Shown here: positions 1 to 38,936 of the stretch, piece after piece | How the letters are laid out: each line of letters starts with the position of its first letter | How positions within the stretch are numbered: the stretch's first letter is position 1 | Assembly (NCBI GenBank): GCA_022763365.1 | Contig: JALEGN010000018.1 | Span: forward strand, 1-38,936 | From: Minisyncoccota bacterium | GTDB lineage: Bacteria > Patescibacteriota > Minisyncoccia > Phycocordibacterales > UBA1006 | Length of the DNA: 38,936 nt | Reading direction: 5' to 3' | Translations under genes and position numbers: made by a program | Notes under the pieces: generated by a model | What the model saw: the letters and a program-made list of their open reading frames with translations, nothing else | Told to the model about the DNA's origin: nothing | Database searches by the model: none

Positions 1-713
1 CGGAAAAATACATCTACATCATTACCATCTTCAACTTCACCATTTAGCACTGCTGAGTTTTCATCAACGTTAGTAGCGTTATTGGTTCGGATTTCTACAT
101 TTAATGGTGCTTGTCCTGTATTTTCAATTCGGAAGTTAGCAACAACATATCCTTGGTCACACCAACCATTTTGGTAGTCATCAAGGTCACCAATATTAGC
201 ACCTGAACCAAAGAGTTGTGATTCTGAAACAGGATCATTTCGGTTATACCCAGCACAGAATTGTGGGTCGGTTGTCCCATGAGTATTTTCAATATAGGCA
301 TTTACAAATTCAATTTCAAAATCTTGTGGAAGGTTTTGCAAGTACGCTTGGTCATTTAAACCAGAGTTTGTTGCATTGTTACCAGTTAAGGTACCCGTGA
401 TGGTTCCATTAGTGATTAAGTTTGTAATATTATTGAATTTTCCTCGGGTATTCGTAATCGTTCCTGAACCTTCGTTTCGGAAATCAATAAATACGGTAAA
501 TTCATCAGTATCTCCATAGTTAGGAATGTTTACTGAAAACGAATCGTTTTGATTCGCACTGTTTGCTGAATCGTTTGATGCAATCGAAACAAATCGCGTT
601 GAGCTGTTTGCAGGATTATTATCAAAGGTTCCAGCCGCTGCAAAAGAAGCTCCTCCTGTAAGGAGTAGCGCCACAAATGCAGTTTTAAGAATATTTTTAA
701 TAAATGTTTTCAT
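1..713 (-). CDS. Secreted surface protein, 3' end truncated by window edge
   Basis: Open frame read by hand from ATG at 713 to the window edge: MKTFIKNILKTAFVALLLTGGASFAAAGTFDNNPANSSTRFVSIAS..., N-terminal signal peptide, Thr/Asn-rich beta-type sequence. Absent from the ORF track because it has no stop in the window. Upstream TTGACA-16-TAATAT promoter on the minus strand. Confidence 0.8.
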   Translation of the reverse strand, partial: MKTFIKNILKTAFVALLLTGGASFAAAGTFDNNPANSSTRFVSIASNDSANSANQNDSFSVNIPNYGDTDEFTVFIDFRNEGSGTITNTRGKFNNITNLITNGTITGTLTGNNATNSGLNDQAYLQNLPQDFEIEFVNAYIENTHGTTDPQFCAGYNRNDPVSESQLFGSGANIGDLDDYQNGWCDQGYVVANFRIENTGQAPLNVEIRTNNATNVDENSAVLNGEVEDGNDVDVFF

Positions 714-833
714 GATAAATAATGTGATAATTAAATAATGTTACTAATACTAAATATATTATCATAAATAATATATTTGTCAAGTTTCCATACATGAGTT
801 TTCAATAGAAATCTATTAACCACTCATTCATAG

Positions 834-886
834 AAAGGAAAGAAATCAGCATACATATATAGTATATATGATTTCTTTCCTTTTTT
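834..886. terminator. Long perfect inverted repeat, terminator-like
   Basis: AAAGGAAAGAAATCA (834-848) / TGATTTCTTTCCTTT (869-883) followed by TTT; the AT-rich interior can also pair. Confidence 0.6.
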
Positions 887-911
887 ATTCCTTATTTAAG
901 AATATTTTGTT

Positions 912-1751
912 TTAAAAACTAAATCCGAAGCTAAATCCGACACCTCGTGGCGCATTTACCTGTGGCATCATTGAATTTAATTGACTTTGTAATTGATATT
1001 GAATCAAAGAACTCGACAAATTAACTCCATTTGGATTATGATCTGGTCCACCTGGTCCATCCGGATTAACAAATACTACCTTTGGATCCTTGGTAAAAGG
1101 TTGATCAAACCATTCAAAAGGTTCTCCATCAATAATCCAATCTGCCAAAGAATACGCAACTACTGCGCCAGCTACATACCATAACCAACCCCAATCAGTT
1201 TTTTTCTTTACAACAGTTACCTGACTAAAATCATTATAGGGCTGACCATATCCATAATCCCCATAAATACCGGTTCCTGAACCAGTCGTTAAGGTATAAG
1301 GATTTGCCCTGGTATCTGTGTCAGTATTTGTTGTACCATTAGTGTTTGGACAAGTAGAACAGTTTACATTCACAATTATAGTATCAGAACTTGTGGTGCT
1401 AGTAGTAGATGTAGTACTGGTGGTATTGCTAATAATAAACATAGTTGATGAGATAATAGTATTACCACATTCCCACGCTCGTATTGGCGTACCATTTCTA
1501 TCAGCAACATACCAGTCTCCCGGTTTTAATCTACAACCTCCGTTTTCACATTGGTTCCAAGAAGCTGCTGGTGACATTGTCACCAGTAATTCTTGACCGG
1601 CTTGGACTTGAAGTTTCTGTTCGCCAAGGTCCGTTCTGACAACTTTTGCAAGGTTTGTGTAATTTGAAACCAAATTACAGTAACATTTCTGTTGTGCTGT
1701 AGCTGATAAACCTATCAACAAAACAGCAAAAAGTGTGAGTATTTTTTTCAA
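912..1751 (-). CDS. Secreted hypothetical protein with CGNTI motif, Ser/Thr linker, TM segment and GPGGPDHNPNG tail
   Basis: 279 aa, signal peptide MKKILTLFAVLLIGLSATAQ; motif WECGNTI; minus-strand promoter TTGACA-17-TATTTT upstream. Confidence 0.8.
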   Translation of the reverse strand: MKKILTLFAVLLIGLSATAQQKCYCNLVSNYTNLAKVVRTDLGEQKLQVQAGQELLVTMSPAASWNQCENGGCRLKPGDWYVADRNGTPIRAWECGNTIISSTMFIISNTTSTTSTTSTTSSDTIIVNVNCSTCPNTNGTTNTDTDTRANPYTLTTGSGTGIYGDYGYGQPYNDFSQVTVVKKKTDWGWLWYVAGAVVAYSLADWIIDGEPFEWFDQPFTKDPKVVFVNPDGPGGPDHNPNGVNLSSSLIQYQLQSQLNSMMPQVNAPRGVGFSFGFSF

Positions 1752-1880
1752 AATTAATTAATTTTTAAGGTTATACATATTTTGTATTTCAAATTAATGA
1801 GAATGATTTCATTTAATAAAATATCAATAAATTTTTTAAATGTCAACACTTTTCACAGGATATCCACAGATTCAACAAAA

Positions 1881-1916
1881 AACAAAACCCTACGAATGAA
1901 ATCGTAGGGTTGTTTT
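1881..1916 (-). terminator. Intrinsic terminator of the 1948-2799 gene
   Basis: CCCTACGA-N5-TCGTAGGG hairpin with A/T tracts on both sides. Confidence 0.75.
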
Positions 1917-1947
1917 CATAATCATGTTATGAAAATCTATTTTGTTT

Positions 1948-2799
1948 TTAGTTATGACCAGGTCCTCCGTTAGTATTGGTGTTGGTATTAGTTCCACCAC
2001 CGTTACCGTTATGACCAGGTCCTCCAGTATCCGTATTACCACCATTACCTTGATTATAATAATTATTGTTCGTAGTTGTACGCTCAATTAAACGAGTTAC
2101 ATTTTGAACAGTAACATTACCATCACCATTAAGTAAATCAATAGTCGAAGCCGTAGCGCCAATACCAGAAACTATAGTTCCTGCGATTGCCCAGTTACGA
2201 CTTTGCTTTGCATATCTAGCTGCAGCTTCAGTATTAGCAAGAATTTGCTCGTTCTGAGTTGCAATTGTTGCAATAGCATTTCCATTATTACGAACTTCAG
2301 CTAAGATAACTTGTTGGTTTTGACCCAATTGAGCCTGACCAGCAGTTAAATTATCTAGTTTCTGATTCGTTTCAGTTAAATCAACAACCTGAGTTGTTAC
2401 ATTAACTTGAGGTCTTACAACGATTTCTATCTTGCCGTAGAATTTCATATTTTTGATTGTGTTTCCACAAGTCACTGCTGAATGGATATTTCCATTTGGC
2501 ATAATGATAAATCTTTCGGCTGGATTTTGGTAGTGACCACCATTTACTTCAGTGTTTACTGGAGCGGCTTGGTTATATTCTACCCACATACCTTCATATC
2601 CTCTAGCATTAGCAATCTGCTGCGCTGTTTGGATAGAGTAACCGTTTGGTAAATTACCAGTAGCGGCGTAATTACGGGCAACATCATTATTTGCGAAATT
2701 GTGCCCCGGTGTAAGAACTGCATACTGATTAGTAGTGTTTTGAGCATTAAGCCCGATTGCCATAATAGCAAGTACGAATGTTAAGATTACATTTTTCAT
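1948..2799 (-). CDS. Secreted hypothetical protein with CGNTI motif, coiled-coil and Gly/Asn/Pro-His C-terminal tail
   Basis: 283 aa, signal peptide MKNVILTFVLAIMAIGLNAQ; VTCGNTI motif; tail GGPGHNGNGGGTNTNTNTNGGPGHN. Confidence 0.8.
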   Translation of the reverse strand: MKNVILTFVLAIMAIGLNAQNTTNQYAVLTPGHNFANNDVARNYAATGNLPNGYSIQTAQQIANARGYEGMWVEYNQAAPVNTEVNGGHYQNPAERFIIMPNGNIHSAVTCGNTIKNMKFYGKIEIVVRPQVNVTTQVVDLTETNQKLDNLTAGQAQLGQNQQVILAEVRNNGNAIATIATQNEQILANTEAAARYAKQSRNWAIAGTIVSGIGATASTIDLLNGDGNVTVQNVTRLIERTTTNNNYYNQGNGGNTDTGGPGHNGNGGGTNTNTNTNGGPGHN

Positions 2800-2801
2800 A
2801 T

Positions 2802-2990
2802 CTGAAAGTTTTAAATTGTTATTTAATTTTGTTTTTTAGAGCATGTACTCTGTAATACCAACAATAATTTGCAAACATTACAGAGTACAAGTTCCATCAA
2901 AAATTAAATGAACTTTCAGGAAAAATTTAATATTGATTTGTAAGGAACTTGACTCTGTAATTAATTTATCATATTTTAAATAATTTGTCA
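2802..2990 (-). promoter_or_regulatory. Promoter and structured 5' leader with three mutually exclusive pairing arms
   Basis: Minus-strand TTGACA (2990-2985), 17 nt spacer, TAAATT (2967-2962). Arms: A 2845-2856 GTACTCTGTAAT, B 2877-2895 ATTACAGAGTACAAGTTCC, C 2944-2961 GGAACTTGACTCTGTAAT. B pairs perfectly with A (12 bp) or with C (18 bp, one bulge). An outer repeat CTGAAAGTT...ATTTAATTTT / AAAATTAAAT.GAACTTTCAG encloses A-B. Confidence 0.6.
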
Positions 2991-3045
2991 AGTAAAAAAC
3001 CATCTTCTTTATAGGAAGATGGTTTATGTAATTTTGTAAATACCG

Positions 3046-3900
3046 TTATTGTCCTAGTCGCTTTGATGTAGCAACATCTTTTTTTCGACTATCATTTTGA
3101 TCAACTTCAAGATAAAAACCGTTAATGGCAACCCCTGCAGAATCTGCAAGAACACACCATTCCTGATTAGAAAGCGATACTGTAATGTAATACTTCCTTC
3201 CTTCGTAAATAAAATAAATACGCCTTGTATTGTCTTCAATAAGAAAACCAGATTGAAACACCTCATTTGGGTTGCACCCTTGACCACAGGTCAACAAAGC
3301 TAGGCGATATCGCACATCAGATGTTTGATATTGTCTATTTTGATTTATGGTGGGTGTTGCTCGCCTTAAACGTATAACATGTGAACTACTCGATGTTTGT
3401 CGGTTTGATGTATATCTATTTTGTCTTTGTACATCAGGGATAAAAAGAAAGGTATCTCCACCTATCTCATTACCTCCGTCAATTTTCAAATGAACTTCAC
3501 TATATCGCGCATGACCAGTTGAATCAGCTACAAAACCAGTGATTTCATTCAAGAAAGGAGCTGTTATAGGAACGTCACTATTATTCAAAATTTTTCTCCC
3601 TTTTTCATCGGTTACAAAAAATCGAGAAGGAACAATAAGAGTTTCCCCAGAATAGGTATCTTTACGATACACAATACCACCTGACACAGAATCGGGTTGC
3701 TTAAACGCAGCTGGGTCTTTAAAGAAAACAATATCACGATCAAGATTTAGATACGTACCAACAATAGAGGATGTATCAATTCTAGTTGCTGCCATTGCTT
3801 CATCAGTAAAAGGAACATTAGTTTCTTTTACGATGACCTGATTTACACCACAAGAACTCAACAAAATTGTAAAAATCAAAAGAATAAATATATTTTTCAT
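3046..3900 (-). CDS. Putative lipoprotein
   Basis: 284 aa, MKNIFILLIFTILLSSCGVNQ with a lipobox-like LSSC; TTGACA-type promoter upstream. Confidence 0.75.
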   Translation of the reverse strand: MKNIFILLIFTILLSSCGVNQVIVKETNVPFTDEAMAATRIDTSSIVGTYLNLDRDIVFFKDPAAFKQPDSVSGGIVYRKDTYSGETLIVPSRFFVTDEKGRKILNNSDVPITAPFLNEITGFVADSTGHARYSEVHLKIDGGNEIGGDTFLFIPDVQRQNRYTSNRQTSSSSHVIRLRRATPTINQNRQYQTSDVRYRLALLTCGQGCNPNEVFQSGFLIEDNTRRIYFIYEGRKYYITVSLSNQEWCVLADSAGVAINGFYLEVDQNDSRKKDVATSKRLGQ

Positions 3901-4025
3901 TTAATTGTAAATTTTTGTATATAGATATACTACACACAGATTAAACAGATTTGTTTAAAATATACAAGAATTATTTATTATGTCAATTATTTTTCCCCAT
4001 TAGTAAATATATAAAAAACAGTTTT

Positions 4026-6152
4026 CTAAACTGTTTTTACATCATGATGTTCAATTTCTTCTCTAATTTGTCGTATTTTATCTGACATATCAATTCCAGG
4101 ATTATGTAATTGATGCTGGTGCATTTCCTCTAGATCATCAGCAAGTCCTTTGAATTTTTTATGTGTTTTGGCAAAATCTTTTGATTCATTAAAGGTTTCT
4201 TCGGCCTGGGAATGTTTGAGGAGTTCTAAAATAGTCGTTTGAACTTTTTGAATTTGATGACTGATGTCGTGTTCTGGATCAATACGTTGCCGGTCTTCGA
4301 GTGAACGCAGGTAATCAATCAACAATGAAATTTCAACAGATTTTGTATTGAAAACGGCTTCTGGATTAATTTCTTGAGTATTAATGATGGTTTGTTTTTT
4401 ACCTAATTTTGAACTTATATTATTTTCAGAATCTTCATCAGAATCATCTTGAGTAATATTTTTGATGTTTAAATCAATAACTTTTTTTACTTCATCGAGC
4501 GAAGTAATACCATTAAGTATTTTAACAACACCATCCTCCCGCATATTAAGAAGACCTTGTTTTTCAGCCACCTTTCGAACATCTTGTTCTGATGGTTTTT
4601 GGTTTAAGAGTTCCTCAATTTTATCATCAGTGATGATGGCTTCATACAATCCAATTCTACCTTTATACCCTGTTCCATTACATGCTTCACACCCTCTTCC
4701 TTTAAAGAGTTTTATCTCTTGATCAATAGCCAGTCCATAATCATGAAGATTTTTATTATTTCTATCAGCCTCAAGGAGAATATCTCGAATAGTCGCTTCT
4801 TCTTTTTCAGTAGGTTGTACTTCTTCTTTACAATGTTCACAAACTTTTCGGACAAGTCGTTGTGCAATTGAAACTGATAGGGCTGCGGCTAAAATCTGAG
4901 GTGATACCCCAAGATCAATTAAACGCGGAATAACTCCCGCTGCAGAGTTAGTATGGAGTGTTGAAAGAACGAGATGACCTGTTAGTGATGCATTCACAGC
5001 AATTGATGCTGTTTCGCCATCACGAATCTCCCCAACCATAACGATATCAGGATCTTGACGTAGTGCCGCGCGCAATCCAGAGAGAAAGGTATATCCTTTT
5101 TGTCGGTTTACTTGAGTTTGACTAATCCCTTCAAGGTGATATTCAATAGGGTCTTCGATGGTAAGGATTTTTACTTCAGGAGAGTAGACTTTGTTCATAA
5201 ACGAATACAAACTTGTTGTTTTACCAGAACCAGTCGGCCCTGTGGTCAAAATCATACCGTTTGGTTTTTCAATTTCTTGCATAAGAATCTCAAAAAGCTT
5301 TGGTTCAATCCCAAGATTTTCAATTCCTACCTTAATTCCATCAGGATTTAAAATACGCATTACAAAAGATTCCCCATAGGCACTTGGAATCACTGATACA
5401 CGTACCTCAATCTCTTTACCATCGTAGTCAATCGTAAAACGACCATCTTGGGCATTTTTAGTTTGGGTTAACTTCATATTTGAGAGCAACTTGATTCGTG
5501 AAAGAAGTTTTTTGTAGGATTCATGATCCATTTCCGCAACATCCTGGAGGACACCGTCTTGCCGGAATCTGATACGAACCTGTTCATCTTGAGCCTCAAT
5601 ATGAATATCTGAAGATTTGGTACCAATAGCACCACCAAAAATAACCTCCATGAATTCGGTTGTTTTTTTGATGCTGTCACCTTCTAAGACCTTGTTAAAC
5701 TCAGCTGCAATATCACTGTTTCGTTTTACATTTTCCGCAAGTTCTTTTAGTTTCTCAGGAGAAATATCCAAAAGACCTCCTTGGGTAGAAAGTGCGTGAG
5801 ACATGTCACCATAGCGATCCCAAGCTTTCTCAAGACTTCGCGTAGATACCATATGAACACCAAGATTGTATTTTTTCTCAAGTTCAGCAAGAACGCTTTT
5901 GGTTTGATTAAGATTTGGTGATTTAACAGCAATATAGAGATCCTTACCGACAATTTTAAATGGTGCAACGAGACCTGCTCGTGCATCTGCCTCAGGAAGA
6001 ACTGCTAGAGCATCAGTTTCAATATTCGCACCCGAAAGATCAATATACGGAAGACCAAATTTTTGCGAAACACGCTCAACAAAAACTTCCTCTTCTTTAT
6101 TTCTAATTTCCTGAACCTTCTTCGATTGGGCGGTGTTATCAAAATCAACCAT
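4026..6152 (-). CDS. pilB: Type IV pilus/T2SS assembly ATPase, PilB/GspE family, with about 150 aa C-terminal extension
   Basis: Walker A GPTGSGKTTSLY, Walker B/Asp box DPDIVMVGEIRDGETA, CxxC...CxxC zinc motif (CEHC...CEAC). Start re-assigned from 6194 to 6152 (MVDFDNTAQSKK) because the upstream part overlaps a terminator. Confidence 0.93.
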   Translation of the reverse strand: MVDFDNTAQSKKVQEIRNKEEEVFVERVSQKFGLPYIDLSGANIETDALAVLPEADARAGLVAPFKIVGKDLYIAVKSPNLNQTKSVLAELEKKYNLGVHMVSTRSLEKAWDRYGDMSHALSTQGGLLDISPEKLKELAENVKRNSDIAAEFNKVLEGDSIKKTTEFMEVIFGGAIGTKSSDIHIEAQDEQVRIRFRQDGVLQDVAEMDHESYKKLLSRIKLLSNMKLTQTKNAQDGRFTIDYDGKEIEVRVSVIPSAYGESFVMRILNPDGIKVGIENLGIEPKLFEILMQEIEKPNGMILTTGPTGSGKTTSLYSFMNKVYSPEVKILTIEDPIEYHLEGISQTQVNRQKGYTFLSGLRAALRQDPDIVMVGEIRDGETASIAVNASLTGHLVLSTLHTNSAAGVIPRLIDLGVSPQILAAALSVSIAQRLVRKVCEHCKEEVQPTEKEEATIRDILLEADRNNKNLHDYGLAIDQEIKLFKGRGCEACNGTGYKGRIGLYEAIITDDKIEELLNQKPSEQDVRKVAEKQGLLNMREDGVVKILNGITSLDEVKKVIDLNIKNITQDDSDEDSENNISSKLGKKQTIINTQEINPEAVFNTKSVEISLLIDYLRSLEDRQRIDPEHDISHQIQKVQTTILELLKHSQAEETFNESKDFAKTHKKFKGLADDLEEMHQHQLHNPGIDMSDKIRQIREEIEHHDVKTV

Positions 6153-6185
6153 AGATACCAATAGTATAACCCGTATCAAGCAAAG

Positions 6186-6214
6186 AAAAAACACTCTAGA
6201 TTTAGAGTGTTTTT
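6186..6214 (-). terminator. Intrinsic terminator of the structured RNA
   Basis: ACTCTA-gat-TTAGAGT stem flanked by A6 and T5 tracts. Confidence 0.7.
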
Positions 6215-6402
6215 CGGTTTAAGGGCAATAATCTCTAAACAACAGAAAAAAAACTTAAAAAATAAGGTTGACCAGCCTTCAACGAGATGTTCAGGATGGC
6301 CACTACTAAGGTGGGTCCCAAACATTCCTATCCGAATAGCCAAATTCGCGAGATCTGATTGTTTAGAGGTTATTGCTCTCAAATATGTAATTATCGAAGT
6401 AC
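6186..6402 (-). ncRNA. Unassigned structured small RNA, 6S-like architecture candidate
   Basis: Minus-strand promoter TTGACA (6436-6431)-16-TAAATT (6414-6409); closing stem 6360-6378 / 6223-6241 pairs 17/19; internal hairpin ATGTTTGGGA.C.CCAC-CTTAGTA-GTGG.CCA.TCCTGAACAT; second hairpin GTTGA-AGGCTGG-TCAAC; terminator AAAAAACACTCTAgatTTAGAGTGTTTTT at 6186-6214. No plausible protein. Confidence 0.55.
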
Positions 6403-6632
6403 TTTATAAATTTATCATATATGAAAAATTTGTCAAGTGTTTTTACTGCACTCGTAAATGGGCAGTACTATGAATATAACATGTCTATTATATTTACCTA
6501 GCAGGAGCTGTGTATAATATGTGAATAAATATTTTTGTAAAGGATCTCTTGCTGAACGACTATAAAATTAACATAGTGTCAAAAATATTGCAAGCACCTA
6601 TTCAGAGTATTTTCATACGTTATAATAGGTCT

Positions 6633-7616
6633 ATGTCAGACATGCCAGTTAATCAAATACTTGACCCTCAATTACGTCCTAATACCTGGGATGAATACAT
6701 TGGACAAGAATCAATCAAAGATAATCTTCATATTCTCCTCACAGCTGCTGAAAAACGTAAACACCAACCCGAACATCTTCTCTTCTATGGACCGCCGGGA
6801 CTTGGGAAAACGACCATCTCTCACCTTATTGCAAAAGAGATGGGTGCCAATATTAAAATTACTTCTGGGCCAGCAATTGAAAAAGTTGGTGATCTAGCGA
6901 GTATCCTTACTAATCTCTCAACAGGTGATATTTTATTTATCGATGAAATCCATCGATTAAATAGTAGTATTGAAGAAGTCCTCTACCCAGCCATGGAGTC
7001 AGGTGTTCTTGATATTATTATAGGTAAAGGACCATCAGCGCGAACGATTCAATTAGATCTTCCTCCTTTTACACTAATTGCAGCAACAACTAAAATCGCA
7101 ATGCTCTCTTCCCCATTACGTTCTCGATTTTCAGGTGGTGTCTTTAAATTAGAATTCTATTCTCATAACGAGATGGAACAAATTATTTATCAATCAGCAG
7201 CTAAACTAGGAATTGATATTACCGATGGTGGTGTTCATGCTATTGCTGGACGCTCTCGATCAACACCACGTACCGCAAATTATTTTTTGAAACGTGTGCG
7301 TGATTATGCTGAGGTTCATGAAACAGATATTACTGAAGATATTGTTTTAAAAGCACTTGCCATGATTGGTGTTGATGATATTGGCCTTCGTCAAACAGAT
7401 AGAGATGTTTTATTAGCCATTATTGAAAAATTTGATGGCGGCCCTGTTGGCGTTAAAACGATTGCCACCGCAACCCATGAAGAAATTGATTCTATTGAAA
7501 ATGTTATTGAACCATATTTGATTCAAAAAGGTCTCCTTGAACTAACTTCACGTGGACGTGTTGTAACTCGAGAAGGGTATGAACATTTTGGAAAAGAATT
7601 TATAAAGAAAAAATAA
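6633..7616 (+). CDS. ruvB: Holliday junction branch migration DNA helicase RuvB
   Basis: PNTWDEYIGQ, GPPGLGKTT, ILFIDEIHRL, AATTKIAMLSSPLRSRF. Start re-assigned to 6633 (MSDMPVNQILDPQLRP) by TATAAT-6-ATG. Confidence 0.96.
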   Translation: MSDMPVNQILDPQLRPNTWDEYIGQESIKDNLHILLTAAEKRKHQPEHLLFYGPPGLGKTTISHLIAKEMGANIKITSGPAIEKVGDLASILTNLSTGDILFIDEIHRLNSSIEEVLYPAMESGVLDIIIGKGPSARTIQLDLPPFTLIAATTKIAMLSSPLRSRFSGGVFKLEFYSHNEMEQIIYQSAAKLGIDITDGGVHAIAGRSRSTPRTANYFLKRVRDYAEVHETDITEDIVLKALAMIGVDDIGLRQTDRDVLLAIIEKFDGGPVGVKTIATATHEEIDSIENVIEPYLIQKGLLELTSRGRVVTREGYEHFGKEFIKKK

Positions 7617-7638
7617 AACAACCCAATTGGGTTGTTTT
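7615..7638. terminator. Intrinsic terminator after ruvB
   Basis: 24-nt perfect palindrome AAAACAACCCAATTGGGTTGTTTT overlapping the ruvB stop codon. Confidence 0.8.
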
Positions 7639-7700
7639 ATTATAGAAGATTATTCTAACTACTTGCCGTTTTTTATATTCGCTATTAATATTATTTCTAT

Positions 7701-8222
7701 ATGGGATCATCACATAAAAAACAAGGAAAGATTGCAGATAATAATGCAAAAAAAGCAAAAATATTTGGGAAACTTGTACGACTAATTCAAGTTGAAGCTA
7801 AAAAATCAGGTGGCGATGTTAATTCACCAGGACTTGCTGCAGCTATCAAAAAAGCTTACAAAGAAAATATGCCAAAAGACACTGTTGAACGAGCAATCAA
7901 AAAGGCATCTGAAGCAGGAGATACACAACCAGTCATGTACGAAGCCTATGGACCTGGTGGCGTTGGTTTAATTATTACTGGTCTTACAGATAACACCAAT
8001 AGAACAAGCCCTGAAATTAAAGATATTTTAGCGAAAAATGGTGGTTCATTTGGAACCTCAGGTTCAGTATCATGGAATTTCACACTTAATGAAGATCGTG
8101 AATGGATAGCAAATACCCCTATGGATATTGATGAGGATACTAAAGAACACCTTGTTCACCTTATTGAACTACTAGAGGATCATGATGATACACAAGATAT
8201 TTATCATTCTGCAAATATTTAA
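7701..8222 (+). CDS. yebC: YebC/PmpR-family protein, shortened
   Basis: GKLVRLIQVEAKKSGGD, YEAYGPGGVGLIITGLTDNTNRT, GSFGTSGSVSWNF and C-terminal LIELLEDHDDTQDIYHSANI; 173 aa. Confidence 0.9.
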   Translation: MGSSHKKQGKIADNNAKKAKIFGKLVRLIQVEAKKSGGDVNSPGLAAAIKKAYKENMPKDTVERAIKKASEAGDTQPVMYEAYGPGGVGLIITGLTDNTNRTSPEIKDILAKNGGSFGTSGSVSWNFTLNEDREWIANTPMDIDEDTKEHLVHLIELLEDHDDTQDIYHSANI

Positions 8223-8224
8223 CA

Positions 8225-8248
8225 AAAAAACACTCTAAGGTGTTTTTT
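8225..8248. terminator. Bidirectional terminator between convergent yebC and PBP genes
   Basis: AAAAAACAC-TCTAAG-GTGTTTTTT; stop codons of both genes abut or overlap the arms. Confidence 0.8.
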
Positions 8249-11213
8249 AGTTTACAAGATTCAAGCTAAAATTAATTTCTTGACTTGCACGTTCACCATC
8301 TTCGTCAATCATGATAACGCGCATAATATTTTCTTCATCAAAATATTGTAATTCATTTGGGAAGAAGTTGAATTCAAATGGCCCACCGGTATCTTCACCA
8401 ATGTAGGCATTATTGATAAACAATTGAACTTTTTCAACTTCTCGATTCCGCCGGTCAGGTGAGCTTACCTCTATTTCAATTAAGGTATCTGAATCATATA
8501 CAATATCTTCTTCAATTCCCTCAATTTCTATTTCAAAAAAATTGACTGGTTGACCTACGGTGTCTGGTCCGTGTACATCATCATATTCAGTTGGAAGATC
8601 AAAATCGATACCGACGAGTTCTGCAAAATTCTGCTGGACGTATTCTTGAACTGAGAATTCCCAATTCTCATATTGTGGATCGTTTTGCGAAGTATTAAGC
8701 ACTCGTGGATTATCTTTATCTATCCAATGAAGAATAGTATGTGGATCAGGAATTGGAATTGCCACCTTCGTTTCTTCTGGAGTAAATTCTGTAGCCAGTT
8801 TACCTGAAACCGAATCAATAAAGACTGTTTCCCCACCAAACCAATTTCCTTGAAGCATAGCTGGGTAGGTACTCATATCATCAGGTAATTCATATGAACC
8901 AAATGAGCTTCCATCATATTCCTTAAGTACCTCATCCATAAATCGTCGCCATGGTTTTCCTGAAATTGATGAACCACGTTTCATTGGTGAGTTGTCATTA
9001 TTACCTGTCCAAACACCAACCGCTATTTCAGGAGTATATCCAATCAACCATGCATCTCGATTATCATTTGTTGTCCCTGTTTTACCAGCAACATCACGTT
9101 CACCAAAATAAAGAAATGATTGTGCGCCAAAAAGTGGTGTACGTGCTTCGTTATCGGCTAAAATATCGTTTACCATTCGAGCAGCATTTTGTTCAATAAC
9201 ACGCTCTTCATTTGATACAAACTTATCAATAACTTTTCCATTAATATCAGCTACCTCTTCAATAGCAACGATATCATTTTTAATTCCTTCGTTAGCAAGA
9301 ACTGAATACGCACCAGTCATTTCAAGAAGTGAGACTTCTCCACCACCAAGAACTAAACCGAGACCATAGAAACTTGGTCTTTCGGTTAATGAAGTAATAC
9401 CTAAATTACGAGCCTTTTCAATCACCTCAGGTAATCCTGCGAGATGATTTACCTTAATCGCTGGAATGTTTCGTGACTGAGCTAAAGCATTTCTGAAACT
9501 CATCGGACCTTTAAATTGGAAATCATAATTGTTTGGTGAATAACACCCGTCTTCGCTCGTCCTATCATCAGCTTCACAACGACTATTAAATTGTGTTTCA
9601 GTATCGAAAATAGAACTCTCTGGAAGATATCCTTTTTCAAAAGCTGTTGCATAAGCAAATGGTTTAAATGATGACCCTGGTTGCCTTGGTGAAATAGCAA
9701 CATTAAAGTTTCCATCGAAATCTTCGGTATCATTATAATCCCGTGATCCTACCATAGCGATAATTTTTCCTGTTTCGGCTTCGACAGCAACCAATGCTGC
9801 ATTTGATGCATCGTATTCTTCTTCTACCTCTTCAATATGTTCCCTAATAATAGTTTCAGCCTGTTGTTGAAGTTCATAATTCAAAGTTGTTCGTACTTGA
9901 AGACCACCATTTTGGACCATATCAACACCATACATTTCTTCAAGCTCAGCTCGAACGTATTGAACAAAGTGTAATGATTTTGCAAACCCATCTTCTTCTG
10001 GAAGAAATTCTACTTGTTCATTCAAAGCATCACGGTATTGTGCATCTGAAATAAATCCATAACGTTGCATTTCTCTAAGAACGGTTTGTTGACGTTGATC
10101 AAGAAGATCTTTATTTGGACCGTAGGGTGAATAGAATGTCGGTAAGTTTGGAATAGCCGCAAGGTAGGCTGATTGAGCCACCGACAGTTCAGATGCTGGG
10201 ATTCCAAAAAATCGTTTTGAGGCTTCTTGGATTCCGTAAATAGTACCGCCGTAAGGTGCTTCGTTTAAGTAGATTTCTAAAATTTCATCCTTAGTGAGTC
10301 GATCTTCAATTTTGTATGCCAAAACCCACTCTTTAACCTTACGCGTAACATCACGGTCACGAGTAAGGAGTGTGTTTTTCACCACCTGCTGAGTTAAGGT
10401 TGAACCTCCGGCAACCCCTTCGTTTGAAAGACCTAATCTTGAGAGGACGGTTTGTACTACCGCTCTGAAGGTTGATCGCCATACGACACCATTATGTTCA
10501 TAGAAGGTATGATCTTCAATAGCAACTATAGCGTCTTTAGCTGATTGGTTAATATCTTCAAAATCAATAACGGTTCGACGAATATCTTCATGAATATCAT
10601 AGAGAAGAATATCACCTGTTTGATCATAAATTTTTGTTGAATTTGAAATTTTACGGTTTTCAAAATTTTCAACACTAGGAATCTCAAGAGTTGAGAACCA
10701 CACAAAAAATGCTCCAAGTACCAGTAGTCCTAAAGTAAGAATTCCAAGAAAAATATTTTTGAGTGAAAAAATATTATTTTTTTTCTTGTGTTTTTTTCTT
10801 TTTTTACGTACATGTAACCCTTCGGTTGCTGAAGGGATTTTTTTTCTTGTATTCATAGATGTGCGTTCATTAAAAACCTGAATAATATCTTTTTTAATAA
10901 ATGAGCAAAGAGCAAAAAATTGATATCGCGATTTTACCAAAAACATATATATCTTTTTCCACCCTAATTGAAATTGTGTAGAAATAAAACTACCTATGTT
11001 CTTAAAGTAGATACCAATAATTTTTAAAAATCTTGCGATAATAATAAAGAATTTTCGAATTCCCGAAAATGAATTTTCAGGATATGATTCAGACTCAATA
11101 GCATGAATCTTTCGACGTAATTCCATATACTTTCTATGTCGCTGCGCTTTTATTTTTTGCCGTTTTAAATGTGCTCGTCTATATTTATCAATTGATCGTT
11201 TTCGACTGAACAT
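8247..11213 (-). CDS. Class A penicillin-binding protein (transglycosylase/transpeptidase) with long basic N-terminal extension
   Basis: EDHTFYEHNGV, GGSTLTQQVVKN, PGSSFKPFAYATAFE, SRNIPAIKV, AGKTGTTND. Start re-assigned to 11213 (MFSRKRSIDKYRRAH) by TATAAT-7-ATG. Confidence 0.95.
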   Translation of the reverse strand: MFSRKRSIDKYRRAHLKRQKIKAQRHRKYMELRRKIHAIESESYPENSFSGIRKFFIIIARFLKIIGIYFKNIGSFISTQFQLGWKKIYMFLVKSRYQFFALCSFIKKDIIQVFNERTSMNTRKKIPSATEGLHVRKKRKKHKKKNNIFSLKNIFLGILTLGLLVLGAFFVWFSTLEIPSVENFENRKISNSTKIYDQTGDILLYDIHEDIRRTVIDFEDINQSAKDAIVAIEDHTFYEHNGVVWRSTFRAVVQTVLSRLGLSNEGVAGGSTLTQQVVKNTLLTRDRDVTRKVKEWVLAYKIEDRLTKDEILEIYLNEAPYGGTIYGIQEASKRFFGIPASELSVAQSAYLAAIPNLPTFYSPYGPNKDLLDQRQQTVLREMQRYGFISDAQYRDALNEQVEFLPEEDGFAKSLHFVQYVRAELEEMYGVDMVQNGGLQVRTTLNYELQQQAETIIREHIEEVEEEYDASNAALVAVEAETGKIIAMVGSRDYNDTEDFDGNFNVAISPRQPGSSFKPFAYATAFEKGYLPESSIFDTETQFNSRCEADDRTSEDGCYSPNNYDFQFKGPMSFRNALAQSRNIPAIKVNHLAGLPEVIEKARNLGITSLTERPSFYGLGLVLGGGEVSLLEMTGAYSVLANEGIKNDIVAIEEVADINGKVIDKFVSNEERVIEQNAARMVNDILADNEARTPLFGAQSFLYFGERDVAGKTGTTNDNRDAWLIGYTPEIAVGVWTGNNDNSPMKRGSSISGKPWRRFMDEVLKEYDGSSFGSYELPDDMSTYPAMLQGNWFGGETVFIDSVSGKLATEFTPEETKVAIPIPDPHTILHWIDKDNPRVLNTSQNDPQYENWEFSVQEYVQQNFAELVGIDFDLPTEYDDVHGPDTVGQPVNFFEIEIEGIEEDIVYDSDTLIEIEVSSPDRRNREVEKVQLFINNAYIGEDTGGPFEFNFFPNELQYFDEENIMRVIMIDEDGERASQEINFSLNLVN

Positions 11214-11277
11214 ACTTTGTATTATACATAGAACCTCTCTATTGAACATAATTATTCACATAAAAACTACTCATAAT

Positions 11278-11760
11278 TTATGAGTAGTTTTTATGTGTTG
11301 CAAAAAAAGTAAGCCCTGTTGCAATAGCATCAATTTCATCGTCTTTACGTTTTTGATTATCAATTTTAATAAGTTTCATGGTCATCGTGTACACATCATT
11401 TTTTGTTGCCTTTCCATATCCTGTTACAGCGACTTTTATTTGATTTGGAGTAAATTCACAAACTGGAATATTATTATCTACTGCTTGAAAAATAACGACA
11501 CCACGTGACTCACTCACCTTTAATGCTGTTTTGGTGTTTTTAGCGAAAAACAAATCTTCAATAGCCATATAATCTGGTTGATACTCTTTAATCAACAATC
11601 GTACTTCTTGACCAATTTTCTTTAAGCGTTCTGTAAATATATTCTCAGGTGATGTTTCAATACACGTAGAGTATATTAAACGTTCTTTTGAAGAGGTGTC
11701 TTTCTCTATAATTGCAACACCCAATCGGTCATATCCAGGATCAATAGCGATTACTTTCAT
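11278..11760 (-). CDS. ruvC: Holliday junction endonuclease RuvC
   Basis: MKVIAIDPGYDRLGVAII; YMAIEDLFFAKN; KRKDDEIDAIATGL; TATTAT-6-ATG. Confidence 0.93.
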   Translation of the reverse strand: MKVIAIDPGYDRLGVAIIEKDTSSKERLIYSTCIETSPENIFTERLKKIGQEVRLLIKEYQPDYMAIEDLFFAKNTKTALKVSESRGVVIFQAVDNNIPVCEFTPNQIKVAVTGYGKATKNDVYTMTMKLIKIDNQKRKDDEIDAIATGLTFFATHKNYS

Positions 11761-11762
11761 AG

Positions 11763-12017
11763 TTAAATAATATCACGAACAATAATATCTTCTTTTTTTA
11801 ATCGAACAATAATTTTTTGTTTATTTAATTTAATAAACATTTTTTTTTGAGGAGATATTTTTTTTAAAAAGATAATACCAGAGTGATATTCAAAATTACC
11901 TCGTGAAATTCCTGGAATAAATTTATTTAATATTGTTGTTACTGTGTGTGTAATTGGATCTTGATACTGCCTCTGTTGTTTGAGACGATCTATATGATCT
12001 TTAATATTAAAACTCAT
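11763..12017 (-). CDS. Small protein, DciA/DUF721-like candidate
   Basis: 84 aa between ruvC and dnaN; the position and the SGIIFLK...KLNKQKIIVRL pattern resemble DUF721; weak. Confidence 0.5.
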   Translation of the reverse strand: MSFNIKDHIDRLKQQRQYQDPITHTVTTILNKFIPGISRGNFEYHSGIIFLKKISPQKKMFIKLNKQKIIVRLKKEDIIVRDII

Positions 12018-12022
12018 ATCAA

Positions 12023-13123
12023 TTACCTATTCATAGGCATAATCAAGTAGAGGAAACTTGAATCACCTACTGACCGTACAATACATGGTTTATTTTTTTC
12101 AGTGAATGAAAATTGAATACTATCGGTATATGTTGCTGAAAATACATCAGTAAGATATTTATGATTTAAATACATTTCAATACCTTCACCAGTAATAGCT
12201 GCATCAATTGCGGTATTATTTTCTCCAACATCAGTATTACGCGAGTGAATATCAAGAACACCTTTTTCACTATTGGTTTTAACTAAAATTTGGTTAAAAT
12301 TATCTGAAAATACATTTACTAGACGGAGAGACTTTATTAATTCATCTTTCAATACTACCACGTCAGTTTTTGATTCATTTGGAATAATCTGCTTATAGTC
12401 AGGATAATTCCCATCAACAATTCGTGAAGTGAAGTAAATATCTTCTGAATCAATTGATAATTGGTTTTTACCAATTTTAAGCGAAACATCACCAGATATC
12501 CCTAAGAAGATTTTAAGACATTCTTGAATATTCTTTACCGGAATAATCACGCCACCAAAATCATTTACACCCTTAGCAACAATTCTTTTCTCTGCAAGTC
12601 GGAATGAATCGGTCGCTACGAATACCAATTCATTATTTTCAGGATAAATATACACACTTGAAATTTCTGGTTTAATATCTGAAAGAGATGCGCTATAGAC
12701 TACCGATTGAACTCCTTGTATAAGTGTTTCAATATCAACCATAAGTTCACTAGCATCTTCGACACGTGGAAGCGTTGGAAAATCAGCGTGTGGATAGAGT
12801 TTAATATTCATATCAGATTTTTCAGTACTGATATGAAGATTGTTTTCTTGTTGATCAAGTATTACCTTGTGTTCATTTCCAAGTGAATTAATAATTGAAC
12901 TAAATACATCAATTTTTACTGCAATCTCACCTTCCTTAATAACCTTAACTGGAACGGTTATTTCGGTACCAACATGGAGATTTGTAACTCGGAGAGTCAT
13001 TACACTGTCTTTCACAGTAATAAGAACATTTTCGAGAATAGGTAAACTAAGGTTTTTTGCTGAAACCTTTTGTATCCGTGAAACGGCATCTTTAATTTTT
13101 TCTAAGGTTGTTTCTATTTTCAT
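12023..13123 (-). CDS. dnaN: DNA polymerase III beta subunit (sliding clamp)
   Basis: 366 aa; VSRIQKVSAKNLSLPILENVLI, ATDSFRLAEKRI, C-terminal YLIMPMNR. Confidence 0.95.
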   Translation of the reverse strand: MKIETTLEKIKDAVSRIQKVSAKNLSLPILENVLITVKDSVMTLRVTNLHVGTEITVPVKVIKEGEIAVKIDVFSSIINSLGNEHKVILDQQENNLHISTEKSDMNIKLYPHADFPTLPRVEDASELMVDIETLIQGVQSVVYSASLSDIKPEISSVYIYPENNELVFVATDSFRLAEKRIVAKGVNDFGGVIIPVKNIQECLKIFLGISGDVSLKIGKNQLSIDSEDIYFTSRIVDGNYPDYKQIIPNESKTDVVVLKDELIKSLRLVNVFSDNFNQILVKTNSEKGVLDIHSRNTDVGENNTAIDAAITGEGIEMYLNHKYLTDVFSATYTDSIQFSFTEKNKPCIVRSVGDSSFLYLIMPMNR

Positions 13124-13350
13124 GGTAAATAATTGATTAATTAATTTTTAAAAATTATTTTTATTATTAAGGTTGTTGGTAATGTGTATAACTAATAATA
13201 TCCTAATTTTTAAGGGTTAAATTAAAATATTATTGTTTATAATATAGTGATATAAATTAGATTATTTTGTTAATAATTACTACTATTTTCTATAGTATGT
13301 TGATAAGTAATTATTATTCACAGGGTTATTAGTAATTTAATCACAGGTTT
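13124..13350. other. Putative oriC part: dnaA-dnaN intergenic AT-rich region
   Basis: AT-rich run with DnaA-box-like TGTGTATAA (13183-13191) and TTATTCACA (13314-13322). Confidence 0.5.
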
Positions 13351-14700
13351 TTACACATCAAGGACTGCACGAAGTTGTTCAATTTCTTTATTAAGATTTG
13401 GATCATCCTTAAGGTTTTGCGAAACCTTATCATAAGAATGAATGACTGTTGTGTGGTCTCGGCCACCAATCTCTTTCCCGATTGCTGGGTATGAAATATT
13501 GAAATATTCTCTCAAAATATACATAACCACTTGCCGCACATACACAATTTCTTTTTTACGAGTTTTCTCATATATCTGTTCTGGAGCGATACTATAGAAC
13601 CCAGCGATAATTTTAATAATTTCTTCAAGAGCAAGGTGTTTTTTTGGTTTGATATTGTTTTTAATAAGTGATTTTACTTCACTAATAGTAAGTTTCCTTG
13701 CTCGTAATTCTGTTTGAATACTAATAGCGTTTAAGATTCCTTCAAGTTCTCGAATATTACCTTCAAGGTTTGACGCTAGGTAATCAATAACTTCATCACT
13801 AATAGCGGTTTTCTTCTGTGTTGCTTTTGTTTTTAAGAGTGCAGCACGTGATTCGTAGTCGGGCTTAGTAACATCGATAATCATTCCTTGAGAGAAACGT
13901 GACCGCAGTCGATCCTCGAGTCCAATAATATAATTAGGATGTTTATCGGATGAAAAAATAATTTGCTTACCTTTTTCATAAAGAATATTAAATAAATGAA
14001 ATAATTCTTCTTGTAATTTTTCCTTTCCAGAGAAAAATTGAATATCATCCATAATTAAGACATCATAATTTCGGTATTTATTTTTGAAATTAATAATAGA
14101 ATTATTTTTTAAAGCATTAACATAATCTTGGGAGAATTTTTCAGAGCTTGTATAGAATACTTCTAAATGGTCGTAATTCCCTTTCATTTTGTTACCGGTT
14201 GCTTGGATAAGGTGAGTTTTACCTAAACCAGTTGGTCCGTATATAAATAATGGATTATATTCACCGGGTTTTTTAATAATTGCTTGAGAAGCTGAATAAG
14301 CAATCTCATTAAAGGGCCCAACAACAAATGACTGAAATGAATATTTTTCGTTAAGGTTACTTGATTTATTAACTGAATTTTTTTCAAGCGGGAGTGAATT
14401 ATTTCCAATCGTTTCTATGTTTTTTGTTATTGTTGTTGATTCTTGGGTACTTTGTCTTTTGACAATATATTCAATACTTTTAATTCCTTCATCGAATTTT
14501 CGAATTTTTTCAAGAATCATTTTGTGGAATTTTGTGTAAAGCCACTCTTTATTAAATTCATTTGGAACACCAAGGTAAAAAACCCCATCTTCTTGTTTTA
14601 TCGGAAATGTTTTTTTAAACCAGGTATTAAAATTTGGACGAGAAATCTCAAGTTCAATTTCTGTTAAAGTATCTTTCCATGTCTTTTCTAAGGTATTCAT
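13351..14700 (-). CDS. dnaA: Chromosomal replication initiator protein DnaA
   Basis: NPLFIYGPTGLGKTHL, VLIMDDIQFFSGKE, EIGGRDHTTVIHSYDKV. Confidence 0.98.
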   Translation of the reverse strand: MNTLEKTWKDTLTEIELEISRPNFNTWFKKTFPIKQEDGVFYLGVPNEFNKEWLYTKFHKMILEKIRKFDEGIKSIEYIVKRQSTQESTTITKNIETIGNNSLPLEKNSVNKSSNLNEKYSFQSFVVGPFNEIAYSASQAIIKKPGEYNPLFIYGPTGLGKTHLIQATGNKMKGNYDHLEVFYTSSEKFSQDYVNALKNNSIINFKNKYRNYDVLIMDDIQFFSGKEKLQEELFHLFNILYEKGKQIIFSSDKHPNYIIGLEDRLRSRFSQGMIIDVTKPDYESRAALLKTKATQKKTAISDEVIDYLASNLEGNIRELEGILNAISIQTELRARKLTISEVKSLIKNNIKPKKHLALEEIIKIIAGFYSIAPEQIYEKTRKKEIVYVRQVVMYILREYFNISYPAIGKEIGGRDHTTVIHSYDKVSQNLKDDPNLNKEIEQLRAVLDV

Positions 14701-14876
14701 ATAGCAATTATGAACGTATTATACTACCCTGTGGATAAAATGGAAAACTTAAAAATATGTGGGTATACCTGTGGATAAAAAATATTAAAATTTTTATATT
14801 GTTTATGTATTTTCTTGATTAATTTTAGTATTAGGATACTATGATGGTGTTATTATCTATTTAACGATATCTCATT
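14701..14876. other. Putative oriC part: dnaA-rpmH intergenic region
   Basis: Two perfect DnaA boxes in the same orientation, TGTGGATAA at 14730-14738 and 14770-14778, followed by AT-rich sequence. Confidence 0.6.
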
Positions 14877-15023
14877 ATGAAAGCTAAATCAGGAACATTA
14901 CGAAAAAAGAAAGTTCGAAAAGGAAACAAAATCCATGGTTTTCTTAAACGTATGTCTACTGCAGGTGGACGCGCTGTTCTTTTAAACCGTCGACGAAAAG
15001 GTCGAAAGAATCTTGCACGATAA
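14877..15023 (+). CDS. rpmH: 50S ribosomal protein L34 (bL34)
   Basis: Hand translation [64 protein letters not shown] signature. Below the ORF-track length cutoff. Confidence 0.93.
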
Positions 15024-15062
15024 AAACTTCCCAAAAGGAAGTTTTTATTTTATATCTATACT

Positions 15063-15389
15063 ATGTTTAAAAAACAAAACAGAGTTTCATCATGGTTATT
15101 TGGAACTATTATGAAATCAAAAACCTATTTTTCTCCATCGTTTCGCGTTAAATATAAAAAAAAGACCAAATATCCGGCTATTAGCGTAGTTATTCCAAAA
15201 AAGATTATAAAAAAACGAGTTCTTAGAAATTCTTTAAAAAGAAAAGTTCTCGCCTACCTTAAGTCCCATATTGATCTTCAACAGAATTTTTATTGTGTTT
15301 TCTGGCTTACTAAAGATATAACTGATGATGTTTCTTGGAAAAATGAACTTGATGAGTTGTTAATAAATATGAAGATAAAAAAACAGTAA
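15063..15389 (+). CDS. rnpA: Ribonuclease P protein component
   Basis: RVLRNSLKRKV (RNR motif) and position between rpmH and yidC. Confidence 0.85.
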   Translation: MFKKQNRVSSWLFGTIMKSKTYFSPSFRVKYKKKTKYPAISVVIPKKIIKKRVLRNSLKRKVLAYLKSHIDLQQNFYCVFWLTKDITDDVSWKNELDELLINMKIKKQ

Positions 15390-15405
15390 TCATTACTGTT
15401 TTTTT
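15377..15405. terminator. Terminator containing the rnpA stop codon
   Basis: AAAAAAACAGTAATCATTACTGTTTTTTT; stop TAA at 15387-15389 in the stem. Confidence 0.8.
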
Positions 15406-15433
15406 ATTGTCGTTCTGTTAAAATCCAGACTAT

Positions 15434-16153
15434 ATGATTTATTTATGGAACTTACTTTTTTATAAGCCACTATATAATAGTCTTGTTTTTTTGGTTGATG
15501 TTCTTCCAAATAACTCACTTTTTATAGCGGTTATTATTTTAACAATTTTAGTACGATTAATTATTTCTCCACTTTCGTATAAAGCTATCCGAACACAATT
15601 AAAAACAAAGAAATTACAACCAAAACTAAAAGAAATTAAAAAAACAATTACTGATAAGCAAGAACAAGCACGTAAAACCCTTGAGGTATATAAAAAAGAA
15701 GGTATTAATCCTTTTTCGAGTTTCCTTCTTATTCTTGTTCAGTTTCCTGTAATCATTGCACTCTATTGGGTATTTCGTGATGGTGGTGTTGAAATTGATC
15801 CTGAACTCCTTTATTCTTTTGTTTCTGCACCAGAGAGTATTTCACTCACTGATTTTGGTATTGATTTAACTCAAAAAAGTATCCTTTTGGCTGGGTTAAC
15901 AGGATTAACACAATATATTCACCTTTCTCTTTCTGCATCGTTTAAAGATATGGGTGGTGATCAATCAGATAAAACAGAACAAGAGCAAATGATGGCTATG
16001 GTTGGAAAATCAATGAAATACACAATGCCTATTATGATTACGATTTTTGCCTATATTATTGGTGGTGCAGTTGCGTTGTATTGGGTAACTTCAAATATTT
16101 TTATGATCATTCAAGAAAAAGTTATTCAGAATAAATTAAAAAAACAGTCATAG
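15434..16153 (+). CDS. yidC: Membrane protein insertase YidC/Oxa1
   Basis: 239 aa; RLIISPLSYKAIRTQLKTKKLQPKLKEIKK; QFPVIIALYWVF; GGAVALYWVTSNIFMIIQ. Confidence 0.92.
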   Translation: MIYLWNLLFYKPLYNSLVFLVDVLPNNSLFIAVIILTILVRLIISPLSYKAIRTQLKTKKLQPKLKEIKKTITDKQEQARKTLEVYKKEGINPFSSFLLILVQFPVIIALYWVFRDGGVEIDPELLYSFVSAPESISLTDFGIDLTQKSILLAGLTGLTQYIHLSLSASFKDMGGDQSDKTEQEQMMAMVGKSMKYTMPIMITIFAYIIGGAVALYWVTSNIFMIIQEKVIQNKLKKQS

Positions 16154-16164
16154 ACTGTTTTTTT
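16138..16164. terminator. Terminator with the yidC stop codon in its loop
   Basis: AAAAAAACAGTC-ATA-GACTGTTTTTTT; TAG at 16151-16153. Confidence 0.8.
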
Positions 16165-16189
16165 AATAAATGATGTTTATACTATAGCT

Positions 16190-16651
16190 ATGAACCAAGA
16201 AATCCTTACCACAGAAATACAAAAATATATGGATGCCTTAGGTATCCATACAAAAGATATTAAACTTATTCAAGATAATGATATTCATATCACCATCCTT
16301 TCTTTAATAATTCGAGGAAACGATATTGAGCTATTCACCGATAATCACCAAGAACTTTTACGTGATCTTGGTTTGGTTTTTAAACTTCATATAAAAAATA
16401 CTTTTAATATCCATAAAGATTTAATTATTGATGTAAATGGTATCCAGGAAAAACATATTAATTTCACAAAAGAAAAAGCTCAAATAGCTGTAGATAGAGT
16501 GTTGTTTTTTGATAAACCTTATGAGTTTGGATACCTTAATGCTTATGAACGAATGATTATTCATAGTTACTTAAAAAAATATCCTGAACTCCATAGTATT
16601 TCAGAAGGTGTTGGTAAGGATCGAAGATTACGATTAGAAAAAAGAACATAG
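16190..16651 (+). CDS. jag: Jag/KhpB-like RNA-binding protein (R3H domain)
   Basis: LNAYERMIIHSYLKKYPELHSISEGVGKDRRLRL (R3H); directly downstream of yidC. Confidence 0.85.
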   Translation: MNQEILTTEIQKYMDALGIHTKDIKLIQDNDIHITILSLIIRGNDIELFTDNHQELLRDLGLVFKLHIKNTFNIHKDLIIDVNGIQEKHINFTKEKAQIAVDRVLFFDKPYEFGYLNAYERMIIHSYLKKYPELHSISEGVGKDRRLRLEKRT

Positions 16652-16666
16652 AGATTATGTTCTTTT
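16640..16666. terminator. Bidirectional terminator holding both convergent stop codons
   Basis: AAAAGAACATAGAGATTATGTTCTTTT; jag TAG 16649-16651 and opposite-strand TAA (TTA) 16655-16657, 3 nt apart. Confidence 0.8.
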
Positions 16667-17677
16667 CCTTTTGAAGTGATAGATTATTTCACCTTGTTTA
16701 ATATGACAGTGGTCACAGTTACTATCGTAGACAAATGAATATTCGTCTGTAATATTAAAACCTTCTTTTGAAAGTATAAATACATCTTCAAAATCCATTT
16801 CTTTTAAATGATTAAAACGTGAAATACGGTAATCATTATTCTCTAGGTGGTGAATACGAAAATACGCACTACTCCCTATTCCTGATAACAAATGAAGTCC
16901 ATCAGTATTTTCTCTCTGACTTCCCTCACTTGAATTTTCAATCCGGTATTTCTTTGCAAGAAAATTTTTCATATTACTTAACCATGAAAGGTTTGTTATA
17001 TGATACATATCAGTTTCTGTTATAACGAAAATCTCTCTTGAATTTCTTCCTTTTTTTACAATACCGAGTGGGCTTGGGGTGAAGAGGGATTCTTGTTTCA
17101 TTTTCTTGAGAATACTTTTATTGGTGGTACTAGCTATAACGGTGTCGGCTACAAAACGAGCACAATTACTTCCTTGTTTTACAAAAATACCATATGGAAT
17201 ACTCCCACGTCTATGAATAGCTTGAATAAATCGATGAGCATATTCATAATCTACTTCATAAAGTATCGAAGCATACAAATCACCATCCCCATGAGTTTTT
17301 TCTGGATGGTCTCGTAACCAGCGCAAGATTTCTTTTCTATTTACTAAGATATCATTTTCAAATTGAGCTGTTAAAGGAACCTCTAATTCAACATCAGTAA
17401 TCTTACTACGAACACGTCCATGACCACCTGGTGTAATATATCTTCCAAAATCATAATAATGAATCTCACCTGTTTTGTTTTCAATTAGGCAAAGTGCTGC
17501 ATGACCAGCTTTAGTGTAATCTTTTGTTCCAATACCAAGATAAGGGGTAATTTTACAGATAAATTCACTTGATGGCTTTACAAAGGTGTCGGGGTAAGCC
17601 ATCAAAATAAGTGTTCCTGTTTTATGCATATGTTCATTGTACATAGGCTTTAGTTCGGAGCAAGATATTGTGTTCAT
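16655..17677 (-). CDS. DUF6695-like protein, possible NlpC/P60- or papain-fold hydrolase
   Basis: GHAALCLIENKTGEIHYYDFGRYITPGGHGRVR and SNCARFVADTVIAS (conserved His and Cys contexts). Start set to 17677 (MNTISCSELKP). Confidence 0.65.
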   Translation of the reverse strand: MNTISCSELKPMYNEHMHKTGTLILMAYPDTFVKPSSEFICKITPYLGIGTKDYTKAGHAALCLIENKTGEIHYYDFGRYITPGGHGRVRSKITDVELEVPLTAQFENDILVNRKEILRWLRDHPEKTHGDGDLYASILYEVDYEYAHRFIQAIHRRGSIPYGIFVKQGSNCARFVADTVIASTTNKSILKKMKQESLFTPSPLGIVKKGRNSREIFVITETDMYHITNLSWLSNMKNFLAKKYRIENSSEGSQRENTDGLHLLSGIGSSAYFRIHHLENNDYRISRFNHLKEMDFEDVFILSKEGFNITDEYSFVYDSNCDHCHIKQGEIIYHFKRKRT

Positions 17678-17702
17678 TTTTATACCAACTACAATAGTAT
17701 AC

Positions 17703-18698
17703 ATGGAAAGCATTTGGTTTAAGGTGAAAGTGTGGTGGTACAAACAAACTCATTTTGAGTTTTTTAGTATTCCAAAACTCTATTTCCCGATTGCACTATA
17801 TGCTTTGTTTGTTGCGATACAGTTACGAGATTTTTATTGGATTAAATATGTAAACCCAAGAATTTATCTCTCAGGTATTGTTGAACATTCAAAAAACTAT
17901 TTGCTAAAAAAAATACCGTCACAATATTCAATATCTTCAGTATTCGGAGAAAAAGGTATTTCTCTTCACGAATTAGTAGAAAAAATAACTAAAGCATCAT
18001 TAGAATTTCCTCTTGTGATAAAACCTGATTGCGGATCGCGAGGCTTAAATATTTATAAAGTTACTTCATTTGAAGAACTCGAACAAAAATATGACAATGC
18101 ACGGAATTACGTAATTCAAGAATACGCTGATTATAAAAATGAATATGCGGTGTTTTACATACGTTATCCAAATGAGCCTACTGGAAAAGTTACTTCGTTA
18201 GTTCAAAAAGAATTTATGAAATTTATTGGTGATGGAAATACCACACTATGGAATCTTATATCTCATCATCCACGTGCTTGGTTGTATACTAAGCGCATGC
18301 AAGAGGTTTTTTCTAATAAAGAGTTAGCATCTGTCGTACCAAAAGATAAAGTTATCTCAGCGAGCTTTGTTGGGGCTCATAGTGGAGGAACTATTTTTTT
18401 AGATAAAAATCACTTAATTACAGAAAAAATATCACGTGTTTTTGATGCAATAACTCAAGAAATTCCAGAGTTTTATTATGGACGTTATGATGTAAAAGCA
18501 CATTCATTAAAAGATCTTGAAAATGGAAATTTTAAGGTCTTAGAGCTTAATGGTGCTCTTGGTGAACCGGTACACATGTATCACCCTGGAACCTCTATTA
18601 CAAAAGGATATTCTATACTTTTCTCAAATTGGTTCCAGATGTCTAAAATTGCTCGATTAAATAAAAAAAGAGGAGTTTCTGTATATAAAAAAACCTAA
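17703..18698 (+). CDS. ATP-grasp family ligase
   Basis: FPLVIKPDCGSRGLNIYKV, YVIQEYADYKNEYAVFYIRYP, FYYGRYDVKAHS, FKVLELNGALGEPVHMY. Start 17703 by TACAAT-7-ATG. Confidence 0.85.
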   Translation: MESIWFKVKVWWYKQTHFEFFSIPKLYFPIALYALFVAIQLRDFYWIKYVNPRIYLSGIVEHSKNYLLKKIPSQYSISSVFGEKGISLHELVEKITKASLEFPLVIKPDCGSRGLNIYKVTSFEELEQKYDNARNYVIQEYADYKNEYAVFYIRYPNEPTGKVTSLVQKEFMKFIGDGNTTLWNLISHHPRAWLYTKRMQEVFSNKELASVVPKDKVISASFVGAHSGGTIFLDKNHLITEKISRVFDAITQEIPEFYYGRYDVKAHSLKDLENGNFKVLELNGALGEPVHMYHPGTSITKGYSILFSNWFQMSKIARLNKKRGVSVYKKT

Positions 18699-18714
18699 GC
18701 TCACTAGGTTTTTT
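18687..18714. terminator. Bidirectional terminator between ATP-grasp and VirB4 genes
   Basis: AAAAAAACCTA-agctcac-TAGGTTTTTT; both stop codons lie in or at the arms. Confidence 0.8.
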
Positions 18715-20566
18715 AATTTACAAACTCAGATTCTTCCTGAGAATTTTTAAGCTCAGTTTTTGATTTTTTAATCGCCATAACTTGTGCAGGGTCTGAGGTA
18801 ATAATTTGATCTTCGGTATATGACGCAATAATTTTAATCGCCACATGTTTAAGTCCTGCAAAGAAGATTCCCTCACCAACACTTGATTCCATAAGAAGAT
18901 ATTTTTCTTCATCAGTGAGACGAAAGACCTCTTGTAATCTGTCGATTGCTGTTGGTGATTGTTTTAAGAGGAGCTGCATTGAGGAGTTCGTGATAATAGG
19001 AACTCCATATTTCGATTTAATGAAGTCACCAACGTCTTGGGTGATAGTTGTTAATCCGAGGAAGTATTTACGTCCACGTTTTGCGATCATAAACAAAAAC
19101 GAGGCAGTATCATCTGATTTCATCATCCACCATGCCTCATCAACCACAAGAAGACGTTTTTTAATATCTTTTCGAACAGCGTTCCAGATGAATTGCGTAA
19201 TAATGTACATCGCTGCTGGCTTCAATTCATCCTCCATGTCTCGAATAGAGAATACTACGAGTTTTCGATTAATATCAACGTTTGATGGTTTATTAATAAA
19301 TCCTGACCAGGTACCGCGCGTATATTTTGTTAATCGGGTTAAGAGTGACTCAGATCCTTCCATTGAAGAAAGTACCATTTCAAAGTCAGACATGAGTGGT
19401 GGTTCAATATTCCCATAATTTGAATTAGGGGTAATATCTTTGAGCGCATAAGTTTCCGTAATAGCTCGATCAACAATAGAATCTTCCTCAGGAGTAAGAC
19501 CTCCTAACATAATTCGGAACAAACCTACTAAGTGAATAATGTGTGTCCGCAATACATCAGCTGGATCTTCATCATCAAGAGGTTTTGGTACATCAAATGG
19601 GTTGATGTGGTGCTCTGATGAAAGAGAGATGTTGAAGTATCGTCCACCTACTGCCTCTGCAAGGTATTCATATTCTCGCTCTGGGTCGATAATAATCACC
19701 TCAGTATCAAACATCATGGTTCGAAGAATTTCTAATTTCGTCGAATATGATTTTCCTGCACCGGATGTCGCAAAGATTACCGAGTTGTAGTTTGGTAGTG
19801 AGTAACGGTCAAAAATCACCAGTCCTGAGTTATGTCTGTTAATACCATAGAGAATACCCTTATTATCAGTTAACTCAGATGAGATAAATGGGAAAAAGGA
19901 TGATACGGGACCAGTGTTAAGTTTCGTATGTACCTGTAATTGATCACGTCCAATTGGTGATACCGACATAAACCCTTCCATTTGTTGGAACAGTGCTGGT
20001 TTTAGATAAATAAGTTTAGATTCAAGGAGCGATCGAATCTCATTTTCTGATTTGAAAAGTTCGTCTTCTGAGTCAGCATAAATAGTAATGTAAAGACCTA
20101 CTGAAAAAATCTTTTCTTGCGCTTGCTGCAAGGAATCACGCAAAGCTTCTAAATCACGATATGCGGTATCTAAAATAGGATCACGCACAAGACCTTTAGA
20201 TTCTCGAACGTTAATTTGCGATTGGACTTCAGCAACTTTCTTTTTAAATTCCGTAAGGATTTTTTCTGTTGGGATGGGATGAATGTGGATACCAACATCA
20301 AAAACCTTATCAAGATTTACAATAGGTGCGAGCCAACCATCAGTAAGAAAACGAGGATAAGACATAACAAAAAAAGTTCGTGATGTTTTCCCTGCTATTT
20401 TGATTGATTTTGAACTTACCTCAAGGGCAGCTGGAGCCAAGATATCTTGAAGCTGTAGTTTAGCTGTCCGATAGATTTCCCCAGGTAGTACTGGAACAGC
20501 TGTCTTTTTAACTTCTGCTTTTTTATTCTTTGAAGGTCCATTAATAAGTTCTGAGAGAATAGACAT
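18713..20566 (-). CDS. VirB4/TraC-type T4SS ATPase
   Basis: ATSGAGKSYSTKLEILR (Walker A), EVIIIDPEREYEYLAEAVGGRY, LLVVDEAWWMM (Walker B). Confidence 0.92.
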   Translation of the reverse strand: MSILSELINGPSKNKKAEVKKTAVPVLPGEIYRTAKLQLQDILAPAALEVSSKSIKIAGKTSRTFFVMSYPRFLTDGWLAPIVNLDKVFDVGIHIHPIPTEKILTEFKKKVAEVQSQINVRESKGLVRDPILDTAYRDLEALRDSLQQAQEKIFSVGLYITIYADSEDELFKSENEIRSLLESKLIYLKPALFQQMEGFMSVSPIGRDQLQVHTKLNTGPVSSFFPFISSELTDNKGILYGINRHNSGLVIFDRYSLPNYNSVIFATSGAGKSYSTKLEILRTMMFDTEVIIIDPEREYEYLAEAVGGRYFNISLSSEHHINPFDVPKPLDDEDPADVLRTHIIHLVGLFRIMLGGLTPEEDSIVDRAITETYALKDITPNSNYGNIEPPLMSDFEMVLSSMEGSESLLTRLTKYTRGTWSGFINKPSNVDINRKLVVFSIRDMEDELKPAAMYIITQFIWNAVRKDIKKRLLVVDEAWWMMKSDDTASFLFMIAKRGRKYFLGLTTITQDVGDFIKSKYGVPIITNSSMQLLLKQSPTAIDRLQEVFRLTDEEKYLLMESSVGEGIFFAGLKHVAIKIIASYTEDQIITSDPAQVMAIKKSKTELKNSQEESEFVN

Positions 20567-20641
20567 GATACCTACAGTATACTACATCACTAGCTGTTTA
20601 TTCAATTTTCACCTATATAAAAATACACCCTTGAGTGTATT

Positions 20642-22285
20642 TTAATTTAGACGGTAACTCCATAATTCCTCGGTTTTTTTATCAAGGAAATAGAGATATT
20701 CTTCTTCTGGGTCAACTTTGATACCTTCAATATCAATATCGACACCGTAATCATTAATAAAATCAGAAAGCACTTCTTCTTCGAAGGTTCGTGTATTTAT
20801 TTTCCATAATGAATCAGTATAGGATTCGATTCCTTGATACCAAATATCTGGATATTCATTCCCATATGATAATGCATTAGGTACCAGACAATACAGATCT
20901 CGACTATCTGGACTCCAGGTACATTTTTCAACAAAGGTTTGAATATTGAGAGGCCGTGTTCTGTTTGAACTTCTTGTGTGTACTGATAGTTTAATTGTAT
21001 TTTCCTCAGCTTCCATAACAAGAAGTTTCCTATTATCAGGGCTTGGTAAAACCGTTAAGCCATCACGTTCAGGTAGTGATTTAAAATATCGTCCGGTTAA
21101 AGGGTCAAGTTGATAGCTAAATCCTTCTGCTAGATAACTTGGTTTAGTACTTAACTCAATTGAGTCTGGATTATTCCATGAACTCAACCATTCGGTAAAT
21201 GGAGATTCAAAAATTGTTTCATCGCTGCCGTTTTCTAGATTTCTTTTAATACCTGAAACCCCATCTCGTCCTTCTTGGATATAAAAGAGTTCATTTCCTA
21301 CTGGTGACATGGCTGCAGAAGTAATTCCTTGTGTTAGGAAAAATCCAGAAATAGTATGTTTCCGTTCTTGGGCTTCAAACTCGGCACGAGCACGTACTTC
21401 TTCTTGCTCATCACATAAGCTAGTCATAACTTCTCTGGTTGCTGGCCCTAATTCTCCGTCAATATCTAATTGATACAGACTTTGGAAGTTTTTAATAGCG
21501 GTAATGGTTGATTCAGTAACAAGCGAACTTTCATTCCCTGGAGAGTTTAGACCGGTTGCGGCAACACGTGTTTGTGGGTTTTGATTAAGGAAGGTATGAA
21601 TTCCAATAACACGTGCTTCGTCTAAGCCGATTTCAATAGGTGAAAAATCAATCGGACATGATGGGATTTCAAACACCAGTGGCGTAATTTCTGCCAAATA
21701 ACTCTCTGGGGTACGCTCCTCATTATTCCAGTATTGGAATAATACTTGTGTACCATCGTTATTAAAATGAGCAATTTCAGCATTAGGGATGAAATTATCA
21801 ACAATGATTTCGCTGTCTAAAAAGTTAGGTTCAACTTTTGTTTCGTGAACCGTTGCATCTTCAATAGCACTGTAGCGAACAAATTGATTTTTTACTTCAA
21901 CGGTTCGAGTTGTTTGGAGTGTATTCCCATCATTATCTATTTCAATATCAGAAACCTCTTGTTCTTCTATTCTAATAATTGGTGTAAATCCACCTGTTGG
22001 GAAATCAGAGATTTTCCGGAGTCGTGGTCCATCAGGGGTTTCTTCAAAATCATCAGGGTCACCAGAATCTTGAATATCATTGTTTTCATCACCAATAGTA
22101 CCTTGCGAATCAATGTCTGGACGTGAATCTCCTGGGGTTACCTCTCCAAAAGGAAAAAGGTTTTGGGTGCTATCAATAGCATCTTCTTGTTCTTGATTTG
22201 AAAGAATGAAAAAATATCCGGCAATCAAAAAAAGAACAAACCCAATAAGGACCGCAAATATTATTTTTTTACGATTAATTTGCAT
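20642..22285 (-). CDS. Membrane-anchored peptidoglycan-binding (PG_binding_1) protein with beta-propeller-like C-terminus
   Basis: N-terminal TM; TITAIKNFQSLYQLDIDGELGPATREVMTSLC; repeated SPDSRDLYCLVP / SPDNRKLLVM blocks. Confidence 0.7.
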   Translation of the reverse strand: MQINRKKIIFAVLIGFVLFLIAGYFFILSNQEQEDAIDSTQNLFPFGEVTPGDSRPDIDSQGTIGDENNDIQDSGDPDDFEETPDGPRLRKISDFPTGGFTPIIRIEEQEVSDIEIDNDGNTLQTTRTVEVKNQFVRYSAIEDATVHETKVEPNFLDSEIIVDNFIPNAEIAHFNNDGTQVLFQYWNNEERTPESYLAEITPLVFEIPSCPIDFSPIEIGLDEARVIGIHTFLNQNPQTRVAATGLNSPGNESSLVTESTITAIKNFQSLYQLDIDGELGPATREVMTSLCDEQEEVRARAEFEAQERKHTISGFFLTQGITSAAMSPVGNELFYIQEGRDGVSGIKRNLENGSDETIFESPFTEWLSSWNNPDSIELSTKPSYLAEGFSYQLDPLTGRYFKSLPERDGLTVLPSPDNRKLLVMEAEENTIKLSVHTRSSNRTRPLNIQTFVEKCTWSPDSRDLYCLVPNALSYGNEYPDIWYQGIESYTDSLWKINTRTFEEEVLSDFINDYGVDIDIEGIKVDPEEEYLYFLDKKTEELWSYRLN

Positions 22286-22351
22286 GAGTTAGTTTTATTA
22301 TACGCTATTTTAAATAGGAAAAAAATAAAAACCACTTAAGGCGGTTTTTAT

Positions 22352-24490
22352 TTAACGTCGTGATGAATTCCAGTGCCAATTTTCACTCCGAATATTTTGT
22401 AGATTATAATCTCTTGCATTTTCTAATAACCAATTCCAACATGGTTGAGTCCATAGTTTTTTAGTTCCGTTTGTATTACCCGCATGAACATTAACAGCAC
22501 CTTCTTGACCGTTTAATACACATTGGAAGTCAAGTGCAAAACCACTTTCATGCCAAGAAGTTCCTGGTATTGCCGTAGGGGGAGAACATTGGCTTGGTGG
22601 TTTTTGGTATACATCATACTGAGATGTTCCACAATTTTGTTGTCGTAATTCAATTTGTCTTGTGCTAGAGCGAGCCCCGTAAGCAGTTAGAATTATTCCA
22701 TCTGCTTTTGCAGCTGCTAATAAATCGATAATGTCTTGCTCAATTGGTTTACATACATCGAATCTAGTTATAGTAATTGCATCAGGTTGGTTAATGGTTA
22801 CAAATTCACTACAGTTATTATTTGAAACAATCCCAAATTCAGCACCTCCTGTTGGCTCTACTCCACCATCACCTGTATCGATTTCAACTGTTTCAACTCC
22901 TTCACCAAAGTTAATATTTAATAATCTTGGATTAATGGTGTTAAGGATAACAAATATTCCAAGAGCTAATATGAGCCCTAAAACAGCTTTACTTATATAG
23001 CCTTTTGCTGCTTCTTTTTGGAATATTGCCTCGGTTGTCATGTACTGTACTCCACCGACAACGATCATAACAACTGATAATACTGCTAAGATAGCTAATG
23101 CAATTTGAAATAGCGAGTTTATATAATCACCAAGTTTGAATTCAGATAATCGTGCAATGGCAATACTTCCATCTTCTTGGACAATAATATTACTCACCCC
23201 ATCGTTATTAGTGCTTTGTAACCCTGGGATAGGGGCAAGGAGTTCATAACAATCTCTGTTGTATCCAGGTTGCCCACTATTGTTAGCATTTTGTTGGTAG
23301 CAAGGGCTTGTGGTGTCAAAAGTTGGGGTTACTGTTGATACATTTGCTGGATCATTTCCGTTCTCAAAAAAACCATTACTATCCAATAACCTCCAGTCAT
23401 TTCCTGAATTTCTACAATCACCATTATCTTCACATTCACTTACAATAACTCCTTTTTTAAAATTTATATTATCTAAAAAGCTTTGAGTACCAGTATTATT
23501 TAAGAATTCTTCTGAGGAAAAAATTCTACTACCGTCTTTGAAAATCTCTACATAAAGTTCACAATCCCAACCCCCAGGATCATCGTCTCCGTCACAATCA
23601 TCTTCGTTAGCATCGTACACGATATGTAAATCTTCATCTGTAGGAGGAACAATTTCTAGATAATCACCGTTAACAGAATTTTCAATATCAATAGTATTGT
23701 CACCCACTGAATCTTGTTCCCATAATTGAATTTTTAACGGTATCGATTCACATTTCCCTTCAGTCTTAATATTTAGTTTAACTTGTCTGTCGGTTATGCT
23801 TTGACCAGGGACAACATCAAAATAAACATCAGGGTTTGAACTTTGATTAGAAAGTTGGCAATTTGCACTATCAGGAGTACTACCTCCATTTTGATATATT
23901 TGAATAAAATCCCAGTTATCTACATCGTCTTCATTTAATAAACCAGCACCACAAAATCCTGAACAGTTTCCCAAAAGAACACCACGATTTCTATATGTTG
24001 CTCTTTCAGCATCAGTATCAACCGCTTCAACTTCAGAGGGTACAAGCGCTGGTGAATTACCATCATAGATTGGTTGATTATTAACATTTGATATTTCAGT
24101 AAAGACTACACATTCATGACCCCAATTGGGACCAGCATCATTTTCATTATTATTACCAAAACAAGTATCCTCGTCAGTTTTTAGTTTCATGTGGACCTCT
24201 TGAGTTGTAGGGTCTGGGAAGAAGATACCAGGTAGACCATCTATCCTGTTTTGAGTTGGTTGACCGGCTTCATTCATTGACATTAATTGAACCCTAATAC
24301 CATCTGAACAGTCATCAGTAGTAATTTTTAGATTAGTGAAGTTTTCTTCAAAATTACCAACAATACCTGTTACTTCAGAAAATGTAACTGAACTAATGCT
24401 ACATGCAGCATCAGCTGAAGACGGTAGGTATGAAAAACCAACAACTAAAAAAATAAAAAGAAATATAATTCTTTTAAATACATTATTCAT
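22352..24490 (-). CDS. Secreted protein: two Cys-containing Ig-like repeats, VirB2/pilin-like TM pair, C-terminal M15/VanY D-Ala-D-Ala carboxypeptidase-like domain
   Basis: IALAILAVLSVVMIVVGGVQYMTTE...AVLGLILALGIFVILNTINPRLL; AYGARSSTRQIELRQ...SWHESGFALDFQ...ENWHW. Second ATG (24490) fits TACTAT-6-ATG better than 24496. Confidence 0.8.
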   Translation of the reverse strand: MNNVFKRIIFLFIFLVVGFSYLPSSADAACSISSVTFSEVTGIVGNFEENFTNLKITTDDCSDGIRVQLMSMNEAGQPTQNRIDGLPGIFFPDPTTQEVHMKLKTDEDTCFGNNNENDAGPNWGHECVVFTEISNVNNQPIYDGNSPALVPSEVEAVDTDAERATYRNRGVLLGNCSGFCGAGLLNEDDVDNWDFIQIYQNGGSTPDSANCQLSNQSSNPDVYFDVVPGQSITDRQVKLNIKTEGKCESIPLKIQLWEQDSVGDNTIDIENSVNGDYLEIVPPTDEDLHIVYDANEDDCDGDDDPGGWDCELYVEIFKDGSRIFSSEEFLNNTGTQSFLDNINFKKGVIVSECEDNGDCRNSGNDWRLLDSNGFFENGNDPANVSTVTPTFDTTSPCYQQNANNSGQPGYNRDCYELLAPIPGLQSTNNDGVSNIIVQEDGSIAIARLSEFKLGDYINSLFQIALAILAVLSVVMIVVGGVQYMTTEAIFQKEAAKGYISKAVLGLILALGIFVILNTINPRLLNINFGEGVETVEIDTGDGGVEPTGGAEFGIVSNNNCSEFVTINQPDAITITRFDVCKPIEQDIIDLLAAAKADGIILTAYGARSSTRQIELRQQNCGTSQYDVYQKPPSQCSPPTAIPGTSWHESGFALDFQCVLNGQEGAVNVHAGNTNGTKKLWTQPCWNWLLENARDYNLQNIRSENWHWNSSRR

Positions 24491-24534
24491 ATTCATATAG
24501 TACTATTTTTAATTAAAAAAGAATAATCAAAAGA

Positions 24535-25551
24535 TTATTCTCCCTGAAAAATAAGATCAGTATTTACACTCGCTTTTTGTAATAATGTTTGTATTCCTTC
24601 AAGTTCAACACCAAGGTTAACTTGCCCAGCTTGACCACTGGTGGTTATAAAAAGTTCATTCTGTCTATCAAAATTTTGTGGTGGCTGACTTTGGTCATTA
24701 ATTCTCCAGGTTACGAATAAATCAACAAAGTTTTCTGCAACACTGGTCATATGTAAAGGGTGAAATGATAATTTAATAGTATCGCCTGTAAAGATATTAT
24801 TGGTATTTAATGCTTTGTTAGTCATTAATCTATTATCATTATTAATTTCATAGAGTAGGATTTTAGGTTCATACTCACCAAATGGAATATCAATAGTGTT
24901 AGTAGCAAAAGAATTTTCACGTCGATCATTTGAAGTAACCGTGATTTTTTCACTGGTTCCAAGAACCTCAGTATCAAATTCAAACGATTGTTTACCGAAA
25001 CCAGAGCTTGCAACCTGTCTCTGGTAGTTTTTATCCCAATAATAAATAAGATTCGGAGCATCAGTTGGTTCGATCAAGAGTGTTTCTGGAATAGCGGTCA
25101 CTCGAACAGCTCCTTGTTTTAGTGGTAGAGCTTTACCTTTGTAAAATGGTGGGGTATATGCATTTGTTGCCTCCCATAAAAGATCAATTTGAGATGGTGC
25201 AAAACGTAGTTCTTTTCTAAAAACTTGACCTTCAAAATCTACGACAATAGTAATATTTGTTACTTCTCCACTACCACCTGTTCTAAATTGAAAATCACGT
25301 GTTCCAAAACCTGCAGCTTCTTGGTTACCATTTCTAAACCAAGCAATGTAATAATTATTTAGATTAAAACTAAAACTATTAATATTAATTTTTACGAGTT
25401 CATTAGGTCCAGGAATTTCAGGAATAGTTTCTACAAGGATGTCATCGGCAGAATACAATTGAAACCCCTGAGCATGAGAAAAAATAGGTGCTGCAAAAAA
25501 AACAAAACCTAAAAGTAACCAAGATATTTTTTTCGATAATTGAGTTATCAT
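24535..25551 (-). CDS. Secreted Ig-like/beta-rich hypothetical protein
   Basis: Signal peptide (LLLGFVFFAAPIFSHAQG) and beta-rich sequence within the T4SS cluster. Confidence 0.7.
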   Translation of the reverse strand: MITQLSKKISWLLLGFVFFAAPIFSHAQGFQLYSADDILVETIPEIPGPNELVKININSFSFNLNNYYIAWFRNGNQEAAGFGTRDFQFRTGGSGEVTNITIVVDFEGQVFRKELRFAPSQIDLLWEATNAYTPPFYKGKALPLKQGAVRVTAIPETLLIEPTDAPNLIYYWDKNYQRQVASSGFGKQSFEFDTEVLGTSEKITVTSNDRRENSFATNTIDIPFGEYEPKILLYEINNDNRLMTNKALNTNNIFTGDTIKLSFHPLHMTSVAENFVDLFVTWRINDQSQPPQNFDRQNELFITTSGQAGQVNLGVELEGIQTLLQKASVNTDLIFQGE

Positions 25552-25598
25552 CTGTCATTATTATACCGGAAACAAAAAAAGCTCACAAAGAGCTTTAA

Positions 25599-26264
25599 CT
25601 ATTGTTGAATTTGAGGAATGTTTCGATGAGATTCTCCAGGGTTAAACATATTATAGAACACTTCGATAGCTTGTTCGGTATTGAGTTGCTCTGATCGAAC
25701 ACCAAACTGACCTAAACCTGATTTAATGATAGCGATACGTTGTTCTAATTGACTTCGTTGCTCCTCAAATTTTGCTGATTCTTCTCGGAAGTTACCTTTT
25801 TTCTTACCACCTCCTAGGAATGCATCAAGGAGCCCTCCACCAGATTTTTTTCCAGTGAATGCTGAACCAGTGTAGGGAACCACAACATAAAATTTCTTAG
25901 ACATAATATTTACTGAGTCTGTAAACCATTTGATAAATTCAATATATTCACGTGTTTGAAGTCTTAAGAGCTCTTCTTCTTGTTGTTCAATACGTCGTTC
26001 TAGAGTAAGGATATACGGCTTAATATCATATCTTCGTGATTGTACTGAAATTTGGATTGGAAATTCGACAGAATTTAAAAAACCTTGAAATTGCATAATC
26101 ATTGCCTGCTGTTCATCTGGAGACTTAAGGGCAATATTAATCGCCGATGCTAACAGGACAGCTCTTAGACTTCCGTCTTCTAAAACAATAATTCCATCAC
26201 GAATTTCTTTTACAGGGATAAAATCTTGTGTTCGAGGACCGGTATATTTTTTAATATCTGCCAT
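25599..26264 (-). CDS. TraC-like / VirB4 N-terminal-like protein
   Basis: 221 aa; IPVKEIRDGIIVLEDGSLRAVLLASAINIALKSPDEQQAMIMQFQGFLNSVEFPIQI; adjacent to prgI. Confidence 0.8.
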   Translation of the reverse strand: MADIKKYTGPRTQDFIPVKEIRDGIIVLEDGSLRAVLLASAINIALKSPDEQQAMIMQFQGFLNSVEFPIQISVQSRRYDIKPYILTLERRIEQQEEELLRLQTREYIEFIKWFTDSVNIMSKKFYVVVPYTGSAFTGKKSGGGLLDAFLGGGKKKGNFREESAKFEEQRSQLEQRIAIIKSGLGQFGVRSEQLNTEQAIEVFYNMFNPGESHRNIPQIQQ

Positions 26265-26329
26265 AACTGGTACTAGTATACTACATCATCTTTAGATTTG
26301 TCATTTAAAACAAAAAAACCATTTCTGGT

Positions 26330-26740
26330 TTATTCATCAAAATCCAAAATGTCGAGCGACCATGCGAGGTCTGAAATTTTTTGCCTATTATCTTCTGGTA
26401 TTTCTCCTTCTTCTGGAAAAGCTTGATGTATTTGAGTTACGTCTTGTGCCCCTGGTTCAGGGTCACGTTGTCTCCAGAGATAAAATTTATGGCTAAAGGT
26501 ATACAGTATCCACGATTCAACCATATGAATAAATGGCCGACCGTTTGGTTTATAAAAAACTAAAGCACCAGTAAAGGCTGCAATCGGTAAACCTAACAGA
26601 AAGGTAATAGAAAATGGTGCAACTCGGTAGATTACATAAATCATACCTCCACCACCTACTAAAAAGAGGGCTTGTTTAAAGGTAAATGGTCCAAAGAGTT
26701 TATCAGGAATATTGATGAATTGAGGGACTTCAAATCGCAT
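26330..26740 (-). CDS. PrgI family T4SS membrane protein
   Basis: MRFEVPQFINIPDKLFGPFTFKQALFLVGGGG...KPNGRPFIHMVES; TATACT-6-ATG. Confidence 0.88.
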   Translation of the reverse strand: MRFEVPQFINIPDKLFGPFTFKQALFLVGGGGMIYVIYRVAPFSITFLLGLPIAAFTGALVFYKPNGRPFIHMVESWILYTFSHKFYLWRQRDPEPGAQDVTQIHQAFPEEGEIPEDNRQKISDLAWSLDILDFDE

Positions 26741-26773
26741 ACTGTCAGTATATCATTTAAATTATTTAAATCT

Positions 26774-26800
26774 AAAAAAAGAATCTTACGATTCTTTTTT
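26774..26800 (-). terminator. Terminator with stop codon in loop
   Basis: AAAAAAAGAATC / GATTCTTTTTTT; TTA at 26786-26788 is the loop. Confidence 0.8.
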
Positions 26801-27823
26801 TAATGCTTTGAGGAAATCACCTTCTTCTTTTATTTGTTCTTGCTCGGTTGGAGAAACATCGAGAGTGTTATTTCTAGCAATATGAGGGTTTTCCATTAAT
26901 TTTTTTTCAAGACTTTGATCAAGAATTCCTTGTCCTAAATCTCTACCCCCTTTGCTGTGAAGGTTTGTATTAGAGAATGCATGGTCAGGGTGTACGTGAT
27001 CTTGGGTTTTCAAAATTTCTGTTTTTGTTCTGTGTCCTGAAATACCTTTGAAATCAGATTCATCAAGAGGTTCTTGATAGTTATTTTCTCCTAGTGTACT
27101 CGTCGTATTTTGGTTAAATATCTCTGCACTTTTAAGTACATCATTTTCTATATCTGATGAGATTTTAACTTCCGGGTTGTTATTTGATTCAGTAGTCTCT
27201 AATATTTCCTTATCTGTTTTTGGTAATTCAACTACCGGAGCTTTGTCATGAGAAAAAGGATCAAAATGAAGTTTTCCATCATGTTCTTTTTGGGGGTCAA
27301 CATCGTATTCCTGTGATTCTTGTTCATTCAGTCCTGATGTTAATTCATCAATTTCAGCTTGGAGCGGATTTTGAGGTTTGGATTCTTCCTCATCAATTAA
27401 ATGAATCCCTTCCTCTGCCATTGGACCACGTAAGTCATCGTGGCCAATTTCTTCTAAATATGGGTCACTATTATTGGAACTACCACTCTGAGCTTGCGAA
27501 GTAATCTCTAAATCTTTTGAAAAAGCTCGTTTTTGAAGCTCATGAAAAATTCGATTATTAGCTGCTTCAACTAATTCTTCAGCAAGAGGTTTTTTGATGT
27601 TGAGCTCTTGTTTTAATGCATTAACGTAGTTAGTCGATGATTTTTTACCAAGGATAATCATGAGTGATTCATTTCGAAACGCATCAATTTGATCCATGTA
27701 GAGTCCGTGCTCATGTCCTATATTTAATAGTTCAGTTCCCCAATCAAAGGTGACAACAGCTTTTCTAATATTATCTGGGAGCTCAGCTATTGCAGATTGA
27801 ATTTGTTGATTAGTAAGTTTCAT
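26786..27823 (-). CDS. Hypothetical protein in T4SS cluster, helical N-terminus and acidic disordered remainder
   Basis: 345 aa; stop codon sits in terminator loop AAAAAAAGAATC-TTAC-GATTCTTTTTTT. Confidence 0.75.
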   Translation of the reverse strand: MKLTNQQIQSAIAELPDNIRKAVVTFDWGTELLNIGHEHGLYMDQIDAFRNESLMIILGKKSSTNYVNALKQELNIKKPLAEELVEAANNRIFHELQKRAFSKDLEITSQAQSGSSNNSDPYLEEIGHDDLRGPMAEEGIHLIDEEESKPQNPLQAEIDELTSGLNEQESQEYDVDPQKEHDGKLHFDPFSHDKAPVVELPKTDKEILETTESNNNPEVKISSDIENDVLKSAEIFNQNTTSTLGENNYQEPLDESDFKGISGHRTKTEILKTQDHVHPDHAFSNTNLHSKGGRDLGQGILDQSLEKKLMENPHIARNNTLDVSPTEQEQIKEEGDFLKALKKES

Positions 27824-27867
27824 AGATATACTGATTATATCAAAAATAAAAAACCATTTCTGGTTTT

Positions 27868-30051
27868 TTATTTTTTCTTACCTTTACTGTCATCAGTCTT
27901 ACTTGTTGGTGTTGGTTTTGTTTCAATTTCACCACTTCCAACTCGTGCAGCTTGGGTTTCAACTCGTTCTTGCCTCCTCTTTTTATTAACGGTCAGACTT
28001 GAGTCTTGTTGAGTCCACCTTGTTTTAACATCTTTCTTAAGAAGATTTGCTCGAGCATCATTTTTAACACCATCAAGTTGTTTTTGAATTTGGCCAATAA
28101 TTCCTTCAGTTGAAGTTTTTTCAATATTTTCAATCGTTTCTTTAACTTCTTTTGCTTGGTTTCGTAAGTTAGCTCGTTCTGCTTGATCACTTGTTTTCTT
28201 AATTTCATTGTTAAGGTAATCAAGTCGATCTTGATGAGGTGTTTTTGCATTTTCGATACGTTCTTTTTCAGCTTTTTTATCAGCTGCATTCATCTTAGCA
28301 AGATTAGCTTGGTATTCTTGCAGTCTATCTTTAAGCATACCTCGGTTATCCTTAATAGGTGTTCCATCTTCTCGGATGCCTGTAATAAATCCTTTTTCAT
28401 TTTTCGCCTTATCAACCGCAACACGTTGAGCATTCTCAATACGTGTTTTTGTAAGATCATCACGGCTATCTTGAATTCTGTTTTGCCAATTATCAACAGC
28501 ATCAGTGTTTTTACCAGTTAAGGCATTTGAAACACCTTTACGGATTTGATTTGCTCCTACTAGTGCAGATTTTGCCCCTGTTCTAACAGCAACATCAGCA
28601 TCAGCGTAAGATTTATTACTTACTTTACCAAGGATATTTCCTAGACCCTTAACTCCTGACTGGTCTGCAAATTTATTAAACCCAGGAATTTTTGTAACGT
28701 CAGCCTTGAATGCCATAGCAGCTTTCCCTGTACCAGAGAGTCCTTTACCTGCGGCAGTAGCAGCTTTCCCAAATTTACTATTCCCAGCTAATTTACCTAC
28801 ACCCCTAGATGCAGCACCTAATCCACGCATACCAGCTCCTGCAGCTGCAGCTCCTCCGGTTGCTGCAATTGCAGCTCCTGCAACGAGTGCTGAAGTAACT
28901 CCTGCTATACCTTTGACTGCCATACCTCCTAATTCACCAGCCATAGATGTGGTAATTTTCTTGGCGATAAGGAGGAGTCCTCCAATGATAAAGAAGAACA
29001 TATAGGTAGACATAATAACGACTAGAAATCCATCCCCTGAACGACTGGTAATTGATGCCAAGAATCCCTCATTCCCCAGAAAAGTAACGATAAGGTACAT
29101 AAAGAACATAAATACTGGTGCCATAAAGGCCAGTTTTATTAATTCTTTGAGCCAAGTATTAAATCCTACATAAGGGAGACCTTGCATACTCGGCACGGTC
29201 AACGATGCAAATGCAATGGGTGCAATAATACCTGATATCATTAATCCCAAGGATCTTCCTAAGAACAGGAGCATTAGGGTTATAAATATATACCCTAATA
29301 AAATATTCATAATTCCAGCTGAAGTAACAATAATGAATGCTTGGATAAAGTTATTAGCACCAGATTGTTGAATGATTTTTTGAGGGTTGATATTTGATGC
29401 AACTGCAAGTGATACTGATTTTTGCCCCTCAGTAATCTCTGCTACCCAATCAGTAATTGAACTAGCATCCGCGGGTGAATCCCCAGTATCTCCATTATCT
29501 ATAGAATATTGGCCTGTGGCATCTATTCGATTGTAAAAGACTTGAGCTAGAATATTTGAAGAGTCAATAATGGCGTAGGTAATAAAGAGACTAAAATTGA
29601 TTGTTAATGCAATAATAATAGTTTTAATAAGGGTTGATTTTGTTTTTCCATCGTCTTGGTTGAGGACAAGTTTGAATGCAATCGTAAGGAGAGCAAAAAT
29701 AAATACTATATTTGTAAAATCACGTAATATTTCCCAACCAGCTTCTATCAATCCAGAGCGATAGAAATTACTATCGAGCGAGAAGAATAAAAATGCATCA
29801 AACATTAAACCAATAATTACAAGTAGGATCTGAGTTGTATAAAAAACTACTATTTCATAAAAAGTTAGAATTCCATTTGCAAAACAGTTACCATAAGTAC
29901 TAGCACTTAAAGCATTACAATCCCCTATACTTAAAGCACTTGCAGTATTTAAAACAATATCAGGTGCTTGGTTTTTTATTTCAATACTAATTGGGCTAAG
30001 AAATAGAATTAAAATAAGAAAAGGTAAAAAGAGTTTCTTTAGAACATTCAT
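27868..30051 (-). CDS. VirB6/TrbL-like polytopic membrane protein with charged cytoplasmic tail
   Basis: 727 aa; multiple TM helices, Ala/Gly-rich segment and Lys/Glu-rich helical tail; TAAAAT-6-ATG. Confidence 0.8.
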   Translation of the reverse strand: MNVLKKLFLPFLILILFLSPISIEIKNQAPDIVLNTASALSIGDCNALSASTYGNCFANGILTFYEIVVFYTTQILLVIIGLMFDAFLFFSLDSNFYRSGLIEAGWEILRDFTNIVFIFALLTIAFKLVLNQDDGKTKSTLIKTIIIALTINFSLFITYAIIDSSNILAQVFYNRIDATGQYSIDNGDTGDSPADASSITDWVAEITEGQKSVSLAVASNINPQKIIQQSGANNFIQAFIIVTSAGIMNILLGYIFITLMLLFLGRSLGLMISGIIAPIAFASLTVPSMQGLPYVGFNTWLKELIKLAFMAPVFMFFMYLIVTFLGNEGFLASITSRSGDGFLVVIMSTYMFFFIIGGLLLIAKKITTSMAGELGGMAVKGIAGVTSALVAGAAIAATGGAAAAGAGMRGLGAASRGVGKLAGNSKFGKAATAAGKGLSGTGKAAMAFKADVTKIPGFNKFADQSGVKGLGNILGKVSNKSYADADVAVRTGAKSALVGANQIRKGVSNALTGKNTDAVDNWQNRIQDSRDDLTKTRIENAQRVAVDKAKNEKGFITGIREDGTPIKDNRGMLKDRLQEYQANLAKMNAADKKAEKERIENAKTPHQDRLDYLNNEIKKTSDQAERANLRNQAKEVKETIENIEKTSTEGIIGQIQKQLDGVKNDARANLLKKDVKTRWTQQDSSLTVNKKRRQERVETQAARVGSGEIETKPTPTSKTDDSKGKKK

Positions 30052-30112
30052 AATGAAATTTTATCATGTTTTAAATATTTTTTATAAAAAAACTCGCCTG
30101 GGCGAGTTTGTT

Positions 30113-30493
30113 TTAAGAGTTTTTTCTTATTTCTAAGATTTTTTCTTGTGTCGTTTCTTGAATGTTTATGTTTTCTTTGGATAAATCAGAGTAAACTATA
30201 TAAAACTTATTAGAAGGGGTTCCAACCAATAAAACCAAGTTTTGCTCATTTTTGAATAAACCAAAGGGAACAAATTGACCAACTTTTTCTTGAGTAAATT
30301 CAGTGAAGAAAGTAAAGTGCTTTCCTGACTCATCTCCATTTAATTCAGAAAGGTTTTCAAGATAAGGTTTTGTTTCCAAAACATTTTCAAGACTAACTAC
30401 TTCGGAATTTGTACCTACCATAGCAACATCTTGAGCATTTACGTTAAACGTAAAAGCAAAAACAAGAGCGAAAAGGAATATTAACTTTTTCAT
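30113..30493 (-). CDS. Small secreted hypothetical protein with Bacteroidota-style signal peptide
   Basis: 126 aa; MKKLIFLFALVFAFTFNVNAQ. Confidence 0.7.
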   Translation of the reverse strand: MKKLIFLFALVFAFTFNVNAQDVAMVGTNSEVVSLENVLETKPYLENLSELNGDESGKHFTFFTEFTQEKVGQFVPFGLFKNEQNLVLLVGTPSNKFYIVYSDLSKENINIQETTQEKILEIRKNS

Positions 30494-30611
30494 TTTTGTA
30501 TATTTGCCCTTTCATGCCAGGGACTTATTTTCCAAGCATGATTAAGGAGATTAATACATTATTTATTTTCATATTTATTATGACACTTTTTATTCTGTTA
30601 TGTAAAGAAAC

Positions 30612-30631
30612 TTATCCACATATGTGGATTA
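30612..30631. promoter_or_regulatory. Back-to-back DnaA-box palindrome
   Basis: TTATCCACATATGTGGATTA, containing the 16-bp perfect palindrome ATCCACATATGTGGAT (30614-30629). Confidence 0.45.
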
Positions 30632-30741
30632 TTTATAATTCTTTATTTTATAGGATTATATTTATCAAAAATATTTAAACCGACTCTAGCTCTTCAGGTT
30701 TTGAAAATAAAAAACAACCCCAGTAAGGGTTGTTTTTAGTA

Positions 30742-33700
30742 TTAACTACTGATATCAGAAACAATTACTTCAATATCCAGTTTACTAATCGCTGACCAAT
30801 TAATAAAACATACTGAGGTATCATCTCCTCCGCTTGAGCTTCCAAACATATCAAATTTACCAGGTAATCGACAGAACACTGTAGTACGTGGACCAGCTCG
30901 TCCTCCTCGACGCCCCCGGAACATATACCGATCATTAGCATAGAGTTCTTTAACAGTTAAGAAATTTCCAGTACCAGGGTAGGTAAGGTTTTCTGTATCG
31001 TAATAGGTGTCAAAGTAATCTTGTTTATCTTGCTCTGTATCAAATCCGAGAAGACTTGAACTGAGCGCGAATGAACTAGTCATTACTGGAGTTTTCAACA
31101 AGGTGGTTGAACCTGGGTTGTTTTGTAGATTTGCCTGAGATTGAATAAAACTTACTAATTCAGCATCTGTTCGGGTTGTTGTAGTATTGTATTCATTAAT
31201 ACCTCCGAATATTCCACCTGGTATTGGTGGTTCATAAATATCAATAAAGGTATCTGCTAGATTAACGATTTTTTCTGCAATTGAAATATTCTCGTTATTT
31301 ACTATCAAAGATATTTCAGCTACCTCAGCTCCCATTGCATAGGATTTAAAACTCAGACAATCCATGGCAATTTCATATGAATTAGTAATATTTGATGAGA
31401 TTTCATTTAAGAGCGTTCTTGCAATGGTAATAAATTGTTCATTTGATAGAGAGTTTTGTAATGTGTAATACGATTGTCGCAACTCAAGTTTTTTAACTGG
31501 GTCAGTTTGGTTTCGCCAAATGTCCCAACTTGCATCAAGTACAGCATTACGTGCTCTTTCATTGTCATTAGTGACAATATCCGTAACACTTTGACCTTGT
31601 AATAATGCATATCCATTATCAACTGCGTATTGGAAGGCCGACTCTTGTTCAGGTTGCCCTAATGTTTCCCAGTCTTCTACAAAAAGTACGAGGTTTGGAT
31701 TTTCACCAAGTCTTTGCTCGTTGAAATCAGAAATTATTTCATTTTTGATAAACTGAAGAGTATTTATAAGTCTTGTTAATTCATTTCTTCTGAAATCAAT
31801 TCGTGATTTATTATCTCGACTGGTGTTAAAAATAATATCGATTTGATCACGCATAGCGATGGCTCCTGGTATGGTAATGGCTGGGTCTTGAACCATTTGT
31901 TTCATTTCGTTAATAGCAAGAGTTTTGAAACTATCTTTCTCTTCATCAGTCCACCCATTTCCACCAAGGCTTACACTGTCATCTAATCGTTCTTCCCAGT
32001 CATAGTCTGGTCCAGGAATACATTTCTCAAGTTCATAGATAACATCAGCAGCATCTAGAACTACATCACGCATTTGGTCGTAATAAGATTTTTCTTCTAG
32101 AGCAAGATCAATAGCATTTTCTAGGTTTGATTTAAAATCAATAATAATTTGAACATTTTCATCTTCTGGTCCTCCGATTCCTGTTGGGATTTGTAATCCA
32201 CCACCAGTGCTGCCGCCGGTTGTTGAACCGTTATTATCAATATTAATACTTGTTGATGGCTCAATCCCTAGAACATTGTACTGAGATTGGAAATCACCTC
32301 CACTGGTACTTCCAGTTATTAAATTTTGAGTATCGGTATTTGAGAAGAATGCTTCCCCTGCTGCTGAGCTAAGTTCACCTAACCCTTGGTCGACTAAACC
32401 TCCAACAATATTACCGAGACTTGATACGAGAGAGCTAACTAATGAATCACCGAAATTACCTGCCGAATCTTGATCTTTTTGAAGTGCACCAGTTAGTTGC
32501 CCTGCAACAATATCGCCTGGAGTACTAGTCACTTCGCGTAAACATTCATCTGTTACATCTCCTGTGACAGGATCTCTTTTATATTCTTCACATTCAGTTT
32601 TACTGAGAATTTGAGTTGGTAATGAAATCACAGCTTCTTTTGCAGCAACTTTTGCATCAACATTTCCTGATACAACATCTCGCACAGTATTAGTGAGAGC
32701 TATTTCAGTACTTCCTTCACCAGTAAGAGATAAAATTCCATCCCAACCACCAGCAGTAATGTCGTTAACAAAATCATCTTTACGGGATTGTGAGCCTAGG
32801 AGAGCTAATGTCAAGTCAGCTCCACCAGCAGCAATTTGTTCAAATTCACTATTGTTAAATTGTTCAACCCCAAAGTTCGCAACTGTTTCAGCAACAGCTC
32901 TAGATGAGCTAACATTTCCTGATTCAAGAAGATCCCAATTATTTTGAGCTGTTTGCCCAGGGTCTCCTGCGGTTGAATCAATAACAAGGTTATTGAAACA
33001 CTGATTTCTTTGATACATAAATTCATAGTATCGACCAGCATCTTCTGCGACCTCTAATTGCTCGGCACTTGTTAAATCGGCATAATATGGAGAGTTGATA
33101 CTTGCGTCTCCACCATAGAAATCATCAAAAAACTGCTGTGATGGTCCCGTCATTATTTGAGTTGAATAATCAATAGCAGCTTGTTCATTAGTTGTGACAC
33201 ATTGTGTGTACGAAGCTACAGACTCATTTGTTGAAACATCTATTTGGCATTGAACAAGATCGTATTCATATTCATATTCTGCTTGTGGTTCAGTAAATAA
33301 GGTTAGATTGTCTTGATAGTCGTTAAAGGCGTCAGCTTCACATAAGGCTAATTCTAAATCAACCCCATTGTTTCCAGCGGTATTAGTTTGAATTTGAGCT
33401 ATGGAGTTTGCTACTTGAAACGAAGAATTAATACTATCAAATTCAACACCTCGAATAAGTTCTTCATAATTATTAATAAACCCAGGTTGACCATCAAATC
33501 CATTATTCGCCCAATTAATGACGTCGGTAGAAAGTTTGCTGAGCATTTGATCGGCTACTCCAATTGCAATAGGTTTAAGAACATCTTCTGCTACAACTTG
33601 CCAGATATTCTGTCCAGTATTAAAGATGTTGGTGAACACATTTGGCCCAACTTCAGTAACAGGTCCTAAGGCATAAGTTGTTTGTGGTAAAAACGAACCT

Positions 33701-33750
33701 ACAGCAAAAAACACCGCAAGTATAAGAGAAACAATTTTTTTTCGTAACAT
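30742..33750 (-). CDS. Large secreted hypothetical protein of T4SS/surface locus
   Basis: Signal peptide MLRKKIVSLILAVFFAVGSFLPQTTYALG; start 33750 by TATAAT-6-ATG instead of 33786. Confidence 0.8.
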   Translation of the reverse strand: MLRKKIVSLILAVFFAVGSFLPQTTYALGPVTEVGPNVFTNIFNTGQNIWQVVAEDVLKPIAIGVADQMLSKLSTDVINWANNGFDGQPGFINNYEELIRGVEFDSINSSFQVANSIAQIQTNTAGNNGVDLELALCEADAFNDYQDNLTLFTEPQAEYEYEYDLVQCQIDVSTNESVASYTQCVTTNEQAAIDYSTQIMTGPSQQFFDDFYGGDASINSPYYADLTSAEQLEVAEDAGRYYEFMYQRNQCFNNLVIDSTAGDPGQTAQNNWDLLESGNVSSSRAVAETVANFGVEQFNNSEFEQIAAGGADLTLALLGSQSRKDDFVNDITAGGWDGILSLTGEGSTEIALTNTVRDVVSGNVDAKVAAKEAVISLPTQILSKTECEEYKRDPVTGDVTDECLREVTSTPGDIVAGQLTGALQKDQDSAGNFGDSLVSSLVSSLGNIVGGLVDQGLGELSSAAGEAFFSNTDTQNLITGSTSGGDFQSQYNVLGIEPSTSINIDNNGSTTGGSTGGGLQIPTGIGGPEDENVQIIIDFKSNLENAIDLALEEKSYYDQMRDVVLDAADVIYELEKCIPGPDYDWEERLDDSVSLGGNGWTDEEKDSFKTLAINEMKQMVQDPAITIPGAIAMRDQIDIIFNTSRDNKSRIDFRRNELTRLINTLQFIKNEIISDFNEQRLGENPNLVLFVEDWETLGQPEQESAFQYAVDNGYALLQGQSVTDIVTNDNERARNAVLDASWDIWRNQTDPVKKLELRQSYYTLQNSLSNEQFITIARTLLNEISSNITNSYEIAMDCLSFKSYAMGAEVAEISLIVNNENISIAEKIVNLADTFIDIYEPPIPGGIFGGINEYNTTTTRTDAELVSFIQSQANLQNNPGSTTLLKTPVMTSSFALSSSLLGFDTEQDKQDYFDTYYDTENLTYPGTGNFLTVKELYANDRYMFRGRRGGRAGPRTTVFCRLPGKFDMFGSSSGGDDTSVCFINWSAISKLDIEVIVSDISS

Positions 33751-33865
33751 AAAAAAATTATACCACTCATACATATATATAAACAACTCTCGGTTTATTT
33801 GATAAGGAAATATCTTTCCAATTAATTTTCTTTACTTGAAAAACACCTTTGGTATAGTGCGTGGT

Positions 33866-34927
33866 ATGAAAACTGATGTAAAAAAATTAGAAAACGCGCA
33901 GGTTGAAATTATAGTAACGCTACCAAAAGATAAATTAGAAGAACAACGGGAAGTTGTTGAAAAATCATTTATTGAAAACGTTGAGGTTGATGGTTTCCGA
34001 AAAGGAAATGTTCCAAAAGATGTTGCTATGAAACAAATAAAACCAATGCAATTATTGGAGGAAATGGCACAGCGCGCTATTTCAAAAGCGTATGTTGAAA
34101 TTCTTCAAAAAGAAGAAATCAAAGCTATTGGTCACCCACAAATTATGATTACGAAGATTGCTGAAGGTGAAGATCTTGAATTTAAAATTACGACAGCGGT
34201 ATTACCTGAAATTAAATTAGGTGATTACAAAAAAATTGCTAAGGAGGAAAATGCTAAAGAGCAGTCAAATGAGGTAGAAGAAAAAGAGATTGAAGAAGCT
34301 ATTAACAATCTTCGACGGATGCGCGCTCAGCAAGAAATGGCAAAAGATCAAAAAGAAGGAGAAGAACCAGTGTCATGGAATGATATTAAGGAAGAAGACC
34401 TTCCGGAAGTAACTGAAGAATTTGTAAAGAGCCTTGGTAATTTTGAAAACATTGAAGATTTTAAGAAAAAAATTACTGATAATCTTCAAAAAGAGAAAGA
34501 GGCTAAGAACCTTGAAAAACGACGTATTGCTATTATCGATGGTATTGTAGAAGCTTCGGAAATTGAAGTTCCAGATATGATGGTTGATTACGAGGTTGAT
34601 AAAATGATGCACGAATTTGAAGGGAATATTGCTATGACCGGAATGGCATTTGATGAGTACTTGAAATCAATTAATAAAACACGTGATGATTATAAAAAAG
34701 AATGGCGTGACCAAGGTTTCAAACGAGCCCAAACACAATTGATGTTAAATCATATTGCTGAGGCAGAAAAAATTGAGGCGAAAGATGAAACGATTGAAGA
34801 AGAAGTTTCAAAAATTATGGAACAATATAAAGATCAAAAAGGTATTGATGAAAATAATGTTCGCGCTTATGTTGCTAATATTTTAACGCATCAAGAAGTA
34901 TTCAAGTTCCTTGAATCACAAAAATAA
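33866..34927 (+). CDS. tig: Trigger factor, PPIase domain apparently missing
   Basis: VDGFRKGNVPKDVAMKQI, LPEIKLGDYKKI, ELPEVTEEFVKSLG-like ...DLPEVTEEFVKSLGNFENIEDFKKKI. Start 33866 by TATAGT-7-ATG. Confidence 0.88.
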   Translation: MKTDVKKLENAQVEIIVTLPKDKLEEQREVVEKSFIENVEVDGFRKGNVPKDVAMKQIKPMQLLEEMAQRAISKAYVEILQKEEIKAIGHPQIMITKIAEGEDLEFKITTAVLPEIKLGDYKKIAKEENAKEQSNEVEEKEIEEAINNLRRMRAQQEMAKDQKEGEEPVSWNDIKEEDLPEVTEEFVKSLGNFENIEDFKKKITDNLQKEKEAKNLEKRRIAIIDGIVEASEIEVPDMMVDYEVDKMMHEFEGNIAMTGMAFDEYLKSINKTRDDYKKEWRDQGFKRAQTQLMLNHIAEAEKIEAKDETIEEEVSKIMEQYKDQKGIDENNVRAYVANILTHQEVFKFLESQK

Positions 34928-34961
34928 TACATTTAAAAAAACCCGCAAAAGCAGGTTTTTT

Positions 34962-35150
34962 CTATTGTGTATAGATATTTACTATTTCAATAATACAAAG
35001 AACTAAACTTATAGAAAAACATATAAATAAGAAAGAAAGAATTCTATCTACGGATTTTCTTTGTTTAAGATATTTTTTATGTTCATTTTTGTATTCTTCA
35101 ATTTTTCGGTTTGTTTCTGCTACTTCTTTTGATAAATCAATTTCTATCAT
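34962..35150 (-). CDS. Small single-TM protein
   Basis: 62 aa; charged helix followed by SFLFICFSISLVLCIIEIV. Confidence 0.55.
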   Translation of the reverse strand: MIEIDLSKEVAETNRKIEEYKNEHKKYLKQRKSVDRILSFLFICFSISLVLCIIEIVNIYTQ

Positions 35151-35153
35151 AAT

Positions 35154-35279
35154 TTAGTTTATAAATATTAGAATTAAACCCACCAAACTAGCGCCAACTA
35201 CTATGACAAAAAGAATACATAGCAATGCGGTTGGTTGTGGAACAAAAGGTAATTGTTCGTATTTCTTTTTATTTTCCAT
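35154..35279 (-). CDS. 41-aa small membrane protein
   Basis: Hand translation MENKKKYEQLPFVPQPTALLCILFVIVVGASLVGLILIFIN*; below the ORF-track cutoff. Confidence 0.5.
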   Translation of the reverse strand: MENKKKYEQLPFVPQPTALLCILFVIVVGASLVGLILIFIN

Positions 35280-35333
35280 GTCTTTAGTTTTTTTAAGCGT
35301 ATCATTTATTCAATGATTTGCTATACTTTTTAT

Positions 35334-35606
35334 ATGAAAAGAAAACGTGGGCAACGATTTAATATTCATATTAATAATGAACTCAAGGAAATTTTTGTAG
35401 GTCATCACACCTTGTTTTCAGTAATTGGATTTACCGTTGGTGGAATTTTGGTAGGTGAAACCGTTAAGGAGTGGGCGCATCTACATATTGGACTGCCAGC
35501 AACCCTTATTATTGGGCTTATGTTGATTCTCTTTACGGGAATTACCTTGCATAAATTTAGTGATAGATTGATTTCTCCTCAGGATGATGAGGATATCGGC
35601 ATTTAA
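35334..35606 (+). CDS. Two-TM hypothetical protein
   Basis: MKRKRGQRFNIHINNELKEIF...; TATACT-6-ATG at 35334. Confidence 0.7.
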   Translation: MKRKRGQRFNIHINNELKEIFVGHHTLFSVIGFTVGGILVGETVKEWAHLHIGLPATLIIGLMLILFTGITLHKFSDRLISPQDDEDIGI

Positions 35607-35646
35607 GAAGAGTTGATAGCTCTTTTTTTTGTCATATACTGGAACC

Positions 35647-36228
35647 ATGTTAATTCCAACCGTTATTGAAAAAACACAGGCAGGAGAACGCGCCTATGAT
35701 ATTTATTCACGTTTATTAAAAGAACGAATTATTTTTGTTCAAGGTCAAATCAGGGATGAAATGGCAAATAGTATTGTTGCTCAATTATTACATCTTGAAC
35801 AAGAAGATTCTGAAAAAGACATTACCTTATACGTTAATTCACCTGGTGGATCGGTGACGGCTGGTATGGCCATTATTGATACCATGCACTTTATCAAACC
35901 AAAGGTATCGACGGTGTGTGTAGGTCTTGCGGCGTCAATGGGCGCTATGATTCTCTCTCAAGGGGAAAAAGGTAAACGATTTACCTTGCCACATGCACGC
36001 GTTATGATCCATCAACCACTTACTGGTGTTGAAGGGCAGGCATCAGATATTGCTATCACCGCAGAGCAAATCTTAAAAACAAAAAAAATCCTGCGGGATA
36101 TGATTGCTAAATCATCAGGTCAAAAAGTTTCAAAAGTTGAAATAGATATGGATCGTGATTATTGGATGGATGCAGAAGAGGCAAAAAAATACGGAATTGT
36201 TGATTCAGTGATTACAAAAAGAAAGTAA
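35647..36228 (+). CDS. clpP: ATP-dependent Clp protease proteolytic subunit
   Basis: [30 protein letters not shown] (Ser), ARVMIHQPL (His). Start 35647 by TATACT-6-ATG. Confidence 0.97.
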
Positions 36229-36242
36229 TATACTTTCTTTTT
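36216..36242. terminator. Terminator containing the clpP stop codon
   Basis: AAAAAGAAAGTA-ata-TACTTTCTTTTT; TAA at 36226-36228. Confidence 0.8.
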
Positions 36243-36287
36243 GTTTTGGTTCAATAATATAAAAAATTATTTGTCAATTTATTTTCC

Positions 36288-36322
36288 TTGGGAACTCTGT
36301 AAAACCCTTGTATAATAAGGGT
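36288..36322 (+). promoter_or_regulatory. HU promoter with inverted repeat around the -10 box
   Basis: TTGGGA (36288-36293)-17-TATAAT (36311-36316); ACCCTT (36304-36309) and AAGGGT (36317-36322) flank the -10. Confidence 0.65.
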
Positions 36323-36378
36323 GTAAAGCTTTTTTAGGTTTTAACATTTATTTACCTTAATTATAAAAAAGAAAGACT

Positions 36379-36657
36379 ATGAAAAAACAAGACTTAGCAC
36401 AAATGGTAAACGATATGATTGGAGGAACAAAAACTCAATCAGACGCTGTTATCAAAGCTATCTTCGATGCAATGGCAGGAGAAATGGCTAAAGGTGGAGT
36501 TGTTGATATCGCTGGATTCGGAAAATTCGAAGGAGCTATGCGAAACGCACGAACAGCACGAAACCCGCGAACTGGAGAAACTGTACAAGTTGCTGCAAAA
36601 CGTGTTCCAAAATTCAAAGCTGGTAAGGCTTTGAAAGATACGGTTGCAGGAAACTAG
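36379..36657 (+). CDS. HU-family DNA-binding protein
   Basis: VDIAGFGKFEG...RTARNPRTGETVQVAAKRVPKFKAGKALKD. Confidence 0.95.
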   Translation: MKKQDLAQMVNDMIGGTKTQSDAVIKAIFDAMAGEMAKGGVVDIAGFGKFEGAMRNARTARNPRTGETVQVAAKRVPKFKAGKALKDTVAGN

Positions 36658-36698
36658 TTCCAAACAAAAAAAACGCTTATAGCGTTTTTTTTGTTGTG

Positions 36699-37391
36699 TT
36701 AATTAAGCTCCAAGCTATTTCTATTTTCAATCCGTAGTGAGCGTGCTTCTTGTCGATTATTTTGTAACTCAATTCTGTTATTCGTCCGTACTTCGGCGTT
36801 AACGGCTCGATTTTCTTCTCGTGCGTTTTGATTCTCATTACGTATTTCTTGACGTTGTTGTCTATTTTCTTCTCGTGCTTCTTGCCTTTCTTGGCGAATT
36901 TCAGATCGTTCGTTTTTGATGTCTTCTCGCAGTTCTTTAGCTTCAGCTTTCATTTCTTGTCGTAATTCCATGCGGAGGGTTCGGGCTTCTGATCGGTCAA
37001 TTTCTCCTCTTGCTACTTGGGCTCTGATTTCGGCACGTGCCTCAACTTTTTCAGCATGACGTTCTGCCATAGCGTCAATACGCGTTTGCATAAGAGCAGC
37101 TCGCTCTGGATTCCGCTCCGCAACTGTTTCAATTCGAGCTTCTATATCAGCTCGTTTTTGGGCAAAGAGTTCTTCTTTTTCAGCTCGAAGTTCTGCAATA
37201 AGCTCTTGCCATTTTTCTCTCGCATCTTCACGACTCAGAGTTCCGGCTTCTACTTCTGCTTTCATTTCTGCGTGGAGTTCGCGGAGTTCGCTGATTCGAA
37301 TATTCATTTCTGCTCGCGATTCAAAAGCATTTACGCCCGTTCCAAGTAAGGCTCCTGCGATTACTAGGGCGAATACAATAATATGTTTCAT
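36699..37391 (-). CDS. Secreted, highly charged coiled-coil protein
   Basis: Signal peptide MKHIIVFALVIAGALLGTGVNA then Arg/Glu/Ala-rich helical repeats (RQERQEAREENRQQRQEIRNENQNAREENR). Confidence 0.7.
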   Translation of the reverse strand: MKHIIVFALVIAGALLGTGVNAFESRAEMNIRISELRELHAEMKAEVEAGTLSREDAREKWQELIAELRAEKEELFAQKRADIEARIETVAERNPERAALMQTRIDAMAERHAEKVEARAEIRAQVARGEIDRSEARTLRMELRQEMKAEAKELREDIKNERSEIRQERQEAREENRQQRQEIRNENQNAREENRAVNAEVRTNNRIELQNNRQEARSLRIENRNSLELN

Positions 37392-37414
37392 AATATATTT
37401 ATTAGTACTAATAA

Positions 37415-37678
37415 TTAAAAGTCCATTCCTTCAAGGTTTTCAATATCTTCTTCGGCTTGTGACTCTTCTGATTCTTGTGCTTGAATTTCTGCCTCTAGTT
37501 CAGTCTCGGTTTCAAAACCTAAGTCTTCTTGGTCCTCAGTATCATCTTCTGGAATTTCCTGACCTTCGGTAAATTCATAATACGTTTCTTTGTTTTTAAG
37601 ATCTTGCATGTTTTGATGGAAAAAATATCCCAAAACTCCAAGAGCTCCTAAAACAATAATAGTAATAACTGCTTTCAT
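37415..37678 (-). CDS. Single-TM acidic-tail hypothetical protein
   Basis: MKAVITIIVLGALGVLGYFFHQNMQDLKNKETYYEF... acidic tail; start 37678 rather than 37786. Confidence 0.6.
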   Translation of the reverse strand: MKAVITIIVLGALGVLGYFFHQNMQDLKNKETYYEFTEGQEIPEDDTEDQEDLGFETETELEAEIQAQESEESQAEEDIENLEGMDF

Positions 37679-37836
37679 GTAATGTAAAAGTAAAATATAC
37701 GAATAATATATAGCCCATTTAGCTCGTAAATGATTGCTAGCTACAGTATAGCAAAAAATGCTGTGAAGAACCGGGTCTGCTTGCAAAAGCTATGCGTTTT
37801 GCTATGATATTTTTTGTCCCTACTGAGAATATACAT

Positions 37837-37907
37837 GCGGGTGTAGTTTAGTGGTAGAATATCTGGCTTCCAACCAGAGGACGGGAGTTCGATTCTCCCC
37901 ACCCGCA
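37837..37907 (+). tRNA. tRNA-Gly(TCC)
   Basis: GCGGGTG acceptor / CACCCGC, anticodon loop CTTCCAA, T-loop GTTCGATTC; 3' CCA not encoded. Confidence 0.95.
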
Positions 37908-37912
37908 CAAAA

Positions 37913-37946
37913 ATAAAAACTACCAGCAAAAGCTGGTAGTTTTTAT
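37913..37946 (+). terminator. Terminator after tRNA-Gly
   Basis: AAAAACTACCAGC-aaaa-GCTGGTAGTTTTT. Confidence 0.75.
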
Positions 37947-38139
37947 TTTCTGATTCGATGTAGAGTTATCCGTCAGGTTTATGTCCTGAATATTTTTATA
38001 ATGAGCAAAGCGAATATATAAAAAATGAAAAGGGTAATTCTCCCAAGCACTAACAAAAAATCCTTATTTAATAGATAGGAATTTTTTCTTATACAATTAA
38101 GCAGAAATCAAAATTTCATATTTTTGATATAATCAGTAT

Positions 38140-38936
<797 letters not shown>

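Follow-up and report, generated by a model that had tools for sequence, protein, structure and literature searches.

The window, i.e., the whole stretch of 38,936 nucleotides analysed here, is contig C11 of G000, a Patescibacteria genome of 762 kb. Relatives that carry a name are Candidatus Campbellbacteria/Paceibacterota MAGs. Between a lipoprotein gene and the gene of a secreted protein it carries a structured leader, the elements of which are listed in the order of transcription.

3046..3900, minus strand: upstream lipoprotein gene (LSSCG), syntenic in the genus
2997..3025, minus strand: terminator-like hairpin of the lipoprotein gene, directly next to the leader promoter
2986..2991, minus strand: -35 hexamer TTGACA, by sequence match
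2963..2968, minus strand: -10 hexamer TAAATT with an extended TG upstream; predicted transcription start site (TSS) at ~2956
2944..2961, minus strand: arm C, ATTACAGAGTCAAGTTCC, at the transcript 5' end; partner B
2911..2919, minus strand: outer arm O5, CTGAAAGTT; partner O3
2876..2895, minus strand: arm B, GGAACTTGTACTCTGTAATG; partner either C or A
2838..2857, minus strand: arm A, TATTACAGAGTACATGCTCT; partner B
2802..2810, minus strand: outer arm O3, AACTTTCAG, 3-11 nt 5' of the start codon; partner O5
1948..2799, minus strand: regulated gene, coding for a 283-aa protein with signal peptide MKNVILTFVLAIMAIGLNAQ and CGNTI motif, without a Pfam, NCBIfam or PDB family

On the minus-strand transcript, the promoter is followed by C, O5, B, A and O3, and then by the ATG at 2799. 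The promoter is of the sigma-70 type (TTGACA-17-TAAATT, 2991-2963). At the DNA level, C and B form 18 bp with one bulged base. The predicted TSS falls inside C, and the 5' part of the RNA is expected to be AGAGTCAAGTTCC, with approximately 13 bp to B. A and B pair over 13 uninterrupted bp (2877-2889 with 2844-2856). As C-B and B-A make use of the same B bases, the two pairings are mutually exclusive. O5 and O3 form 9 bp, the end of O3 being 2 nt away from the ATG, and enclose a second, AU-rich helix (2900-2909 with 2821-2830). The original prediction had placed the arms and the outer stem at these very sites on the minus strand, and had given C-B its 18 bp and its bulge; it was also right that A-B is perfect, though the stem has 13 bp rather than the 12 it reported. 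Its claim that C begins at the TSS agrees with the promoter, which sets C at about +1. A TSS downstream of B, named there as evidence against the element, is not what the promoter predicts.

Including the window, the leader is present in seven species of the genus (the window and six others), always in the same syntenic place; a near-copy of the G009 leader on a short G008 contig was left out of these seven distinct leaders. The gene order pilB - lipoprotein - leader - secreted protein 1 - secreted protein 2 is shared by G000, G004, G005, G006, G007, G008 and G009. All seven leaders have a promoter of the form TTGACA-17 nt-TAnnnT, and promoter and arm C are 83-85% identical across four genus genomes. 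Linkers and loops vary in sequence and length, and the most constant part of the arms, GAGTC, is paired. The mutually exclusive pairings of B, the outer stem around A-B next to the start and the position of C at the TSS, all proposed for the window, hold in all seven leaders, and O3 lies 1-15 nt 5' of the ATG in five distinct leaders matched by the descriptor given below. The arms change together, e.g., GGCTGAG..CTTTAC/GTAAAG..CTCAGC in G005 and AGAAGTCA/TGACTTCT in G008.

Covariation across homologous leaders had been suggested as a check of the element, and its outcome is positive, with compensating changes in the seven distinct leaders. We computed duplex energies for each arm of one species paired with each arm of another (n = 7 leaders). 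With hand-set arms, the own-species pairings C-B, B-A and O5-O3 each rank 1 out of 5040 permutations, in a test that ignores the species tree and covers seven leaders of one genus; C-A and C-O5 do not reach this rank. Fixed windows positioned solely by the promoter or the ATG give rank 1 out of 5040 for all three pairings once more, and each pairing is at 1 out of 720 after removal of any single leader. For six of the other seven arm combinations, the cognate value is reached in 568-4419 of the 5040 permutations of the fixed windows. O5-B gives a weak signal (187/5040), the O5 and B windows being adjacent. Compared with shuffled C, C-B reaches p = 0.001-0.02 in 6 out of 7 leaders, while G007 (p = 0.13) is not significant on its own. 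Structure could not be read from the initial MAFFT alignments of the leaders. In a curated alignment of four leaders, both-sided changes occur in 12 of 23 pairs, compared to 1-4 with slid partners, but this alignment was built from arms selected for pairing and is thus illustrative. Judged from the sequences, the three-arm structure is very probably conserved in the genus by compensating changes.

The window leader is more stable than expected by chance (MFE z = -3.95; none of 200 shuffles is as stable). A descriptor that combines C-B and B-A sharing B with an outer stem ending near the start matches none of 60 leader shuffles. It matches 7 of the 1586 ATG starts of G000, close to the shuffled rate of 5, the window leader being the top score. 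Two in-genome matches were rejected: the second one, C12:48488-48572, is a terminator-like hairpin behind a gene, and C17:8745 precedes an apparently unrelated RadC-like gene. The arm motif occurs just once more in the G000 genome, so that the leader is a single-copy element rather than a regulon site.

Alternative-fold prediction, likewise proposed for the window, shows the succession C-B, then A-B, then O5-O3 with growing transcript length in 7 out of 7 leaders, where a path is the MFE structure per length, without kinetics or a C-B/O5-O3 pseudoknot. On this measure, an early pairing is replaced by a stabler later fold, as is typical of a metastable switch. For the window leader, the MFE structure retains some C-B pairing up to nucleotide 154, with the ATG at 158. 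In the full fold, the region -12..+12 is predicted to be unpaired at 0.21-0.35, which is at or below the 13th percentile of 462 mechanically called starts. When C-B is enforced, the predicted value rises to 0.43-0.69. The shift is modest in the window itself (mean 0.27 to 0.43), with the AUG 0.66 unpaired in the OFF fold. Low access in the final fold and higher access with C-B support a switch at the level of translation that is OFF in the final fold.

Start signals across the genome are of interest here. Shine-Dalgarno sequences are not enriched in G000 (12 of 448 starts versus 15 in the control region), so that what counts is probably the openness of the start region; a 16S gene, from which the anti-Shine-Dalgarno sequence could be read, was not found in the assembly. 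Of 464 ATG starts, 87 have a TATAAT-like hexamer at precisely -12, compared with about 6 at background offsets; for TGnTAnnnT the corresponding numbers are 65 and about 2. By these motifs, many G000 genes seem to be leaderless, with transcription from the start codon itself.

The computed results, namely the covariation of the three pairings, the order of the MFE path and the predicted change in start access, point to a cis-acting, translation-level RNA switch in the leader of the secreted protein, OFF by default, to which we assign a probability of roughly 0.55. In this model, the transcript 5' end (C) would pair with B first as RNA polymerase advances. C would be displaced from B when A emerges, and once O3 and the start codon have emerged, O5-O3 would close around the A-B hairpin and hide the initiation region, such that the finished leader would be OFF by default. 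If C-B were held, be it by kinetics, a ligand, a protein or another RNA, or if invasion by A were blocked, the initiation region would stay open and synthesis would be on. Translation would thus be the controlled step, the default in cells would be OFF, and some signal would presumably shift the balance.

We consider it rather unlikely that the leader is simply a static structure, in which A-B and O5-O3 serve to make the mRNA more stable or to fold up the leader, with C-B as a mere folding helper and no regulated switching. The C-B state is 4-19 kcal/mol less stable than the final fold, and C-B without a helper may therefore not last long enough to have an effect. In a genome where many genes look leaderless, folding the leader away could imitate a start of that kind. 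However, the exclusive C-B pairing is itself kept by covariation, and most genes have a more open initiation region.

Mutually exclusive stems before the start codon are the usual expression platform of riboswitches, and with translational riboswitches (Rfam cis-reg) our leader shares such stems controlling start-site access. A leader of this type, sensing a ligand or protein that stabilises C-B (or A-B), is nevertheless improbable. We see no conserved unpaired core resembling an aptamer; linkers and loops vary, and the constant GAGTC is paired. At the Rfam gathering score, the sole match in the window is a tRNA, and the leader scores far under the cut-offs.

Fast divergence of the arms with retained complementarity would also be expected of a target of a trans-acting or antisense RNA, since in type I toxin-antitoxin and plasmid copy-control mRNAs the stems diversify while complementarity persists. 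The type I toxin mRNAs hok and AapA3 (Helicobacter pylori) have metastable leaders with such pairing at the 5' end (PMC6733600). Our leader resembles them in a transient pairing during transcription, followed by a stabler fold that hides the ribosome entry site. It differs in that no Shine-Dalgarno sequence and no antisense RNA were found, and in that the inhibitory partner O5 is in the 5' leader and not at the mRNA 3' end. The product is a secreted protein of 270-380 aa instead of a small toxin, the arm motif occurs a single time elsewhere in the genome, and the leader has no convincing antisense promoter (only a 9/12 match, pointing outward). Altogether, an antisense target is quite improbable.

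The original prediction had also considered a tandem operator, with C, B and A as copies of one repressor site. C overlaps the TSS, and the three arms are similar sites of 12-18 bp in alternating orientation. On the other hand, the arms change sequence together in relatives (G005, G008), i.e., they diverge while complementarity persists, which disfavours a DNA operator. Further, O5-O3 differs in sequence yet covaries, the site is absent from other promoters, and the motif has one other genomic copy. In 6 out of 7 leaders the fold of the transcribed strand is more stable than that of its complement, the window being the exception with a slightly stabler complement. We regard the operator as very improbable. 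Quasi-palindrome correction (replication template switching) creates apparently compensatory changes in short-loop hairpins such as A-B and could match arms without selection, but it would hardly keep C-B (54-87 nt from start to start) and O5-O3 (~100 nt) in 7 out of 7 leaders at a near-fixed distance to the ATG, and we practically dismiss it.

With respect to the RNA switch, the geometry noted in the original prediction is retained, while two of the types offered for it are not. Attenuation by an intrinsic terminator was rejected: there is no terminator-like site in 2961-2799 (minus strand), and no U-run follows A in the window or in the relatives. A thermosensor is not supported either, as predicted access varies very little over 10 to 45 C; in the range of 20 to 45 C it changes by at most 0.10 except in G007 (0.26 to 0.38).

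In ermC-type attenuation and in secretion-monitor leaders, alternative stems hide a downstream start site. Our leader has alternative stems as well, and its product is secreted, but in contrast to these systems it comes without a conserved leader peptide. A candidate uORF exists in the window and in G004, is fused in-frame in G009 and is absent from G006 and G007; an ermC-type leader peptide was rejected as a conserved feature. At L045:1253-1348 (G009) and at L062:261-356 (the short G008 contig), an ORF that starts at arm B continues in frame across A and O3 and joins the secreted protein (MRLLRADGWCNDD...MKNLIL).

In the leader of the MS2 maturation gene, a metastable pairing at the 5' end comes first and is followed by a long-distance stem that shuts off the start region. 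The likeness to our leader consists in this early 5' pairing and the subsequent long-distance stem over the start, whereas here we deal with a cellular Patescibacteria gene with an SD-less start and with unrelated sequence. The MS2 5' UTR is a named example of a metastable leader (PMC6733600).

We searched for further members with covariance models. A model of four leaders, the window not among them, puts the window leader at the top in G000 (27.6 bits, E 0.06). The E-values of model R1 are rough, since loops were cropped for its alignment A5. R1 gave no match in 297 genomes of the order, a search whose stricter filters also missed known members. With better filters, it returned known leaders and weak matches from 20 genomes of the family, and those inspected are not this element. 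The G005 leader was missed in the family search, and members elsewhere may thus have escaped the model. Within the reach of this insensitive order-wide search, no leader of this type was found outside the genus. Searching for homologues of the window protein gave no other leader-bearing member: there was one weak C-terminal match, in G019, and the genome contigs yielded nothing.

The G011 leader retains the outer stem and A-B, without C-B. It belongs to a CGN-type secreted protein (L051, 2800-3250) and has the promoter, a long AU-rich hairpin and the outer stem. It is possibly a degenerate or an ancestral two-arm version.

We tentatively suggest, with some doubt, that these leaders form a genus-specific, previously undescribed family of three-strand-exchange RNA switches in Patescibacteria. 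Its arms would drift while the three pairings are kept, and it would occupy one genomic slot before changing secreted proteins, in an organism many of whose genes are leaderless and free of Shine-Dalgarno sequences, answering a signal such as host contact. As three competing pairings persist in diverged sequence, it would represent a clean natural three-strand exchange under selection. In the literature on gene regulation in Patescibacteria (CPR), we found almost nothing, and no such structured leader described. Inducible expression is something that a 2024 review of tools for Patescibacteria asks for (PMC11665869). If our reading is true, the leader is a native translation switch before a secreted protein, in a group where little is known about the regulation of host interaction, and possibly a part for such expression.

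The regulated proteins have no family from Pfam, NCBIfam or PDB. Secreted protein 1 comprises several families, namely the window protein alone, G008/G009, G004/G007 and G005/G006. Throughout the slot behind pilB (window 912-2799 and 3046-3900; L045, L046, L047, L049, L050, L052), the families of the lipoprotein and secreted-protein genes vary by species, while gene order and signal peptides are kept, the peptides often ending in AQ, as in Bacteroidota.

Two other arrangements were seen in the genomes. At L133 (G008:C81, ~4190-4257), three copies of AACCTTACGAATA or its reverse complement, the last of which adjoins an ATG, form a different three-arm arrangement. L131 (G001:C54, 214-291) holds a perfect palindrome with approximately 20 bp per arm (TTGAACTGACTTTTTCACGATCGTGAAAAAGTCAGTTCAA).
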